Shown here: piece by piece, positions 1 to 64,000 of the stretch
Layout of the letters: the number at the start of each line of letters is the position of its first letter
Numbering within the stretch: the stretch's first letter is position 1
NCBI RefSeq assembly: GCF_015326965.1
Contig: NZ_CP017659.1
Location: forward strand, 3,972,501-4,036,500
Source of the DNA: Paenibacillus sp. JZ16
Lineage (GTDB): Bacteria; Bacillota; Bacilli; Paenibacillales; Paenibacillaceae
Length of the DNA stretch: 64,000 nt
Reading direction: 5' to 3'
The notes under the pieces: model-generated
Database searches by the model: none
The model's input: the letters and a program-made list of their open reading frames with translations, nothing else
Told to the model about the DNA's origin: nothing
Made by a program: the position numbers and the translations under genes

Positions 1-52
1 CTCTTGCATCCTCCGAAATAATAAAAGGTACCATTTGTGCTTGCATGTTCAT
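1..52 (-). CDS. VOC family (PhnB-like) protein, N-terminal fragment
   Basis: Only the first 17 codons are inside the window; the gene continues past position 1 on the minus strand. They read MNMQAQMVPFIISEDAR, which resembles the start of PhnB/VOC (glyoxalase-fold) proteins that often accompany ECF sigma factors and DGPF proteins. The start is ATG at 52 or ATG at 46, with GAGAGGAAG just upstream. Upstream at 86-112 lies a promoter-like motif shared with the DGPF/sigma operon, which suggests that the sigma factor encoded at 164-1426 transcribes this gene. The family call rests on 17 residues plus context. Confidence 0.55.
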   Translation of the reverse strand, partial: MNMQAQMVPFIISEDAR

Positions 53-85
53 CTTCCTCTCGGTTTTTTTGTTTTATATCTAAAT

Positions 86-112
86 GACGAACGAGATTTT
101 ATGTAATCGACA
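86..112 (-). promoter_or_regulatory. Putative ECF sigma promoter of the VOC gene
   Basis: On the minus strand TGTCGA (107-112) is followed after exactly 17 nt by CGTC (86-89). The same arrangement, TGTCGA-17-CGTT, precedes the DGPF gene at 1915-1941. TGTCGA is, from memory, the -35 motif described for the DGPF-associated ECF42 group. Two matching copies in front of the two gene types this group is known to control support an ECF promoter rather than a SigA promoter. Confidence 0.55.
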
Positions 113-163
113 CATCTTCATATTTTTTTAAAAAGTTTTTTTAAAAAGTTTCTTTAGTTTGTC

Positions 164-1426
164 TTAGGACTCCGCTGACAGGCATTCTGCCGCACGGTCA
201 AGCAGCAAAGCACGTTCCCTCAGGTTATCCGTTAGCGATGCGGCCAGCTTGAACTCCGCGCAGGCTTCGTCCAGACGTCCCAGCTTGAAGAGCAGGTCTC
301 CCCTTACGCTCGGGAGGAGATGGTATCCCTTCAAGGCCGGCTCGCCACGTAAAACATCCACGATCTCAAGCCCGATCTCCGGACCGAAAGCCATGGAGAG
401 GGCCACGGCCCGGTTCAATTCCACGATGGGCGAAGGAGAAACCTGGGCCAAGGCCTCATATAACGCGGAGATGCGAATCCAATCGGTCTCTGCTGCAGTG
501 GGCGCTCCGGCATGACAAGCGGAGATGGCAGCTTGTATAGCGTAAGGTCCCGTCATTCCACCCAACCGCTCGATCCGATCCAGAGCGGCAAAACCGCGCC
601 GAATCAATAAATGATCCCACAAGGCCCGATTCTGATCCATGAGCAGGACAGGCTCCCCCTCCGCATTGACCCGGGACTTGAACCTAGAGGATTGAAATTC
701 CATTAACGCAACCAATCCATGCACCTCGGCCTCCGTCGGCGCGATCTCTGCCAGCACCCGCCCGATCCGAAGCGCTTCCTGGCACAGCAGGGGACGAATC
801 CACTGGCTGCCCGAAGACGCTGCATACCCCTCGTTAAACATGAGATAGATGACCTCAAGAACCGATGACAACCGCGGTTTAAGCTCGGCTCCCTGAGGAA
901 TCTCGAATGCCACCCGGGTCGCCGACAGCGTCCGTTTGGCACGAACGATTCGCTGCGCGATCGTCGGTTCAGGCACAAGATAGGCGTGAGCAATCTCCGC
1001 TGTCGTTAATCCGCCGAGCAAACGCAGCGTCAGAGCTACGCGCGCCTCAGGGGAAAGAACCGGATGGCAGGTCATGAAGATCAGCCGCAGCAGATCATCG
1101 TTCACTTCCCCCGCCTCCGGCACCTCCATATCCGAATCCATCCGGGAATCCATTTCGCGTCCGAGCAGCTCATACTTCTGATCGCGTACCTTATTCCGGC
1201 GCAGCAGATCCAGCGCTTTGCGCTTCGCAGCGGTCATGAGCCATCCACCGGGATTATCCGGTATTCCGTCCATCGGCCAGTGTTCCAGCGCAGCGATTAG
1301 CGCATCCTGAGCAAGATCCTCGGCGATCCCGACGTCACGAACCATTCGAGTCAGGTAGGCAATGATTTTGGAGGATTCGATTCTCCAGATGGCATCGATC
1401 GTACGATGGGTATCTTCAGCTGACAT
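164..1426 (-). CDS. ECF sigma factor with C-terminal TPR-like extension (ECF42/SigJ-like)
   Basis: This encodes a 420-residue RNA polymerase sigma factor of the extracytoplasmic type. Residues about 10-80 form region 2 (RDVGIAEDLAQDALIAALEHWP, read in two parts) and about 115-170 form region 4 (ARVALTLRLLGGLTTAEIAH, VPEPTIAQRIVRAKRTL). The remaining 240 or so residues are a helical, TPR-like extension (LNRAVALSMAFGP, GYHLLPSVRGDLLFKLGRL). Typical ECF factors are near 180 residues, so the extension is diagnostic of the ECF42/DUF6596 group, which lacks a classical anti-sigma factor. The ATG overlaps the stop of the upstream DGPF gene by one base (TAATG), so the two genes are translationally coupled. 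The shared promoter motif implies autoregulation. Confidence 0.9.
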   Translation of the reverse strand: MSAEDTHRTIDAIWRIESSKIIAYLTRMVRDVGIAEDLAQDALIAALEHWPMDGIPDNPGGWLMTAAKRKALDLLRRNKVRDQKYELLGREMDSRMDSDMEVPEAGEVNDDLLRLIFMTCHPVLSPEARVALTLRLLGGLTTAEIAHAYLVPEPTIAQRIVRAKRTLSATRVAFEIPQGAELKPRLSSVLEVIYLMFNEGYAASSGSQWIRPLLCQEALRIGRVLAEIAPTEAEVHGLVALMEFQSSRFKSRVNAEGEPVLLMDQNRALWDHLLIRRGFAALDRIERLGGMTGPYAIQAAISACHAGAPTAAETDWIRISALYEALAQVSPSPIVELNRAVALSMAFGPEIGLEIVDVLRGEPALKGYHLLPSVRGDLLFKLGRLDEACAEFKLAASLTDNLRERALLLDRAAECLSAES

Positions 1427-1857
1427 TATGGATTCTGCCTTTGAATGTGTTCACGCATTTCGTATTGTTTAGCCTGCGCCTCCGGATCCTGCGTCAACTC
1501 TGTCGGTTCAAAGACCTGGCGGAGCTCGATCTGGCCCGCACCGAAGCCGTGCGGATCCGGCATGCGTTTAGCCCATTCGATCGCCTCTTCCCTCGTCTTT
1601 ACTTCGATCAAGGTATACCCCGCGATCAGTTCCTTCGCTTCCGTAAAGGGACCGTCGGTAATTTTCGGCTTGCCCCCCGGCTCTGGATAAGATATCCGAA
1701 TGGCGCCCGAGCTTGGATGGAGCCCGTCGGCAGCAAGGAGCACGCCAGCTCTGGCCAGCTCCATGTTGTACCTCATCATGGCATCCAATTGCTCCGCGCT
1801 TGGCAGCACGCCTGCCTCGGAATCCTCGGTTGCCTTTACAATCATCATAAATCTCAT
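1426..1857 (-). CDS. YciI/DGPF-domain protein
   Basis: A 143-residue protein of the YCII-related DGPF family. The family signature is visible as DGPFTEAKELIAGY near residue 70, and the N-terminus MRFMMIVKATEDSEAG is typical. Function is not established: members are small ferredoxin-like-fold proteins that co-occur with ECF42 sigma factors and are their usual targets. It is the first gene of a two-gene operon with the sigma factor, overlapping it by one base. The start is ATG at 1857, behind a GGAGGGAATA ribosome site. Promoter motif at 1915-1941. Confidence 0.9.
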   Translation of the reverse strand: MRFMMIVKATEDSEAGVLPSAEQLDAMMRYNMELARAGVLLAADGLHPSSGAIRISYPEPGGKPKITDGPFTEAKELIAGYTLIEVKTREEAIEWAKRMPDPHGFGAGQIELRQVFEPTELTQDPEAQAKQYEMREHIQRQNP

Positions 1858-1914
1858 TCTTATTCCCTCCTGGTTATCAAGATTAAACTTAAAATTTTCG
1901 TTCTATGCTTAACC

Positions 1915-1941
1915 AACGAATAGAGAATCCCCTAATCGACA
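1915..1941 (-). promoter_or_regulatory. Putative ECF sigma promoter of the DGPF-sigma operon
   Basis: On the minus strand TGTCGA (1936-1941), a 17-nt spacer, then CGTT (1915-1918). It matches the VOC-gene promoter at 86-112 in motif and spacing, and both continue TTA after TGTCGA. It would place transcription start about 50 nt before the DGPF ATG and make the sigma gene self-activating. Confidence 0.55.
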
Positions 1942-2034
1942 AAGGCGTCAACATTTTTTAAAAAATAATAGGTTACAACCATTTCGTTGCTGGGCCGTGT
2001 ATTCCTGTTAAAAAATTCGGCGCCATGAAAAAAA

Positions 2035-2064
2035 GACCAATCAAGGCAAAACGCTTGATTGGTC
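2035..2064 (-). terminator. Intrinsic terminator of the CGNR gene
   Basis: GACCAATCAAG (2035-2045) and CTTGATTGGTC (2054-2064) form a perfect 11-bp stem with an 8-nt loop. On the minus strand it is followed by a run of T (complement of the A-run just before 2035). It lies about 35 nt past the CGNR stop at 2101. Confidence 0.85.
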
Positions 2065-2100
2065 GATGGACTGATTCAAAACAGGTACCATGGCTGCGAT

Positions 2101-2658
2101 TCATCCCATGGACTTACTTCGCTCCCGATATGTTTTATTCTTCGCCCGATTGCCGCAGGCTTTCATCGAGCACCATTTTCCCGTTCCCGGCCGCGAGCGG
2201 TCAACGAATACCCACTGACAATCGTCGGCCGTACACACTCTCAATCTGCCCCACATATTCTTTTCACGAAGCCGAAATACCATAATCAACAGCCGGGCCA
2301 TCCCCCCTCTTCCTTGTGTATCCACTGGCTCCATGGCGTCTGCGGTTTCACCGAAACGGCAGAAGAACCGGTACTGACCGGCTACACGGTTTAACGCTTG
2401 GAAGCCAGCTCCCTGATGATCATGTATATTATTCGGAATGGCTGCTCGCAAGCCGCCCCGCAGCTCACGGGCCAAAACCAGGTCCTCTTCGGATACGGTG
2501 TCTTGCTCCAGAATAAAGCCGTTGCTTAACAGCCACATGCGCAGATCCTCCGCGGACTGAAGGAGCTCCACACCCGGATCCCCCTCATACCGCATGCGTT
2601 TATCATGGGTGTTGATAAAATCCGCGATGATTTCGAGTTGATCAAATTCATGTCCCAC
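2101..2658 (-). CDS. CGNR zinc-finger protein (ABATE domain)
   Basis: A protein of about 185 residues with an N-terminal ABATE-type segment (FDQLEIIADFINTHD) and a C-terminal CGNR zinc finger: CTADDCQWVFVDRSRP, then KWCSMKACGNRAK, with four zinc-ligand cysteines and the hallmark CGNR. The family is thought to comprise DNA-binding regulators, often of stress or detoxification genes. The frame opens at an ATG at 2688, but AGGAGG lies inside that extension, 10 nt before GTG at 2658, so GTG is preferred. It is divergent from the epoxide hydrolase gene, a possible target. Target and ligand are unknown. Confidence 0.8.
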   Translation of the reverse strand: MGHEFDQLEIIADFINTHDKRMRYEGDPGVELLQSAEDLRMWLLSNGFILEQDTVSEEDLVLARELRGGLRAAIPNNIHDHQGAGFQALNRVAGQYRFFCRFGETADAMEPVDTQGRGGMARLLIMVFRLREKNMWGRLRVCTADDCQWVFVDRSRPGTGKWCSMKACGNRAKNKTYRERSKSMG

Positions 2659-2853
2659 AACAAACAAACCTCCTATTGATTTCTCCATAACAAACCAGTA
2701 AAGTGTATTTATCGGTTAGCTAACCAGTTATATATTTTTAAAGGTCACTCGCAATATAGGAAAGCCCTAGCCCTATGGCTTCATTTACCTATCTACCGCA
2801 AGTTTGTTGTTATCAGTATACCAGACTCCCATTCTTTCCAAGAGGTGATACGA

Positions 2854-4035
2854 ATGAAGATCCAACCGTTTTCTTTTCAAATCGAGCCCGCTGCCATTGA
2901 TGATTTATATCGGCGCCTGGACATGACCCGATGGCCTGACGAAATCCCCGGCGGACAATGGGATTATGGAATTCCCCTTGATTTCATGAAGGATATGGCC
3001 GCCTACTGGAGACATGAGTTCGATTGGGAAGCCTTCCAGCGTTCCATTCATGCCTTTCCGAATTATATCGCTGAAATTGATGGAGTCGACATTCACTTCA
3101 TACATATTAAGGGCAGCGGCGAACACCCCATCCCGCTCCTCATCGCTCACGGTTGGCCCAGCTCCTTCTATGAAATGCTGGAACTTGTCCCTTTCCTTAC
3201 GAATCCTGAGCAATTTGGCGGCCATGCGGAAACAGTCTTCGACATTGTCATCCCATCGATCCCGGGCCATGGATTCTCAGGTATCGAACTGCGTCCGGGC
3301 TTTGAAGATCGCCAGGCAGGGGAACTGCTCATGAAACTCATGACGGGGCTCGGTTACGAACGATTCGGCGCACACGGCTATGATATCGGAGCCAGCATTC
3401 TGGGGCTCATGTGTCTCGACCATCCCGACCGGTTCATCGGCTATCACACTACATCGCCAGGGAACCCCAGTCCCTATGTGGATTCAAACTCCACGCTTTC
3501 GGCCGAGGAGGCTGAGTTCCTCGACTATCAGAAGCAATGGGGGCGCGAGGAGGGCGCTTACGCCCATATACTGGGCACACGGCCGCAGACGACAGCCTAT
3601 GGATTGCATGATTCACCCGTTGCGCTGGCCGCATTCATTCTGGAAAAATGGCACTACTGGACATCTCCCGAGGAGGGTGATGTGTTGCAGCATTTCAGCA
3701 AGGCGCAGCTCATGGCCAACGTCTCCATCTACTGGCTGACCCAGAGCATCAACGCCTCGAACCGCTATTATTTTGAAGGCAAGCATACGAGGTGGCCGGG
3801 GCCCGGAGAAGGTTCTCCTGTACCGCATGGTGTCACCTTAAACGCTCAACGGAACGAGCGTCCTCCCCGATCCTATGTGGAACGGATCTTCCCGAATGTG
3901 ATCCACTGGAAGGATCTAAATGCAGGCGGACACTTCATTGCAGCGGAACAACCGGCCCAGATTGCCGAGCAAATCATGGCATTCTTCAAGCTGCTCCGCG
4001 ATTCGCCGCAGGATGCTCTGGAATTTTACGAATAA
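2854..4035 (+). CDS. Epoxide hydrolase (EHN domain, alpha/beta hydrolase)
   Basis: A 393-residue alpha/beta-hydrolase of the microsomal-type epoxide hydrolase family, converting epoxides to diols. Residues about 1-105 are the EHN N-terminal domain (IEPAAIDDLYRRLDMTRWP). HGWPSS near residue 100 carries the oxyanion-hole motif, GAHGYDIGAS near 180 holds the nucleophilic Asp, and NAGGHFIAAEQP near the C-terminus holds the catalytic His. Tyr-rich cap segments are present (IYWLTQSINASNRYYFEG). AGAGGTG is 6 nt before ATG 2854; a GTG nine bases earlier overlaps the ribosome site and is unlikely to be the start. Divergent from the CGNR regulator; no signal peptide. Physiological substrate unknown. 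Confidence 0.9.
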   Translation: MKIQPFSFQIEPAAIDDLYRRLDMTRWPDEIPGGQWDYGIPLDFMKDMAAYWRHEFDWEAFQRSIHAFPNYIAEIDGVDIHFIHIKGSGEHPIPLLIAHGWPSSFYEMLELVPFLTNPEQFGGHAETVFDIVIPSIPGHGFSGIELRPGFEDRQAGELLMKLMTGLGYERFGAHGYDIGASILGLMCLDHPDRFIGYHTTSPGNPSPYVDSNSTLSAEEAEFLDYQKQWGREEGAYAHILGTRPQTTAYGLHDSPVALAAFILEKWHYWTSPEEGDVLQHFSKAQLMANVSIYWLTQSINASNRYYFEGKHTRWPGPGEGSPVPHGVTLNAQRNERPPRSYVERIFPNVIHWKDLNAGGHFIAAEQPAQIAEQIMAFFKLLRDSPQDALEFYE

Positions 4036-4105
4036 TAAGACAGGAGATCGCCGCATCGATACCGAAATGATGAACTACCATTTCTCATGAATGCGGTGAT
4101 CTTCT

Positions 4106-4660
4106 ATGAATATGAAAATTCCGAACCGGATTCATATAATCGGCTCCGTCGGAAGCAGTAAAACGACACTCGCCAGGACACTGTCCGCCCAACTGCACAT
4201 TCCTTATTACGAGCTCGACAATGTGGTGTGGGAGCGAGCCGAGCCGAACGATATTCGGAGGAGTGAAGCAGACAGGGATGCGATGTTACTAAGTATCGTC
4301 AACAAGAAATGCTGGATCATCGAAGGCGCTCACCTCAAATGGGTCAGCCCCAGCTTCTGCCGTGCAGATCTTATCGTATTCCTGAACCCCTCTTATTCAA
4401 CAATAACCTACCGAATCATCACAAGGTTCATCAAGCAGCGACTGCGACTTGAACAGGCCCACTACACCCCCACCTGGGACATGTTCAAAAAAATGTTCGC
4501 ATGGAGCGCAGCTTATCAGCGGGAAGGCAGATATCAGATTCAGGATACGCTCGAAGATTATCCCGGCAAAGTCGTCGTCGTAAACGATCTCAAACAGCTT
4601 AAACAACGGCTCGAACATTGGAGGTCGCCCATAGAACAGCAAGAAAGGACCTCCGGTTAA
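4106..4660 (+). CDS. P-loop NTPase, adenylate kinase-like (FlaR-type)
   Basis: A 184-residue P-loop kinase-like protein of the group annotated as DNA topology modulation protein FlaR or adenylate kinase-related. The Walker A loop IIGSVGSSKTTLA lies at about residues 10-22; most relatives have GSGKTT, so the second Ser is a mild deviation that keeps the Lys-Thr-Thr. A Walker B-like segment follows (ADLIVFLNPSY). No adenylate kinase lid domain is evident. Substrate unknown. The ribosome site is weak and the start could be ATG 4106 or the next ATG at 4112. It ends inside a strong terminator hairpin. Confidence 0.7.
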   Translation: MNMKIPNRIHIIGSVGSSKTTLARTLSAQLHIPYYELDNVVWERAEPNDIRRSEADRDAMLLSIVNKKCWIIEGAHLKWVSPSFCRADLIVFLNPSYSTITYRIITRFIKQRLRLEQAHYTPTWDMFKKMFAWSAAYQREGRYQIQDTLEDYPGKVVVVNDLKQLKQRLEHWRSPIEQQERTSG

Positions 4661-4672
4661 CCAGAGGTCCTT
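4645..4672. terminator. Bidirectional terminator between convergent genes
   Basis: AAGGACCTC (4645-4653) pairs with GAGGTCCTT (4664-4672); the loop contains the self-complementary GGTTAACC, so the stem can extend. The stop codon of the kinase-like gene (4658-4660) lies in the loop. Serves the kinase-like gene (+) and cysK (-). Confidence 0.7.
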
Positions 4673-4677
4673 CTGAC

Positions 4678-5592
4678 TTAGAAAATATCCATGCTCAAAT
4701 ACCGCTCTCCCGTATCCGGAGCAATGCAGACAACCCGCTTCCCTTCCCCCAGCCGCTTCGCTACGCGAAGAGCAGCGAATACCGATGCGCCGGAGGACGG
4801 CCCTACCAGAATGCCTTCCCTGCGAGCCAAGTCCCGCACCGTTTGCAACGCATCCTCGTCGGCGATCTGGATGATCTCATCATATACGCCCGTATTCAGA
4901 ATCTTCGGTACAAAGCCCGGGCTCGTGCCCACCAGCTTGTGCGGTCCAGGCTGACCGCCGGAGAGCACGGGCGAGCCCTTCGGCTCGACTACCGCGATGT
5001 GCAGGTCCGGCAAGGACTTTCGCAGCTCTTCCCCGGTTCCGGTTACGGTACCGCCCGTTCCCGCCGTCGCCACGAAGGCGTCAAGCCGACCTTCCATCTG
5101 CTCCAATATTTCCGGCGCCGTAGTCACCCGGTGAATGTCCGGGTTGGCCGCATTCTCGAACTGCTGCGGAATGAAGCTTCCGGGAATCTGCTCCTTGAGC
5201 TCCAGCGCCTTGGAAATCGAACCCGGCATGCGTTCGCTGCTCGGTGTCAGCACGACCTCCGCACCGTACGCCTTCAATATATTGATCCGTTCCTTGGACA
5301 TATTGTCCGGCATAATCAGGATAGCCCGGTAACCCTTGGCGGCCGCAATCATCGCCAGGCCAATGCCGGTATTCCCGCTTGTCGGCTCAATAATGGTACC
5401 GCCCGGCTGGAGGAGTCCTTGTTCCTCGGCGGTATGAATCAGGTTGTACGCCGCGCGGTCCTTCACGCTGCCGGAAGGATTGAATCTCTCAAGCTTTACA
5501 TAGACATCCGCAGCTCCTGGAGGCACTAGGCGCTGAAGTTTCACCATGGGCGTCCGACCGATCATATCCACCACACTGTTATAAATCTCCAT
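4678..5592 (-). CDS. cysK: Cysteine synthase (O-acetylserine sulfhydrylase)
   Basis: A PLP enzyme of about 304 residues that makes L-cysteine from O-acetylserine and sulfide in the cytoplasm. NPSGSVKDRAAYN (about residue 37) holds the Schiff-base Lys, PTSGNTGIGLA is the substrate loop, TAGTGGTVTGTG the phosphate-binding loop, and the C-terminus TGERYLS is typical of CysK. A longer frame begins at 5640, but the family consensus starts MEIYNSVVDMIG, and AAGGAG precedes the ATG at 5592 by 12 nt. Monocistronic, terminating at 4645-4672. Non-coding repeat array A lies directly upstream. A CysM or cystathionine-synthase-like role is less likely but not excluded by sequence alone. Confidence 0.93.
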   Translation of the reverse strand: MEIYNSVVDMIGRTPMVKLQRLVPPGAADVYVKLERFNPSGSVKDRAAYNLIHTAEEQGLLQPGGTIIEPTSGNTGIGLAMIAAAKGYRAILIMPDNMSKERINILKAYGAEVVLTPSSERMPGSISKALELKEQIPGSFIPQQFENAANPDIHRVTTAPEILEQMEGRLDAFVATAGTGGTVTGTGEELRKSLPDLHIAVVEPKGSPVLSGGQPGPHKLVGTSPGFVPKILNTGVYDEIIQIADEDALQTVRDLARREGILVGPSSGASVFAALRVAKRLGEGKRVVCIAPDTGERYLSMDIF

Positions 5593-5638
5593 GATGTTGA
5601 AACTCTCCTTTATATATGAAGTGAAATCATTCTCCACC

Positions 5639-5860
5639 AATCCGAATTTCTATAAAGACAATAAGCTTACTCGGATTATAACAAAAACGTTCTCCGGTGT
5701 ATATTCCCAGATGACAGACCGCGTTTAGAGGAAGTTTTTCTTGCGATATCAGGAAGCTACAAGCTTGAAAGTTTATACTTTCTGGTATCTTAACAAAAAC
5801 GTCATTCGACGTACATTCTCAGATGACAGACCGCGTTTAGTTGATGTATTTCTCGCCGGC
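5639..5860 (+). repeat. Constant-segment/variable-hairpin repeat array, locus A
   Basis: Two copies of the core GACAGACCGCGTTTAG (5713-5728 and 5825-5840, period 112 bp) alternate with hairpins: AATCCGA/TCGGATT (5639-5645/5671-5677) and GATATCAG/CTGGTATC (5745-5752/5782-5789, one G-U pair). After each hairpin comes TAACAAAAACGT, and before the second comes GGAAGTTTTTCTTGC. The same layout occurs at 10728-10950 and, inverted, at 53618-53897. No coding potential. It fills the gap between cysK and lipL. Confidence 0.8.
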
Positions 5861-5991
5861 CAGGCTGGCCGCTTCCGTATGAATTTATGGTATGCTATCC
5901 AAAGAAAATAACGATCGGGCTCCCCCTCGGAAGACAAATTTCTTCCATGGTCTTGTGCACGATCCGCATGTTAGAGGAGGCGCAAGAAAGC

Positions 5992-6843
5992 GTGAATATT
6001 CCGCTGTCACTACCTGAAGATCAACCCGTTCTGCTGCTCGACCGGACCCATGATTTAGCGCACCAGGACGTACTGTACCATTTTGCGCTGGACGAGCTCC
6101 TGTGCAGGCTGACCGGAGATGGCGGGCCTGCCATCTGTCATCTGTGGCGGCATCCGCGCGCCTTTGTGATGGGCGTGCGCGACAGCCGCCTCCCTTATGC
6201 GCCGCAAGGGGAAGCCATGCTTCGCTCTCTCGGCTATGACACCGCCGTCCGCCATTCGGGCGGTGCTGCCGTACCCTTGGACGCTGGCGTGGTGAACCTG
6301 TCCCTCATCCTCCCCTTTTCCTCTGCGGGACCGGCACCTGACTTTCATCAGGACTTTGAAATCATGGTGGAGCTGATCCGGGAAGCCCTCCGCGGCACCG
6401 GGCAGAACGTAGATACCGGCGAAATTGCCGGTGCCTTCTGTCCGGGAACGTTCGATTTAAGCATAGGCGGCCTTAAATTCTGCGGTATTGCCCAGCGGCG
6501 GCAACGTAAAGCGTTCATTATCCAAGCTTTTATCATCGCCGAAGGGTCAGGCAGCGAGCGCGCCCGGCTGGTTCGTTCCTTCTATGATATTGCCGCTGCG
6601 GGAGCAGACCCCAAGCAGTATCCTCTGGTAGAAGCCAACAGCACCGCCAGTCTTGAAGAGCTTACGAGTATCGGCACCGGCCAGAACGCCGTGCACACGT
6701 TTATAGCCGCGGTAAAAGAGGTCATTCGCAGCTGGCAGTCAGGCAAGGAGCTGACAGAGGCCGCTTCCAGGTTTACGATGCCAGGCTCTGAGGAGATTCG
6801 TAATATGGCTGAGCAAATGCGGCAGCGGTATAACCTTAATTAA
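5992..6843 (+). CDS. lipL: Octanoyl-[GcvH]:protein N-octanoyltransferase (LipL-like)
   Basis: A protein of about 283 residues of the LplA/LipB/BirA fold. HLWRHPRAFVMGVRDSRLP and RHSGGAAVPLDAGVVN are the lipoyl-ligase landmarks; GAFCPGTFDLSIGGLKFCGI contains the Cys that in Bacillus LipL forms the octanoyl thioester, and IAQRR follows as expected. LipL moves octanoate from GcvH to E2 subunits in lipoate synthesis. A longer frame begins at 5887, but AGAGGAGG (5973-5980) precedes GTG 5992 by 11 nt, and the resulting length matches B. subtilis LipL (about 281). Repeat array A lies upstream and a strong terminator downstream. A lipoate-protein ligase is the alternative. Confidence 0.85.
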   Translation: MNIPLSLPEDQPVLLLDRTHDLAHQDVLYHFALDELLCRLTGDGGPAICHLWRHPRAFVMGVRDSRLPYAPQGEAMLRSLGYDTAVRHSGGAAVPLDAGVVNLSLILPFSSAGPAPDFHQDFEIMVELIREALRGTGQNVDTGEIAGAFCPGTFDLSIGGLKFCGIAQRRQRKAFIIQAFIIAEGSGSERARLVRSFYDIAAAGADPKQYPLVEANSTASLEELTSIGTGQNAVHTFIAAVKEVIRSWQSGKELTEAASRFTMPGSEEIRNMAEQMRQRYNLN

Positions 6844-6850
6844 ACAAAAT

Positions 6851-6891
6851 AAAGAACCATATAGGCTGATTAATCAGTCTGTATGGTTCTT
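6851..6891 (+). terminator. Terminator of lipL
   Basis: AAAGAACCATA and TATGGTTCTTT form an 11-bp outer stem enclosing the palindrome CTGATTAATCAG, followed by TTATATTCTTT. Confidence 0.85.
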
Positions 6892-6899
6892 TATATTCT

Positions 6900-7588
6900 T
6901 TCATTTTGTAGTACTGACGGGAGCATGCAACAGTTCTTGCAGTGCTTGCTGTTCTTGCAGAATATCTAAGAGATGTATAAATTAACTAATGGACACTGGA
7001 TCCGTTATTTCAAAAAAAACAGCAACTTTCCCCGTACTTCCGGACTCAGAATCCGCTATCTACTATAAATACCACGAATAACAGCCATATTCTATGTAAT
7101 AGCGGATCTGGTGTCCTCATTTAACCCTCAACCCACCAATTCTGGCGTAATAGCGGAACCTCTGTCCTCATATCATTGCAACTGTTGACACACTCATGCA
7201 GGGTCTGGTATTCCGCGGACCAATAAACCGCGCACTATCGATACCATCCGTTCATCGATACAATCCGTCCATCAATCCATTCGCGTCCTTCGATTCATTC
7301 TATCCGTTCGACACAGCAGGTTGATCGTAACGAATCGATCGGCCGTTCAGTCGATCCACACAATCCATCCATCAATTCAATCCAATCAATTCACCCTAGG
7401 GACCCAAATAACTGAATTGTTCATCTTGGCACCATCATCTGGCGGTTAGGCCAAGTTATTAATTAGAACCGTGAAACATACCTGGATTACTTTATTTTTA
7501 CAATTCCACCATTCACCGATGATATTCCCTTAACACTTCCCCTATAAACTTGTCCTGATGGCAATTTATACATTAGGGGTGGATAAGC
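6900..7588. other. Long intergenic region without genes
   Basis: Nearly 700 bases with no plausible coding frame. It holds four copies of a short repeat (6988-7171) and a low-complexity stretch rich in ATCC, ATCNATC and TTCA words (about 7218-7395). The last 100 bases presumably contain the phoX promoter, which I could not define. Confidence 0.7.
6988..7171. repeat. Four copies of a ~24-bp GAGGACA/GGATCCGCTATT repeat, two per orientation
   Basis: Two copies in plus orientation (6988-7011, AATGGACACTGGATCCGTTA; 7042-7062, degenerate) face two in minus orientation (7096-7121 and 7147-7171). The minus copies read AATGAGGACACCAGATCCGC and ATGAGGACAGAGGTTCCGC, each followed by TATTAC. The arrangement head-to-head could fold into a long imperfect hairpin. 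Confidence 0.65.
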
Positions 7589-9226
7589 TTGAATAAAACG
7601 ATGGACCGCAAAACGTTTCTGTCTTATCTGGGTACGGGCGCAACCGCATTGGCAGCCGCTTCCGCAGGCTTAGGCGTACTGGAAGGAAAGGCCTCCGCCA
7701 TGTCCGGAACCGCAAATCATCTGTTCGGATTCAAAACGAATCGGGTCAGCGGCTACTTCGAGCCAATCGAACCAACCAAAGCAGACCAGCTCGTCCTGCC
7801 TAAAAACTTTAAATATGATGTCATTGCGGCTTTCGATGACGTGATCAATCCGGCTGGCGAAAAATTCGGCTCCGGCTGCGATTACAACGCATTTTTCCCG
7901 ATTAAGGGCTCCAATGTCCGCGGCCTCCTGGTCAACAATCACGAGTACTCCACCATCTTCTCGATCGGCCCTGTGAAGGATGGGAAGATGACGGCAGATC
8001 AAATCCATAAAAACCTGTATTACCAAGGCATGTCGGTCATTGAAGTATACCGTGACGAGAAGGGTGTATGGAAAATGGACACCACCTCCACTCATGCCCG
8101 CCGCATCAACGGCTTCAGCAAATTCGATATCACCGGCCCGGCCAAAGGCATCCCTGCCCTGAAAGGCGCCACGACGGCTACCGGTACGTTCGCCAACTGC
8201 TCCGGCGGCGTCACGCTGTGGAACACGGTCTTGTCCTGCGAAGAGAACTTCGAGGACACCGCGGCGGTTTCGAACCTGCCGGATACGCATTACGGCTGGG
8301 TCGTCGAAGTCGATCCATTCGATAAATCCTTCCTGAAGAAGCACACCGCCCTCGGTAGATTCAATCATGAGAATACCGCCATGGGACTTGCCGCAGACGG
8401 CCGGGTCGTTGTCTATATGGGCGACGACAAGAAGGATGCCTGCGTCTATAAATTCATCAGCAACAACAAGTATGACAAGAGCAAAGGCCGTGCCAATTCC
8501 GCGCTTCTGGAAGACGGAACCCTGTACGTTGCCAACCTGAAGTCAGGCAAATGGATGCCGGTCACCTTGGAAGCTGTAAACAAGGCCGCCGCAGAAGATA
8601 AAGAGGCCCAAGCTAAGTTCAAATCCCAAGGCGATGTAGTCACTTACTGTCAGGAAGCTGCGCGTCTTGTCGGCGGAACACCGACGGACCGTCCGGAGGA
8701 CATCGAAATCTCGCCGTTTGATAACACGGTGTTTGTCTGCCATACGAACAACGACAATCATGGCAACATTCATGGCCATATTACACGCATTTTTGAAGCG
8801 GGCAACGATCTGGCCGCGATGGAGTTCGACTTTGAAATCTTTGCGGCCGGCGGACGCCAATCCGGCTTCAGCTCGCCGGACAACCTGGCGTTCGATTCAA
8901 ACGGCGATCTGTGGGTCGTAACGGACATCTCCAGCAGCAGCCAGAACAAAGGTGTTCACAAATCCTTTATGAACAACGGACTGTTTGTAATTCCAACAAG
9001 CGGGCCGGATCAAGGAGTCGCGCTTCAATTCGCCTCCGGTCCGGTAGAGTCCGAGCTTACCGGCCCATTCTTCACCCCCGACGAGCAGACGCTCTTCCTG
9101 TCCGTTCAGCACCCGGGCGAGAATACGGAGGACCTCAGCAAACCAACCAGCACATGGCCTCACCGCTCCGGCGAAAACATGGCGCGCTGCGCTGTCGTGG
9201 CAATTAGCGGCTTCAAACTGGAATAA
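7589..9226 (+). CDS. phoX: PhoX-family alkaline phosphatase (DUF839), Tat-type export signal
   Basis: A 545-residue PhoX/DUF839 phosphatase, predicted to be exported and to release phosphate from organic esters using Fe and Ca cofactors. The N-terminus DRKTFLSYLGTGATALAAAS followed by a hydrophobic run and AxA sites resembles a Tat signal with RK in place of the twin Arg. Family motifs include LLVNNHEYST, LSCEENFED, GRFNHENTAMG, FDSNGDLWVVTD. The start is TTG at 7589 (AGGGGTGG 6 nt upstream); ATG 7601 is an alternative that keeps the signal. tatA and tatC follow after 24 nt, as phoD-tatAd-tatCd in Bacillus, so the phosphatase is the likely dedicated cargo. Phosphate-starvation control is likely but no clear Pho box was found. 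Confidence 0.88.
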   Translation: MNKTMDRKTFLSYLGTGATALAAASAGLGVLEGKASAMSGTANHLFGFKTNRVSGYFEPIEPTKADQLVLPKNFKYDVIAAFDDVINPAGEKFGSGCDYNAFFPIKGSNVRGLLVNNHEYSTIFSIGPVKDGKMTADQIHKNLYYQGMSVIEVYRDEKGVWKMDTTSTHARRINGFSKFDITGPAKGIPALKGATTATGTFANCSGGVTLWNTVLSCEENFEDTAAVSNLPDTHYGWVVEVDPFDKSFLKKHTALGRFNHENTAMGLAADGRVVVYMGDDKKDACVYKFISNNKYDKSKGRANSALLEDGTLYVANLKSGKWMPVTLEAVNKAAAEDKEAQAKFKSQGDVVTYCQEAARLVGGTPTDRPEDIEISPFDNTVFVCHTNNDNHGNIHGHITRIFEAGNDLAAMEFDFEIFAAGGRQSGFSSPDNLAFDSNGDLWVVTDISSSSQNKGVHKSFMNNGLFVIPTSGPDQGVALQFASGPVESELTGPFFTPDEQTLFLSVQHPGENTEDLSKPTSTWPHRSGENMARCAVVAISGFKLE

Positions 9227-9250
9227 TACCAATCGAAAGGAGCGAGGATC

Positions 9251-9472
9251 ATGCCGTTTGGCAATATCGGAATTGGCGGTTTAATTCTTATCTTGATTAT
9301 CGCACTCATCATATTCGGTCCATCCAAGCTTCCTGAGCTCGGTCGCGCATTCGGGCGGACCTTAAGCGAATTCAAGGGCGCAACCCGTGGCTTGATGAAC
9401 GGAGACGACGAGAATGGAAAAAAAGACGATGCTCCGCAACCTGCTGCAGCGGTCAATAAGCAGAACAGCTAA
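9251..9472 (+). CDS. tatA: Sec-independent translocase subunit TatA
   Basis: A 73-residue TatA. An N-terminal membrane helix ([16 protein letters not shown], about residues 8-23) is followed by the hinge [10 protein letters not shown], an amphipathic helix ([16 protein letters not shown]) and a charged tail. TatA oligomerises to form the conducting element for folded proteins. AAAGGAG sits 8 nt before the ATG. It lies 24 nt after phoX and its end overlaps tatC by 59 nt, so the three genes form one operon. As in other Bacillales, there is no TatB; TatA does both jobs. Confidence 0.95.
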
Positions 9473-10202
9473 TCCGAACGACCAGAGCGCGATCGAGCAT
9501 CTGGAAGAAATGCGGAAGCGCCTGATCCGCACGCTGATTGCGTTTCTCGTCGCAATGGTGGCTGCCTTCATCTACGTCGAGAAGATCTATCACTGGCTGG
9601 TACGAGGTATGGACAAGCAGCTCGTTCTGCTCGGTCCCTCCGAAGTCATGTGGGTGTATATGATCATTGCGGGCGTTGTGGCCGTCACCGTCACACTTCC
9701 CATTGCCGCTTATCAAATATGGCGGTTCGTGCAGCCGGCGCTGCCGGATGGGACTCACCGCTCGGCCGTACTGCTCATTCCCGTGATCAGCGTGTTATTC
9801 ATTGCCGGCATCTGCTTTGGATACTTCGTGCTGTTCCCGATGGTGCTGGAGTTCATGCAGCGTATGGCCGAAGGGGCATTCCAAACGATGTACACCGCGC
9901 AAAAATACTTCACGTTCATGATTCATATGACCGTTCCATTCGGATTCCTGTTCGAAATGCCCGCCATCGTCGTTTTTCTGACGAAGCTCGGCATCGTGAA
10001 TCCGCATCGGCTGGCCAAGATGCGCAAATCAGCCTACTTCCTGCTCTGCATCGTGGCCGTCACTATTACGCCGCCGGATATCATGTCCGATTTGATCGTG
10101 ATCGTCCCGCTGTTCCTGCTGTACGAAATCAGCGTTTCGATCTCCAGATTCATCTATCGCAAGCAGCTGCAGCTCTCTCAAGCAGAGGGCAGCGCAACCT
10201 AA
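9414..10202 (+). CDS. tatC: Sec-independent translocase subunit TatC
   Basis: A 262-residue polytopic TatC with six expected membrane helices. The family signature begins at [20 protein letters not shown] (about residues 25-44), and [11 protein letters not shown] and the conserved loop ITPPDIMSD are present. TatC recognises the twin-arginine signal. The ATG at 9414 has GGAG 9 nt upstream but gives some 25 residues before the usual TatC start; an ATG at 9429 is possible. The long overlap with tatA (59 nt) ensures coupled translation. A perfect 21-bp terminator follows. Confidence 0.95.
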
Positions 10203-10240
10203 TACACGTCCGTTTCCCCCGATGCAGGACGGAACCTTGA

Positions 10241-10290
10241 AGAACCCGTGACTGACAACCTAAGCAAGCAGGTTGTCAGTCACGGGTTCT
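10241..10290 (+). terminator. Terminator of the phoX-tatA-tatC operon
   Basis: A perfect 21-bp stem (10241-10261 with 10270-10290, centred on GTGACTGACAACCT) with loop AAGCAAGC, followed by CTTTTAT. One of the strongest hairpins in the window. Confidence 0.93.
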
Positions 10291-10294
10291 CTTT

Positions 10295-10727
10295 TATATT
10301 CGTCACGTTAGATAATGTGACGCCAATTATGAGGTATCTAGTAAAAATGGATTGACACCTTGGATACATTGCTATAGTTTTACTTTATAGTAAAGAATTC
10401 ATCTTATATATCACGACGATTATGTATTATATCCTAGGATATCTTCCATATTGAGTATAATTTGTCATATATATGTTATGAATAATTACATTCGAATCAT
10501 CTACCGAAATCCCTTGGCTCCATCCTTTGCCTCTCCTATTCATCTGCATCCATGGGCTCGTTACATCAATCCCTGAGCTGAGACTTTTGGCATGATTCCA
10601 CTTATTTTTAGAAATGATCCATTGATTTATTAGTCGAGTTCTCCTAGTATTTTTAGTAGACACATCTAACGGTTTGGCATTTGGGCCATCACTTCGCCGT
10701 CATTTATGATAGCGCTACCAGTTTCTA
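10295..10727. other. AT-rich intergenic stretch, no gene recognised
   Basis: About 430 bases between the tatC terminator and repeat array B. A minus-strand frame at 10427-10663 has no recognisable family, no convincing ribosome site and atypical composition; I do not call it. A small inverted repeat GTCAC/GTGAC flanks TTAGATAAT near 10303-10322. Confidence 0.5.
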
Positions 10728-10950
10728 CAAGAAAAAACGACTATCGACTTTCATTCTAGAGAAGACAGACCGCGTTTAGATGTTGTTTTTCTTGTGATAT
10801 CAGGCAGGCCATGCTCTAAGTTTAAGACTTCTGATATCTTAAAGAAACACGTCTATTAACGGACTTTACACAATACAGACTGCGATTAGAGGAAGTTTTT
10901 CTTGCGATTATAGAATTTGTTCAGTTTCAAATCTTATCATTCTATAATCT
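10728..10950 (+). repeat. Constant-segment/variable-hairpin repeat array, locus B
   Basis: Core GACAGACCGCGTTTAG at 10764-10779 and diverged ACAGACTGCGATTAG at 10875-10889 (period 110). Hairpins: GATATCAG/CTGATATC (10796-10803/10831-10838) and a perfect 11-bp GATTATAGAAT/ATTCTATAATC (10906-10916/10939-10949). Both left arms follow TTTTTCTTG(C/T). The second hairpin ends 7 nt before the GGGAGG ribosome site of the downstream regulator gene, so it probably lies in that gene's 5' UTR. Confidence 0.8.
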
Positions 10951-10970
10951 AAAAACGGGAGGTTGCAGAT

Positions 10971-13271
10971 ATGAAATGGAATCACTTCAAGTCCAAGCTT
11001 CTGCTTAAATACACACTGTCCTACATCTCCATTTTTCTGATACCTCTTGTTATATTAACTATTATTATTTATCACAATGCCGTGAATACACTCCGTTCCG
11101 AGATCGAGCAGACCAACGTCAATCAATTGACCCAGGCTAAAACGGTCATCGATGAGCGCATGAAAGAACTGCAGGACATTGCCTTTCGAATCGCCTACGA
11201 TGAGCAGTTGACCCGTTATTGGACTCACCATCCCTATTACAGCCGCGAATCTATCGGGGCCTTGGTCAAATACAAAGCCACCAGTTCCATCATTGATGAG
11301 CTGTTCCTGTTCTTCCGCGGGGATAACAGCATTTATTCGTCACAGGGCTTTGAGAATCTGAACGTCTTCACCGACCGCTACAAATTCAACAGCTGGAACG
11401 AAACGGAGATGGTCCGCGATTTAAACTCCGTCCCGATTCCGACCATGCGTCCGGCGGAGCAAGTGGTTCAGGGAACCAAAATCCAAAATTCCATGCTGGC
11501 CTACCTTGTGCCGATCGCACCTAACAATACGCCCGCCCATGGAACCGTCATGTACCTGATTCATGAATCCAATCTGACCGGATTGATCGACTCCATCCTC
11601 AGCGACTACCATGGGATGACTTATATATTCGATAACTACGGGCAAGTGCTGGCCGCCAACTACCAAGGCGAAACCATTACCGAGCAGGAAGTCAGCGCAC
11701 TGTTCGCGCTTGAGCCCGGAACGCACAGCCTTTCCTTGAACCAAGAGCCGCATTCGGTTGTATCCGTCAAATCCGATGCGGGCTGGACTTATGTCACCGC
11801 GATGCCAAGCAATCAATTTTTCAGCCGCATCGTTCATATTCGTACCTTTGTAATTCTGGTATTCTCCTTCGTGGTGGTGATGGGCACCATTCTTGCTATT
11901 ATGCTGGCCCGCAGACAATACCATCCGATTTCAGACTTAATGGAGTTCATCCGGTTGAAGAATGACCCGGAACCGTCCACATCCAGCAACGAACTGGAAT
12001 GGATCAAGAAAACGCTGCACGACTACAGCCAGCGCGTCGATCTCCAAGAGCCCTATGCGCGGAATCATATTCTGCTCATGCTGCTGAAGCATGGCCATAC
12101 CGGTGAATTCCCCTTCGAATTCACCGAGAAGCTGGGCATTCGCTTCAGCCGGTCCCATTATTTTGTCGTGACCATGGGGTGGGAGTCGCACGCCCTTCCC
12201 ATTGGCGACAATCCGGAGCGGCGGCCCGTGATGCAGTTAATGAACGATGTGGACCTGCCGGCCTTCTCCGCCTATGCCTTTGGAGTGGAGCTTCCACAGC
12301 CCGATCAGCTGGCCCTCATTGTAGGATTCGATGCGGAAACCGGGCATGAAGCGAGCCTTAACGCCCGTATGGAGCCGATCGCCCTTGCCCTGCAATCGAT
12401 GGCGGCAGAGCACACAGGCGTCTCTCCTGCGATCGGGGTAGGCAACCGCTACAGTTATCCGGAGCAGCTGAATCAATCCTTCATTGAAGCATCAACCGCT
12501 TTGGAGGCATCCATGCTGCACGGACAGGGCAGCAGCACCTTCTTTAACGCGCTTTCCGGTTCCGGCGCACAGGATTCATCCTTCTGGGTCCCTAAGGATG
12601 TGCTGCTGAAGCTGGTTCAGAGCTTGAAACAGGGCAGTTACGACGTGGCGGTTCAGATGGTATCCACCGCATTGAATAACCTGAAGACGGAAATGCCGTC
12701 CGTACCGCTGCTGCGCTGCATCTGCTTCGATATTCTGAATACGATGCTGAAGACGGCCTCGGAGCTTGGCATCCATCATGTGGTCAATCAGCTGCCGCGT
12801 GTCACTTCCTATGACTCGCTGGAGGATTTGGAGAAGAAGCTGGCAGGCCTTGCCGCTGAAATCTGCGCCCATGTCGAGGCGAAGAGCGAGACGGAAGAAA
12901 GCTCCCTGATGGACGAAATCGTCGCTTATATCGACGCCAATTTTACGGATTATGACCTCAGTCTGGGTACGATCTCGTCTAAATTCTCCATCTCTTCATC
13001 GTATTTCAGCCGTTCCTTCAAGGAGAAGATCGGCATGAACTTCACCCAGTACATCTGGCAGAAACGGATGGACGAGGTGATCCGACTGCTGCTGCACACC
13101 ACCGATCCATTAAAGGATATCATCACCCGGGTCGGTTACCTGGACACGCCGAACTTCATCCGCAAATTCAAGAAAGAGACGGGATACACGCCCGGTCAAT
13201 ACCGCAAAATGCATAGCCCCGACAGCGCCGCCGTTTCCACGGATGACGACGACGAGGAGTACATCGGGTAA
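10971..13271 (+). CDS. Membrane-bound AraC-family regulator with extracellular sensor domain
   Basis: A 766-residue one-component regulator common in Paenibacillus glycan loci. One membrane helix lies near residues 12-33 (YTLSYISIFLIPLVILTIII), then an extracytoplasmic cache-like sensor of about 250 residues, a second helix near 288-309 (FVILVFSFVVVMGTILAIML), a long linker, and a C-terminal AraC HTH pair (about 650-755: YDLSLGTISSKFSISSSYFS, KDIITRVGYLDTPNFIRKFK, TGYTPGQYRKMH). It is expected to sense a sugar outside and activate the adjacent convergent glycan genes. The ATG at 10971 has GGGAGG 8 nt upstream; the last stem of repeat array B ends 7 nt before that site. The acidic tail STDDDDEEYIG is unusual. 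Confidence 0.88.
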   Translation: MKWNHFKSKLLLKYTLSYISIFLIPLVILTIIIYHNAVNTLRSEIEQTNVNQLTQAKTVIDERMKELQDIAFRIAYDEQLTRYWTHHPYYSRESIGALVKYKATSSIIDELFLFFRGDNSIYSSQGFENLNVFTDRYKFNSWNETEMVRDLNSVPIPTMRPAEQVVQGTKIQNSMLAYLVPIAPNNTPAHGTVMYLIHESNLTGLIDSILSDYHGMTYIFDNYGQVLAANYQGETITEQEVSALFALEPGTHSLSLNQEPHSVVSVKSDAGWTYVTAMPSNQFFSRIVHIRTFVILVFSFVVVMGTILAIMLARRQYHPISDLMEFIRLKNDPEPSTSSNELEWIKKTLHDYSQRVDLQEPYARNHILLMLLKHGHTGEFPFEFTEKLGIRFSRSHYFVVTMGWESHALPIGDNPERRPVMQLMNDVDLPAFSAYAFGVELPQPDQLALIVGFDAETGHEASLNARMEPIALALQSMAAEHTGVSPAIGVGNRYSYPEQLNQSFIEASTALEASMLHGQGSSTFFNALSGSGAQDSSFWVPKDVLLKLVQSLKQGSYDVAVQMVSTALNNLKTEMPSVPLLRCICFDILNTMLKTASELGIHHVVNQLPRVTSYDSLEDLEKKLAGLAAEICAHVEAKSETEESSLMDEIVAYIDANFTDYDLSLGTISSKFSISSSYFSRSFKEKIGMNFTQYIWQKRMDEVIRLLLHTTDPLKDIITRVGYLDTPNFIRKFKKETGYTPGQYRKMHSPDSAAVSTDDDDEEYIG

Positions 13272-13334
13272 ACCGATTTGGACGATTGGCCTGAAGGAGT
13301 ATATCGGATAACGGTTTCGGACAATGGCTAAGAA
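13255..13334 (+). repeat. Imperfect 40-bp tandem duplication across the stop codon
   Basis: 13255-13294 and 13295-13334 align (AGGAGTACATCGGGTAA versus AGGAGTATATCGGATAA, then a shared GGAC and GGC pattern). Each copy contains an EYIG-stop reading. The first copy provides the actual stop of the AraC gene. Confidence 0.6.
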
Positions 13335-13369
13335 GTGTGCATCCGGTAGCGGTTCCGCCGCATAAATAG

Positions 13370-13405
13370 AAACCTCCCCTGAGCGGCACTGTTCAGGGGA
13401 GGTTT
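13370..13405. terminator. Bidirectional terminator between the AraC and GH18 genes
   Basis: AAACCTCCCCTGA (13370-13382) and TCAGGGGAGGTTT (13393-13405) are perfectly complementary over 13 bp with a 10-nt loop, flanked by A-rich sequence on one side and TTTTCGT on the other. Confidence 0.9.
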
Positions 13406-13462
13406 TCGTATGTTTTAAACTCATATCCGAGTCATCAGATCCACAGGGACCCGTCACTATTC

Positions 13463-14509
13463 CTATTTACCGGCTAAATTGTCTTGAAGTCCTTGATGCA
13501 TAGCACCCAACAGGCGATGGGTCGAATCACACCCGTATTCCCAGAACATGATCCCAGCCAAGCCTTGTTCCTTCACATAATCGCATTTGCACTGAATCGA
13601 TTCCTCATCGTCATATGAAATCAGGCTGGAGCCATTAAAGAGGTACGGTGCACAGGCTTCCTCATCCCAATAACGAATGTAGCCGTTCTTGTTGATGTAA
13701 TCCGCAGCCAGCTCGGCGAAGGCCGGCCCATAACCGCCCGTGCTGCCGGCCATTTGGTGAAGGCCGTGGTTCCGGTCCGGAACCTCGTTCCATACACGGG
13801 AATAGAATGCGGCACCGATGACGATCTTCTCCTTCGGAACACCGGCGCGAACAAACAGGTTCACGGAAGCATCCGTGCTGATTCGGAACAGATCACCGGT
13901 TGGCGTGTACAGATTCGTATGATGTCCGGTCAGAACCTGAAACCCGCCGCGCATATCATAGGTCATCAGCTGGATGAAATCGAGGTACTGCTGCACCTCA
14001 GCCATCTCCGTACCGTCTACATAGTACTGGTCAGCCCCTGCCGCTATCGTGAGCAGATAATGACGGCCATCCCGGGAGCCCTTGGCATCCAGCGCCTCCC
14101 GGATCGTCTTCAGCAGCAGGGTGAAATTCCGTTTATCGTCAGGACTCGACCCTATGCCGGCCTCACCGTAACAAGGATACTCCCAGTCCAGATCGATCCC
14201 GTCAAAAGGATATTCCTCCAGCACCCGTACGGCGGATGCGGCCATTCGCGCCCTTCCGCCTTCGGTTGAGGCGGCTTCTGAGAAACCACCGGCGCTCCAG
14301 CCGCCAACCGACAGAAGCACCGTAAGATTCGGGTGATCCCGTTTGATGTTCCGGACAACTTCGCCGTTCTTCAAATGCTCGGTGGTGATCTCATCATTTT
14401 TTACATGACCGAAGGCTACGTTCAGATGCGTCAACTTCAGCAAATCCTCTTGCGTCATATCGGGAAGAACCGAATCGACGGCGTAACCCGCCACAATATA
14501 CTTCGTCAT
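13463..14509 (-). CDS. GH18 family glycoside hydrolase (chitinase-like), cytoplasmic
   Basis: A 348-residue GH18 enzyme. The catalytic signature DxxDxDxE appears as FDGIDLDWEYP near residue 105, preceded by the LSVGGWSAGGF strand motif and followed by QLMTYDMRGGFQ and IMFWEYGCD. GH18 cleaves beta-1,4 GlcNAc linkages by substrate-assisted catalysis; chitobiase or endo-N-acetylglucosaminidase activities are both possible. There is no signal peptide or binding domain, so it should act inside the cell on imported oligosaccharides. GGAG lies 9 nt before the ATG. It is the last gene of the glycan operon, 21 nt after the transglutaminase-like gene, and has a close paralog at 25281-26315. Confidence 0.9.
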   Translation of the reverse strand: MTKYIVAGYAVDSVLPDMTQEDLLKLTHLNVAFGHVKNDEITTEHLKNGEVVRNIKRDHPNLTVLLSVGGWSAGGFSEAASTEGGRARMAASAVRVLEEYPFDGIDLDWEYPCYGEAGIGSSPDDKRNFTLLLKTIREALDAKGSRDGRHYLLTIAAGADQYYVDGTEMAEVQQYLDFIQLMTYDMRGGFQVLTGHHTNLYTPTGDLFRISTDASVNLFVRAGVPKEKIVIGAAFYSRVWNEVPDRNHGLHQMAGSTGGYGPAFAELAADYINKNGYIRYWDEEACAPYLFNGSSLISYDDEESIQCKCDYVKEQGLAGIMFWEYGCDSTHRLLGAMHQGLQDNLAGK

Positions 14510-14530
14510 TACTCTTCACTCCGATCCCTT

Positions 14531-17149
14531 CTAGGGTTGTAATATCGCGGTCGCAATCTGCAGGGCTTCCTTCCCGGTGCCGATCTTATATCCGGAAGCC
14601 GAATAACGGATTTGATCCTCACTGTCCAGGACGAACAGATGAGGATAACCGGCTTCATGGGCTGCTGGATTCGGGATGAAGCCCGACAAGGAAGCATAAC
14701 TGGAATCCCGTACAAAAACGGTGCGGGCCGGCAGCTTCGGATAGCTTGCCGGATCAAAGGAAGCCGTCCACTCCGCATTCCCGATTATCAGCACAATCGG
14801 CAGGCCCAGCTTATCCAGCGGCTCGGCCAGCTCGCTGAGCTCGCGGAGAAGATGCTTGGTCGGCTCCCGCTCCGGTTCGATCCAGGCAGCAAGAGCACCT
14901 TCGGATCCCAGAAGATCTTTAAGATTGGCTCCCGTTCCGTCCAATCGGGTAAGCGTACTGCCCGGAGACAGTGTGCCCAGCACCGGAATGTCAACCGCCG
15001 TCTCACGATAGGTCAGCGCCACGCGCGCGGTGTCTCCGGCACGCACGGTAAAGTACGTGAAGCGCACTCTTACCGTTCCGTCCTTCAGCCGGATGCCCGA
15101 CGTTAGGCGGTACGAACCCGGTTCAACCTCATATGGCTCATCGTAAACATCGGTGCTGCCATAAGGATACACGAGCGTTTTGTACACGCCGTCTTCCAGG
15201 CGGGCGAAAGTAAAGTTCTCGGCATAGGATGCAGCCGGCGTGTCCTGCGAGCCTTTCGGATCCCTGAGGAGCTGCAGCATCCCCCAGCTTGAGCTCTCCT
15301 GATTCCGCGACGAGTTCAGACGGAAGATTGCATCTTCCCAGCCTCCAGCACATAAGTACTGCGGCTTCTGCTCGCTCGGATGCAGTCGGGCAGGAATCCC
15401 CAGACTGCGGCATACCGCCACAAACAGGATGTCCAGCGACTGCTCGTCTCCCTTCATGAGACTGTATGTGCCTGCCGGATTCCCCTTACCCTTCAGGTTA
15501 GGAAGATCGTCTGCATATGCATAACCCTTCTCCAAACGTCCGGCAAGCGCAGAAGGATCCTTCCTGAATGCCGCTGCTTCTGCAGCCGTAAAGGCATCGC
15601 CGAATACGCGTCGATACGGAACCAGCATTTCATAAGAAACCCGCGGACACAGAATGTACTTCACGAAGGTATCCTCATCCCACTCTCCACGCTGAGCGAG
15701 CGCACCCATCAGATGATCATCCAGCGTCTGCCGGAAGGTATCAATCAAATCCTTTTCGTTCAGCGACTCCAGAAGCCGCAGCGGCCACTCGCCATAATCG
15801 CCGGTACGCTCCTCCAGGAATGCGGCGATTTCCCTGCTGTTGCCCCTGGCTTTTTGAAGAACGTCCCATACCCGCTCCGGAGGCAGTCCTAGTGACTGAG
15901 CCAGCGTGAATGCCTCTTCTTCGCTCAGGAATGTACCCTCATATTCGGTCCGGACCTTCGTCCCTTCCTCCAGACGACGGTTATGAGCCCGGATCTTCTC
16001 TTCCGGCAGCGCCGACGCGGCATCTCCTTCTCCCTCCGGCGGAGGAACCATATCGAAATCCACAATCCCTGACGGCTGTTCGGATGAATCAAGCACAAAT
16101 TCGATATGTTCGCCGTCCTGAGTCTTGAACAGGATTTCACTCCATTTGCCGCCGCTGACCGCGCGAACCAAGAGGTCGCCATAACCGGTTTTAAAGGAAG
16201 CCTTCCCTTCCTCATCGGTCTTGATTTCGGCAATCGGGTAAAATTCAGCCATATTATACAGCTCAAATCGAACGCTTGCGCCGGATACGGGCTCTCCCTG
16301 CTTATCCTTCACGCTGACGTAAAGGGTGCGGGCCGGCGCATAGTTCTCCAGTAAATTAATCTCTGTAAATCCCTTTTCATTGAGGGTAATATCCTCCGGT
16401 CCGGGATAATCGGCAAAAATTCGCGTATTGATCAGCATCGCCCTGCGGGCCGGCGGACTGAACCAGCCTTGATTCAGACGGGCCTCCGGTTCGCATGCCC
16501 CGATGTAATACCACTGGCCGTCCGCCCATGCTTCCACCCAGGCATGGTTGCTGTCGCAATGTGCCCAGCGCGGCGTATAAACCTGACGCGCGGGGATCCC
16601 GATGCTTCGAAGCGCGGCCACCGCCAGCGTGGACTCCTCGCCGCAGCGTCCGCGTGCGTTCCGGATCATCGTCAGCGGCGAAATCGTCCGCAGATCGCTG
16701 CCGATATAGGTCGCCTTCTCATGACACCAATAATTGGTTTCCAGAATGGCATCCGCCATCGATAACTTCGCCGTCCGTTCGGCCAGTTCGTTGTAGAGAA
16801 TACCGCGGAAATCCTCAATATTCTCCGTATTGACCCGGTAAGGAAGCACAAAGTGCAGGAACAAATGATCCGGCACACGCTCGCCCCAAGGCACGCGCTT
16901 ACGGATGTCCAATGCTTGACGCACATGACTCAAGAACAATTCCCCATCATAGTCGGCCATGTCGTTCACCGGCATGTAGGCAAACAAATATTTCAGAGCC
17001 CAAGTTTCTTCTTCGGTCAGCTCCTGCTCAAAAACATGAAACAGCTGATCTTTGCGGGCTTCCGCAAAGACTACCTTCTCCCGGAACTTTTGCTTGATCC
17101 GCTCTTGTGTCTGCGAATCCAGCGAGAACACCGCGGTTTGGCTGGTCAT
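14531..17149 (-). CDS. Transglutaminase-like protein with C-terminal thioredoxin-like region
   Basis: A large protein (about 872 residues). Residues about 130-230 form a transglutaminase-like cysteine-protease core: ARGRCGEESTLAVAALRSIG (Cys) and DSNHAWVEAWADGQWYYIG (His, with Asp/Glu following). A beta-sandwich of CNA-B or Ig type follows (LYVSVKDKQGEPVSGASVRF, about 280-350), then a helical middle and a second SLGIPARL-containing segment resembling a degenerate transglutaminase half (about 570-600). The last 130 residues look thioredoxin-like (LPIVLIIGNAEW, PHLFVLDSEDQIRYSASGYK) but lack a CxxC. No signal peptide. The start ATG 17149 follows AAGGAG; an upstream ATG at 17170 would overlap the previous gene. 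It could be a peptidase or amidase acting on glycopeptides; this is inference. Confidence 0.75.
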   Translation of the reverse strand: MTSQTAVFSLDSQTQERIKQKFREKVVFAEARKDQLFHVFEQELTEEETWALKYLFAYMPVNDMADYDGELFLSHVRQALDIRKRVPWGERVPDHLFLHFVLPYRVNTENIEDFRGILYNELAERTAKLSMADAILETNYWCHEKATYIGSDLRTISPLTMIRNARGRCGEESTLAVAALRSIGIPARQVYTPRWAHCDSNHAWVEAWADGQWYYIGACEPEARLNQGWFSPPARRAMLINTRIFADYPGPEDITLNEKGFTEINLLENYAPARTLYVSVKDKQGEPVSGASVRFELYNMAEFYPIAEIKTDEEGKASFKTGYGDLLVRAVSGGKWSEILFKTQDGEHIEFVLDSSEQPSGIVDFDMVPPPEGEGDAASALPEEKIRAHNRRLEEGTKVRTEYEGTFLSEEEAFTLAQSLGLPPERVWDVLQKARGNSREIAAFLEERTGDYGEWPLRLLESLNEKDLIDTFRQTLDDHLMGALAQRGEWDEDTFVKYILCPRVSYEMLVPYRRVFGDAFTAAEAAAFRKDPSALAGRLEKGYAYADDLPNLKGKGNPAGTYSLMKGDEQSLDILFVAVCRSLGIPARLHPSEQKPQYLCAGGWEDAIFRLNSSRNQESSSWGMLQLLRDPKGSQDTPAASYAENFTFARLEDGVYKTLVYPYGSTDVYDEPYEVEPGSYRLTSGIRLKDGTVRVRFTYFTVRAGDTARVALTYRETAVDIPVLGTLSPGSTLTRLDGTGANLKDLLGSEGALAAWIEPEREPTKHLLRELSELAEPLDKLGLPIVLIIGNAEWTASFDPASYPKLPARTVFVRDSSYASLSGFIPNPAAHEAGYPHLFVLDSEDQIRYSASGYKIGTGKEALQIATAILQP

Positions 17150-17157
17150 CCTTAATC

Positions 17158-18180
17158 TCACTCCTTCCATAGCTTTCCGTCTTCCCGAATGCAGATTAGA
17201 GCCGTGCCGTCCGACGAAGGGGCGCTAATCTGGAACAGGCTGCGGGTCGTTTCAATCACAGGCTGGATGCTCCATGAATCCTCGCCCATGAGCTGCTGTG
17301 CATCCTTCGTAAATTCACCCTGGGCTTCATAATAATTTCGCTGCCGGTAATAGAGTCTCCGCAGCTCCCACTTGATCCGTTCGTCTTCCGGAAGCGCAAA
17401 CGGCTGGCGTTCCTCGCCATCGGCGAATACGACGTAACCCCACAGCTCCGGGTAATGCATATTGATGATGCCCATAGGCGACCATACCCAATTGTCCTCC
17501 GGATAAGGCTTGCCTGTCTCCGGATTCAGCACCTTGCGATATTCGCCGTCTTGTATCTCGGTCTGCCATTCCACGCGCGAGAAGTTGACGCGCCAGAACT
17601 CACCTGGTGCAGGACGGCGGCCGCCTTCGGCACATTCCTTGAGACTAGCCCAAGGAATTGCCACCTCCACGCTCCATTTCCGGTTATCGGCGCCCGGTCG
17701 GTTCAGCTCCCCGTCGATAAACACCGCCGTCTTAAGACCGCTGATGTCCCAGCCGTTGACCGGAGGTCCGCCATCCCGGTACGGTTTCACGAGCAGCAAG
17801 TCCCACACCGTGTTCAACGCATTGATCTCGAATTCATAATATTGATGGCTGTCTCCGTCCGGATCAATGAATATTTCAAAGTCATTATCATAGAAAATAA
17901 CCGAATCGCGTTCCGTCAGCGTCGCCCATATCTGATCCTCGATCAGCTCCGCGGCAAAATAGAAATACTCGTCGTCCCACAGCATTTTGACCCGGGTCCG
18001 CTTGGCCGGCTTCGGCCTTAGATCCCCCTCGATATCTACGAAATCATCGGTCCACTCCGCCGCATCCCAGAACGCCTTATCCACGCGGCCGTCCAGCACG
18101 AGCGGCTGCCCCGCACGCTTGCATATATAATGCTTGGGAGCATACTCAATCCTTGGCTCCGGCACACCACTTCTGTTCAT
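17158..18180 (-). CDS. CBM9-like carbohydrate-binding protein
   Basis: A 340-residue protein of the carbohydrate-binding family 9-like group (DOMON-type fold). VLDGRVDKAFWDAAEWTDDF is the typical opening, with VKMLWDDEYFYFAAEL, DNDFEIFIDPDGDSHQYYEF and the tail block WRVNFSRVEW as family landmarks. Such proteins bind sugar ends; no catalytic residues are evident. No signal peptide. It overlaps nothing and is 8 nt upstream of the transglutaminase-like start, 63 nt after the GH29 gene, within the glycan operon. GGAG lies 8 nt before the ATG. Role unknown; it may hold glycans for the neighbouring hydrolases. Confidence 0.8.
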   Translation of the reverse strand: MNRSGVPEPRIEYAPKHYICKRAGQPLVLDGRVDKAFWDAAEWTDDFVDIEGDLRPKPAKRTRVKMLWDDEYFYFAAELIEDQIWATLTERDSVIFYDNDFEIFIDPDGDSHQYYEFEINALNTVWDLLLVKPYRDGGPPVNGWDISGLKTAVFIDGELNRPGADNRKWSVEVAIPWASLKECAEGGRRPAPGEFWRVNFSRVEWQTEIQDGEYRKVLNPETGKPYPEDNWVWSPMGIINMHYPELWGYVVFADGEERQPFALPEDERIKWELRRLYYRQRNYYEAQGEFTKDAQQLMGEDSWSIQPVIETTRSLFQISAPSSDGTALICIREDGKLWKE

Positions 18181-18243
18181 GTCATTCTCTCCGCTTCATG
18201 AGGGAGGCTTGGCACCTATTAAGCGCGTCCCTCCCCGTGATGG

Positions 18244-19530
18244 TTAGTTATGCGTGACAACGGCTCCCGAGCCGCCGTACATCTCCAGCTCTTCGTCAAA
18301 CTCCAGCTTAAGAACCGTCACCTGCTCATGCGCGTCTTCAGGAGTCATCTTAATCCACGTCGTCCCCGGGATATTGAACCAAGGCACGCCCCCATGGATC
18401 TCGTGGGTAAGCTCCTTGCCCGAATGCAGCACGGTAATTTTCTTGATCGGGTTGCACAGCCCCTTGATGCACACATTTTCTTTCGGATCGTCATAGACAA
18501 ACAGGTACAATGTCTTTCTGTCCTCGGAAATCGTGCTTCCCCCCAGATAATAGCGGGTCATAATGCCTTCGCCCGTTCCGAATACGACCTCCTCATGGGT
18601 CCGGATCCACGCGCCCAGCCCAAGCAGAATGTCCTCCTGCCTTGGATCGATGGTGCCGTCCTCGCGCGGACCGATATCCAGCAGCATATTGCCGCCCATC
18701 GAGATGCAGTCGCAGAACATCCGAATGATCTGGTTCAATGATTTGTATTTATGATCGGTCGGCACATAACCCCACGAACTGTTGATCGTTGTGCAGAATT
18801 CCCAAGGCCCCTCCGGTCTCGTGATCGGAATGCCCTGCTCCGGCGTTTTGTAATCACCGTGGCCCTGCAGACGTGAGTTGATGATGATATCCGGATTAAA
18901 GGATTGCAGGTAATGCTTGAACTCCGGCAGATTCCACTGCTCGGCACTCCGTTCCCAGTCGCCATCGAACCACAGCAGATCCACCTTCCCGTAATTCGTC
19001 AGGATCTCCCGCAGCTGGTTGTTATTAAACTCCAGGAATTTCTGCCACTTCTCCTGATCCTGAACACCGTCCACGGGACTGGTGTGCGGGTTGACGCTGC
19101 TGAGATCCTCCGGTACCCGGCCTCCTTCAAACACGCTTGGATAATCCGGATGCGACCAATCGATTAGAGAGAAGTACATGCCTAGGTGAATACCCTTCTC
19201 CCTGATCGCTTCCGCATACTCCCGCACGATATCCCGATTGGCCGGCGTCCGCTTGACCACGTTAAGATCGCTGTACTGCGTATCCCACAGCGCAACGCCA
19301 TCATGGTGCTTCGTTGTCAGCACGGCATACCGGGCGCCGGATTTCTCGATCAAATCCGCCCATTTCTCCGCATTGAATTTCGATGCCGTAAAACCGTCCA
19401 GCTGCTTCATGTACTCGTCGTACGTGATCCTCCCGTTATAGAAGGACCAAGATTCCGAGACTCCGTCCACGGCATAGATGCCATAGTGAATGAAGATGCC
19501 CAGCTTGGCTTCTTCGAACCATTTCTGCAT
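18244..19530 (-). CDS. Alpha-L-fucosidase, GH29 (first copy)
   Basis: A 428-residue GH29 enzyme that removes alpha-linked L-fucose with retention. LGIFIHYGIYAVDGVSESW at the N-terminus, VLTTKHHDGVALWDT (tandem His motif), VDLLWFDGDW with the nucleophilic Asp near residue 210, and NMLLDIGPREDGTI are all family landmarks. No signal peptide, so it is cytoplasmic. ATG 19530 is preferred over GTG 19542 because AAGAGG overlaps the latter. The operon continues to the CBM9-like gene. A MITE-like repeat separates it from the second GH29 gene upstream. Specificity (alpha-1,2/3/4/6) cannot be read from sequence. Confidence 0.9.
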   Translation of the reverse strand: MQKWFEEAKLGIFIHYGIYAVDGVSESWSFYNGRITYDEYMKQLDGFTASKFNAEKWADLIEKSGARYAVLTTKHHDGVALWDTQYSDLNVVKRTPANRDIVREYAEAIREKGIHLGMYFSLIDWSHPDYPSVFEGGRVPEDLSSVNPHTSPVDGVQDQEKWQKFLEFNNNQLREILTNYGKVDLLWFDGDWERSAEQWNLPEFKHYLQSFNPDIIINSRLQGHGDYKTPEQGIPITRPEGPWEFCTTINSSWGYVPTDHKYKSLNQIIRMFCDCISMGGNMLLDIGPREDGTIDPRQEDILLGLGAWIRTHEEVVFGTGEGIMTRYYLGGSTISEDRKTLYLFVYDDPKENVCIKGLCNPIKKITVLHSGKELTHEIHGGVPWFNIPGTTWIKMTPEDAHEQVTVLKLEFDEELEMYGGSGAVVTHN

Positions 19531-19584
19531 GTCTGTCCACACCTCTTCTTAAGTCCTTGTACGTGAAAAATACGTTTATGAGGT

Positions 19585-19753
19585 TGTTCAAAAAGTCCGC
19601 TTTTGATCACGAAGCGAATCAGGAAGCAACTCGGCATCGAATCTTGAATTCAGCCGGGCCTTCCGGTGCTCACGTACCCAAAACGTACGCTCCGCTCCTC
19701 ACCCCCTAGCTTCATCCAACCTTCTCGGTGCTGAAAATCGACCTTTTTGAACA
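19585..19753. mobile_element. MITE-like intergenic element with terminal inverted repeats
   Basis: About 169 bp bounded by TGTTCAAAAAGTC (19585-19597) and GACCTTTTTGAACA (19740-19753), inverted repeats that differ by one inserted base. The interior is GC-rich, has no open frame and can fold on itself. It sits between the two fucosidase genes of one operon. I recall similar elements in Paenibacillus genomes but could not check. A single copy is present here. Confidence 0.55.
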
Positions 19754-19775
19754 CACACTTTATATAACCCGCCTC

Positions 19776-21161
19776 TTAACGAAACCGCAATACATGCGCG
19801 ATCGGCGCCAGCCCCTGACGCTCCTGATCCGGAAGTCGGACCGCGACGCCATCGTCCGTGCGGCGATAATCCAGCGCCTCCTGACCCCCGACCAGATCTA
19901 TGCGGCTGAACGCCGTCTGAATCGGAATGTGCAGCTCCTCAGGAACGGCTTCTTGCTCATTTCGATACAGATAAATGGCGTAGGTGGTATCGCCTTTTTG
20001 GGTAAACTGGACCGCGCCGGAGGAATACGGCTCACAGACACGGGTCCCATAGATGGCCTCCCCATAGACTTTCAGCCACTCTCCCATGCCCTTCATTCGT
20101 GAAATGGCCGTCTCGGGCAGCCTTCCGTCCGGCTGCGGGCCCACATTGAGCGCTAGATTTCCGCCTTTGGCCACGATCTCGGCCAGCAGGTGAATGAGCT
20201 GACGCACCGTTTTGTAACGATCCTCGTAGCGGAAGGAGAAGGAAGTTCCCATCGTGATGCAGCTCTCCCAAGGCACATGAAGGGCACGCTCAGGAAGGGT
20301 CTGCTCCGGCGTGATCAGATTCTCGTAAGGCCCGCCGACCGTGCGGTCCGCCGAGAGAAGCCAAGGCTGAATCTCACGCGCCTTCTCTACCACTTCGCCC
20401 AATCGGATATTCTGATCCCGGTAATCGTTCACCCAGCCTGCATCCAGCCACAGCACATCGATACGGCCGTAACGGGTCATCAGCTCCATGATCTGCTCAT
20501 GGGTAAACTGGACAAACTGTTCCCACAGCCAAGGATATTTCTTCGGATCGTAGCTAGGGCCGCGAGAAGTGAAGCTCCCCGCTTCCATTCCCGGCGCCCA
20601 GTAGTACGGGGTATGCCAATCAGCCTTGGAGAAATAGGCGGAGATGCCGAGCCCCTTGGCACGGAATGCATCGAACAGCTCCTTCGTAATATCGGCGTGT
20701 TTATGCCTATGGAACGGACATTCCGGTCCCGTAACACGGTAATCGGTCGTATGCGTATCCCACATGCAGAATCCGTCATGGTGCTTGGTAGTAAAGTTCA
20801 AATATTTGAAGCCGTTATCGGCTGCCAGGTCAGCCCACAGATCAGGCTGAAAGCGAAGCGGGTTGAAGGTCTTGTTCAGATCAAAATACTGCCGCTTAAG
20901 CTCCTCCGCATCGATGTCCCAGTCAATGCCGTCTCGCGACCAGTCCGCGTCTTTATCGCTCAGCGCCCAAGATTCAACAAGGCCCAACTGGGAATACGGC
21001 CCCCAGTGCATCATCAAGCCCAGCTTCTGGTCCTTGAACCATTCCAAGCGTTCCAGAAGCAGCGGATCCTCCGGCTTGACCCATTTGTCCTCACTGCTGA
21101 AATTGTGCACGCCCTGCTCCACTACCGCTTGCTCTTCCTCAACCAGCTTGTTCTCCGACAT
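19776..21161 (-). CDS. Alpha-L-fucosidase, GH29 (second copy)
   Basis: A 461-residue GH29 enzyme only distantly similar to its neighbour. LGLMMHWGPYSQLGLVESW, FTTKHHDGFCMWDT, IDVLWLDAGW (nucleophilic Asp near residue 250) and LALNVGPQPDGRLPE mark the family. The N-terminus MSENKLVEEEQAVVEQG is polar, so it is cytoplasmic. GGAGG lies 6 nt before the ATG. A terminator-like hairpin (21243-21290) separates it from the importer genes upstream, so its expression depends on readthrough or a second promoter. Two dissimilar GH29 enzymes suggest that different fucose linkages are handled. Confidence 0.9.
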   Translation of the reverse strand: MSENKLVEEEQAVVEQGVHNFSSEDKWVKPEDPLLLERLEWFKDQKLGLMMHWGPYSQLGLVESWALSDKDADWSRDGIDWDIDAEELKRQYFDLNKTFNPLRFQPDLWADLAADNGFKYLNFTTKHHDGFCMWDTHTTDYRVTGPECPFHRHKHADITKELFDAFRAKGLGISAYFSKADWHTPYYWAPGMEAGSFTSRGPSYDPKKYPWLWEQFVQFTHEQIMELMTRYGRIDVLWLDAGWVNDYRDQNIRLGEVVEKAREIQPWLLSADRTVGGPYENLITPEQTLPERALHVPWESCITMGTSFSFRYEDRYKTVRQLIHLLAEIVAKGGNLALNVGPQPDGRLPETAISRMKGMGEWLKVYGEAIYGTRVCEPYSSGAVQFTQKGDTTYAIYLYRNEQEAVPEELHIPIQTAFSRIDLVGGQEALDYRRTDDGVAVRLPDQERQGLAPIAHVLRFR

Positions 21162-21242
21162 GGTGTACCTCCAATAGTCATTTGTTGATAACGATATTTT
21201 TGAAGATCATTGGAACGGGCTTCGCCTGCCCCTTAAAAACAA

Positions 21243-21290
21243 TAGCCAACCCCCGGTCATGAAGCGACCGGGATACGTTGGCTCTTTGTT
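21243..21290 (-). terminator. Terminator after the solute-binding lipoprotein gene
   Basis: On the minus strand AGCCAACGTATCCCGGTC pairs with the following GACCGGGGGTTGGCT across a short loop, with TATTGTTTTT after it. It sits between the importer genes and the hydrolase genes and may tune their ratio. Confidence 0.8.
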
Positions 21291-21308
21291 TTTCATATAT
21301 GCATCTGA

Positions 21309-22919
21309 TTATTGCTCGGCGTTCCAGCGATCATACGCGCCTTGGTAAAGCTCGATGAGACGGTCGCTGCCCATTTTCTTGACTTGTGCGACGTATTTAT
21401 CCCAATTCTCAAGCGGCTCTTGGCCTGTTACGAATTTGGCTTCCATCTGTTTCACGTACGTTTCCAAATCGGACAACAGCGCAGTTGCCTCGCTCTGCTC
21501 TTCATTCGTCAAATAAACGTTAGGGAATGGCGATTTGCCGATCGGCACCAGCTTCTCTTGGTTCTGCTGATCGATCCACTCATCGAATTCGGTGCGAAGA
21601 CCTTTCGCAACATCCGGATCATTGACGCCAGGTGTCAAAATACCGTAGTTCGGCGTGATTTTGCCGCGATACTCCTCACGATCACCGCCGCCTGGCACTG
21701 GGAGCCATTCTTTCACGCGGTTAGCCTCATCCTTGAATTTCCATAGGGTGCCTTCCGGTCCTTGGTTAAACAGCGTAGCGCCTTCATAGCTGTACAGGTA
21801 ATCGATCCAGCGCATGGTCGCTTCCGGAGCCGGGTTGCTGCTCGAAATGGCGAATGTGCCTCTTGCCGACATACCAGGATGCATGCCGTATACCGGAGAG
21901 TCGGCGATTTCACTCTTCACCGGCGTCATGAGCGGATGCTCGCTGCTAGGCTCGCCGCCAAGCGTGAAGTACGCATGGTAGTCGTTAAACAGAGCCAGCT
22001 GATTGTTTTCTCCCTTGGCTTTTTTCTGATCGCCTGTTTGCGAGAAGGTTTCATGATCCAGCAGTTCTTCCTTCCACAGACGGTTCATGAACGTCAGATA
22101 GCCTTTGTAGCCTTCTTCCTGGTAAGGGTAGTGTACTTTCCCATCCTTGTCGGAATAGATGCCTTCGTTGTACATGCCCCAGAAGCCGAAGAAGTACATG
22201 CGCAGGTCATCCAGCTTGACGGAAGTCAGCGGAATCTCGTCTTTCTTTCCATTTCCGTTAGGATCTTCTTCCTTGACGCGTTTCAAGAATGTATATAATT
22301 CCTCAGTAGTCTTAGGCTCGGACACGTTGAGCGCTTTTAAGAATTTGCCGTTATACCACATCGGGCCTCTGTACCATACAGCAGCCTTGTCGACGAACGG
22401 CAGGGCATACATATGTCCGTCCGGGGTCGTGAAGGATTTGCGGACATCCGGGTTCTCATCCAATATCTTTTTGATGTTCGGTGCATAACCTTCGTCAATG
22501 TACTTCTCCAGCGGAATGAGGATGCCTTGGCTGCCGTAAGTTACCTGCTCAGCCGGCTTCAGATCCGCCGCATAGAACATATCGGGCAAATCGCCGCTCG
22601 CAAACACCAGATTTTTCTTTGTTTCAAAGCTGTCAATCGGAGAAAGCTGATATTCCAGCTTGATGCCTGACAATTTCTCCATCTCTTGTAGTACGGGCAT
22701 CGTATTCCAATCGGCTACACCGGCATCCTGTGACATGACCGTCAGCGTGATCGGCTCATCCACAATCGGGAAACCTTCCTTCTTTACCCCTTCCGTGCTG
22801 GCTGTCCCGGACGGTGCTGTAGCAGCGCCATCTCCTTTAGGTGAACCACAGGCTGCAAGCATTGTTGCTGAGAGGGTGAGGCAGAGTAAAATAGATGATG
22901 CCTTGCGAAGCTTTTTCAT
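21309..22919 (-). CDS. ABC transporter solute-binding lipoprotein (LplA-type)
   Basis: A 536-residue extracellular solute-binding lipoprotein. MKKLRKASSILLCLTLSATM is a signal peptide ending in the lipobox LAAC, and the mature protein begins CGSPKGDG. The body has features of large Paenibacillus oligosaccharide-binding proteins (GIKLEYQLSPIDSFETKK, PDMFYAADLKPAEQ, GQEPLENWDKYVAQVKKMG). GGGGAG lies 8 nt before ATG 22919; the longer frame to 22982 would overlap the permease gene and lacks a signal. Third gene after the two permease genes. No ATPase gene is present locally; in Bacillales a shared MsmX-type ATPase usually serves such importers. The ligand is presumably a fucosylated or GlcNAc-containing oligosaccharide, by context. 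Confidence 0.92.
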   Translation of the reverse strand: MKKLRKASSILLCLTLSATMLAACGSPKGDGAATAPSGTASTEGVKKEGFPIVDEPITLTVMSQDAGVADWNTMPVLQEMEKLSGIKLEYQLSPIDSFETKKNLVFASGDLPDMFYAADLKPAEQVTYGSQGILIPLEKYIDEGYAPNIKKILDENPDVRKSFTTPDGHMYALPFVDKAAVWYRGPMWYNGKFLKALNVSEPKTTEELYTFLKRVKEEDPNGNGKKDEIPLTSVKLDDLRMYFFGFWGMYNEGIYSDKDGKVHYPYQEEGYKGYLTFMNRLWKEELLDHETFSQTGDQKKAKGENNQLALFNDYHAYFTLGGEPSSEHPLMTPVKSEIADSPVYGMHPGMSARGTFAISSSNPAPEATMRWIDYLYSYEGATLFNQGPEGTLWKFKDEANRVKEWLPVPGGGDREEYRGKITPNYGILTPGVNDPDVAKGLRTEFDEWIDQQNQEKLVPIGKSPFPNVYLTNEEQSEATALLSDLETYVKQMEAKFVTGQEPLENWDKYVAQVKKMGSDRLIELYQGAYDRWNAEQ

Positions 22920-22962
22920 GACAACAACTCCCCTTTTTTGGTGTGGATTGTATGGTTTAAGA

Positions 22963-23871
22963 TCAGCCCTTAACGGAACCAATCATAACACCCTGCACAA
23001 AATAACGTTGAAGGAACGGATAAACAGCAATAACCGGAAGTGTCGCAACGATAATGACCGCATATTTGACCAGTGCGGCAATTTCCGCTTTGGAATTCAT
23101 CGCTGCTGCGGATGAGGCGTCAATCGCCCCGCCGCCCTGTGCCGCCATCTCCTGAAGTACCAGGATTTGACGCAGGAAGAGCTGAAGCGGGTACTTCGCG
23201 GCATCATTCAGATAAATCATGGCACTGAAGTAACTGTTCCAATGTCCGACGCCGTAGAAAAGTGCCATGACGGCAATAATCGGCATCGAGAGCGGCAATA
23301 CGATTTTGATGAATAACCGGAAGTTCGTACAGCCGTCGATATGGGCCGCTTCCTGAAGCTCCTTCGGAATGGTCGATTGGAAGAACGTCCGGGACACAAT
23401 TATATTCCATATGGACGCAGCTCCCGGCAGAATAAGAGCCCACATGCTGTTGACCATGCCAAGATCTTTCACGAGCAGGTAACTCGGAATCAGTCCCCCG
23501 CCGAAAAACATCGTAACCAGGAACACCGCCATAAAAAATCCTCTGCCCACAAAATCTGAGCGGCTTAGCGCATAGGCTGCAGGCAGCGTGACAATCAGAT
23601 TCACGATCGTACCTATCACTGTATAAATAATCGTGTTCTTGTAGCCAATCCAAATGTTGGCATTCTCAAACACCCGGGCATATCCATCAAAAGTTATCCC
23701 TTTCGGAATCAGCCACATTTCACCTGAACTTACGTACTTCGGATCACTGATAGAGGCGCTGACAATGTACAGCAGCGGGTACAGCACGATGATCAGTGCA
23801 ATCGTCAGATAGATGTAGTTGCATAGCAGGAATAATTTATCCCCTTTGCTTTCCCTTACCGTGGATGACAT
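22963..23871 (-). CDS. Carbohydrate ABC transporter permease (LplC/YtcP-type)
   Basis: A 302-residue inner-membrane permease with six expected helices. The binding-protein-dependent permease signature reads EAAHIDGCTNFRLFIKIVLP near residues 185-204. The C-terminus GVMIGSVKG is typical of the LplC/YtcP branch. It pairs with the permease encoded upstream (15 nt gap) to form the channel, with the lipoprotein encoded downstream delivering the sugar. GGGGG lies 8 nt before the ATG. Confidence 0.92.
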   Translation of the reverse strand: MSSTVRESKGDKLFLLCNYIYLTIALIIVLYPLLYIVSASISDPKYVSSGEMWLIPKGITFDGYARVFENANIWIGYKNTIIYTVIGTIVNLIVTLPAAYALSRSDFVGRGFFMAVFLVTMFFGGGLIPSYLLVKDLGMVNSMWALILPGAASIWNIIVSRTFFQSTIPKELQEAAHIDGCTNFRLFIKIVLPLSMPIIAVMALFYGVGHWNSYFSAMIYLNDAAKYPLQLFLRQILVLQEMAAQGGGAIDASSAAAMNSKAEIAALVKYAVIIVATLPVIAVYPFLQRYFVQGVMIGSVKG

Positions 23872-23886
23872 ATGTTATTCCCCCTT

Positions 23887-24858
23887 CTACCACAGGCTGT
23901 TTTCGCTGGTGCGACGAGCGATTTGGTTCACCGCAATCAGCAGAATCGCATTAATGACCGAATTGAACAATCCGACGGCGGTAGAGAAGCTGTACTGTGC
24001 GTCAACCAGACCGGAGCGATAAACAAAAGTCGAGATGACATCGGAAGAGCTCATATTCAGCGGGTTCTGCAAGAGCAGGATTTTCTCGAATCCGACGCCC
24101 AAAATGCTGCCCATGTTCAGGATCAACAGAATGGTGATCGTTGGTACAATCGCCGGAATGTTAATATGCAGGATGCGTTTGAATCGGCTCGCACCGTCCA
24201 CGACGGCAGCCTCATGCAGCTGCGGATCGACACCCGACAAAGCGGCCAGATAGATAATGGTACCCCAGCCCGCGCTCTGCCAGACGCCCGACAGCACGTA
24301 CACAGTCTTAAACCAAGCGGGATCTGTCAGGAACTGCGGCGGCTGAAAGCCCAGCATTTCCACAAAATTTACGATCATGCCGGACGAAGGCGACAAGAAC
24401 GTAATGATCATACCGGACATAACAACGACTGAAATAAAATGTGGCGCATACGTGACGGTCTGTACCGTACGCTTAAAGAATGAATCCTTCACTTCATTGA
24501 AGGCCAATGCCAGAATGATGGGCAGCGGAAACCCGATGGCCAGCTCATACAAGCTGATGCTCAAGGTATTCCAGAGCAAGTCCCAGAAGTAATAAGAGTT
24601 AAAGAAGCGTTCGAAATGGTCGAATCCGACCCACGGGCTTCCCGTTATTCCCAACGTCGGGATGAAGTTTTTGAAGGCGATTTGGATCCCGTACATCGGC
24701 CCATAATGGAAAATGACAAAATACAGAAATGCCGGAGCGATAAACAAATACAGCTCCCAGTTTCGAATCATCCTCCTCCATAATGTATTTTTCTTACGAT
24801 TCGGCATCGTGTTAACCGATACGCTTTGTGTCAGGGCGGATTGACCATCTTGCTGCAT
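23887..24858 (-). CDS. Carbohydrate ABC transporter permease (LplB-type)
   Basis: A 323-residue permease and first gene of the importer operon. The polar N-terminus is followed by the first helix (LYLFIAPAFLYFVIFHYGPM) and the EAA loop EAAVVDGASRFKRILHINIP near residues 210-229. LplB-type features include YGPMYGIQIAFKNFIP and VGFDHFERFF. AGGAGG lies 9 nt before the ATG. A cre site lies at 24984-24999, about 125 nt upstream, so the operon is likely under carbon catabolite control as well as the AraC regulator encoded at 10971. Confidence 0.92.
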   Translation of the reverse strand: MQQDGQSALTQSVSVNTMPNRKKNTLWRRMIRNWELYLFIAPAFLYFVIFHYGPMYGIQIAFKNFIPTLGITGSPWVGFDHFERFFNSYYFWDLLWNTLSISLYELAIGFPLPIILALAFNEVKDSFFKRTVQTVTYAPHFISVVVMSGMIITFLSPSSGMIVNFVEMLGFQPPQFLTDPAWFKTVYVLSGVWQSAGWGTIIYLAALSGVDPQLHEAAVVDGASRFKRILHINIPAIVPTITILLILNMGSILGVGFEKILLLQNPLNMSSSDVISTFVYRSGLVDAQYSFSTAVGLFNSVINAILLIAVNQIARRTSENSLW

Positions 24859-24983
24859 AGGTTGCCCCCTCCTTTTCTAATGAAAATCCGGCCATGTTTT
24901 TTCGGAAAAGCACCCCTGTTCAATGTAAAAGAAAGAGCCTTCCTGACCACACATCCTTAGCGTGCGGCTTGCCCGCTTCAGAA

Positions 24984-24999
24984 TTGTTAACGCTTACAT
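24984..24999. promoter_or_regulatory. CcpA cre site
   Basis: TTGTTAACGCTTACAT matches the 16-base cre consensus WTGNNARCGNWWWCAW at every position. It lies about 125 nt upstream of the importer operon (minus) and about 280 nt upstream of the second GH18 gene (plus). CcpA binding here would couple glycan use to the preferred-carbon state. Confidence 0.75.
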
Positions 25000-25280
25000 C
25001 CCAAGTGTATGGACTGCCGCATGATCCGTAAATATGTCATTTCTATTGTCTGTTCAAAATAGCCTAATGTGCTGGTATGACGGGCTTTTCACGTCCCACC
25101 CACTTCTGTCATTGTCGTTTTCAAGCAGGAAAACATGTGGTTTTTGACCCCTTCTCCTCCGATAAATTGTCATTCAGGCCAATGGGATGAGCCTTGACAG
25201 ATGTCATATCTGACCGTAAGTTGGAAAAATAAACCGCAAAAGCAAAACTGACATATTCTAAAAGAAATGAGGGATTACGC
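25000..25280. other. Divergent intergenic region
   Basis: Between the importer operon and the second GH18 gene. Apart from the cre site just left of it I see no repeat, hairpin or small gene. It should contain the binding site of the locus regulator, which I could not identify. Confidence 0.4.
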
Positions 25281-26315
25281 ATGCAGCCATCCTCCTGGAT
25301 TTTAGCCGGCTACGCAGGGCGCAAGGTCTTATCCGAGGTCACGACCGAAGATGCCAAGCGGCTCACTCACTTGAATATCGCTTTCGCCCATATCCGAGAA
25401 GACAAGATTACGTATACCGATACGAACACCATCCACGAGATCCATCGCCTGAAAGCCGTCAATCCCGAATTAATCGTCCTGCTGTCCGTTGGCGGCTGGG
25501 GCTCCGACGGATTCTCGAGAGCGGCAGCAACGTCCGCAGGGAGACAAAGCGCGTGCGAATCGGCAATCAAGCTGCTGCAAGAGTTTCCATTCGACGGCAT
25601 TGATCTGGACTGGGAGTATCCATGCTACTCGATCGCAGGAACGACCGCATCGCCAAATGACAAGAAGAACTTCACGATGCTGCTGAAGGAGCTTCGGGAA
25701 ACATTGGATCAGTACGGGCGGGACGAGACACACTATCTGCTCACGATCGCAGCCGGGGCCGATCAATATTATATAGATGGCACCGATATCCGTGACATTC
25801 ACCCCTATCTCGACTTCATTCAGCTGATGACGTACGACATGCGCGGCGGATTCCAGACGCTGACGGGCCATCACGCCAACCTGTACACCTCAACTGGCGA
25901 TCTGTTCCGAATCAGCGTCGATGCCTCCGTCCGCCTGTTCACGCTTGCCGGCGTGCCACATGAGAAAATCGTGATCGGGGCCGCATTTTACTCCAGAAAG
26001 TGGAAGGATGTGCCGGATGTGAACAACGGCTACCTCCAGATCGCTCCATCCTCCGGTGGTTATGGTCCGACCTATACCCAGCTCGCTGCCGAGTATTTTA
26101 GCAATCCTTCCTATAAGCGGTACTGGGACGACGAAGCCAAAGCGCCTTATTTATTCGATGGCAGCAGCTTCATTACTTACGATGATGCTGAATCTCTGAC
26201 TCATAAATGCAAATACGTACAGGATCAAGGCTTGGCTGGTATTATGTTCTGGGAATACAGCTGTGATGCGACACACAGCCTGCTGGATGCCATGTATAAG
26301 GCATTCCACTCATAA
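25281..26315 (+). CDS. GH18 family glycoside hydrolase, paralog of the enzyme at 13463
   Basis: A 344-residue GH18 protein closely similar to the one at 13463-14509: both share SVGGW, FDGIDLDWEYPCY, LLTIAAGADQYY, QLMTYDMRGGFQ and IMFWEY, and the ends correspond. The DxxDxDxE catalytic triad is intact. No signal peptide, so it is cytoplasmic. GAGGG precedes the ATG. It is transcribed divergently from the importer operon and marks the far end of the glycan locus, so the two paralogs bracket it. They may differ in substrate or in regulation. Confidence 0.9.
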   Translation: MQPSSWILAGYAGRKVLSEVTTEDAKRLTHLNIAFAHIREDKITYTDTNTIHEIHRLKAVNPELIVLLSVGGWGSDGFSRAAATSAGRQSACESAIKLLQEFPFDGIDLDWEYPCYSIAGTTASPNDKKNFTMLLKELRETLDQYGRDETHYLLTIAAGADQYYIDGTDIRDIHPYLDFIQLMTYDMRGGFQTLTGHHANLYTSTGDLFRISVDASVRLFTLAGVPHEKIVIGAAFYSRKWKDVPDVNNGYLQIAPSSGGYGPTYTQLAAEYFSNPSYKRYWDDEAKAPYLFDGSSFITYDDAESLTHKCKYVQDQGLAGIMFWEYSCDATHSLLDAMYKAFHS

Positions 26316-26678
26316 AACAGAGTGGGGACCGCCTAGTTGTAACAGTTTCACTCCCCTCCAGGTGTCTTTATGTCGCTATTCGTTCGGACTCTTTCCTAAT
26401 GGTGAAGGAGTCCTTTTCATTTCATTGTTTACGCAACACGGAGGATGCCGACAGATATCACGTTATGTTTCCTATCATGCCATTAACTTCCGATTGCTGC
26501 GCTGCAATGGCTTGGCTTTATTCTATGAGTTCCTTCCAAATCCCGTAAATATGTCGTTTTTATCTTTAACTATAGAGCATGCAAAGCCTCATAAACACTG
26601 GAAATTTCATACTGTATATGTTGATCTTGCACCTGACATGAGGATTACAATTCACTGACAATCTTGGATTTCGGACAG
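26316..26678. other. Intergenic region, nothing recognised
   Basis: About 360 bases. An open frame at 26263-26658 overlaps the GH18 gene and has no family resemblance or ribosome site. I see no other signal. Confidence 0.4.
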
Positions 26679-26717
26679 AAAAAAAGCCATTCCTGAACAC
26701 GGAAAGGCTTTTTTTAT
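26679..26717. terminator. Bidirectional terminator
   Basis: AAAAAAAGCC and GGCTTTTTTT with inner TTCC/GGAA form a stem with T-runs on both strands. It serves the GH18 gene (+) and the DUF378 gene (-). Confidence 0.85.
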
Positions 26718-26775
26718 CTATGAGGATATGGATATTTCTCGAAAACTATGTCATTTTTATGTGATTAAATGTAAC

Positions 26776-26994
26776 CTATCTGGCTGTATTTCGGTCGTCA
26801 TTCGTAACATCACCAAAGAAGCGGATCGAGTACAATGCACACAGACCGACAATCGTATAGATGATGCGGGAGCCGATGGAGCTCTGTCCACCAAACAATG
26901 CAGCTACCAGGTCGTATTGAAACAGGCCGACCAGAAGCCAGTTAATGCCTCCAACAATCAATAACAGCAAAGCTATTGTATTAAATGTTCTCAT
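26776..26994 (-). CDS. DUF378 small membrane protein
   Basis: A 72-residue membrane protein. The opening IALLLLIVGGINWLLVGLF and the second helix IIYTIVGLCALYSI are the DUF378 signature. Function is unknown; relatives are short two-helix proteins. AAGGAGGG precedes the ATG by 8 nt. It stands alone between terminators. Confidence 0.85.
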   Translation of the reverse strand: MRTFNTIALLLLIVGGINWLLVGLFQYDLVAALFGGQSSIGSRIIYTIVGLCALYSIRFFGDVTNDDRNTAR

Positions 26995-27111
26995 CGTTTA
27001 ACCCTCCTTACGTCCGATTTTCACATCATTCGTTACATGTTTGTTCATCTATGATTTTAGTATCTATTTTTAACCAATTATGGCGTATGTAATCATGTCC
27101 GAACAAAAAAA

Positions 27112-27130
27112 CATCCCCTTAACGGGGATG
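27112..27130 (-). terminator. Terminator of the LysR gene
   Basis: CATCCCC (27112-27118) and GGGGATG (27124-27130) with a 5-nt loop; the minus strand continues into seven T. Confidence 0.8.
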
Positions 27131-27156
27131 CTCTTGCACCGGGTCATTCTCTTCCT

Positions 27157-28053
27157 TTAGACCCCCTTGGGGAAACCGCGTTTATGATGCAAAAGCTCGA
27201 GAAACACCTCTACGGCCTTGGTATGATAAGGTGTTTTTTGTGTAATCCATGAGAACTGCCGTGCCACCGGTCTGCCATTCGGTACCAGCATATGCAGCGT
27301 TCCGAGTTGCACCTCCTTGCGCACCGCCCATCGCGACAGCAGCGTGACGCCAAGGCCTGCCTCCACGGATTCCTTGATCAGCTGGGTGCTTCCGAACTCC
27401 ACGATATGCTGAGGGCGAATATGATACCGTGAGAACATCCGCTCCGTTGCCTCGCGGGTGCCCGATCCGGCTTCCCTGACAATCCAGGTCTCATGCGCAA
27501 GCTCGGAGAGCGATAGCTCCTGCAGATGATCATACCGCCCGTCCCGGGGAACCATCACCAGCATCTCATCCTCGGCAAAGGCCTCGATATGCAGCTTATC
27601 ATCCTGATAATCTCCCTCCACAATGCCGATATCCGCCTCATGGCGCAGTATCATCTCCGCCACTTCCGTGGTGTTCCCGATCATAATCGATGGGCGGATC
27701 AAGGGATAATGTTCCCTCATATAAGCGATCAAATGCGGCAGCATATATTCCCCGAAGGTATAGCTTGAGCCAATGGACAGATTGCCGCTCGCCCGATGCA
27801 TCAAATCGTCCACAAGCGTGTTCATGCGGGTGTACAGGCCCAGAATGTCCTTCGCATGATGGTATACGATCTCTCCGGCTTTGGTTAGCCGGACATATTT
27901 ATTGGTTCGCTCCAGCAGCTTGGTGCCCACAGACCGCTCGAGCGCTTGGATATATTGGCTTACCGCGGGCTGTGTCATCAGCAGCTCCTCCGCCGCACGG
28001 GTAAAATTCCCCTTCTCTACCACCGTAACGAATACCTCCAATGGTTGATCCAC
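27157..28053 (-). CDS. LysR-family regulator (CysL/YeiE-like)
   Basis: A 298-residue LysR regulator. The HTH spans about residues 5-62 (FTRAAEELLMTQPAVSQYIQ, then ALERSVGTKLLERT), and the effector-binding domain shows the usual SIGSSYTFGEYMLP and AGLGVTLLSRW. A longer frame starts at GTG 28083, but AAGGAGG lies inside it 8 nt before GTG 28053, which is preferred. It is divergent from the YeiH-like transporter, the arrangement seen for yeiE-yeiH in enteric bacteria, so it likely controls that gene in response to a sulfur or related anion. The sequence ATAACATATTACTTAT at 28108-28123 is a candidate LysR site. Confidence 0.88.
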   Translation of the reverse strand: MDQPLEVFVTVVEKGNFTRAAEELLMTQPAVSQYIQALERSVGTKLLERTNKYVRLTKAGEIVYHHAKDILGLYTRMNTLVDDLMHRASGNLSIGSSYTFGEYMLPHLIAYMREHYPLIRPSIMIGNTTEVAEMILRHEADIGIVEGDYQDDKLHIEAFAEDEMLVMVPRDGRYDHLQELSLSELAHETWIVREAGSGTREATERMFSRYHIRPQHIVEFGSTQLIKESVEAGLGVTLLSRWAVRKEVQLGTLHMLVPNGRPVARQFSWITQKTPYHTKAVEVFLELLHHKRGFPKGV

Positions 28054-28107
28054 GCTTTTTGCCTCCTTCTTCGCAATGTCCACGAATGGTTATGAGTTAT
28101 ATTCACC

Positions 28108-28123
28108 ATAACATATTACTTAT
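28108..28123. promoter_or_regulatory. Candidate LysR binding site
   Basis: ATAACATATTACTTAT contains ATAA and TTAT as inverted half-sites eight bases apart, between divergent lysR and yeiH-like genes. A second palindromic stretch, CATTATAATG, lies nearby. Position fits, but AT-rich DNA makes such matches easy. Confidence 0.35.
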
Positions 28124-28212
28124 GATGATCATTATAATGATTTATTTTTCTTATCCATTGGAATGGGATACGATGGGTTCAGACCAACCGAACGAATCGG
28201 AGGTTACATCTA

Positions 28213-29256
28213 ATGACAGAGCCAGCCTATTCCAAATCACAAGAACACGTCCATCGTCTGGTTCGATGGACACAGCATACGCTGCCCGCCACAGCAGGCG
28301 GCATTGCCTTTACCTTTGTCATCGCTCTCATCGGTTACGTATTAGCAAGCATGCCGGGCCTTGGCTACCTTGGCCAGCTCGCCTGGGCGATTCTCATCGC
28401 CGCAGTATATCGACAGCTGCGAGGTTACCCGGAGAGACTGCGCATAGGAATCCAATTCACGGCCAAGCGGCTGCTGCGTCTAGCAATTATTCTATATGGC
28501 CTTAAGCTGAATATCGGCATCGTGTTCCAGCAAGGCCTGGGTTTAATGATGAGGGATGTGATCAGCGTCATATTTGCCATCGCGCTCACTCTGCTGATTG
28601 CCAAATGGCTGAAAGCCGATATGTCCTTGTCCCTTCTGCTTGGCATTGGAACCGGTGTATGCGGTGCGGCGGCCATCGCCGCCGTGTCCCCGATCCTCAA
28701 GGCGAAGGAGAAGGACACTGCGCTAGGTGCGGGGCTGATTGCCTTTCTTGGAACCATTGTTGCTATCGGTTATACCCTCGTCCAGCCGCTGCTTCCCTTA
28801 ACAGACACCCAATACGGCGTGTGGTCGGGTGTCAGTCTTCATGAAATCGCCCATGTAGCATTGGCAGCTGCTCCAGCAGGTGAGGACGCCCTTGCGATTA
28901 GCCTGCTCGCGAAGCTGGGACGCGTATTCTTGCTCGTACCGCTCAGTATCGCGCTTATGGTCTGGATGAAGCGCACCGGGCGTATGCAGAGTCATACACG
29001 GATGGAGTTTCCCTGGTTTCTGCTGGGCTTCATGGCAGCGAGTGTACTGGGAAGCTGGGAATTTACCGGACAACCGATCATTCCCCTGCCGATCAAAGAT
29101 TCGATTTCTCAGGCAGCCTCCTTCATTCTTGCCATGGCGATGGTCGGACTTGGCCTGAATGTCCACTTGAAGGATGTGCGCGGCGCCTGGCGGCCGCTGC
29201 TGGCCATGTCCATCACCACCGTGCTGCTGATTCTGCTTACTTATGCCATGGCATAA
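28213..29256 (+). CDS. YeiH family transporter (UPF0324), putative sulfate exporter
   Basis: A 347-residue integral membrane protein with about ten helices. The segments RLLRLAIILYGLKLNI, LLLGIGTGVCGAAAIAAVSP and VGLGLNVHLKDVRGAW are typical of the UPF0324/YeiH family. The sulfate-export role is a family annotation with little direct evidence. The divergent LysR gene is its probable regulator. Terminator at 29291-29334. Confidence 0.87.
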   Translation: MTEPAYSKSQEHVHRLVRWTQHTLPATAGGIAFTFVIALIGYVLASMPGLGYLGQLAWAILIAAVYRQLRGYPERLRIGIQFTAKRLLRLAIILYGLKLNIGIVFQQGLGLMMRDVISVIFAIALTLLIAKWLKADMSLSLLLGIGTGVCGAAAIAAVSPILKAKEKDTALGAGLIAFLGTIVAIGYTLVQPLLPLTDTQYGVWSGVSLHEIAHVALAAAPAGEDALAISLLAKLGRVFLLVPLSIALMVWMKRTGRMQSHTRMEFPWFLLGFMAASVLGSWEFTGQPIIPLPIKDSISQAASFILAMAMVGLGLNVHLKDVRGAWRPLLAMSITTVLLILLTYAMA

Positions 29257-29290
29257 GTAAGCGAAAGGCAGCCAAAGTGTACAAAACGGA

Positions 29291-29334
29291 AAACCATCCC
29301 CTGCGATAGATTCTCGGCAGGGGATGGTTTTTTT
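29291..29334 (+). terminator. Terminator of the YeiH-like gene
   Basis: AAACCATCCCCTGC pairs with GCAGGGGATGGTTT, loop CGATAGATTCTCG, then TTTTT. Confidence 0.92.
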
Positions 29335-29534
29335 GTGGTGAATAGCTGGATCCAAGCCATATTAGGATGGCCGCAATACGACAACCCCCGTCTTTTTCTT
29401 TCCATTTTAGGGTAAAACTAAATGGAGACGGTCCGCCCATTTCGGGTGGAAGGTTTAGCTCCCCTGCTTTCTTGGGTATTTGAGCTTAGTATGCAGTAAA
29501 CATGCAGAGCTATCATGATAGAGGAGATGGAAGT

Positions 29535-31004
29535 ATGCAGCGAAATCATACGATTATGCAATTCTTCGAATGGCATGTTGCAGCCGATGGCTCGCACTGG
29601 AACCGACTCAAGAACGCAGCCCCGGAGCTGAGCAAGGCGGGAATCGATGCGGTATGGATTCCTCCGGTGACAAAAGCTACGTCCGCAGAGGACAATGGCT
29701 ACGGCATATACGATCTCTATGATCTGGGAGAGTTCGATCAGAAAGGAACGGTTCGCACGAAATATGGAACCAAGCAGGAATTGATTGATGCCATCGCGGC
29801 CTGCCACAAGCACGGAATTGCCGTCTATGTCGATCTGGTCATGAACCATAAGGCGGGCGCAGATGAAACCGAGCGGTTTCGGGTGGTACAGGTCGACGAG
29901 ATGGATCGGACCAAGGATATATCAAAGCCATTCGAGATTGAGGGTTGGACCAAATTCACTTTCCCCGGCCGAGGGGATCAATACTCCTCGTTCCAGTGGA
30001 ATTTCACTCATTTTAACGGTACCGATTACGACGAAATCAGCAAACGTTCCGGCATTTACCGGATCGTCGGCGAGAACAAATCATGGAGCGATAACGTTGA
30101 CAATGAATTCGGCAATTACGACTACCTGATGTTTGCCAACCTTGATTACAGCCATCCGGATGTACGCAAGGAAATGCTCGCATGGGGCAAGTGGCTGGTG
30201 GATACGCTGCAGTGCAGCGGATTCCGGCTGGATGCGATCAAGCATATTAACCATGACTTCATTAAAGAATTTGCCACTGCCATGAAGAAAAAGCGCGGAG
30301 ATGATTTTTACATCGTGGGCGAGTTTTGGAATCCCGAGCTTCAGGATTGCCGAGACTTTCTGGATACGGTGGATTACAGGATCGATCTGTTTGACGTGTC
30401 TCTTCATTATAAACTCCAAGCGGCTTCCAAAGCCGGCCGTTCCTTCGACCTGCGGACGATCTTTGACGATACGCTTGTCCAATCGCACCCGATGAATGCT
30501 GTCACGTTTGTGGACAATCACGACTCGCAGCCGCAGGAATCGCTGGAATCCTGGGTGGAGGATTGGTTCAAGCAGAGCGCTTATGCGTTGATCCTGCTGC
30601 GAAAGGACGGTTATCCTTCCGTCTTCTATGGCGATTATTACGGAATCGGCGGCGAGAAACCCATTCCCGGCAAAAAGGAAGCGATTGACCCGCTGCTGTA
30701 TGCCAGAGCGAATCGGGCGTATGGCCAGCAGGACGATTATTTTGACCACCCGAATACGATCGGCTGGGTCCGCCGCGGCATCCCGGAAATCGAGTTTTCC
30801 GGCTGCGCGGTGGTCATCGCCAATGGCGAAGCCGGGGATAAGCGGATGTTTGTCGGCGAGCATCGAGCCGGGGAGATATGGATGGATCTGACCCGTACAC
30901 GGCAGGATCGGATTACGATCGGCAAGGATGGGTTCGCTCTTTTTCCGGTGAACGGCGGCAGCGTGTCCGTCTGGGCTCACCCGGATATTCCTGTAGAAGC
31001 GTAA
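29535..31004 (+). CDS. Alpha-amylase, GH13 (subfamily 5-like), cytoplasmic
   Basis: A 489-residue GH13 enzyme hydrolysing alpha-1,4 glucans. Conserved region I is VYVDLVMNHKAG, region II GFRLDAIKHI (nucleophile Asp), region III YIVGEFWNPE (acid/base Glu) and region IV VTFVDNHDSQ (Asp). The opening MQFFEWHVAADGSHWNRL matches the liquefying AmyS-type subfamily. Secreted members carry a signal peptide; this one does not, so it probably acts on intracellular maltodextrin or glycogen. GGAGATGG precedes ATG 29535; an upstream ATG at 29502 lacks a site. Single gene ending near a long hairpin. Confidence 0.93.
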   Translation: MQRNHTIMQFFEWHVAADGSHWNRLKNAAPELSKAGIDAVWIPPVTKATSAEDNGYGIYDLYDLGEFDQKGTVRTKYGTKQELIDAIAACHKHGIAVYVDLVMNHKAGADETERFRVVQVDEMDRTKDISKPFEIEGWTKFTFPGRGDQYSSFQWNFTHFNGTDYDEISKRSGIYRIVGENKSWSDNVDNEFGNYDYLMFANLDYSHPDVRKEMLAWGKWLVDTLQCSGFRLDAIKHINHDFIKEFATAMKKKRGDDFYIVGEFWNPELQDCRDFLDTVDYRIDLFDVSLHYKLQAASKAGRSFDLRTIFDDTLVQSHPMNAVTFVDNHDSQPQESLESWVEDWFKQSAYALILLRKDGYPSVFYGDYYGIGGEKPIPGKKEAIDPLLYARANRAYGQQDDYFDHPNTIGWVRRGIPEIEFSGCAVVIANGEAGDKRMFVGEHRAGEIWMDLTRTRQDRITIGKDGFALFPVNGGSVSVWAHPDIPVEA

Positions 31005-31030
31005 ACAGCAGCATTTTACACAATCAAAAA

Positions 31031-31112
31031 AACCGGAAGGATCGGTTTCACCAGACACTGGCAGTCCTAATAAATAGGAAAGCACCTGGCGCAAACTCTC
31101 ATCCTTCCGGTT
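31031..31112 (-). terminator. Long nested hairpin, likely terminator of the Dpp-like permease genes
   Basis: AACCGGAAGGAT (31031-31042) and ATCCTTCCGGTT (31101-31112) form a perfect 12-bp outer stem around 58 nt. Inside, CCAG/CTGG and TCCTA/TAGGA nest. On the minus strand a seven-T run follows. The loop is far larger than usual for a terminator. Confidence 0.6.
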
Positions 31113-31137
31113 ATTCGCGTTAGCGGCCACGTACCGA

Positions 31138-32037
31138 TCAGCCTTTAACCTGAAAACGACGGCGCAGGCCTTCGCCTAACAGGTTGAACGTGATGATTAA
31201 CAGCATCATGGCAAATGCGGGATACACAACGAATTGAAACTTCCCTAACCATATGTCCGCTCGATGCTTGGACAGAATGGTCGCCCAGTTATACCCGGTC
31301 TCCACGAATTCCATGACATAATAATTAACTTCCTTCCATTCATGACCGAGGAAGATGTTCACGATGGCAAGCTGGCCGAGCAGGAGCATGACCTTCCCCA
31401 TATCCAAGCAGAAGTTGACGATCACCTCGGGGAACAAGACCGGAATATAATAATTCTTTGTCAACGTTCTCGTCCGAAGTCCTAACGCGGTTCCGGCCTC
31501 CATGTAAGGCTCACTTGCCATTTTGTGGGCCTGCTGCTGTATCGTAATCGCAACCCGCCCGGCCTCAACGCCGGCCAGAATCAGAATGGCCCAGCCCATC
31601 CGCTGCTGGGAGAAGAGAAAGAATGGCAGCGCAAGCAGCAGAGCCGAAGCGAAGACCGGCGGCAAATAGGAGCACAGCTGGTTCCAGAAGGTAATGAACC
31701 GGTGGACGAAGCCTTTTTTCTTACGGGCGATCAATCCCAGGGGCACGCCTATCGCATATCGAACAGCCGTAATCCCCAGCACAAGCAGGATCGTATCCTT
31801 GGCGGTCACAACCAGCTTGCTCAGATTATCGACCCCCTTCTTATCCGATCCCAGCCAGTTCTTCGAAGAAGGCTTATAGGGCGGAAGCGTCAGCTTCTGC
31901 TTCCCGTCCTTCATCACCCATCTGGAGGTTTCCTGTTTCAAATCCTTGTCGATAAAGGGCATATACGGCCCCGCCAGCATAACAAAAACAAAGAAGGCAA
32001 GCAGCGTGCCGCCAATCCATAAAGGGATATTCTTCAA
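31138..32037 (-). CDS. ABC transporter permease, DppC/OppC family
   Basis: A 299-residue permease. An N-terminal helix (IGGTLLAFFVFVMLAGPYM), the motif NWLGSDKKGVDNLSKLV (typically LGTDxxGRD in DppC) and the loop EAGTALGLRTRTLTKNYYIP identify the peptide/nickel permease family, although the EAA loop is diverged. The start is TTG 32037 with GAGGTG 7 nt upstream; it directly follows the DppB-like gene (6 nt). No solute-binding protein or ATPase is nearby, so the substrate is unknown. Confidence 0.8.
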   Translation of the reverse strand: MKNIPLWIGGTLLAFFVFVMLAGPYMPFIDKDLKQETSRWVMKDGKQKLTLPPYKPSSKNWLGSDKKGVDNLSKLVVTAKDTILLVLGITAVRYAIGVPLGLIARKKKGFVHRFITFWNQLCSYLPPVFASALLLALPFFLFSQQRMGWAILILAGVEAGRVAITIQQQAHKMASEPYMEAGTALGLRTRTLTKNYYIPVLFPEVIVNFCLDMGKVMLLLGQLAIVNIFLGHEWKEVNYYVMEFVETGYNWATILSKHRADIWLGKFQFVVYPAFAMMLLIITFNLLGEGLRRRFQVKG

Positions 32038-32043
32038 GTCGAC

Positions 32044-32964
32044 TCACCTCATTTCTGATCGGGGATCAAAGTACTTGCGTGCCGATTGACTGATCCATTG
32101 GACGATCATGAACAGCACCATGAAAGAAAACGCAATATAGATAATGACACCCGGCTCATAATTGGACCCGGTTCCACTGAACGTGTTGAAGTCCAGCGCC
32201 TGAAACAGTCTCCATGCCGCCCCCGGATAATTGCGGTAATATTCCACCACGAGCAGATTGGACAAGATGAAGACGAGCAGGCCCGGAAGATGGGTCAGGA
32301 TGGTCGCGATACCGTTGCGCAGCATATGTTTGTATACGACTTTTCGGTCACTCAGCCCTTTGGCTTTAGCCAGCAGTATGTATAACTTGCCCTCCTGCGC
32401 AAGCAGAGAAGCCGAAGTGATTCGGGCAATGAAGAAAATCGGGTAAATCGACACGAGCAGCGATGGCAGCACAAAGGCCTCCCAGCCGTCAACCGCAAAA
32501 TAGCGGATAGCCGGAACATGCTTAATAAGCACCCACTGGGCGATCAGCATCAGGAAAAAATCCGGAACGGATTGGAACAGCCATGTGGTCCAGTGCCCCA
32601 GCACACTGAATTTGGTCTTGGACAATTTATAGTCGAGGACTCCCTTCAGAATGCCAAACACAAATCCAAGGATTAAAGCGGATACAATAACCAGCAGGCT
32701 TTTGCCGACGGCTCCGAAAGCAGCCGCTTCCGAGGTCTGGCCGATATACCGTGTTTCTCCCAGTGTCCCGTTCTGAATGGCATTTGCAAAAAAATCGCGA
32801 ATATACGTAACATACTCACCCATGTCAAAGGAATAGTTTGCCACCACTAAATAGCCGTCCACCGACAGATTCAAATCCCTCGGCACCAGGACGATGAGGA
32901 CGATGAACATAAAAGCCAGCAGGCTAGTCACCGTCGTTGTGAGCATTTGCGTTTTTAATCTCAT
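32044..32964 (-). CDS. ABC transporter permease, DppB/OppB family
   Basis: A 306-residue permease with a helix at the N-terminus (LLAFMFIVLIVLV), a periplasmic loop, and five further helices. The cytoplasmic loop LLAKAKGLSDRKVVYKHMLR near residue 190 corresponds to the DppB EAA loop, and ILSNLLVVEYYRNYPGAAW to its conserved C-terminal part. GGGAGG lies 5 nt before ATG 32964; the frame from 32979 overlaps that site. It is first in a two-gene unit. The absence of ATPase and binding protein is unusual. Confidence 0.8.
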   Translation of the reverse strand: MRLKTQMLTTTVTSLLAFMFIVLIVLVPRDLNLSVDGYLVVANYSFDMGEYVTYIRDFFANAIQNGTLGETRYIGQTSEAAAFGAVGKSLLVIVSALILGFVFGILKGVLDYKLSKTKFSVLGHWTTWLFQSVPDFFLMLIAQWVLIKHVPAIRYFAVDGWEAFVLPSLLVSIYPIFFIARITSASLLAQEGKLYILLAKAKGLSDRKVVYKHMLRNGIATILTHLPGLLVFILSNLLVVEYYRNYPGAAWRLFQALDFNTFSGTGSNYEPGVIIYIAFSFMVLFMIVQWISQSARKYFDPRSEMR

Positions 32965-33229
32965 ACCGTCCTCCCACACATGATTTCAGCAGTACCCCTA
33001 TTGGTTCATTCGATTAAGCACTTATTCTACTACTATCATACATCTCCTAAATAAGTCCAGATGAAAATACAAAATTTTACTTTTGATATTTCCGCATCAT
33101 GTATTGCATTCCATCTTTTGTCATACAAATAGCATATAATTGCCGCTGCCGTTTCTAGCAAATTGCAATCTACAGCGAAAGAATATACTCTGATTGTATA
33201 TACATCTCATTGGAGGAGGTTCTACGGCG

Positions 33230-33706
33230 ATGTCCATCTATGAATATGAAGTAAAAACGATACGCGGCGAGTCCCAAACGCTGGAGTCTTATAAAGGCGA
33301 CGTCATGCTCATTGTCAATACAGCAACCAAATGCGGCTTTGCTCCTCAATTCGACGGCCTGGAGAAGCTGCACCAAGCCTACCGCGATCAAGGATTGGCC
33401 GTTCTCGGTTTCCCAAGCAGTCAGTTCATGAATCAAGAGCTGGAGGAGGACTCCGCGATCGAGGAGGCCTGCAAGCTCAATCATGGCGTCACCTTCCCCC
33501 TATTCTCCAAAATTGATGTGAATGGCACAAGCGCTCATCCGCTCTACAGGCATCTGACGAGGGAAGCGCCCGGCGCACTCGGCATTAAAGCGATTAAATG
33601 GAACTTCACCAAGTTTCTTGTGGACCGCAGCGGCAAAGTGGTCAAGCGCTTTGCGCCTACGGATACTCCGGAAAAAATAGAAGAGGATATCAAGAAGCTG
33701 TTATAA
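33230..33706 (+). CDS. Glutathione peroxidase family protein (thiol peroxidase)
   Basis: A 158-residue Gpx-family peroxidase. VNTATKCGFAPQF holds the peroxidatic Cys (in place of selenocysteine), FPSSQFMNQE the Gln, and KWNFTKFLVDRSG the Trp and Asn of the catalytic tetrad. Many bacterial relatives have FPCNQF; here the Cys is replaced by Ser, so the usual resolving Cys must lie elsewhere or be absent. Bacterial members use thioredoxin rather than glutathione. GGAGGAGG is 10 nt before ATG 33230. Single gene. Confidence 0.9.
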   Translation: MSIYEYEVKTIRGESQTLESYKGDVMLIVNTATKCGFAPQFDGLEKLHQAYRDQGLAVLGFPSSQFMNQELEEDSAIEEACKLNHGVTFPLFSKIDVNGTSAHPLYRHLTREAPGALGIKAIKWNFTKFLVDRSGKVVKRFAPTDTPEKIEEDIKKLL

Positions 33707-33734
33707 ATGCAGGCAGCCGATTCGGATAAAAAAA

Positions 33735-33768
33735 GGCTTGCCCGAGGTCCATCGACCTTGGGCAAGCC
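33735..33768. terminator. Terminator between Gpx and GH127 genes
   Basis: GGCTTGCCC and GGGCAAGCC with inner AGGTC/GACCT form a 14-bp stem with one mismatch. An A-run precedes it and CTTTAT follows, so it may work on both strands. Confidence 0.8.
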
Positions 33769-33871
33769 CTTTATGTTATGTGGTTCGGCATCGTCCATGC
33801 TTTGCCGTTGCATCCTTTGTATGCTGGCTCCTCGGTCAACTCCCTATTCGGGAGAGCCGGGCTGTACGATC

Positions 33872-35845
33872 TTACACCGTGTGCGGCAGCTCGCGCACCC
33901 AGACGGCCATTTCATTCTCGCCGCGGTTGCCCCATAAATAGTAAGGAATGGCCTTTAATGATGCGGGAAGCCTCTTTTTCGGAGAGGAACGATACAGTTC
34001 ATCGCCCCAATCATCAGACTCTTCAAGCCATCCCTCCCCTTCAATGACAACGGCTCCGCCAAGAAGATACGGATCGAATCGGGAATGAAGCTTCGGATCG
34101 CCTGCGAGCGACAGCGAGGATACCGGCGCTCCATGATCGACGCTCTCCAAGCAATATACCAGCGGCCCGCGCTGAATCGCGGCCTTGCCGGCATTCCCCC
34201 GTATGTTGGGATTGGCTCTTACTTGATGGATCTCCATGGAGAATGCCAATTCCACGGTATCTCCCGGTGCCCACACTCTCTTCACGTAGGCATAGCCGTC
34301 TTGGGTAATATCCTCCACGGTCACCTCTTGCCCGTTCACCCGCATAACGGCTTTGCCGCGCGACCAGTCCGGAATGCGAAGAGCGACGGTCCACTCGGCT
34401 GCCTGCTCAGGCTGAATCGTAAGCGTAACATTCCCATCCCATGGCAGCGCGCTGGTCTGGGTTACCTTCACTGGCACGTTCCCGAGACGGACCTCGGCTT
34501 CGCCTCCAATGTACAGATGGGTATACAGCGTATCGTCATTCATCGTATACACGTATTCACCCAGCGACGACAGCAGTCTCGCCACATTCGGCGGGCAGCA
34601 GGCGCATGCGAACCAGCCCGGCCGAACCGGCTTCACATGGAACTTGCCCGGATTATGACGGCAGGCCGTAGGCCATACCTCAAGCGGATTCACATAGAAG
34701 AAATGACGCCCGTCCTGAGCCATGCTACCAATGACCGTGTTGAACAGCGCGCGCTCCATCACGTCCGCATACTCCGATTTGGGTGACAGCTGCAGCATGC
34801 GCTGGGCAAAAAAGATCAGCCCGATGGATGCGCAGGTCTCCGAGTATACGGTATCGTTCGGCAGGTCATAATCCGTGGTAAACGCCTCGCCGTGATGGGT
34901 GGAGCCGATCCCGCCGGTAATGTACATCTGTTTACGGACCATGTTATGCCACAGATTAACGCAAGCCTCAAGCAGAGCAGGGTCTTTCGTTCTGGCAGCT
35001 AAATCGGCCATCGCCGTATACATGTAAACCGCGCGGACCGAATGCCCGACCGCATCCTTCTGTTCCCTGACTGGCAGGTGGCTCTGATGATAAGCCAAAT
35101 GCGGCGGATGCAGTACAGAGCGGTAGAATGACTTCTGCCCTCGCTGTTCCCACTCCTGAAGAAAGAAGTGGGGTTCCGTCCCGCGCTCATCTATAAAATA
35201 CTGACTCAGACTCAAATATCTCGGCTCCTGGGTTACCTCGTACAATTTGACCAGTGCCAGCTCAATCTCCTGATGGCCGTCGAACCCATGGATTTTGCCA
35301 TCCTCGGGTCCAAAGACGGTATCGATGTAATCCGCCAAGCGGCATACCACGTCCAGCAGTTTCCGCTTGCCCGTCGCCCGGTAATGCGCAACTCCGGCTT
35401 CAATCATATGGCCGGCGCAGTACAGCTCATGGCAATCCGTCAGATTGGTCCAGCGCTTCTCCGGCTCCTTCACCGTAAAATATGTATTCAGATAGCCATC
35501 CGGCTGCTGGGCAGCGGCCACAAGATCGATCAGCTCATCCACCTGCTCCTCCAGCTTCGGATCCGGATGAATGGCAAGCGAATAAGCCGCAGCCTCAAGC
35601 CATTTGGCGACATCGCTGTCCTGAAATACCATACCGCCATATTCCCCCTCCTCCCTGCCGGCGGCAATTCGAAAATTGGACACGCCATAACTCGGTTCCA
35701 CGCCCGGAATTCGATCATGGAGGGCTTCATACTGGTATGGGATCACCACTTCCCTTACCAGCTCTATATAACGGGACCAGAAAGGGTCCGTCAATTTCAC
35801 TTGCTTAAGGGGGACGGCAGCTGAACGCGAAGTAAGAGTTATCAT
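33872..35845 (-). CDS. GH127 beta-L-arabinofuranosidase
   Basis: A 657-residue GH127 (DUF1680) enzyme. The N-terminal alpha/alpha barrel contains TDPFWSRYIELVREVVIPYQ, AAAQQPDGYLNTYFT and CHELYCAGHMIEAG; ETCASIG and ACACCPPNVARLLSSLG carry the Glu and Cys residues that bind zinc and provide the nucleophile in characterised members; the rest is beta-sandwich. It releases L-arabinofuranose from plant glycans or hydroxyproline-linked sugars. No signal peptide. AAAGGAG precedes the ATG by 12 nt. Divergent from an AraC regulator, with a cre-like site between. Confidence 0.92.
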   Translation of the reverse strand: MITLTSRSAAVPLKQVKLTDPFWSRYIELVREVVIPYQYEALHDRIPGVEPSYGVSNFRIAAGREEGEYGGMVFQDSDVAKWLEAAAYSLAIHPDPKLEEQVDELIDLVAAAQQPDGYLNTYFTVKEPEKRWTNLTDCHELYCAGHMIEAGVAHYRATGKRKLLDVVCRLADYIDTVFGPEDGKIHGFDGHQEIELALVKLYEVTQEPRYLSLSQYFIDERGTEPHFFLQEWEQRGQKSFYRSVLHPPHLAYHQSHLPVREQKDAVGHSVRAVYMYTAMADLAARTKDPALLEACVNLWHNMVRKQMYITGGIGSTHHGEAFTTDYDLPNDTVYSETCASIGLIFFAQRMLQLSPKSEYADVMERALFNTVIGSMAQDGRHFFYVNPLEVWPTACRHNPGKFHVKPVRPGWFACACCPPNVARLLSSLGEYVYTMNDDTLYTHLYIGGEAEVRLGNVPVKVTQTSALPWDGNVTLTIQPEQAAEWTVALRIPDWSRGKAVMRVNGQEVTVEDITQDGYAYVKRVWAPGDTVELAFSMEIHQVRANPNIRGNAGKAAIQRGPLVYCLESVDHGAPVSSLSLAGDPKLHSRFDPYLLGGAVVIEGEGWLEESDDWGDELYRSSPKKRLPASLKAIPYYLWGNRGENEMAVWVRELPHTV

Positions 35846-35916
35846 CTTGGATATACACTCCTTTGGGATTCGAATGATAAAGCCTCGACACTTCCCATTC
35901 TACGTTCTATGATAGG

Positions 35917-35932
35917 ATGAAAACGATAACAG
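35917..35932. promoter_or_regulatory. cre-like site between GH127 and AraC genes
   Basis: ATGAAAACGATAACAG fits the CcpA cre consensus except for the last base. It is about 70 nt upstream of the GH127 ATG and 50 nt upstream of the AraC ATG. Confidence 0.6.
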
Positions 35933-35981
35933 AAATGACCTAAATTCTTATACGATTTCACACTTACCTGGAGGGGATACC

Positions 35982-36806
35982 ATGACAGAACGGAGTGTTC
36001 TTTCCATTCCTTCACCGCCGCTCCCCTACTTCCTTGAATCCGGAAAAACGCATTATATGCCGGGCGAGTCGCATCCCAACCGGAGAAACCTTGGCGTCTA
36101 CGATCTCATCCTGGTTCAATGCGGCTGCTTGTTCCTGGGCGAGGAGGATATGCAGTGGGCGCTTGGCGCAGGGGATTGCGTTGTATTATTACCGGATGCA
36201 TACCATTACGCCGTACAGGGGTGTCAGGAGGAAACCGCCTTTTATTGGCTGCATTTTCAGACCGCAGCATCAGGCGCAGCCCGCGATGATTCGATCTCAC
36301 ACAACATAAAGCTGCCGAGGCATGGCCTTATCCCTTATCCGGAGCAAGCCTATCAGCTGTTCGATTCCCTGCACCTGCTGGCAACGGAACCGAGGTCCAC
36401 GGCATTTTGGCGCGAACAAACGCTGTTTATCGAGCTGCTGGAGCTGCTGGACCCGTCGAGATCGGATCAGGAACAATCGCGGGTACGCAAAGTCGCGGAG
36501 CAGGTGGAGTCCTATATCAAAATGCATTACCGCGAGCCCATCAGCAACGCACGTTTATCGTCCGACTTGCATTTCCACTACAACTACCTGACGCGCTGCA
36601 TGAAGGAATCGCACGGCGTAACGCCTACGGAATACCTGCTTCAATACCGCCTGGACCAGGCCAAGCGGCTGCTGCTGACCACCCAGTGGTCCATGGCTCG
36701 AATCGCGGAGCATGTGGGATTTCAATATCCGCCCTATTTCTCCCGCCGCTTCTCCGCACGTTTCGGCCTATCGCCGCTGCAATTCCGAAAGCAGTACACG
36801 GAGTAA
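35982..36806 (+). CDS. AraC-family regulator with cupin-type sensor domain
   Basis: A 274-residue AraC regulator. The N-terminal half is cupin-like (YDLILVQCGCLFLGEEDM, GDCVVLLPDAYHY), the usual sugar-binding arm. The C-terminal HTH pair covers about residues 175-272 (ISNARLSSDLHFHYNYLTRC, SMARIAEHVGFQYPPYFSRR, FGLSPLQFRKQ). GGAGGGG precedes the ATG. Its divergent partner is the GH127 gene, so it probably activates that gene in response to arabinose or an arabino-oligosaccharide. Unlike the regulator at 10971 it is soluble. Confidence 0.88.
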   Translation: MTERSVLSIPSPPLPYFLESGKTHYMPGESHPNRRNLGVYDLILVQCGCLFLGEEDMQWALGAGDCVVLLPDAYHYAVQGCQEETAFYWLHFQTAASGAARDDSISHNIKLPRHGLIPYPEQAYQLFDSLHLLATEPRSTAFWREQTLFIELLELLDPSRSDQEQSRVRKVAEQVESYIKMHYREPISNARLSSDLHFHYNYLTRCMKESHGVTPTEYLLQYRLDQAKRLLLTTQWSMARIAEHVGFQYPPYFSRRFSARFGLSPLQFRKQYTE

Positions 36807-36939
36807 GCCGCGGCATGGGATTTGGGGCTCCGCATTGTTATATTCTTCCGTTCGGGTGGCGGTGAGGGTGAGGGACAGCACGGCTCTTGATTGAGAGCAT
36901 CGAGCTGGGCAATGCCTTCCTTGCGGCTCAGCGTAAAAA

Positions 36940-36966
36940 GGGACAGGCCCCTTCCGGGCCCGTCCC
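36940..36966 (-). terminator. Terminator of the ArsR-SRPBCC-VOC operon
   Basis: GGGAC and GTCCC enclose GGCC/GGCC; on the minus strand a T-run (TTTTTACG) follows. It lies 25 nt past the VOC stop. Confidence 0.8.
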
Positions 36967-36990
36967 TATACCTGAATCACCTGCTCAAGA

Positions 36991-37392
36991 CTACGCTTCG
37001 CTTGGCAGGTTAAGCTGCCAGGATACGCCGAACTTGTCCGCGATCCAGCCGAACTTTTGGCTGAATCCATAGTTGTCCAGCGGCATCATCGCACCTCCGC
37101 CATCGATTAGTGCTCCGTACACCTTCTCGATCTCGGCTTCGGATTCGCAAGTCAGATAGATGGAGAAGGAAGGCGTGAACGTAAACTCATGTTTCACGTT
37201 GCTGTCGATGCACATGAACGTTTGTCCCTTCAACGAAAAGGTGGCATGCATGACGCTTCCCTCGGCTCCCGGCTGATCGGGGCCATAACGGGTAATGCTG
37301 ATGATTTCGGAATCCTCAATAATGGAAATGTAATGGTTCATGGCTTCTTCCGCGTTGCCCTGAAACATTAAAAACGGGGTCACACTCTTCAT
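36991..37392 (-). CDS. VOC family protein (PhnB-like, 3-demethylubiquinone-methyltransferase type)
   Basis: A 133-residue glyoxalase-fold protein. VTPFLMFQGNAEEAMNHYIS and the tail YGFSQKFGWIADKFGVSWQL are typical of PhnB-like VOC proteins. Enzyme function is not established. AAGGGAG lies 11 nt before ATG 37392. It is the third gene of an ArsR-SRPBCC-VOC operon, a common trio in Bacillales, and ends at a terminator. Confidence 0.87.
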   Translation of the reverse strand: MKSVTPFLMFQGNAEEAMNHYISIIEDSEIISITRYGPDQPGAEGSVMHATFSLKGQTFMCIDSNVKHEFTFTPSFSIYLTCESEAEIEKVYGALIDGGGAMMPLDNYGFSQKFGWIADKFGVSWQLNLPSEA

Positions 37393-37420
37393 CGATACAC
37401 ACGCTCCCTTATTCATTGGT

Positions 37421-37924
37421 TTAGGATGGATAGTTTATCTTCCCTGTCTCTAACAGCTGCTTCAGCCCCTCAAACATATAACCCCAACCATGCTCGGTTT
37501 GGTCATGGTATTCGGTCAGCGCTTTCTCAATATCCTCTGCGGTCCAGTCTTCCTCATGAGGGACAACGATCTCCTGGGAGAACGTCATTTCGCATCCTGC
37601 GTCCACGGCTTTGAACTCCACCGTAATGCGGTCCACAGTGTCGCTGAACTGGGGCATCTTGAAGGTGAGCACCAGCTTGCGCGGCCGGTCTATGACCAGA
37701 TACTCTCCAATGGCCCGGTACTCCTTGCCTTCCCGCACATCAACAATCTCCCAGGTTCCGCCCACGCGCGGATCGTTACGGGCGATTTTGTTCGTCGCTT
37801 CCAGCGTAAACAACCATTTACGCATCATGTCCGGGTTTAACCAGGCATCAAATACTCTTTCCGGTGCTACCTCAAATTGACGTTTCATGACCAGCGTGGT
37901 TGTAGAGGCATCCTCCAATGTCAA
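37421..37924 (-). CDS. SRPBCC (AHSA1-like) protein
   Basis: A protein of about 167 residues with the START/Bet v1-like AHSA1 fold: MKRQFEVAPERVFDAWLNPD, MMRKWLF, VGGTWEIVDVREGKEY and a final helix HGWGYMFEGLKQLLE. Such proteins bind hydrophobic ligands; those downstream of ArsR genes have no assigned reaction. The start is unclear: TTG 37924 opens the frame but TTG 37918 has better spacing from AAGGA, and ATG 37888 lies at the domain border. About 90 nt separate it from the ArsR stop. Confidence 0.83.
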   Translation of the reverse strand: MTLEDASTTTLVMKRQFEVAPERVFDAWLNPDMMRKWLFTLEATNKIARNDPRVGGTWEIVDVREGKEYRAIGEYLVIDRPRKLVLTFKMPQFSDTVDRITVEFKAVDAGCEMTFSQEIVVPHEEDWTAEDIEKALTEYHDQTEHGWGYMFEGLKQLLETGKINYPS

Positions 37925-38016
37925 TCATCCTTCTCTTATCAAAAGTGGTATTGCGTCTATTTCCCTACGTTACTCATCGTTGTCCAGGATGTTCAGCGGT
38001 ATTCCTAAGGATTCTT

Positions 38017-38361
38017 CTAGTGCTCCCCCCTCTTCGCTTTGTTCAGCTCGCGTTCAAGCACATCAAATTGCCGGGTCCAGAATCGTTCGTAGAATTGCAG
38101 CCATTCCAGCGCCCTGGACATGACACTCGGGTTCAGACGGCAGGTATGCGTCCGTCCATGGATGGACCGTTCGAGCAGGCCGGAGCGCTCCAGCACCTTG
38201 ATATGCTTGGAGGCTGCCGCAAGCGACATGTCAAACGGTTCAGCCAACTCAGATACCGTCCGTTCCTGCGATGCGATCATGCGCACCATCTCTCTTCGGG
38301 TCGGATCAGCCAATGCGTGGAAGATGTGATCCAGTTGTTCTTCGTCATTATGTTCAACCAT
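38017..38361 (-). CDS. ArsR-family repressor
   Basis: A 114-residue winged-helix repressor. ALADPTRREMVRMIASQ, TVSELAEPFDMSLAAASKHI and VLERSGLLERSIHGRTHTCR form the ArsR fold. It lacks the CxC metal site of ArsR proper, so it probably belongs to the SRPBCC-linked, non-metal class. The ATG lies 7 nt after the -10 element and no Shine-Dalgarno sequence precedes it, so the transcript may be leaderless. Two identical-spacing operators (38354-38369, 38394-38409) flank the promoter. First gene of the operon. Confidence 0.88.
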   Translation of the reverse strand: MVEHNDEEQLDHIFHALADPTRREMVRMIASQERTVSELAEPFDMSLAAASKHIKVLERSGLLERSIHGRTHTCRLNPSVMSRALEWLQFYERFWTRQFDVLERELNKAKRGEH

Positions 38362-38409
38362 ATGGTTAAATATAATGGATGGAACTCATAAAGTCAACCA
38401 ACCGGTTGA
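38354..38409 (-). promoter_or_regulatory. ArsR operon promoter with twin operators
   Basis: On the minus strand TTGACT (38392-38397), a 17-nt spacer and TATATT (38369-38374) form a good SigA promoter. Inverted repeats TCAACC-ATAT-GGTTAA (38354-38369) and TCAACC-AACC-GGTTGA (38394-38409) have the same half-sites and 4-nt spacers, and their centres are exactly 40 bp apart. One covers the start codon, the other the -35 box. Confidence 0.75.
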
Positions 38410-38428
38410 ATATTAAGCAATAAAAAAA

Positions 38429-38457
38429 GCCAAACCCTCATACTTAAAGGGCCTGGC
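38429..38457 (-). terminator. Terminator of the HAD gene
   Basis: On the minus strand GCCAGGCCCT pairs with AGGGTTTGGC (two G-U pairs) and is followed by seven T. Confidence 0.7.
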
Positions 38458-38516
38458 CGCGATAATTCTTTAACATAGTCCTGCTCCGGTGACACTTACG
38501 TTCGCCGCAGCATGTT

Positions 38517-39251
38517 TTATCCGATAACCTCATCCAGCAGCCGCTCCAGCTCGCCATAACTCGCCACGGTATGCTGCGGTTGATGCTCCGATTCCGGCCC
38601 AACGCTCCGGTGATTGAACCAAATCACATGCCAGCCTGCAGCCAATGCGCCAACCACATCATTGCGCCACGAATCGCCGATGTAATAGGAGCTCTTCGGC
38701 TCCGTGCCGGTCAGCCGGTTCACATGGTGGAATATCCGTGGATCAGGCTTGTCCCAGCCCACCGCACCGGATACGAACAACCGCTCCTCCGGTATGAGGT
38801 CACCCAGCTGCATAGCCGCGATTTTGTTCATCTGGTGTTCTGCCGGACCATTGGTGATCAAGCCAACGACATGCCCGGCATCCGTCAATTTCTTAAGAAG
38901 CTCCCGGGCGCCTTCAAACATCGTGATGTTATACTGCCGCTCCAGGTAGGCTTGCTGTACGGTTTCCGCCTCCTCAAGGGTCAGCCCTACGCCGAATTCA
39001 GCCAGCGCTAACTGGAACCGACGTCTGCGCATATCCTCAACCGCTTCCCCGTATGCCGCCGTGCCAGCCCCTCCGAGCTCTACAGACAGCTTGTCGCTGT
39101 AATAACGCATCCGATGATAAGCGGCTTCATATGGAAACGTGCCATCAGGGCGGGCAACCTTCTGAACGGCATCGCGAAAAGGCGCCAGATGGTCATACAA
39201 TGTATCATCCACATCGAAGAAGATTCCCTTCGGTGATATTGGTGTCTTCAT
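38517..39251 (-). CDS. HAD-superfamily hydrolase (YjjG/YfnB-like)
   Basis: A 244-residue HAD phosphatase. Motif I is FFDVDDTLYDH (nucleophile Asp and acid Asp), motif II LITNGP, motif III the Lys in GWDKPDP, and motif IV YIGDSWRNDVVGA. The cap domain between residues about 20 and 100 is helical (C1 type). Substrates for this branch are usually nucleotides or sugar phosphates. ATG 39251 follows GAGGG by 6-7 nt; ATG 39257 overlaps it. Single gene. Confidence 0.9.
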   Translation of the reverse strand: MKTPISPKGIFFDVDDTLYDHLAPFRDAVQKVARPDGTFPYEAAYHRMRYYSDKLSVELGGAGTAAYGEAVEDMRRRRFQLALAEFGVGLTLEEAETVQQAYLERQYNITMFEGARELLKKLTDAGHVVGLITNGPAEHQMNKIAAMQLGDLIPEERLFVSGAVGWDKPDPRIFHHVNRLTGTEPKSSYYIGDSWRNDVVGALAAGWHVIWFNHRSVGPESEHQPQHTVASYGELERLLDEVIG

Positions 39252-39457
39252 ACGCATCCCTCTTCCTCATTCGATCTCTCTATTGTACCCGCATCGGCAC
39301 CACCCGGGTCAAGCCTATCTGTTAATAAGTTCCTTTCCTATGATATGATGGAATTAGAGCGGCAGGACACATCAACTGGAGCATGAATCCTGACTCGCAG
39401 CAGCCAAGACCTCCAATTGCAAGGCCCGATTTATGTACCCGGATAAGGAGATGAATA

Positions 39458-40345
39458 ATGATGACCAAGGATATGACCGAAGTGTGGAGTAAGGATTTCG
39501 TTCCCGATGGCAACCGTGCCAGCAACGTGGATCGTTTCACCGGCTTTGAGGATACCTATGACCAGCATCGCCCCGAAGCTCCCCAGGAGGTTGTCACCCT
39601 GCTGACAGGCTATTTGGAGCGCAAGCCCTCTCTCGTTGTCGACTTGGGATGCGGAACGGGACTATCCTCGTTTGCATGGAAAGACGCAGCGGACCAGATC
39701 ATCGGCGTTGAACCGAATGACGATATGCGGGGCAAGGCCATGGCCAAACTGCAGTCGCTGCAGGAAGAGGCTGACGGCAGCCACGGTGTGCAGCTTGCCG
39801 ACATCAGGTTTGTCTCCGGCTATTCGAACCAATTGGCGCTCCCGGATCAGTCCGCGGACATCATCACCTGTTCCCAATCCTTCCACTGGATGGACCCGGC
39901 CAGCACGTTGAAGGAGGTTTCCCGCGTTCTGCGTGAGGAAGGGATATTCGCGGTATATGATTGTGATTGGCCGCCGAGCCTGACCTGGAAGGTCGAGCAA
40001 TCCTACCATGAGCTGATCGAATGGGCAGAGGCCACCATCGACCGCCATGTGGAGGCACAGGAAAAGGCCTATAAAGGGAATAAGAACGAGCATCTGAAGC
40101 ATATCCGGGAGAGCGGAGTGTTCCGGTTTTCCAAGGAGATCGTATTCCATCATATAGAGCCGTTCACCGCCGAACGATATACCGGCCTTGCCGTCAGTCA
40201 AGGCGGTATCCAGACCGTGTTCAAGCTGAAACAAACCGAATTGAACGATAAAATCGCACAGTTCCATGCGCTGGTCGAGGAGCACTTCCAAGGGCGGACA
40301 CTTCCCGTTATGCTCAGCTACCGCATGCGGCTTGGCATTAAATAA
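39458..40345 (+). CDS. Class I SAM-dependent methyltransferase
   Basis: A 295-residue methyltransferase with motif I VVDLGCGTGLSSF, the acidic residue of motif II (IIGVEPNDDM), and the post-motif SADIITCSQSFHWMDP, which is characteristic of the methyltransferase type 11 family (the FHW motif). The acceptor is unknown. AAGGAG lies 7 nt before the ATG. It converges on the symporter gene with only 41 nt between stops and no clear terminator. Confidence 0.87.
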   Translation: MMTKDMTEVWSKDFVPDGNRASNVDRFTGFEDTYDQHRPEAPQEVVTLLTGYLERKPSLVVDLGCGTGLSSFAWKDAADQIIGVEPNDDMRGKAMAKLQSLQEEADGSHGVQLADIRFVSGYSNQLALPDQSADIITCSQSFHWMDPASTLKEVSRVLREEGIFAVYDCDWPPSLTWKVEQSYHELIEWAEATIDRHVEAQEKAYKGNKNEHLKHIRESGVFRFSKEIVFHHIEPFTAERYTGLAVSQGGIQTVFKLKQTELNDKIAQFHALVEEHFQGRTLPVMLSYRMRLGIK

Positions 40346-40386
40346 AGCAAGAAGCATCGAAAGGGATAATCCCGAGGTATGAAGCG

Positions 40387-41925
40387 TCACCCCGGCTCGC
40401 GGGTACGAATCTCATCCGGGGCCACATGGGCAATGGCCTGCATCGTCTCGAATCGGCCGCTTGAGCCGACTTTGCCGGATAGCAGGGTACCGAGAATACC
40501 GCCAGCGAAACCAATCGGAATGGACACGATACCCGGATGCTTGAGCGGGAAAATCGCTTCCGCCCGGATCCAGCCGGCCCCGGGATCCATGACGTTAGGC
40601 CCCACGGCCATGAGCAGCAAGGAGGATATCAATCCGGCGGCAATGCTCGACATGGCCCCATACGTATTAAATCTCCGCCAAAATAGCGTGAACAGCAGCA
40701 CCGGCAGATTAGCCGAAGCCGCAACCGCGAACGCAAACGAAACAAGAAATGCCACATTCAGCTTCTGCGCGCCGAGGGCGAGCACAATCGAAGCAGTGCC
40801 AACCCCAATGGCCGAAAGCTTGGCCACTCTCATCTGCTGCGCCTCGGTCGCCCGTCCTCTGCGGAAAATGCTGCTATAGACGTCATGCGCAAATGCGGAG
40901 GATGCCGTCAGCACAAGCCCCGAGATCACAGCCAATATGGTTGCGAAAGCAACGGCCGATACAAAGGCCATTAAGAATTCACCACCCAATGCGCTTGCGA
41001 GAAGCGGCGCCGCCAGCTCAACCCGCTCCGACAAAACGGACCAATCGACGAAGGCAGCCGCCCCAAATCCAAGAAAAATGGTCATAGCATAAAAGATGCC
41101 GATCGTGAACGTTGCCGTTTTGACCGAAGAACGGACCGTACGCGGGTCTTTTACCGTGTAGAAGCGCGCAATAATATGCGGAAGTCCCGCTGTCCCTAAC
41201 ACCAGCGCCATATTAAACGACAGCATGTCGAGCGGGTGGTCGAACATATTGCCCGCCATCAGAAACTGCTCCTGCAACGGGGTCGCCCGCTTCATGGATT
41301 CGAATAAACCAAGCAGATCCCAATCGAATCTTGCCAGCACGATGAGACTCACGATAAAAGTGCTGCTCACCAGCAATATGGACTTGACGATCTGCACCCA
41401 GGAAGTCGCGAGCATGCCGCCGAACGTGACGTAAATGGTCATTAAGCCTCCGACCAGCACGATGGCGAGCGACGTTTCCAGCCCGAACAGCAAATGCACG
41501 AGCCACCCGGCACCGACCAGCTGGGCAATCATGTAGAACACCGTAATCATCATGTTGTTGACGGCGATACATCCGCGCAGCCGTTTCTCGCTGAACCGGA
41601 CCGCCACCGCATCCGCCATCGTATACCTGCCCAGATTATGAAGCGGCTCGGCTATGATGTACTGCACGATCACATAGGAGGCTAGAAAGCCGATCGAATA
41701 GAAAAAGCCGTCGAAGCCGTACACCGCAATGGAGCCCGCGATGCCAAGGAAGGACGCCGCGCTCATATAGTCACCGGAAATGGCCAAGCCGTTTTGCAGC
41801 CCGCTCAGACGATTGCCCGCTGCATAGAAATCATTCGTGCTCGTTGTCCGCCTGGCAGCATAATACGTAATCATTAACGTGCCGACCACAATCGCCAGAA
41901 AAAAAACGATGCCGGATATGTTCAT
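40387..41925 (-). CDS. Sodium:solute symporter (acetate-type, ActP/YwcA-like), copy 1
   Basis: A 512-residue SSS-family symporter with about 13 membrane helices. The SSS signature is visible as DYMSAASFLGIAGSIAVYGF and FYMIAQLVGAGWLV, and the C-terminal GFAGGILGTLLSG ends the last helix. Closely similar to the gene at 42061. In Bacillales this subfamily (YwcA/ActP) imports acetate or other short carboxylates with sodium. AGGAGG lies 7 nt before ATG 41925. It follows the copy-2 gene but a terminator lies between. Confidence 0.88.
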   Translation of the reverse strand: MNISGIVFFLAIVVGTLMITYYAARRTTSTNDFYAAGNRLSGLQNGLAISGDYMSAASFLGIAGSIAVYGFDGFFYSIGFLASYVIVQYIIAEPLHNLGRYTMADAVAVRFSEKRLRGCIAVNNMMITVFYMIAQLVGAGWLVHLLFGLETSLAIVLVGGLMTIYVTFGGMLATSWVQIVKSILLVSSTFIVSLIVLARFDWDLLGLFESMKRATPLQEQFLMAGNMFDHPLDMLSFNMALVLGTAGLPHIIARFYTVKDPRTVRSSVKTATFTIGIFYAMTIFLGFGAAAFVDWSVLSERVELAAPLLASALGGEFLMAFVSAVAFATILAVISGLVLTASSAFAHDVYSSIFRRGRATEAQQMRVAKLSAIGVGTASIVLALGAQKLNVAFLVSFAFAVAASANLPVLLFTLFWRRFNTYGAMSSIAAGLISSLLLMAVGPNVMDPGAGWIRAEAIFPLKHPGIVSIPIGFAGGILGTLLSGKVGSSGRFETMQAIAHVAPDEIRTREPG

Positions 41926-41991
41926 TTGCATGCCTCCTTCCGCTTCAGCCTGAAAGTCATGTTATATCTTTATTTTACGATAAAATGACAA

Positions 41992-42039
41992 AAAAAGGGC
42001 GATCCCCCGTGCTGCCAAGCAGCTGGATACACCCTTTTT
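41992..42039 (-). terminator. Terminator between the two symporter genes
   Basis: AAAAAGGG (41992-41999) and CCCTTTTT (42032-42039) enclose GCTGC-CAA-GCAGC; the minus strand continues in T. Copy 1 would need readthrough or its own promoter. Confidence 0.75.
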
Positions 42040-42060
42040 GGTCAAAGAATCGAATCCGGA

Positions 42061-43572
42061 TTACGCGCCCGTATTGGCCTTGACCAGCACTTCGGCATAC
42101 TTCGCTTCATCCTTGGAGGAGGATAACAGCGTGCCGATATAAGCTGCCAGAAAGCCAAGCGGAATAGAGATGATGCCCGGGTTGCTCATCGGAAAGATCG
42201 GATCGCCAATCAAAATGGCCTTTCCGGCCGGATCCCATATATTCGGACTAAGCGCCACAAGAATCACCGTGCTGATCAGCCCGGTCAGCATCCCGGTCAC
42301 TGCGCCTGTCGTATTAAACCTCTTCCAGAACACCGTGAACAGGATGACAGGTAAATTCGCGCTGGCCGCAACAGCGAAAGCGAGCGAGACAAGGAATGCT
42401 ACGTTCATCTTCTGAGCGAACAGCGCGAGCAGAATGGAGACAATGGATACGCCAATCGATGCGTACCGTGCCATCTTCAGCTGCTCCTTCTCCGACGATT
42501 CACCGCGGCGCACGATTTGGCCGTAGAAATCATGGGCGAAGGCGGATGCCGCGGACAGCACAAGCCCCGTCACCACGGCGAGGATTGTCGCGAACGCAAC
42601 CGCCGAGATGAACGCGAACAGGAAATCGCCGCCAATCGCTTTGGCCAGGAGCGGGGCAGCCATGTTACCCGCTTTATCGACCTCGGTAATATCCGCCGCG
42701 CCTACAAAGGCGGCAGCCCCAAAACCGAGAAAGATCGTCATGACATAGAAGATGCCGATAATCCAGGTAGCGTATACCACGGAGCTGCGTGCCGTCTTGG
42801 CGTCCTTAACGGTAAAGAATCGGGTCAAAATATGCGGCAGACCTGCCGTGCCGAGTACGAGCGCAAGATTGAGCGACAGCGTCTCCAGCGGGATTTTGTA
42901 TTTATTCCCCGGGTTCAGGAATGCCTCCTGCAGCGGCGTAGCCGTCTTCATATGATGGAACATCTGGGTCAGACTGAAATCGAATTTGGCGAATACGATC
43001 AGCGAGATGATGAACGTGCCAGCCATGAGCAGCACGGCCTTCGAGATTTGAACCCAACTCGTGGCATGCATGCCGCCGAAGACAACATAGATCGTCATGA
43101 GCACGCCGACAATCAGCACGGACGTGACATAGTCCAGTCCCAACAAAAGCTTAATCAGTGCGCCTGCCCCAACCAGCTGCGCGATCATGTAGAAGATGGA
43201 GATGGAAATCGTGTTCAGCGCTGCAACGCCGCGCACTTTCTTGTCGGAGAAACGAGCGGCAATCATATCCGCCACCGTATACTTCCCGAGGTTCCGAAGC
43301 GGCTCGGCGACAAGGTACAGCACCACCAGGTAAGCTACAAGGAAACCGATGCTATAAAAGAATCCGTCAAAGCCGACTAACGCGATCGAGCCTGCGATGC
43401 CAAGGAAGGAGGCAGCAGACATATAGTCGCCGGCGATGGCTGTCCCATTCTGCCAGCCCTTGAGCCCTCCGCCTGCCGTATAGAAGTCGCTGGTGTTGGT
43501 TGTTTTCTTGGCAGCGTAATACGTTATGATCAGCGTGAGCAATACAATTCCGCAAAACAACGCGATAGCCAT
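42061..43572 (-). CDS. Sodium:solute symporter (acetate-type, ActP/YwcA-like), copy 2
   Basis: A 503-residue SSS-family symporter parallel to the copy-1 gene along its whole length (DYMSAASFLGIAGSIALVGF, FYMIAQLVGAGALI, SLNLALVLGTAGLPHILTRF). The DUF485 gene precedes it by 6 nt, the arrangement of yjcH-actP in E. coli, so the two form a unit. The ribosome site is a weak GGGGG. The pair of paralogs suggests different substrates or affinities for carboxylates. The LytS/LytT system upstream is a candidate regulator. Confidence 0.9.
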   Translation of the reverse strand: MAIALFCGIVLLTLIITYYAAKKTTNTSDFYTAGGGLKGWQNGTAIAGDYMSAASFLGIAGSIALVGFDGFFYSIGFLVAYLVVLYLVAEPLRNLGKYTVADMIAARFSDKKVRGVAALNTISISIFYMIAQLVGAGALIKLLLGLDYVTSVLIVGVLMTIYVVFGGMHATSWVQISKAVLLMAGTFIISLIVFAKFDFSLTQMFHHMKTATPLQEAFLNPGNKYKIPLETLSLNLALVLGTAGLPHILTRFFTVKDAKTARSSVVYATWIIGIFYVMTIFLGFGAAAFVGAADITEVDKAGNMAAPLLAKAIGGDFLFAFISAVAFATILAVVTGLVLSAASAFAHDFYGQIVRRGESSEKEQLKMARYASIGVSIVSILLALFAQKMNVAFLVSLAFAVAASANLPVILFTVFWKRFNTTGAVTGMLTGLISTVILVALSPNIWDPAGKAILIGDPIFPMSNPGIISIPLGFLAAYIGTLLSSSKDEAKYAEVLVKANTGA

Positions 43573-43578
43573 AGTCGA

Positions 43579-43878
43579 TTACGCCCCCATATCCTTTTTA
43601 ATATCGTCCACCATACGATCGAACTGGGCCGCCTTGCGGGAGTACAGGATGCACAAGACCCATGTCATGACAAACTGCGCGAATGCAAATACCCATGCCC
43701 ACGTGATCGGGCCGATCGCAGGGTGGTTCAACACGTCGGTGTACGAAGTGAGAATCGGCAGCGCAAAGTAAAACAGAAGAAAAAAGACGGTCATCGGAAT
43801 AATGAACCGTTTCTTGCGGGAGAGCAGCGTTTTGAATTTTTCAGAATGCCATACTTCGGTATAGCTTTTTTCTTCCAT
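43579..43878 (-). CDS. DUF485 membrane protein (YjcH/YwcB-like)
   Basis: A 99-residue protein with two helices (IIPMTVFFLLFYFALPIL and AWVFAFAQFVMTWVLCILY) and the DUF485 layout. Such proteins are encoded just before ActP-type symporters and are thought to be accessory subunits. GGAGG lies 8 nt before ATG 43878. First gene of its unit; a cre-like palindrome is at 43927-43940. Confidence 0.87.
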   Translation of the reverse strand: MEEKSYTEVWHSEKFKTLLSRKKRFIIPMTVFFLLFYFALPILTSYTDVLNHPAIGPITWAWVFAFAQFVMTWVLCILYSRKAAQFDRMVDDIKKDMGA

Positions 43879-43926
43879 TGCCTTTCCCTCCATTAACGAT
43901 CAGGATTCTATGGCGTCTCCCATGAA

Positions 43927-43940
43927 TGAAAGCGCTTTAG
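43927..43940. promoter_or_regulatory. cre-like palindrome upstream of the DUF485-symporter genes
   Basis: TGAAAGCGCTTTAG matches the palindromic cre TGAAAGCGCTTTCA at 12 of 14 positions. It is about 50 nt before the DUF485 start. Acetate symporter genes are often under CcpA control. Confidence 0.45.
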
Positions 43941-44064
43941 AATGATTATATACAGGAGGATTGCCCGCGACCACAGCTCCTGCGCGAAACGTCCGATAGG
44001 GTGTGCGAAAGGGCGGATATGCCACCTGAACCGGGAGACCATCACCGTCCTTCCGCGCTTCCCC

Positions 44065-44862
44065 CTATGCCTCCCTAAGCAACCGGAACAAATCCCGGGC
44101 AGCTTCCCGCGACAAGGGAATCATCGTCCGCTGCTCATCCTTTAGCACAATATTGTAAGCGCCGTTCTGCCAAGGGGACAGCTCTGCAATCCGGTTCACG
44201 TTAACCAGGTAACTGCGATGAGGACGAAAGAACGAGTAACCTGCCAGCTTCTCCTCCAACTCCTGCAGCGTGCTCTTGCTCGTAATCCGCTGGCCTTCCG
44301 CCGTCCAGATGCGGATGACCCGCTCCTCGCGCACCGCGTACAGTATCGCCTCGGGATCGACGAGCACATGCTTGTCCCCATCATCGAACAGCAGCTTTCC
44401 GCGCATGCTGCGGGCAGCAGCCTCAGTGGAAGGATACGAGGCTGCCTGTGGGATGACATCATAAGCTTCCTGCTTTTGCGGGGTTTGCCCTTCATGAACC
44501 CTGCTGCGTATTCGCTGCAGGGTTTCCTTTAATCGCATATGGCTGTAAGGCTTCAGCAGATAGTCAATCGCATTCAGACCAAACGCCTCGACAGCATACT
44601 CGTCATAGGCTGTCGTAAACACAATGAAGGGGGAGATCGGGGAGGCTTTCAGCATTCGCGCAGCCTGCAATCCTTCCAGTTCCGGCATATGAACGTCGAG
44701 AAAGACGACATCCGGCTGCCGTAAGGGAACCAGCTCAAGCAGTTCCCGGCCGTTTGCGGCATGAGGAAGCAGCTCGATATCAGGCTCCTGTTCCAGCAGG
44801 TAAGCCAGCTCCTCCCTTGCCAATCGTTCGTCTTCGGCTATCATCGCTTTAATTCGCTTCAC
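44065..44862 (-). CDS. LytTR response regulator
   Basis: A 265-residue regulator: receiver domain at about residues 1-120 (MIAEDERLAREEL acid pair, PDVVFLDVHMPELEGL phosphoacceptor Asp, VFTTAYDEYAVEAF, DYLLKPYSHMRLKE switch Lys), and a C-terminal LytTR DNA-binding domain (VREERVIRIWTAEGQ, FFRPHRSYLVNVNRI). GTG 44862 has GGGAG 8 nt upstream and overlaps the end of the kinase gene by 14 nt, giving translational coupling. LytTR regulators bind direct repeats; the likely local targets are the two symporter units downstream. Confidence 0.9.
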   Translation of the reverse strand: MKRIKAMIAEDERLAREELAYLLEQEPDIELLPHAANGRELLELVPLRQPDVVFLDVHMPELEGLQAARMLKASPISPFIVFTTAYDEYAVEAFGLNAIDYLLKPYSHMRLKETLQRIRSRVHEGQTPQKQEAYDVIPQAASYPSTEAAARSMRGKLLFDDGDKHVLVDPEAILYAVREERVIRIWTAEGQRITSKSTLQELEEKLAGYSFFRPHRSYLVNVNRIAELSPWQNGAYNIVLKDEQRTMIPLSREAARDLFRLLREA

Positions 44863-46615
44863 GGTACCGGCTCCCTTCCGATAGACTGCAGGGGATGCTG
44901 AAGGATATGCTGCATCCGCCCTCTGCAAGATTTTCTACGATGAGTCTGGCCTCCTTGCCAAACATGCTGATTAAACGCTGATTGATATTGTAAATGCCGT
45001 TTCCCGTACCCTCGCTGCCGATGATCGGCTGTTCGCCGAGACTGTCCAGCACCTCGGGCGAGATGCCTGCCCCGTTGTCCCGCAGTTGTACAACCGCCAG
45101 ATCGCCCGCACGCTTTAGGGTCAGTTGGATGATGCCCCCGCTCGCCTTATCGCGCAAGCCGTGCTTAATGCTGTTCTCCACCAGCATTTGCAGCGTTGCA
45201 GGCGGAATCATAAGCTCGCCAAGCACCGGATCCAGCTGGCATTCAAACGTGAACTGATCTTCGAACCGGATTTGAATAATGTCCAGATAAGCATTCAAAA
45301 GTTCCATTTCCTCACGAATGGTCGTTCTGCGGGAGGCCATGACCTTGACGTTCAAGCGCATGAACGCCCCCAGCTGCATCGTGGCATGCCTTGCCAGCAG
45401 CGGATCGCTCCGGATCAACGAATGGATCGCGTTGAGCGTATTGAACAGAAAATGCGGATTGATCTGCGCCTGCAGAAGCTTCAGCTCCGCCTCTTTCATT
45501 AAATGGCTCATCTTCTCGTGAGCCGTGGCCCCGAGCTGATAGGAAATGAGCTGTCCAAGCCCTTGGGCCATCACCAGCTCGACGCGCCGAATATCCTGGG
45601 GCCGCTTGAAATAGAACTGAATGACGCCCACGATCTCGTGACCCTCGATCATCGGGACAAGAATGGCGGCGCCGAGCGCCGGATGACGAGGCTGAATATC
45701 TTCCGCATTCTCTATGATCCGAAGCTCGCCGGTCGCAATGACATTCTTGGTCAAGTCGGATGCGATCTCTTCTCCGGGATCAATGGTACGGCTGGCGGCA
45801 CCGGCATGGGCCAGGAACCGCTCCGTATCCGTAATGGCGACGGCCGTTGTTTTCAGCTCGCGCAGCAGCAAGGTGGCCACGGCCTGAGCCGTTCGGTACG
45901 TTAAGCCCTGCTTCAGATGGGGCAGCGCCGCTTCCGCGATATGGAATGCCTTCTCCGTCTCGTACGCGGCTGCCCGCTCCTCCTCGGTGAGCGCAACGCG
46001 CAGCATCGTCGTGAAGATCGCAATCGATATGCTGTTGGTCAGCACCATCGGCAGACCGATCAGGTTGACCAGCTCAACCGCGCGGTCCGGCTCATCCGCA
46101 CAGATCAAAATAACTCCCATGTGCAGGATCGGGGCGAACATGCCGACGAATAACGCTTTTGCCGGCGAGATCACCCGCTCCTGCGAGAAGAATCGGGCTA
46201 CGCCCCCGGCCAGGGCGCCCGTAAGCGGTACGGCGATCGCTCCAGCCAGCCCCGTGTAGCCGCCGATATACAGGAGATGGGCTCCTGCCAGAAGTCCGCC
46301 CCCGATGCCAACGCGGGGCCCGCCAATCAGCCCGCCAATCACAACGCCGACCAGGGCGGAATGGGCCAGAGCCTGCTCCTCCGTCAGCCGCATCAGCCAG
46401 AAGGAGGAGCTTGATTCGCTATTCTCCACGACAACGCCTGCATACACCCCGAGGATGCCGAAGAGGCCAAACAGACAAGAATAGATGAACATCCGCGTGC
46501 CGGACATCTCTTTGCGGTCCAGCAATTGGCGGAACAGCGGAATTCTCGTCAGTATAAACGTCAGGATGAGCAGCATGCCCATCCGTTCGAACAGATGCAG
46601 CGTCAACTCCTGCAT
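44849..46615 (-). CDS. LytS-type sensor histidine kinase
   Basis: A 588-residue kinase. Residues about 10-210 hold six helices of the 5TMR-LYT type (GGLIGGPRVGIGGGLLAGAH is the conserved glycine-rich segment); about 225-365 a GAF domain; then the His_kinase segment LLQAQINPHFLFNTLNAIHS with the phospho-His, and HATPase motifs MLVENSIKHGL and GTGNGIYNINQRL. LytS kinases in Bacillales respond to pyruvate or acetate-overflow signals. ATG 46615 has GAGGG 7 nt upstream. A promoter TTGTCC-17-TATAAT lies at 46721-46749. Confidence 0.92.
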   Translation of the reverse strand: MQELTLHLFERMGMLLILTFILTRIPLFRQLLDRKEMSGTRMFIYSCLFGLFGILGVYAGVVVENSESSSSFWLMRLTEEQALAHSALVGVVIGGLIGGPRVGIGGGLLAGAHLLYIGGYTGLAGAIAVPLTGALAGGVARFFSQERVISPAKALFVGMFAPILHMGVILICADEPDRAVELVNLIGLPMVLTNSISIAIFTTMLRVALTEEERAAAYETEKAFHIAEAALPHLKQGLTYRTAQAVATLLLRELKTTAVAITDTERFLAHAGAASRTIDPGEEIASDLTKNVIATGELRIIENAEDIQPRHPALGAAILVPMIEGHEIVGVIQFYFKRPQDIRRVELVMAQGLGQLISYQLGATAHEKMSHLMKEAELKLLQAQINPHFLFNTLNAIHSLIRSDPLLARHATMQLGAFMRLNVKVMASRRTTIREEMELLNAYLDIIQIRFEDQFTFECQLDPVLGELMIPPATLQMLVENSIKHGLRDKASGGIIQLTLKRAGDLAVVQLRDNGAGISPEVLDSLGEQPIIGSEGTGNGIYNINQRLISMFGKEARLIVENLAEGGCSISFSIPCSLSEGSRYREAN

Positions 46616-46720
46616 GGACATCCCTCTTCTTTGATGGACTAGGAATCTTCATCTGACGGTCAGTGTACGATATCGATAGATTGAATAGAATTGAATGCGG
46701 TTTCATTTCATGCAGTAAAG

Positions 46721-46749
46721 ATTATATAGCACAGCGAGGATTTGGACAA
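46721..46749 (-). promoter_or_regulatory. SigA promoter of the lytS-lytT operon
   Basis: Minus strand TTGTCC (46744-46749), 17-nt spacer, TATAAT (46721-46726). It lies about 105 nt before the kinase start. The remaining intergenic DNA to 46937 shows nothing else I can support. Confidence 0.6.
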
Positions 46750-46937
46750 TAAAAAGGAATAACATGAAACTTATGTAAAAATATTCACGCAGGGGACATA
46801 CCCTTCAGTGCACTCAAAAAAAACCGCATCCCCCGCAGTTAAGCGAAAGATACGGCCAGTAAGCAGCTGCAAGCCAAACCATCCGAATCTGTTCAGCATC
46901 CTGATGTGTTAGTTAGGTCTCTCTAAATCGCAAGATC

Positions 46938-47420
46938 CTACGATGAGCCGGTCGAATTGGGTTTTCCGGCTCTTCTCCGGGTTATCGACCATTTCCGGAT
47001 GACCTGATTGGTCACCTCCGATAGCAGCAAACCTAGCGCGATGGCGCCTGAAATCATGAACGCTTGCGCCCCCAGCTGGACGGCCTGATCGAATTGATTC
47101 TGGGCTACATGGCGAAGGGCATTATAGGCAACACCGCCCGGCACGAGCGGAATAATCCCTGACACGCTGAACACGATAATGGGAGTCTTGTATTTTTTGG
47201 CGAAAAAATGGCTGATCATTGTCACGCAAAAAGCCGCAAACACGGTAGCCGTCACCGGCTCAACCATCATGTTCTGCAGCAGGATGTAGAGCAGCCAGCC
47301 CACCATGCCGGCAAACCCGCACTGCAGCAGTGCTTTTTTGGGTACGTTAAATAGGATCCCGAAGGCCGCCGAAGCAACGAAACTCGTGATGAGCTGCTGT
47401 ATATAAAAGGTTGCCACCAT
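46938..47420 (-). CDS. Threonine/serine exporter, small subunit (YjjB/DUF3815)
   Basis: A 160-residue protein with about four helices, including GFAGMVGWLLYILLQNMM and SGIIPLVPGGVAYNALRH, matching the C-terminal half of ThrE. Together with the upstream gene it makes a split threonine/serine exporter, as YjjP/YjjB do in E. coli. GGAGG lies 5 nt before ATG 47420. It follows the large subunit by 23 nt. Confidence 0.85.
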   Translation of the reverse strand: MVATFYIQQLITSFVASAAFGILFNVPKKALLQCGFAGMVGWLLYILLQNMMVEPVTATVFAAFCVTMISHFFAKKYKTPIIVFSVSGIIPLVPGGVAYNALRHVAQNQFDQAVQLGAQAFMISGAIALGLLLSEVTNQVIRKWSITRRRAGKPNSTGSS

Positions 47421-47443
47421 CTTCACCTCCACTCACTCATCTC

Positions 47444-48199
47444 TTAGAATGACAACGTAAATGCAATACCTGCACCGATGGCAAAGGACGTAACAAATGC
47501 CTCCGCGCCTTTGGACAAGCCGGATATCAAATGCCCCGCCATCAGATCGCGGATAGCATTCGTGATCAGCAAGCCCGGTACCAGCGGCATCACGGAACTG
47601 ATAATGATCGTATCCAGCTGATGGCCGAGTCCGTATCTGACCATCCATACGGAGGTTATGCCGATGACCAGCGCTCCAGAGAATTCGGCAAAGAATCGCA
47701 CCGGTATGACCCGATGCATGAATACAAAGCAGGAGAAGCCAAGACCGCCCGCTATGGCCGCCGGTACGAAATCCGGCCAGATGCCGCGAAACATAATGAG
47801 AAAGCAGCCGCTTGCGATCGCGGACAGGAGAATCAACAGCCATGTCGGATAAATCGCCTGTTCATGCTCGATTTTCTCAAGCGCCCTGTGTGCCTCTTCA
47901 ATCGTCAGCTCACCGAGGCTTATGCTCCGAGACACGCTGTTGACCTGATGGATCTTATCGAGATTGGTTGTCCGATCCGAAATACGAATGAGCCGCGTAA
48001 TATGCTGAGGCTCCTCCACCGAGAAGATAATCCCGGTCGGAGTCATATAGCTGTGGCTGTTCTCTACGCCGAAAGCCGCAGCGATCCGCATCATCGTATC
48101 CTCGACCCGATAGGTTTCCGCACCGCTTTGCAACATAATTTTTCCTGCTAACAAGCAAACCTTGATGATGTCATGCTCCCGCTTCAACAAGTCATTCAA
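47444..48199 (-). CDS. Threonine/serine exporter, large subunit (YjjP/DUF1212)
   Basis: A 251-residue protein of the ThrE N-terminal half. The N-terminal cytoplasmic part carries LLAGKIMLQSGAETYRVEDT and GVENSHSYMTPTGI, typical of DUF1212, followed by five or so helices and the conserved SSVMPLVPGLLITNAIRDL. TTG 48199 has AGGAGG 9 nt upstream; the frame from GTG 48223 includes that site. It forms a two-gene operon with the DUF3815 gene. Confidence 0.86.
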   Translation of the reverse strand: MNDLLKREHDIIKVCLLAGKIMLQSGAETYRVEDTMMRIAAAFGVENSHSYMTPTGIIFSVEEPQHITRLIRISDRTTNLDKIHQVNSVSRSISLGELTIEEAHRALEKIEHEQAIYPTWLLILLSAIASGCFLIMFRGIWPDFVPAAIAGGLGFSCFVFMHRVIPVRFFAEFSGALVIGITSVWMVRYGLGHQLDTIIISSVMPLVPGLLITNAIRDLMAGHLISGLSKGAEAFVTSFAIGAGIAFTLSF

Positions 48200-48343
48200 A
48201 ACGGCAATCCTCCTGCTGAACACATTCCGATTCAGAATTCTTTGCCTATATTATAGTATCATTACCATGATCAAGCATAGGATATGCTTTAAAGCAGCAC
48301 TGCGGCAGCTGCATTCGTTCTGTACAAAGCCCTCCTCCTACAC

Positions 48344-48371
48344 AAAAAGCCCCCGAATGATCGGGGAGCTT
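48344..48371 (-). terminator. Terminator of the aldo/keto reductase gene
   Basis: CCCCGA/TCGGGG with outer AAGC/GCTT (one-base bulge) and loop ATGA; the minus strand ends in T-rich sequence. 27 nt past the stop at 48398. Confidence 0.75.
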
Positions 48372-48397
48372 CTCTACGATTTACCTCGGATTTCGGC

Positions 48398-49381
48398 TTA
48401 ATAGGCACCGCGGATGTGCATGGCTACCTGCTCCTGATAAAAAAGCGCAAGGCGCTCTTTCTCCTCCATACTGAACGAAGGCACGTCCAGCGTGCCCAGA
48501 TTGTCTTCGATCTGGCGAACGTTGCGGAAGCCGGGAATCACGGCGGTGACCTCGGGACAGTCCAGAATCCATCGCATGGATGCACGGGCCATGTCGCCTC
48601 GGCCCTCGGCAATCCAAGCGAGCTCTCTGGCGAGCTCAACCCCTTTTTCGAACCGCAGGCCGGCAAAGGTCTCGCCCACGTTAAACTGCTCCCCGTTCGC
48701 ATTGAAATTCCGGTGATCCCCTTCGTTGAAGGTGGTGGTCTCCGTAAATTTCCCGGTTAACAGACCGCTGGCAAGCGGCAAGCGCACCAAAATGCCGACG
48801 CCCGACGCTTTGGCTTTCGGGAGCAGCTGGGCCAGCGGTTTTTGGCGGAACAGGTTGAAGATAACCTGCAGCGACCTTACGCCAGGTACCCCCAGGCAAA
48901 ACAAACCTTCCTCCACCGTCTCCACGCTGACGCCGTAATGCCGGATTTTCCCCTCGGCCTGCAGCTTGTCCAGCACTTCAAACACTCGCCCGTCCTTCAA
49001 CACCGCGAAGGGAGGGCAGTGAACCTGATAGAGATCAATCCGTTCACGCTGCAGCCGCTTCAGGCTGTTCTCGCAATAACGACGGATCGACGCTTCGGAA
49101 TAGGTCTGAAGATCGTGAATATCACCCGCTCGGCAAAACTTGGTGGCGACATGCACGGAATCTTCCCTCCCTTTGGTTGCGCGCGCGAGCAAATCCTCGG
49201 CATGCCCATCGCCATAAACGTCGGCGGTATCGAAGAAGTTCACGCCCTCGCCGATGGCACGGTCCAATCCCTTCAAGGCTTCCTGATCATCGGTCTGCCC
49301 CCATGAGCCTCCGATCGCCCATGTGCCGAAGCTGACCTCGCTAATGTGAAGCTCCGTATTTCCCAATTGTCTGTAATTCAT
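48398..49381 (-). CDS. Aldo/keto reductase
   Basis: A 327-residue AKR barrel. FFDTADVYGDGHAE contains the catalytic Asp and Tyr, VHVATKFCRA the Lys, and DLYQVHCPP the His of the tetrad; NADPH binding is indicated by VIPGFRNVRQIEDNL. Physiological substrate unknown; similar to the YhdN/IolS group. GGAGG lies 11 nt before ATG 49381. A possible cre with one mismatch lies at 49438-49453 on the minus strand. Confidence 0.9.
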   Translation of the reverse strand: MNYRQLGNTELHISEVSFGTWAIGGSWGQTDDQEALKGLDRAIGEGVNFFDTADVYGDGHAEDLLARATKGREDSVHVATKFCRAGDIHDLQTYSEASIRRYCENSLKRLQRERIDLYQVHCPPFAVLKDGRVFEVLDKLQAEGKIRHYGVSVETVEEGLFCLGVPGVRSLQVIFNLFRQKPLAQLLPKAKASGVGILVRLPLASGLLTGKFTETTTFNEGDHRNFNANGEQFNVGETFAGLRFEKGVELARELAWIAEGRGDMARASMRWILDCPEVTAVIPGFRNVRQIEDNLGTLDVPSFSMEEKERLALFYQEQVAMHIRGAY

Positions 49382-49493
49382 CGACGTTATAGCCTCCTCA
49401 TCCAACTGCCATACTAGTTCACACTACTAGACTAAACGTTAAATCGCTTTCATTCAATCCATTTGGGACATTTACCTATTTTTCCGCAGGTTA

Positions 49494-49552
49494 TTGACAA
49501 TTCATTCCATCGACTCTATAATAACTATCAATATATATCCAACGTTGGATAT
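49494..49552 (+). promoter_or_regulatory. padR promoter and operator
   Basis: TTGACA (49494-49499), 17-nt spacer and TATAAT (49517-49522) are a consensus SigA promoter. The perfect 18-bp palindrome ATATCCAACGTTGGATAT at 49535-49552 begins just after the expected start site, an ideal position for repression. A near-identical palindrome precedes the ABC genes at 50163-50180. Confidence 0.85.
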
Positions 49553-49602
49553 CCAGTTATGAAGTTCTTCTTCACATACACATCCTAAGGAAGTGACCCA
49601 AC

Positions 49603-50127
49603 ATGACCAACCTCATCCTGCTCTCATTCCTGCGCCAGCGTCCGATGCACGGCTACGAAATTCAGCAGCTTATTCAGGCCAGCCGTATGGACATATGGAC
49701 GAATATACTGTCCGGCTCCATCTATTATGCACTTAACAAGATGGAAAGCGACGGTCTGATTGCAGCCACTGCTGAAGAGCGGACCGGTGCGAGACTTCGC
49801 AAAATTTACAGTATTACGGATGAAGGCGAGAAGTTATTTCAGAAGATGATCCGTGAAACCTTGACGCTTCCTCCCCACACCGTCAAATCCGACTTCTCAC
49901 TCGGTTTGGTCTGGATCGAGAGCGTTCCGAAGCAGGAAGCGGTTGAACTGCTGCAGCAGAACCTCAAGCAGGTGGAAGAATCGCTTGCACAGTGGCGTTC
50001 AGGTAAAGAAATCAAGGGGCAGTACGGCTTATCCAAAATCGCCCTGGCCACCTTCGACAATGCGATCTCGATCCTGGAACAAGACATCGCCTTTCTCAAC
50101 AAGATCATAACACTCGTTCAAGAATAA
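49603..50127 (+). CDS. PadR-family transcriptional regulator
   Basis: A 174-residue PadR repressor. ILLSFLRQRPMHGYEIQQLI and SGSIYYALNKMESDGLIAA form the winged helix at about residues 5-60; the C-terminal half (EAVELLQQNLKQVEESLAQW) is the dimerising coiled-coil. The ribosome site is AAGGAAG. It precedes an ABC exporter of the drug type and shares an operator with it, so it should repress both itself and the exporter until an effector binds. Confidence 0.9.
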   Translation: MTNLILLSFLRQRPMHGYEIQQLIQASRMDIWTNILSGSIYYALNKMESDGLIAATAEERTGARLRKIYSITDEGEKLFQKMIRETLTLPPHTVKSDFSLGLVWIESVPKQEAVELLQQNLKQVEESLAQWRSGKEIKGQYGLSKIALATFDNAISILEQDIAFLNKIITLVQE

Positions 50128-50162
50128 GCCTCAGCATCAGCTGCGGCTTTCATTTCCGATCA

Positions 50163-50180
50163 ATATCCAACATTGGATAT
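50163..50180. promoter_or_regulatory. Second PadR operator, before the ABC exporter genes
   Basis: ATATCCAACATTGGATAT differs by one base from the palindrome at 49535-49552. It lies about 35 nt before the ATPase start. Confidence 0.8.
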
Positions 50181-50213
50181 ATAATATTGGTTAATAAGGA
50201 GCGTGAACACGAG

Positions 50214-50924
50214 ATGATGTTACCTACTCTCATTCAAGCGAAAGGTTTAAGAAAAACTTATGGTCAGCGAACGGTCGTACATGATGTGGCTCTGGATATA
50301 CGGGAAGGTGAAGTGCTTGCAATCATCGGTCCGAACGGCGCGGGGAAATCAACGACACTGGATTTGGTGCTGGGCTTGCGCCGACCCGATATCGGCACGG
50401 TCACCTACTGGACCAAGGATCCTGCCCCGCATATCGGGCTTCAGCTGCAATCCACTCCCTTCTTTCCGGGATTTACGGCCCTTGAGAATCTGCGAATGTT
50501 CGCTGCTTTCTATGGAAAGCGGCTCAAGGATGCGGTGCTCATCGACCACCTTAGCAGCTGCGGGCTTGCGGATGCTGCCAAAACCGATGCGCTTCGTCTC
50601 TCGGGAGGCCAACAGAAACGACTCGCCATTGCCATTGCGCTAGTCCATACACCCAAGCTGCTGTTCCTTGATGAGCCCACCGCTGCACTGGATCCGCGGG
50701 CACGCCGGGATATCCGGGAGCTGATCCGTTCCCTGGCAGACAAGGGCACCTCGATCGTCTTCACTTCGCATGACATGGAGGAGGTTCATAAACTCGCTTC
50801 CCGGCTGGTGCTCATCTGTGATGGGCGGGTGAAAGCTTCCGGCACGCCGGATGAGCTCCTCAGCTATTACCAAACAGATAGCCTCGAACAACTGTATATC
50901 CAACTGACTGATGAACAGGAATAA
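50214..50924 (+). CDS. ABC exporter ATP-binding protein
   Basis: A 236-residue ABC ATPase: Walker A IGPNGAGKSTTLD, Q-loop near LQLQSTPFF, signature LSGGQQKRLAIA, Walker B KLLFLDEPTAALD and H-loop FTSHDMEEVH. The type is that of DrrA/YadG drug and lipid exporters. AAGGAG precedes ATG 50214 by 12 nt; the frame opens at TTG 50187 without a site. Its partner permease follows after 35 nt, under PadR control. Confidence 0.92.
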   Translation: MMLPTLIQAKGLRKTYGQRTVVHDVALDIREGEVLAIIGPNGAGKSTTLDLVLGLRRPDIGTVTYWTKDPAPHIGLQLQSTPFFPGFTALENLRMFAAFYGKRLKDAVLIDHLSSCGLADAAKTDALRLSGGQQKRLAIAIALVHTPKLLFLDEPTAALDPRARRDIRELIRSLADKGTSIVFTSHDMEEVHKLASRLVLICDGRVKASGTPDELLSYYQTDSLEQLYIQLTDEQE

Positions 50925-50959
50925 CGACCGATTGAATAAAAACCTTAGGAGGAATATCT

Positions 50960-51730
50960 ATGCGAATCATAATGACCACCATGCTGCGGAGCATGTTCCG
51001 CGACACCCATACCCTGGTCTGGAACATCGTTTTTCCCATTGCCATGCTGATCGGATTGGGACTATATTTCAACGACGCCGCCTATTCTCACCGACTCCTC
51101 GCGGGCGTGCTGACAACCAACATTTTGTTTGGGGCCACGATGGTTACCGCGTTTAATGTCATGGCCCAGCGCAACCGCGGCATCTATAAGCTGCTGCGGG
51201 TGACACCTTTTCGTACCGTCTCGTTCATTACCGCAATGACGGGGGCGCGAACCGTGCTGGCACTGCTCGTCAGCGTGTGTGTCATTCTCATGAGTCTATT
51301 TAGGCTCGGAGTGAAGCTAAGCCTGACTGGGCTCACGCTGATGCTGCTTGTCCTTCTGATCGGCACCGTTTGTTTTACCGCACTCGGTTTTCTGGCAGCC
51401 AACCTGTCCAGGGATGAGGGCAATGTCAACATGATCTCGAACCTGATGAGTTTTCCCATGCTGCTGACAAGTGAAGCCTTCTATACTTTAGAACATGCGC
51501 CTGCATGGGTGGTCATCCTGGGGAAACTGCAGCCGTTCCACTACCTGGTCGATGCCATGTCCACTGCCGTTTCTCCGCAAGGCAATATCTCCGGCATCTG
51601 GATGCCCCTGCTGATCCTCGCAGGCTTCACGATCCTTATCCTCGGCGCAGCCGCATGGACCTTCCGCTGGGATGCGGAGCATCCTGCCGGATGGAAGCAG
51701 GGAAGTGCGAACAAAGCGGCCACGATGTAA
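50960..51730 (+). CDS. ABC-2 type exporter permease
   Basis: A 256-residue permease with six expected helices (first LVWNIVFPIAMLIGLGLYF) and the ABC-2 features AFNVMAQRNRGIYKLLRVTP and LQPFHYLVDAMS. AGGAGG lies 7 nt before the ATG. Together with the ATPase it forms an exporter whose substrate is unknown; PadR-controlled exporters commonly handle antibiotics or other toxic compounds. Confidence 0.9.
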   Translation: MRIIMTTMLRSMFRDTHTLVWNIVFPIAMLIGLGLYFNDAAYSHRLLAGVLTTNILFGATMVTAFNVMAQRNRGIYKLLRVTPFRTVSFITAMTGARTVLALLVSVCVILMSLFRLGVKLSLTGLTLMLLVLLIGTVCFTALGFLAANLSRDEGNVNMISNLMSFPMLLTSEAFYTLEHAPAWVVILGKLQPFHYLVDAMSTAVSPQGNISGIWMPLLILAGFTILILGAAAWTFRWDAEHPAGWKQGSANKAATM

Positions 51731-51757
51731 CAGAAGCACAAAAATCCGAAGAGCCCC

Positions 51758-51787
51758 TTGTATAAAAGACATCTCATGCGGTATACT
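51758..51787 (+). promoter_or_regulatory. Promoter of the T-box leader
   Basis: TTGTAT (51758-51763), 18-nt spacer, TATACT (51782-51787). Start expected near 51794. Confidence 0.5.
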
Positions 51788-51793
51788 GAACAA

Positions 51794-52032
51794 CAATATC
51801 AACATCAGGCCGATGAAGAGCTTCCAACTCCGAGGCGTTCTCGTCAAGGGGATCCGATCCTTCAACCGATCAGCCATCCCCCTAAGTTAACCGGACCCGC
51901 CCGTTACCGCGGAATCAAAGTGGATTGAACACGGACCCGCCTGTTTCGTGATAAGGTTACGGTTCAATCAATTTGGGTGGCACCGCGAGCGCATAAGCGT
52001 CCCTCGTCCCATATGGACTAGGACGCTTTTTT
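51794..52032 (+). ncRNA. T-box riboswitch leader of serS
   Basis: The T-box core reads TTTGGGTGGCACCGCGAGC at 51972-51990, and the intrinsic terminator pairs AGCGTCC (51996-52002) with GGACGCT (52021-52027), followed by a T-run. An antiterminator can form between the T-box and the terminator's left arm. Upstream the leader is long enough for stem I, starting near GATGAAGAG; I could not fix the specifier codon, which for this gene should be a serine codon. Uncharged tRNA-Ser would allow readthrough. Confidence 0.88.
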
Positions 52033-52062
52033 ATTTTTTTCAGAAAAAGGAGCGCGGTGATC

Positions 52063-53370
52063 ATGCTAGATATGAAATGGATCCGGGAAAGCACAGAGAA
52101 TCAGGAAGAACTGCAGCGAGTAGCTGACCAGAAAGGCATTGCCCTGTCGGTTGCCGAACTTGTCCGGCTGGATGACCAGCGTCGGACGCTGCTGCTGACC
52201 GTGGAGGGATTGCGGCAGCGGCGCAATGCCATCTCGCAGGAGATCAGCACGCTCGTGCGGCAAGGCAAACAGGAAGAAGCCGAGCGGACGAAACAGCAGG
52301 TCAAGGATATCAATATGGAGCTTGACAAGCAGGAAGCGTTGTACCGGAAGGTCGATGCGGATTACGCCCAGCTGCTCATCCTTGTGCCCAATATCGTTTC
52401 GCCGGATACGCCGGTCGGAGCTTCGGATGAGGACAATGTGGAGATCAGACGTGTTGGCGAGCCGCCCGTGTTTGATTATGAATACAGGGATCATGTCACG
52501 CTCGGCGAGCAACACCGGATGATCGACATCCCCCGCGGCGTCAAAACCGCCGGCACGCGCAGCTACTATCTGACCGGCATCGGCGCAATGCTGCATCGGG
52601 CCGTTCAGCAGCTTGCGGTGGATATGCTGGTCGCCAAGGGTTTCACCCTTATGGACGTACCGTTAACCGTAAGGACGGAGGCCATGGAGAATACCGCCTT
52701 TTTCCCGCTTGGTCAGGATCAGGCTTTTCAAATTACGGAGCAAGATAAGTGGCTCGTCGGTACCTCGGAGGTGCCGCTCGTATCGTTCTATAGCGGTGAA
52801 GTCGTCGATGTGGCACAGCCGATTCGCCTGGCGGCAGCATCGCTGTGTTTCCGAAGCGAGGTCGGCTCGGGCGGCCGGGACGTCCACGGCCTGTACCGGG
52901 TGCATCAGTTCGCCAAGGTGGAACAGGTCGTTCTCTGCGAAGCCTGCGAGGAAGCCTCGGAGCAGCTTCTACAAGAAATCACGGCCAATGCCGAGGAGCT
53001 GCTGCAAAAGCTCGAATTGCCTTACCGTGTCGTTGCCGTCTGTACCGGGGATATGTCGCAGAAAACGTACAAGCAATATGACATCGAGACGTGGATGCCA
53101 AGCCGCGGTGCTTATGGGGAGACCCACTCGTCGTCGAATCTGCTCGACTTTCAGGCGCGTCGCTCGAACATCCGCTACCGGGACGCGGAAGGCAAGCTGC
53201 GCTACTGCCACACCCTGAACAATACGGCCGTGGCTTCGCCGCGAATTCTTATCCCGCTGCTGGAGAACCACCAGCAGGCCGATGGCTCGATTCTCATACC
53301 GAAGGCGCTCCGACCTTACATGAACGGGATGGAGCGAATCGAGCCGCCAGCCGATGCAGTCATGGAGTAA
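52063..53370 (+). CDS. serS: Seryl-tRNA synthetase
   Basis: A 435-residue class II synthetase charging tRNA-Ser. The N-terminal long coiled-coil arm spans about residues 25-105. Motif 2 is LCFRSEVGSGGRDVHGLYRV and motif 3 NNTAVASPRILIPLLE; the TSE serine-site motif appears as VGTSEVPLV. In housekeeping SerRS motif 2 is usually SEAGSAGRDTRGL, so this protein deviates at several loop positions. ATG 52063 has AAGGAG 10 nt upstream. The T-box leader controls it. It may be a second, accessory copy, since the main serS of Bacillales usually sits near the origin; this is inference. Confidence 0.92.
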   Translation: MLDMKWIRESTENQEELQRVADQKGIALSVAELVRLDDQRRTLLLTVEGLRQRRNAISQEISTLVRQGKQEEAERTKQQVKDINMELDKQEALYRKVDADYAQLLILVPNIVSPDTPVGASDEDNVEIRRVGEPPVFDYEYRDHVTLGEQHRMIDIPRGVKTAGTRSYYLTGIGAMLHRAVQQLAVDMLVAKGFTLMDVPLTVRTEAMENTAFFPLGQDQAFQITEQDKWLVGTSEVPLVSFYSGEVVDVAQPIRLAAASLCFRSEVGSGGRDVHGLYRVHQFAKVEQVVLCEACEEASEQLLQEITANAEELLQKLELPYRVVAVCTGDMSQKTYKQYDIETWMPSRGAYGETHSSSNLLDFQARRSNIRYRDAEGKLRYCHTLNNTAVASPRILIPLLENHQQADGSILIPKALRPYMNGMERIEPPADAVME

Positions 53371-53442
53371 AGAAAGCTGCAGTACGAATAGGGTGCGATC
53401 CTATAGGCTGTCATCCGAGACCATCCATTCGTAGCGACATAT

Positions 53443-53470
53443 AAAGGCAGCCGGCGATCCGGCTGCCTTT
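53443..53470 (+). terminator. Terminator of serS
   Basis: A perfect 12-bp stem AAAGGCAGCCGG / CCGGCTGCCTTT with loop CGAT, followed by CCTCTTGTT. Confidence 0.92.
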
Positions 53471-53617
53471 CCTCTTGTTATTTTCTATGGTCTGTTATGC
53501 TGTCCTTGCCAAACATGGCCGCTGGACCGGAATATCCCTTCTATTCGAACGGCCCCTCACAAGTGAGGGTAATCTTTTTTACTTGAAAAGGCTTAGGAAG
53601 CATATAGTAAATGAAGA

Positions 53618-53897
53618 TACGTCTGGCTTCTGTGGAGGTTCAGCGATGTATATTTTTCTTTAGATTATCGAAGCCCTATGTTTTCAGCGATGCTGAACCA
53701 TTCGATAATCGCAAGAAAAATTTCCTCTTAATGCGGTCTGGCTTCTGTGGAGATTCAGCGATGTATATTTTTCTTTAGATTATCGAAGCCCTACGTTTTC
53801 AGCGAAGCTGAACCATTCGATAATCGCAAGAAAAATTTCCTCTTAATGCGGTCTGTCTTCTCTGAAGGTTCTTCGATGTATATTTTTCTTATGGATT
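53618..53897 (-). repeat. Constant-segment/variable-hairpin repeat array, locus C
   Basis: Two nearly identical 115-bp tandem units plus a partial third, inverted relative to loci A and B. The core (minus) is CAGACCGCATTAAGAGG, at 53727-53740 and 53842-53855 on the plus strand. Each unit has GATTATCGAA/TTCGATAATC (53663-53672/53701-53710 and 53778-53787/53816-53825), extended by TTTTTCTT/AAGAAAAA across a two-base mismatch, giving an 18-bp stem. The units differ at about three positions. No coding frame is convincing. Confidence 0.85.
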
Positions 53898-53917
53898 AAG
53901 TAGGTATATAATGTTCG

Positions 53918-53999
53918 TTATATAGGGATACCAACTATCGATAAATAGGTTTCTTTTTTTCCGGCATCCACTTAGACGGTTGTCTTCTCCCTATATAAC
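53918..53999. repeat. Inverted repeat GTTATATAGGG/CCCTATATAAC
   Basis: An 11-bp perfect inverted repeat (53918-53928 and 53989-53999) 60 bases apart, just before the LLM oxidoreductase gene. The left arm also takes part in a local hairpin with GGTATATAA. Could be an alternative-fold leader or a double regulatory site. Confidence 0.45.
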
Positions 54000-54038
54000 A
54001 ACTTACCGTGCAGTGCACGAATAAGGAGGTCATTCCAT

Positions 54039-55076
54039 ATGACAGAACCCCATCTTGATCATACAGCGCCCAAAACGCTTCGCGATATCCCTATTTCCAT
54101 TCTGGATCTCGCCCCGATTACAGCGGGCAGCACCGCTGCACAGTCGCTGCAAAATACGCTCGATCTGGCCCAGCATGCCGAGAAGTGGGGGTATAACCGC
54201 TACTGGCTTGCCGAACACCACAATATGCCGGGAATCGCCAGCTCGGCCACTTCGGTCGTCATTGGCCATGTCGCCGGGGGCACGAGCAAGATCCGCGTCG
54301 GAGCCGGCGGCATTATGCTGCCGAACCACGCTCCCTTGGTCATAGCCGAGCAGTTCGGCACCCTGGAATCGCTCTATCCCGGCCGGATCGATCTCGGCTT
54401 AGGTCGTGCGCCGGGATCGGATCAGCTCACATCTCGGGCGCTTCGCCGCGGTCCCGGCAGCGACGGGCAGGACTTCCCGGATCGCCTCGGCGAGCTGCGG
54501 AATTACTTCCAGCCCACCTCAGGCTCGTCCATGCGCATCCGGGCGATTCCCGGCGAAGGTCTGCATGTACCGATCTGGCTGCTCGGCTCCAGCGGTTTCA
54601 GTGCGCAGCTGGCAGGACAGCTGGGGCTTCCGTTCTCTTTTGCGAGCCACTTTGCCCCGGATTATCTGATGGCCGCGCTCGACCTGTACCGCACCAGCTT
54701 CCGTCCTTCATCCGAGCTGAGCAAGCCTTATGCTATGATCGGCGTGAACGTGATCTGTGCCGATACCGATGAGGAAGCACAGCGCCTGGCTACCTCGCCG
54801 TACCAGCAGTTCCTGAATATCATCCGCGGCCGCACCGGCCAGCTGAGTCCGCCGGTGGACAGCATGGATGATCTATGGAACCTGCAGGAGCAGGCCATCG
54901 TGAAGCGCCAGCTGAGCTTCTCTGCCATCGGCAGTCCCGCAACCGTCCGCGCGCAGCTGGAGCAGTTCCAGCAGTCAACGAATGCGGACGAAATCATTGT
55001 CGCGGCCGCCATCTATGATCATGAGGCGCGCCTGCGTTCTTATGAGCTGCTGGCGGATGTCGTCGGCATCAAATAA
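54039..55076 (+). CDS. LLM-class flavin-dependent oxidoreductase (luciferase-like)
   Basis: A 345-residue luciferase-like monooxygenase. [55 protein letters not shown] and [14 protein letters not shown] are the landmarks of the MsnO8/YvbT type. It uses FMN supplied by a reductase encoded elsewhere; substrate unknown. AAGGAGG lies 9 nt before the ATG. Between the inverted repeat and a terminator it forms a single-gene unit. Confidence 0.9.
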
Positions 55077-55088
55077 ATGCTATACCAA

Positions 55089-55132
55089 AAAGACCAGTCA
55101 AACCCGGTATTCCGGTGCTTGACTGGTCTTTT
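55089..55132. terminator. Bidirectional terminator between LLM and SDR genes
   Basis: AAAGACCAGTCAA and TTGACTGGTCTTT form a perfect 13-bp stem around 17 nt, T-rich on both sides. Confidence 0.9.
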
Positions 55133-55139
55133 ATATATA

Positions 55140-55898
55140 TTACAGCGTCAATCCGCCATCAATCGTAACCAGCGAGCCTGTCATGTAGCTGGAGCCTGGG
55201 GAAGCCAGGAAAGCAACCACGTTCGCGATTTCATCCGCCTCAGCCGGGCGTCCCATCCGCATGTTGCCCACTTCCTCAGGCACGTAGCCCCCTTCCATGA
55301 AGGACTTGGCTACCGCTGCCGTAAGCGGCGTCTGAACGCCTCCCGGACAAATCGCGTTCACGCGAATGCCCTGCTTCACGTATTCCAGCGCTGCTCCCTT
55401 CGTCAAGCCCACCACCGCATGCTTGCTTGCCGAATAAGCGGCTGCACTGTGCTCGCTGCGGATACCTGCCGTGGAAGCGGTGTTCACGATATGTCCGCTG
55501 CCCTGCTCCTTCATGACTTTCAACACATACTTCATGCCGAGGAAAGCACCCTTAACGTTCACGGACATTTGACGGTCAAATTCGTCCTCGTCGATATCAT
55601 CCAGCATCGAAAACTTCTGCACGATGCCTGCATTGTTGAAGAAGAAATCGATTCGGCCGTAAGCTTCGACCGCCCTGTTTACGTAGTTCTGGACATCTTC
55701 AGTTTTCGTCACGTCCGCTTGCACGAAGATGCCCTCTCCGCCCTGCTCCTTGATCAAACGCAGCGTTTCTTCGCCGGCTTCCTTGTTGAAATCAACGAGC
55801 ACTACCGCTGCACCGTTCTCTGCCAGTTTCAAGCTGCTGGCTCTGCCGATCCCGCTGGCTGCGCCGGTAATGACAGCGATCTGTTTGTTATCGGACAT
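55140..55898 (-). CDS. Short-chain dehydrogenase/reductase, copy 1
   Basis: A 252-residue classical SDR. TGAASGIG is the cofactor loop, NNAGIV the NNAG motif, and YSASKHAVVG the catalytic Tyr-Lys; the acidic VLVDFN after strand 2 favours NAD. GGGGAG lies 9 nt before the ATG. Last gene of the marR-SDR-SDR cluster, 109 nt after the previous SDR. Substrate unknown. Confidence 0.9.
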   Translation of the reverse strand: MSDNKQIAVITGAASGIGRASSLKLAENGAAVVLVDFNKEAGEETLRLIKEQGGEGIFVQADVTKTEDVQNYVNRAVEAYGRIDFFFNNAGIVQKFSMLDDIDEDEFDRQMSVNVKGAFLGMKYVLKVMKEQGSGHIVNTASTAGIRSEHSAAAYSASKHAVVGLTKGAALEYVKQGIRVNAICPGGVQTPLTAAVAKSFMEGGYVPEEVGNMRMGRPAEADEIANVVAFLASPGSSYMTGSLVTIDGGLTL

Positions 55899-56007
55899 GA
55901 AACAACACTCCCCTTGATAAAAATATAAAATGAGTTCTAACCGAGTTTGTATCCCTATCGTTTCTGTTGTCTATAGCTTATAAATACAGGTCAATGGAAA
56001 GCATGAC

Positions 56008-56760
56008 TTACTTCGCGAAATATCCGCCGTCAATCGGCAGCTCAACGCCTGTAATATAGGAAGACTCATCCGAAGCAAGGAACAATACGCCGCGTGCGAT
56101 ATCTTCCGCTTTGCCCAGACGTGGAAGCGGAGTCTGGGATTGGAACCACTGCATCATTTGCTCATCCTTGAACAGATCCACGGTCATTGGCGTTTCGATG
56201 TAGCCAGGGTGAACCGAATTGCAGCGGATGTTATGCTTCGCAAAGTCCACGGCCGTGGCTTTGGTCAGCATGCGTACCGCGCCTTTGCTTGCCGTGTAAG
56301 GACCGGCGCCGCTGCCCCCTGTCAGGCCGGCAATGGAGGAGATGTTGACGATGGAACCGCCGCCGGCTTCGATCATGTGCGGAATGACATATTTCTGACC
56401 GAGGAATATGCTCGTAACGTTAATCGACATCGTCTTCTCCCAGCCCTCTACCGTCAAATCCATGAACGGTGTTGCATTGGAGACACCGGCATTGTTGACC
56501 AGAATGTCGATCTTGCCGAATTTTTGAACGGTCTCGTCCACGACACGAACCCAGTCTTCCTCGGAAGCTACATTGTGCTTGAATCCAATCGCTTCGCCGC
56601 CAAGGGCTTCAATCTCCGCTACAACGTCTTTGATCTTGTCTTCCTGTAGGTCCGTAATCGCAACCTTGGCTCCCTCCTGCACAAACAAAAGAGCGTCAGC
56701 TTTACCCATCCCACCTGCTGCACCTGTAATGATTGCTACTTTATTGTCTAATCTCCCCAT
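56008..56760 (-). CDS. Short-chain dehydrogenase/reductase, copy 2
   Basis: A 250-residue classical SDR: TGAAGGMGKA cofactor loop, NNAGVSNATP, and YTASKGAVRM with the catalytic Tyr-Lys. It resembles cyclopentanol and 3-oxoacyl reductases (GRLDNKVAIITGAAGGMGKA). ATG 56760 has AGGAGGG 6 nt upstream; the longer frame would overlap the MarR gene. It follows marR by 19 nt. Substrate unknown. Confidence 0.9.
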   Translation of the reverse strand: MGRLDNKVAIITGAAGGMGKADALLFVQEGAKVAITDLQEDKIKDVVAEIEALGGEAIGFKHNVASEEDWVRVVDETVQKFGKIDILVNNAGVSNATPFMDLTVEGWEKTMSINVTSIFLGQKYVIPHMIEAGGGSIVNISSIAGLTGGSGAGPYTASKGAVRMLTKATAVDFAKHNIRCNSVHPGYIETPMTVDLFKDEQMMQWFQSQTPLPRLGKAEDIARGVLFLASDESSYITGVELPIDGGYFAK

Positions 56761-56779
56761 GGGAAACCCTCCTGAATAT

Positions 56780-57259
56780 TTAGTCGTTGGTTCGGCTATC
56801 TTCTTTGGACTGCCCGATCTTAAGCTGCAAATGTTCAATCATCTTCTCGTATGAAGCGATTAACACATCCATCTCCTGATCCGAGAAATCCGACCATAAG
56901 CCTTCATTCAATTCACGGTACTTCGCAATCATCCGGGCTTCAACTTCACGGCCCTGCTCCGTAATCTTAAGATAGACCTGACGCCTGTCCTCGCTTGACG
57001 CCACCCGTTCGATATAACCCTTACTGACCAGCTTGTTGCTCAAGTTGGTCACAGCCGAAAGCGTAACATTCAAGGCATTGGCAAAATATGAGCTGGTCTG
57101 CTGCCCTTCATAAGCCAAAGTCTGAAGCACGTAGTACTGCGGGCCGGTTAAATCATTGTCCAGAATCTTGGCATAGTTCGCCACAAGCGTCATCATCTGA
57201 CGGGCAACCATGTTAGATAATTGTTCCCTCTTATCCAGTTTCATCACCTCGATGCACAA
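56780..57259 (-). CDS. MarR-family regulator
   Basis: A 159-residue MarR protein. SSYFANALNVTLSAVTNLSN and LVSKGYIERVASSEDRRQVY are helix-turn-helix and wing. The start is TTG 57259 (AAGGA 5 nt upstream) or ATG 57244. It heads an operon with two SDR genes. A perfect 16-bp palindrome is at 57294-57309 in its promoter region, so autorepression with an electrophile or lipid-like inducer is plausible. Confidence 0.87.
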   Translation of the reverse strand: MCIEVMKLDKREQLSNMVARQMMTLVANYAKILDNDLTGPQYYVLQTLAYEGQQTSSYFANALNVTLSAVTNLSNKLVSKGYIERVASSEDRRQVYLKITEQGREVEARMIAKYRELNEGLWSDFSDQEMDVLIASYEKMIEHLQLKIGQSKEDSRTND

Positions 57260-57293
57260 CGAAGTCCTTACAAATATATTACAAATTCAAATA

Positions 57294-57309
57294 GTTAAAA
57301 GCTTTTAAC
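57294..57309. promoter_or_regulatory. Candidate MarR operator
   Basis: GTTAAAAGCTTTTAAC is a perfect 16-bp palindrome 35 nt upstream of the MarR start codon, flanked by ATAT-rich promoter-like DNA. Confidence 0.6.
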
Positions 57310-57430
57310 AATATAAATTGTATACCCTTTCACATCGATCGTCAACCACGTTAAAAATGCCCAATATGGTTGTTATTCCCACTGCCCTCATCCATAAAAG
57401 AACAACATAAAAACTCCCGTGTCGCAATTA

Positions 57431-57480
57431 GAGAAGACAAAATGCGTTCAGAGTTGATCTCGCGAGATCGATCCAAGCAG
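57431..57480 (+). repeat. Possible degenerate copy of the constant-hairpin repeat
   Basis: AGAGAAGACAAAATGCGTTC followed by AGAG resembles the constant segment of loci A and B, and the palindrome GATCTCGCGAGATC follows in the hairpin position. Similarity is partial, with the TTTTTCTT flank missing. Confidence 0.35.
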
Positions 57481-57520
57481 GGATTCCAGTGGTTAGCGTG
57501 TTCTAATCTACATAGAAAAA

Positions 57521-57540
57521 AGAGCACCCTCAGGTGCTCT
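57521..57540 (-). terminator. Terminator of the nitrite/sulfite reductase-like gene
   Basis: AGAGCACC/GGTGCTCT with loop CTCA; the minus strand continues TTTTTCTATG. Confidence 0.85.
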
Positions 57541-57610
57541 TGAAAGTATATCCATCCTCGTTTCGGCGTATCCTATTCACCCGAAAGGTGATGCCTGTTA
57601 AGCCTTACGT

Positions 57611-58252
57611 TTACCCTGCCGTATCCATCCGTGCATCCAGCGTGAGTTGACGCAGCTGCTCGAGCGTCATGCGATCCACGAAGCGGGAGAACTTCTCTTT
57701 CTTCTTGCCGTTCTCCTGATAGACGGCGATCAGCTTCAGGATGATCGGAGCCAGCTGATCCGGCGCTAAATCCGTGTGCAGCGGCTTCGCCAGAGCAGCT
57801 TTCAACCCTCTCGGCTCTCCACCAACATAGATATCATAGGTATTTCTCATCTTCATCACGGCAATATCTTTCAGCAGCGGTTCGCTGGTGCCTAGCGCGC
57901 ATCCTGCGTAACCGATCTTTAGCGGATTGGGTACAGGATGATCGGCGATTGCTTCATCCAGCATCTTAGCAACATCCAGTCCCGAATCCTCCGCTCCCCG
58001 GCAAAAGTTGCAGGTGATCAGGCTCTTGGAGACAAAGCCGGCGGGATGAACCTGAAGTCCGGCAGCTTCCAGCTTCACCTTGGCTTCTTCCACCCGCTCT
58101 GCATCCATCTCCACGTAGAGCTGCTTAAAGGTAGTCATCTCAATACGGGCGTCATCGCCCACGATGGAGCCCAATACGGCCAGCTGATCCGGGCGGAACA
58201 GCGTTCCGCCCACTTCAAAGCCGGGTGTCACTGCAAATTTTTGCATGGCCAA
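57611..58252 (-). CDS. Nitrite/sulfite reductase-like half-domain protein with altered Fe-S motif
   Basis: A 213-residue protein. Residues about 1-75 are a nitrite/sulfite reductase ferredoxin-like half domain; then TCNFCRGAEDSGLD and KIGYAGCALGTSEPLLKDIA sit where siroheme-dependent enzymes bind the 4Fe-4S cluster. The usual pattern is Cx5C plus Cx3C; here there is Cx2C and only one Cys in the second motif, so the cluster is altered or absent. TTG 58252 has GGGAG 9 nt upstream. Single gene. I cannot assign a reaction. Confidence 0.75.
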   Translation of the reverse strand: MAMQKFAVTPGFEVGGTLFRPDQLAVLGSIVGDDARIEMTTFKQLYVEMDAERVEEAKVKLEAAGLQVHPAGFVSKSLITCNFCRGAEDSGLDVAKMLDEAIADHPVPNPLKIGYAGCALGTSEPLLKDIAVMKMRNTYDIYVGGEPRGLKAALAKPLHTDLAPDQLAPIILKLIAVYQENGKKKEKFSRFVDRMTLEQLRQLTLDARMDTAG

Positions 58253-58339
58253 ATGTCTACACTCCCATCAAGTTACCCAAATATCGTTCTCTTGCTCGAT
58301 TACCAATCATACTCTATATAAAAGGTCTGCCAGCGTTCG

Positions 58340-60754
58340 TTATACCTTCATCCGCTGCAGGCGAAGGGCATTCAGCACGACCGATACAGAGCTCAGTGCC
58401 ATGGCGGCCCCAGCCACCCAAGGTGCCAGAAGCCCGATGGCGGCAATCGGAATGCCAAGCGAGTTATAACCCAGCGCCCAGAACAGGTTCTGACGGATAT
58501 TGCTCATCGTCTTGCGGCTCATGTAGATGGCATCCGGAATGCTGTTCAGGTCGCCCTTCATCAGCGTCACGTCAGCGGCTTCCATGGCCACATCCGTACC
58601 TGTGCCGATGGCCATGCCGATATCGGCAACCGCAAGGGCCGGCGCATCGTTAATGCCGTCGCCCACCATGGCGACCTTCTTGCCCTGCTGCTGGAGCTTT
58701 TTCACTTCATCCGCTTTGCCTTCCGGCAGAACCTCGGCACGCACATGGTCGATGCCAACCTGCTTCGCGATGGCCTGTGCCGTGCGTTCATTGTCCCCGG
58801 TAATCATAATGACCTCAATGCCCATTTCTTTCAATCTCGCTACGGCAGCACGGGACGTCTCCTTGATCGTATCTGCCACAGCCACAAGACCTGCATATTG
58901 GCCGTCTACAGCCGTCAGCATAGCAGTCTTGCCCTCGGTTTCAAGCTCCGACATTCTGCCGAGGATCGAATCAATCGGCACGTTATGCTGTGCCATCAGC
59001 TTACGTGTGCCTACCAGCACCTCATGTCCTTCCACGCTGGCACGGATGCCGTAGCCTGGAATGGCTTCAAAATACTCCGCAGCCGGAAGCCGCGTTCCTT
59101 TTGCTTCAATCCCGGCCACAATCGCTTCGGCAAGCGGATGCTCGGAACTCTTCTCAGCTGATCCGACCAGACGAAGGAACAGCTCTTGATCAAAGTTATG
59201 AACTTCCACATCGGTTAACTCAGGTTTCCCTTTTGTTACCGTTCCTGTTTTATCCAGAATAATCGTGTTGATTTTATGGGTAGACTCCAGATGCTCCCCG
59301 CCCTTGAACAGAACGCCCAGTTCTGCAGCGCGGCCCGACCCGGCCATGATCGAGGTCGGTGTAGCCAGACCCAACGCACACGGACAAGCAATAACCAGAA
59401 TCGCGATGGCAATTTCTAACGATTGCGCGAAATTACCAGGCGTTACCCAGAAGTACCATACGAGGAAGGCAACAATCGCAATGCCCACCACGATCGGAAC
59501 GAAGATGCCGGAGATGACATCAGCGACCCGCTGAATCGGAGCCTTGGAACCTTGGGCTTCCTCAACCACCTTGATAATTTGCGCTAGAGCGGTCTCTTTA
59601 CCCACTTTCGTCGCTTCAAGCGTCAAGCGCCCGTTCTTGTTTATGGTGGCGCCGATGACGGCGTCGCCCGCTTTTTTCTCAACCGGAATGCTTTCACCTG
59701 TCAGCATCGACTCATCTACCGCCGACGTGCCCTCGACCACTTTACCGTCCACCGGGATTTTCTCACCCGGCTTCACCAATACAAGATCACCCACCAGGAC
59801 CTGTTCCACCGGGATAGTCATCTCCTGACCGTCACGAACGACCAGCGCCGTTTTGGCTTGAAGCCCCATCAGGGTTTTGATAGCCTCCGAGGTACGGCCT
59901 TTGGCCAGGGATTCAAACAGTTTCCCCATAATGACCAGCGTGATCAGCACCGCACTCGTTTCATAGTACATTTCGGGCCCATGGTGTGCATTTGCTCCGG
60001 CAGCGGCCCAATCGATCGTTAAATACAGACTGTAGAAATAAGCTGCCGAGGTACCGAGCGCGACCAGAACGTCCATATTGGCGCTTTTGTTGCGGAGAGC
60101 CTTATAGGCTCCCACGTAGAACTGTTTTCCGATAAAAAACTGTACTGGCGTGGCCAGGATCAGCTGGAACCAAGGGTTCATGAACAGATCCGGCATCCAG
60201 ATCCAGGAGGTGAAGGAGAAATGGCTCACCATGGCCCAGAGCAGCGGCAGCGACAGAATCGCCGACAGGAGCAGCTTCCGCTTTTGCTTGGTGATGGCCT
60301 CCTTGCGGTGACCTTCCTGATCAAGCGTCTCCTGTTTGGAAACCGCCTGATACCCGAGCTTCTCCACACGCTGTTGAATATCGCTAAGGCTTACCTCTGC
60401 GGGATTGAATTCCACCCGGGCCGTCTCCAGCGCAAAATTGACGTTGGCCTGATTAACACCTGGCATCTTGCTTACCACTTTCTCGATTTTCGTAGCACAG
60501 GCGGCGCAGTACATGCCAATCAGCTGCAGGTCCACGGTTTCCTTTGCCGTTCCGTAACCCAGCTTTTCAATTTTCTCTTCCATCTGCTGGACGGAAACCA
60601 CATTCGGATCAAATGTAACCGACGCTTTTTCCAGCGCAAAATTCACATTCGCTTCCTGGACGCCCTCCATTTTACTTAGACCCTTCTCAATCCGATTCGC
60701 ACAGGCGGCACATGTCATACCCGTTAACTGCAGCGACGTTTTCTTCTGTTCCAT
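58340..60754 (-). CDS. copA: Copper-exporting P1B-type ATPase
   Basis: An 804-residue copper-translocating ATPase. Two N-terminal HMA domains carry [14 protein letters not shown] and [14 protein letters not shown]; eight membrane helices follow, with the transport motif [12 protein letters not shown], phosphorylation motif [24 protein letters not shown] and the hinge [12 protein letters not shown]. It exports Cu(I). GGAG lies 8 nt before ATG 60754; ATG 60772 and 60790 are in frame. It is downstream of copZ by 51 nt and under CsoR control through the copZ promoter. Confidence 0.96.
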
Positions 60755-60805
60755 TGTTCCTGCTCCCATCTTCTCCTCACCCCTCTTCATCCTCGTGCCG
60801 TTTGA

Positions 60806-61006
60806 TTAAACTACGTTATATCCTTGTTCCTCGATAATTTCTTTGATTTTATCCAAGTTGATTTTGCCTGCGTCATATTTCACGGAGACCGTGCCTGCCT
60901 TCAAATCCACATGTCCCTCGATGTTCTCATTCTTTAAAGCTCCCTCAATGGAATTCACGCAATGCATGCAAGACATACCTTCAACTTTTATTGTTACCTG
61001 TTCCAT
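60806..61006 (-). CDS. copZ: Copper chaperone CopZ
   Basis: A 66-residue HMA-domain chaperone with GMSCMHCVNSIEGAL as copper site and the C-terminal EEQGYNVV. It delivers Cu(I) to CopA. AAAGGAG lies 9 nt before ATG 61006. The promoter at 61097-61126 overlaps a CsoR box. Confidence 0.95.
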   Translation of the reverse strand: MEQVTIKVEGMSCMHCVNSIEGALKNENIEGHVDLKAGTVSVKYDAGKINLDKIKEIIEEQGYNVV

Positions 61007-61097
61007 GTTCAATCTCTCCTTTGGGTTATGAATTATTTTGAGCAGCCCTTCTAAAAGCGTGCCCGGAATTAGTTTCGGGTTGTTCTCGTTTCTTGAT

Positions 61098-61127
61098 GCT
61101 AGTATACCCCCCTACCCTATATATAGT
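61098..61127 (-). promoter_or_regulatory. copZ promoter with embedded CsoR operator
   Basis: On the minus strand TTGACT, an 18-nt spacer made of the G-tract operator, and TATACT. The plus strand reads TATACCCCCCTACCCTATA (61103-61121), the CsoR box type. The operator fills the spacer, so CsoR would block polymerase until copper binds. Confidence 0.82.
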
Positions 61128-61177
61128 CAATGGGTTTTCTCATTTTTTTTGAAAAAATAAGTCGTCGCTATGATTTA

Positions 61178-61243
61178 ACCGCATAACCGTGCGGTATTCT
61201 TCACCCTGAATAAACACTTACTGCCACCTTTAGAAGGTGGCAG
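61178..61243 (-). terminator. Hairpins between csoR and copZ
   Basis: CTGCCACCTT/AAGGTGGCAG (61221-61230/61234-61243) is a 10-bp stem with a 3-base loop, and ACCGCA/TGCGGT (61178-61183/61190-61195) a smaller one. They follow the csoR stop. There is no long T-run right after the stem, so termination is only likely. Confidence 0.5.
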
Positions 61244-61290
61244 CTCCATGGAAACTCATCATAACCAGACCGTCTCCAGTCAGAATTCCA

Positions 61291-61614
61291 TTATTTCATT
61301 AACTTGTTCATGGTTGTTAACAACTCGGTTATAACCTCATCGTCGCCTTCCTGCAGGCGCTCCACCACACAGCTCTTCATATGATGCTCAAGCAGCAATT
61401 TGCTGACGCCGTTCAAGGCCGACTGAATCGAGGAGATCTGGTTTAATACATCGTCACAGTACGTATCCTTCTCAATTAAGCCTTTCACGCCGCGAATCTG
61501 TCCTTCAATTCGGTTCAACCGGCTGACGAGGTTGCTTTTTGTTTTATCGGAATGATGGCTCTTCCGTTCACTGGTTACTGCGCATGCATCATGTACATGT
61601 TTCTCGACTGTCAT
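61291..61614 (-). CDS. csoR: Copper-sensing repressor CsoR
   Basis: A 107-residue DUF156 repressor. LVSRLNRIEGQIRGVKGLIE is the conserved first helix, and the copper ligands are Cys in DTYCDDVLNQI, His and Cys in LLLEHHMKSCVV. A His-rich N-terminus is present. ATG 61614 has AAGGGGGG 7 nt upstream. It is divergent in function but same-strand with copZ-copA, with its own CsoR box at 61673-61691, so it is autoregulated. Confidence 0.94.
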   Translation of the reverse strand: MTVEKHVHDACAVTSERKSHHSDKTKSNLVSRLNRIEGQIRGVKGLIEKDTYCDDVLNQISSIQSALNGVSKLLLEHHMKSCVVERLQEGDDEVITELLTTMNKLMK

Positions 61615-61672
61615 ACCCATTCCCCCCTTGATCACTACTTCATCTTATTCTAACCCTATTCTCAGTATATCA

Positions 61673-61691
61673 TATAGCCCCCCACCCTATA
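61673..61691 (-). promoter_or_regulatory. CsoR operator of csoR
   Basis: TATAGCCCCCCACCCTATA on the plus strand matches TATACCCCCCTACCCTATA at the copZ promoter in 17 of 19 positions. About 60 nt upstream of the csoR start. Confidence 0.8.
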
Positions 61692-61785
61692 AAGCCCAGC
61701 TTCTGAAATGAAGTCCATCTCTTTAACAGCATGCCGTTCTGTAGATCCTGGTTTTTGCACACAAAGATTATCGCCCTGTCCTGAA

Positions 61786-62331
61786 TCACTTGCCAGAGGA
61801 CGCGTAGTAACTATCAAGAAACAAAAGGGTGTCCGCGTACCCATCATGAAACATGGATGAAAAGATAAAAATATTCCGCGCCTCTTCTTCTGTCTCGGGC
61901 GCATTTTTCTCGAGGAACTTTCCTTTTTTATAGTCATAGAAGTAATCCAGGATATCATCGGACTGTGATGGCTCATATTGCTCCCCATATCGTTGTTTGA
62001 TCTCGTCTATTTGCATTCCTATTTCAGCACCGCGCGTTGTTTGATAATGACCTTTCGATTCTTCCTCCATCCTGATCGCGACAACGGCATCATCTCTGTA
62101 GAACACCGCGATGCCGGAATCGTAATCAAATACGCCCCTGGCATGCTCTTGGCCTTTCCCAAGCACTTCTTCAGCTTCCGCACGATTCATGCCGTAGTAT
62201 ACCTTCTGGCCATTGTCTAACCGCACGATTCCCATATCTTCTGCGGTAAACTTCTCTTTAGGCTCATCGCTTCCACTGCAGCCTCCGAAGACCAGGATCA
62301 ACAATATCAACAAGCAGAAGTATCTAATCAT
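61786..62331 (-). CDS. Small lipoprotein of unknown function
   Basis: A 181-residue lipoprotein. MIRYFCLLILLILVFGGC is a signal peptide with a GGC lipobox; the mature protein has no cysteines I can see beyond that and is acidic (ETEEEARNIFIFSSMFHDGY). I do not recognise the family. GGAGGAGGAG precedes ATG 62331. It stands alone between csoR and the GH67 gene. Confidence 0.75.
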   Translation of the reverse strand: MIRYFCLLILLILVFGGCSGSDEPKEKFTAEDMGIVRLDNGQKVYYGMNRAEAEEVLGKGQEHARGVFDYDSGIAVFYRDDAVVAIRMEEESKGHYQTTRGAEIGMQIDEIKQRYGEQYEPSQSDDILDYFYDYKKGKFLEKNAPETEEEARNIFIFSSMFHDGYADTLLFLDSYYASSGK

Positions 62332-62479
62332 GTACTCCTCCTCCTTTGGAGTTTTTTTACAAGATTTTACCATATAAAACTTTGCACAGGGCACTATTTT
62401 TTACCTGGGAAGTATGTCATCAAAAGTGCATGCTCACAAAAGATTCAGCATTCGAACAGTATTCAGCCAAGAAAAAAGA

Positions 62480-62510
62480 TGCCCCATCAGTTCCGAAATC
62501 TGATGGGGCA
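62480..62510 (-). terminator. Terminator of the GH67 gene
   Basis: TGCCCCATCAG/CTGATGGGGCA, 11-bp stem with 9-nt loop; the minus strand continues CTTTTTTC. Confidence 0.9.
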
Positions 62511-62546
62511 CCCCCCTATATTTTCGTATTCAGTTATAAAATGAAC

Positions 62547-64000
62547 TTAATATATCGTCCGCCCCTGTTCATCCGGCACACCAGATTTACGGAAGAAATA
62601 CGTGTTGATCACATCCCGCCAATGCTTCGCATGCTCGGCTTGATCCGTGAGCCGCTCCTTCACTTGAACGAAGCGCTCCGGATCGACCTTTCCTTCCAAT
62701 GAGGTCCAGGCCTCAAGCAGTCCTGCCGCTGCTTCCGCCCCGCCAAAATGTGAGTCATAGATATGCTGAATCACCGTTTTGCCGGATTTCAGCACATGGG
62801 AATACGGCACATGATGGAAGAACAGCAGCAGCTCGTCAGGACAATCCGCCAGTGAATCATATCGGGCCTTATTCGGCCCGAAATACTGCGCGGTATAGCC
62901 TGTACCCGATGTCACCGTGCGATCGACGCCCATCCCGTCCCGATCGGCGAAATGGTACGTGCCCCACCTTGAATATTCATAGCCGTCCACATCCGGACCG
63001 TAATGCGTATGCGGCGTAATCATCCAGCCCACCCCGAGCGGGGCGGTATAGCTTTCATAGATCGGCCACGATTGCATCAGCATGTCACATACTGTGTGGA
63101 CCACCGTGTCGTCATTGCCGAAGGTCAGCCTCGTCCATTCATCCGCGATCCCCTCGGAGGACAATTCCGGATCCCAGACCAGACGTCCGAAGCCATACAG
63201 ATTCGCCTGTGCCAAGGTGTGCCCCGTCCAGTTCTCATCATTTCCGATGTTGGAAACGGCGGCGATCCCGCTGTATTTCATGTCGTGCAGCGAACCGTTC
63301 ACGATCTTCTTCACCTCGGACCCCGACCCATTCGCATAGGTATCGAAATCCAGCACCTCTTTCCACTGCGGCACCAAATAGCATACGTGGCGCTGCTGCC
63401 CCGTATATTCCTGGGCGACCTGAAACTCCAGCACTTGATTGGTCTCTTTCATGCTGCCGAACAGCGGCGACACCGGTTCCCGCACTTGAAAGTCCATGGG
63501 CCCGTTCTTAATCTGCAGCAGCACATTGTCCTTAAACCTGCCGTCCAGCGGGGTAAAATGATCATAGGCCGCCCGCGCTCGGTCTGTGCTGCGATCGCGC
63601 CAATCCTGCATGCAGTTGTATACGAAGCAGCGCCAGATGACGAGCCCGCCATGCGGCTCCAAGGCCTCAGCGAGCATATTGGCGCCATCGGCATGGTCCC
63701 TTCCATAGGCAAACGGGCCGGGGCGATGCTCCGAATCCGCCTTCACCAGGAAGCCGCCGAAGTCCGGGATATGATCATAAATCTCATCCGCCGTATCCTT
63801 CCACCACTGTCGAACCTCTTCGCTCAGCGGATCGGAGGTCGATACGCCGCCGATATGCAGCGGAGCCGCAAAGTTAATGCTCAAGTACAATGAAATGCCA
63901 TATTCCCGGAAGATATCCGCGACCTTCGCAATCGTCGGCAAATATTCCGCGGTAATGAACTTCGTCTCGATCTCATGCACATTGACGTTATTAATGGAGA
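62547..64000 (-). CDS. Alpha-glucuronidase, GH67 (5' end outside window)
   Basis: At least 484 residues; the frame runs off position 64000 and continues upstream as [14 protein letters not shown], so the GTG at 63980 is internal. [20 protein letters not shown] carries catalytic carboxylates of the GH67 barrel (relatives mostly have SEGQPGP), and [22 protein letters not shown] and [12 protein letters not shown] are family landmarks. GH67 removes 4-O-methylglucuronic acid from xylo-oligosaccharide ends, usually in the cytoplasm. The gene ends at a strong terminator. Neighbouring xylan genes would lie beyond the window. Confidence 0.92.

Follow-up and report, generated by a model that had tools for sequence, protein, structure and literature searches.

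In the genome of Paenibacillus sp. JZ16, a short repeat combines constant segments with hairpins whose two arms differ between copies yet remain complementary to each other. The initial annotation of this locus read the co-changing arms as a sign of selection for structure, either as RNA or as a DNA cruciform. This raises the question of whether the paired arms belong to a structure that resides at its site or to DNA that moves between sites. Here, we followed the repeat from a stretch of 64,000 nucleotides (positions 3,972,501 to 4,036,500 of contig NZ_CP017659.1, hereafter the window) to the remainder of the source genome and to the genomes of relatives.

Repeat units in the window

The constant core GACAGACCGCGTTTAG is present as had been claimed for the first of three loci (locus A), with two copies that start at 5713 and 5825 and are thus spaced by 112 bp (Table 1). 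Two hairpins had been placed between the constants. One of them, with the arms GATATCAG (5745-5752) and CTGGTATC (5782-5789), is indeed part of the repeat, whereas the other (AATCCGA/TCGGATT, 5639-5677) lies outside it. The latter hairpin lies in the leader of the neighbouring PALP-fold (cysteine synthase-like) gene, and the nhmmer profile match at locus A begins only at 5679-5680. When up to two mismatches are allowed, the 14-mer CAGACCGCGTTTAG has seven matches in the window compared to 0.36 expected, a number that was reached in 0 of 100 shuffles. Six of these matches lie within loci A, B and C and one lies elsewhere (19906).

Locus A comprises a full-length unit and a second unit that consists of the core and the right-end hairpin and lacks the variable outer hairpin. 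The right-end hairpin of this second unit is the sole terminator-like site detected within 5500-6000, and the outer stem of the first unit is the same stem that covaries in the 44 monomers described below. At locus B, two subtypes are found within one array. A clean terminator junction is absent at all three loci: loci A and C are truncated on the terminator side, and at locus B the T-tract is present but the hairpin is not. The three loci of the window are old copies.

Table 1. Repeat features in the window, with the IS200-type elements used for comparison in the last line; strands of units refer to the active sense.
Feature	Position in window	Strand	Evidence
Locus A, unit 1, full-length	5679..5793	-	nhmmer match L090:2442-2555, offset +3238
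Locus A, unit 1, right-end hairpin	5687-5700	-	
Locus A, unit 1, constant core GACAGACCGCGTTTAG, copy 1	5713..5728	+	
Locus A, unit 1, conserved A-rich segment (GTTTTTCTT on +, AAGAAAAAC on -)	5734..5742	-	near-invariant alignment columns
Locus A, unit 1, variable outer hairpin (arms GATATCAG/CTGGTATC on +)	5745..5789	-	sequence
Locus A, unit 2, truncated	5791..5858	-	nhmmer match L090:2553-2620, model 1-68 of 115
Locus A, unit 2, right-end hairpin, ACGTCGAATGACGT then TTTTGTTAAG, terminator-like	5799..5812	-	
Locus A, unit 2, constant core GACAGACCGCGTTTAG, copy 2	5825-5840		
Locus B, unit 1, GATATCAG subtype	10729..10842	-	nhmmer match L091:2401-2510, from model position 5, offset +8332
Locus B, unit 2, GATTATAGAAT subtype	10842..10950	-	nhmmer match L091:2510-2618
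Locus C, third unit, truncated at would-be terminator side	53621..53661	+	by eye; no profile match listed
Locus C, unit 2	53662..53775	+	nhmmer match L092:2393-2506
Locus C, unit 1, GATTATCGAA subtype	53777..53891	+	nhmmer match L092:2508-2622, offset +51269
IS200-type (tnpA-only) elements behind intrinsic terminators and oriented like them			L472-L475, L479, L483, L521-L539

A genome-wide family in the Paenibacillaceae

Beyond the window, the repeat is a genome-wide family of a unit of about 110 bp. In the source genome (7.42 Mb, one contig), a 29-base pattern that joins the core to TTTTTCTTG gave 46 matches with at most three mismatches and none for the reversed control, and blastn gave 56 matches. 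The matches group into about 46 clusters, with as many as five full copies in tandem. We fetched 5 kb around each cluster and observed, based on a crude ORF map, that the clusters are mostly intergenic. Six further right-end matches beyond the clusters are decayed, deleted or truncated copies, and none of them is an autonomous parent. Of the 46 clusters, 36 are co-oriented with replication, a bias that can be explained by gene orientation. The units that we read are about 110 bp long and carry no gene.

The initial annotation had staked its reading on further copies in relatives, and many were found. With a covariance model, which it had proposed to build, we detected the unit, whose family is absent from Rfam, in 103 of 295 sampled genomes of the Paenibacillaceae (E <= 1e-4); these matches span 9 of 19 genera. 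Furthermore, blastn detected the unit in 43 of 100 genomes of the same genus, and an exact-pattern scan of named genomes returned 109 stretches. Among the 80 of these 109 loci that were listed, all are from Paenibacillus except one from Fontibacillus. The unit occurs at fourteen places on an 897-kb plasmid of P. cellulositrophicus (L359, NZ_CP045296.1), where the gene table, which is incomplete, has no feature under the best match. Phage records contained no match to the repeat, and neither did viral contigs when scanned with the exact pattern.

The statement that no named family fits agrees with Rfam, which has no match in the window at the gathering score; relaxing the threshold gave only matches far below that score. 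A riboswitch or another known RNA was rejected for this lack of an Rfam match. Among the literature matches listed, which are mostly without subscription papers, none treats the repeat family or the landing of IS200 behind terminators.

Structure and covariation

For the outer stem, we confirmed that the arms change together with their complement. Three arm subtypes exist, namely GATATCAG, GAGATAAG and GATTATAGAAT/GATTATCGAA, each with its complement. We counted covariation on a hand-set structure in 44 aligned monomers. The arms are complementary across the copies, with 89.1% of the outer-stem cells paired, and five of the nine pairs have changes on both sides. In the right-end stem, 80.5% of the cells are paired, and near-end hairpins are thus present at both ends of the unit (outer stem and right-end stem). 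The three inner pairs of the CCGC/GCGG stem are only 69% paired.

As a check on significance, which had also been proposed, we compared the whole structure to shuffled and slid versions. It scores 0.220 compared to 0.106 when shuffled and at most 0.107 when slid, with 85.2% of the cells paired (78.3% shuffled) and a double change in 63 cells (21.5 shuffled). Pairs with at least one double change number 12, which is not special, as slid versions reach 13. As the copies share descent and also supplied the structure, the covariation supports mainly the outer stem. RNAalifold predicted no pairs on the whole alignment, probably through misalignment of the subtypes.

The small hairpin and the right-end hairpin of the unit differ in sequence. 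AAGAAAAAC sits 5' of the small hairpin and is fully complementary to the GTTTTTCTT end of the unit. TAAGA occurs at the two ends of the unit as an inverted repeat of 5 bp, and no longer terminal inverted repeat was seen.

Some copies deviate from this plan. In the source genome, the copy at L088 (near 3720035) has about 60 extra bases in the loop of the outer hairpin, with outer arms that are still largely complementary. Copies with internal deletions were found at L348, L142 and L347, and the L348 copy, which belongs to genome G150, keeps both extreme ends within about 46 bp. At L307 and other loci, weak opposite-strand profile matches (20-25 bits) occur at an offset of about half a unit; taken as a whole, the unit is partly palindromic.

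Landing behind intrinsic terminators

When the repeat is read on the strand opposite to that of the initial annotation, many units begin right after a terminator hairpin and its T-tract. On this active strand, the right end of the unit is a terminator-like hairpin followed by TTTTTCTTA. The left border is often fixed at the T-tract of the terminator, and the other border is arbitrary. The terminator lies on the upstream and not on the downstream side of the units. Insertion occurs 3' of a short T-rich sequence that ends in TTA, rather than of one exact word, and its orientation is fixed.

We quantified the landing for the first units of the arrays, pooled over all fetched loci. A landing score of at least 18 is reached by 110 of 234 units, compared to 1 downstream, 3 shuffled and 2 random controls, each out of 234. 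Likewise, the upstream folding energy is -16 kcal/mol or lower for 116 of the 234 units, compared to 13 of 234 random and 9 of 234 downstream positions. In 205 of the 234, the 10 nt that straddle the left junction, and thereby take in some bases of the aligned end, contain six T or more.

Next to the pooled counts, we compared sets of genomes, using array-first units with intact ends, a score of at least 14 and, as control, random positions to which a T-tract was added. With this test, 28 of 30 units in G150 score as adjacent to a terminator (control 26/165), as are 6 of 6 in G299 (1/30), 23 of 40 in the source genome (20/230) and 41 of 73 in the named genomes (47/420). The intact-ended units below the cut-off amount to 17 of 40 in the source genome and 32 of 73 in the named genomes; the score counts ungapped stems only and some terminators are thus missed, and true exceptions also exist, loci A, B and C of the window being examples. 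We conclude that the unit lands behind intrinsic terminators, in the orientation of the terminator, far above chance. The right end of the unit was itself classed as terminator-like, next to the terminator of the host at a locus of G150 and alone in the window.

Mobility and arrays

Orthologous loci differ in their number of units. At L103, the source genome has three units, G032 and G070 have one each, G069 has one that is internally deleted, and G033, G024 and G052 have none. At L087, the source genome again has three, G032, G069 and G070 have one each, G033 has two that differ in subtype, and none are present in G024 and G052. The terminator is intact in the empty orthologous sites, and the unit is therefore mobile. 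The junction that fits best joins a T-tract with a final TTA to AGATATC..., and at the other end TTTTTCTTA is followed by host DNA. The TA found at both borders is the same pattern as a duplicated TA would give.

In G150, 33 full units are found at 30 places, with an identity between places of 0.941 (median) and up to 1.000; these copies are recent. Between separate loci of the source genome, identity is 94.6% for the closest pair and 72.7% in the median; activity there is therefore older than in G150.

Units also accumulate in place. One array of the family (L082) consists of five full units, and another (L306, G036:C30:306656-307566) of eight near-identical full units and a partial one at a spacing of about 110 bp, whereas L087 and L091 are arrays of mixed subtypes. 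The arrays agree with units inserting behind copies already in place, although like units can also be gained or lost by recombination.

The initial reading of a structure under selection, as RNA or as DNA cruciform, thus stands in part. The arms do change together; a structure that resides at its site is not what we found, as the empty sites, the landing rule and the arrays point to mobile DNA. The paired arms are best explained as the hairpin ends of a single-strand transposon rather than as a resident regulatory RNA.

IS200-type insertion sequences at the same kind of site

Loci with Y1 transposases were fetched first as a control for the mobiliser and then deliberately for the landing test. 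Elements with a TnpA of the HxHML type are found immediately behind terminators, with a score of at least 14 for 25 of 29 distinct left ends; left ends were located by the insertion sequence's own motif, and three loci with a lost left end (L484, L487 and L488) were excluded. Of the left ends below this score, three have, by eye, a hairpin that is longer or imperfect, and the fourth lies behind the right end of another IS200. In an upstream scan that does not use the motif, a score of at least 18 is reached by 23 of 31 IS200-type elements compared to 3 of 23 elements with other Y1 types. Two of the IS200-type proteins carry the NCBIfam label IS200/IS605 family transposase.

On their left side, the IS200-type elements have an A-rich segment and a hairpin; on their right side, a hairpin is joined to a T-rich end such as TTTTGATT. 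This order of parts is common to the IS200-type elements and the repeat unit. In G007 (L528), a full repeat unit (99.2 bits) lies directly behind the right end of an IS200. A repeat fragment was seen by eye at the same position in G071 (L522), with a weak profile match of 8.7 bits. Furthermore, one IS200 lies directly behind the right end of another (L531), and a 37-bp derivative that consists of ends only lies directly behind the right end of a full IS200 (L228). IS200 right ends also act as targets, and tandem landing occurs in autonomous elements too. The source genome retains only a remnant, a C-terminal part that scores 48.6 bits with the IS200 transposase model (cut-off 55).

Proposed mechanism and alternative explanations

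We consider it rather likely that the repeat is a non-autonomous mobile DNA element with the single-strand (HUH transposase) design of IS200/IS605. Read 5' to 3' on the active strand, the host terminator hairpin and a T-tract ending in TTA would be followed by the first cut, the variable outer hairpin, AAGAAAAAC, the small hairpin (CCGC..GCGG), a spacer, the right-end hairpin ACGTCgataGACGT, TTTTTCTTA, the second cut and an arbitrary flank. AAGAAAAAC, being complementary to the T-rich right end, may act as the guide. An IS200-type TnpA supplied in trans would cut after a T-rich TTA that lies exposed next to a hairpin, in the target as well as in the right end of the unit. This right end is again a hairpin with a T-tract and could offer a fresh target to the next copy; units would thus stack in rows because each carries its own terminator-like hairpin.

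Mobilisation in trans by an IS200-type TnpA is probable by analogy. A profile search of 80 Y1 and RT loci detected no autonomous copy with the same ends (two matches, E 0.45 and 0.78). In G150, none of the 37 right-end matches read has a gene between two ends, one of these matches being at a contig end. We tested the association with element richness for Y1 and RVT_1, with element-rich genomes defined by eight or more blastn matches listed and per-genome counts being lower bounds. Y1 transposases are not enriched in element-rich genomes (11/23 compared to 45/77 others, Fisher p 0.47) and are absent from 12 of them. G150 has one long IS200 TnpA frame, by eye without a start codon at the expected place. 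A resident HUH transposase as the current driver was rejected, as it shows no association with element richness. We infer the mobiliser from target, orientation and end design rather than from co-occurrence with Y1 genes, and it is by the likeness of ends and target that an IS200-type TnpA is retained as the candidate.

Landing behind terminators is also known from group IIC introns, which insert behind intrinsic terminators in the same orientation. The unit could thus be a retrotransposed RNA of the active strand that terminates itself and is inserted behind terminators by the reverse transcriptase of a group II (IIC-like) intron in trans. The terminator-like right end would agree with this, as would the copies without the 5' part, and G150, the genome with the burst, has a long RT frame and therefore stays compatible. 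However, RVT_1 has no match in the source genome nor in six other element-rich genomes, and RT is not associated with element richness (16/23 rich genomes compared to 57/77). Furthermore, units are truncated on both sides, and across the 42 RT loci examined, no match of the unit profile was stronger than E 0.45. We therefore regard retrotransposition as improbable.

We find it similarly hard to credit that the unit is a MITE of a DDE transposon (IS630/Tc1-like) with a TA target duplication and a merely secondary preference for terminators. On the strand of the initial annotation, TA is common next to the left end and frequent next to the other one too, but it is equally explained if target and end both finish in TTA. 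The TAAGA common to both ends would also agree with a MITE, but no terminal inverted repeat beyond these 5 bp was seen, and the orientation is fixed relative to the target. A resident element, that is, a structured RNA or transcription-control element that serves the host at the ends of operons and forms arrays by unequal recombination, would account for the covarying arms, the position behind terminators and the terminator-like hairpin of the unit. It is nevertheless quite unlikely, given that orthologous sites are empty in species that keep both genes and terminators, that near-identical copies occur at unrelated sites in G150 and that different subtypes are found at one orthologous locus.

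Beyond the single-strand mobile element that we prefer, we tentatively suggest that IS200-type HUH transposases of the Paenibacillaceae might target the DNA hairpin and T-tract of intrinsic terminators and that the repeat might be a minimal satellite that copies this target. If so, each insertion would preserve the stop signal of the host, add another one and seed its own arrays, and the three co-varying hairpin subtypes would be addresses for different transposases. The single-strand transposon and its satellite would then choose terminators as a safe harbour, where genes stay intact and terminated. A testable rule for the landing sites of such elements follows from the repeat, which also offers an explanation of how bacterial repeat arrays can grow in place and makes the hairpin plus T-tract a candidate target code for IS200-type transposases.

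Comparison with known systems

Group IIC introns share with the repeat the landing site and the orientation of insertion. Unlike these introns, the repeat has neither ribozyme nor RT and has no Rfam match. REP/BIME sequences with TnpA_REP, in the sections of PMC8266576 and PMC6006769 that describe them, are like the repeat in having many short intergenic hairpin copies that are probably mobilised by Y1 transposases and sometimes form mosaics. In contrast to REP/BIME, the repeat is a unit of three hairpins and about 110 bp. GTAG/GTGG is absent before the three hairpins in the consensus, and because this GTAG foot is absent, we do not file the repeat as REP.

PATEs (palindrome-associated transposable elements) are described for Haloquadratum (PMC3119063) and Halanaerobium (PMC7290912) and are, in the available text of these papers, short and transposase-free, with palindromes near the ends and without inverted repeats. 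The repeat, too, is short, with near-terminal palindromes and no inverted repeats seen beyond the 5 bp shared by its ends. The palindromes of PATEs are tied by similarity to the ends of resident IS605-type elements in the available text of PMC3119063 and PMC7290912, whereas no IS605-type parent was found for those of the repeat (nothing better than E 0.45 in 80 Y1/RT loci), so that the likeness is one of plan only. Because this relation to a resident insertion sequence was tested and not found, we do not file the repeat as PATE. The word 'tandem' does not occur in the available text of the Halanaerobium paper (PMC7290912), where 'terminator' appears in one passage, on IS hairpins; in that of the Haloquadratum paper (PMC3119063), 'terminator' appears once.

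According to the sections of PMC6006769 on IS200/IS605 elements, TnpA binds a hairpin at either end of the element, the target interacts with a guide located immediately 5' of the foot of the hairpin, and insertion takes place in the lagging-strand template. Unlike the autonomous members, the repeat is without a Y1 HUH TnpA gene, and no sequence similarity was found between the repeat and the IS200/IS605 loci examined. Compared to the IS200 group (Y1 HUH TnpA; NCBIfam NF033573), it carries no gene, measures about 110 bp, has an extra variable outer hairpin and ends in TTTTTCTTA instead of TTTTGATT. Like this group, the repeat has hairpins near its ends and no long inverted repeats, and inserts 3' of a short T-rich sequence in a fixed orientation. 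Like the IS200 copies examined in Paenibacillaceae, it lands behind intrinsic terminators and gives examples of tandem copies behind a right end. The repeat probably works like an IS200/IS605 single-strand element.
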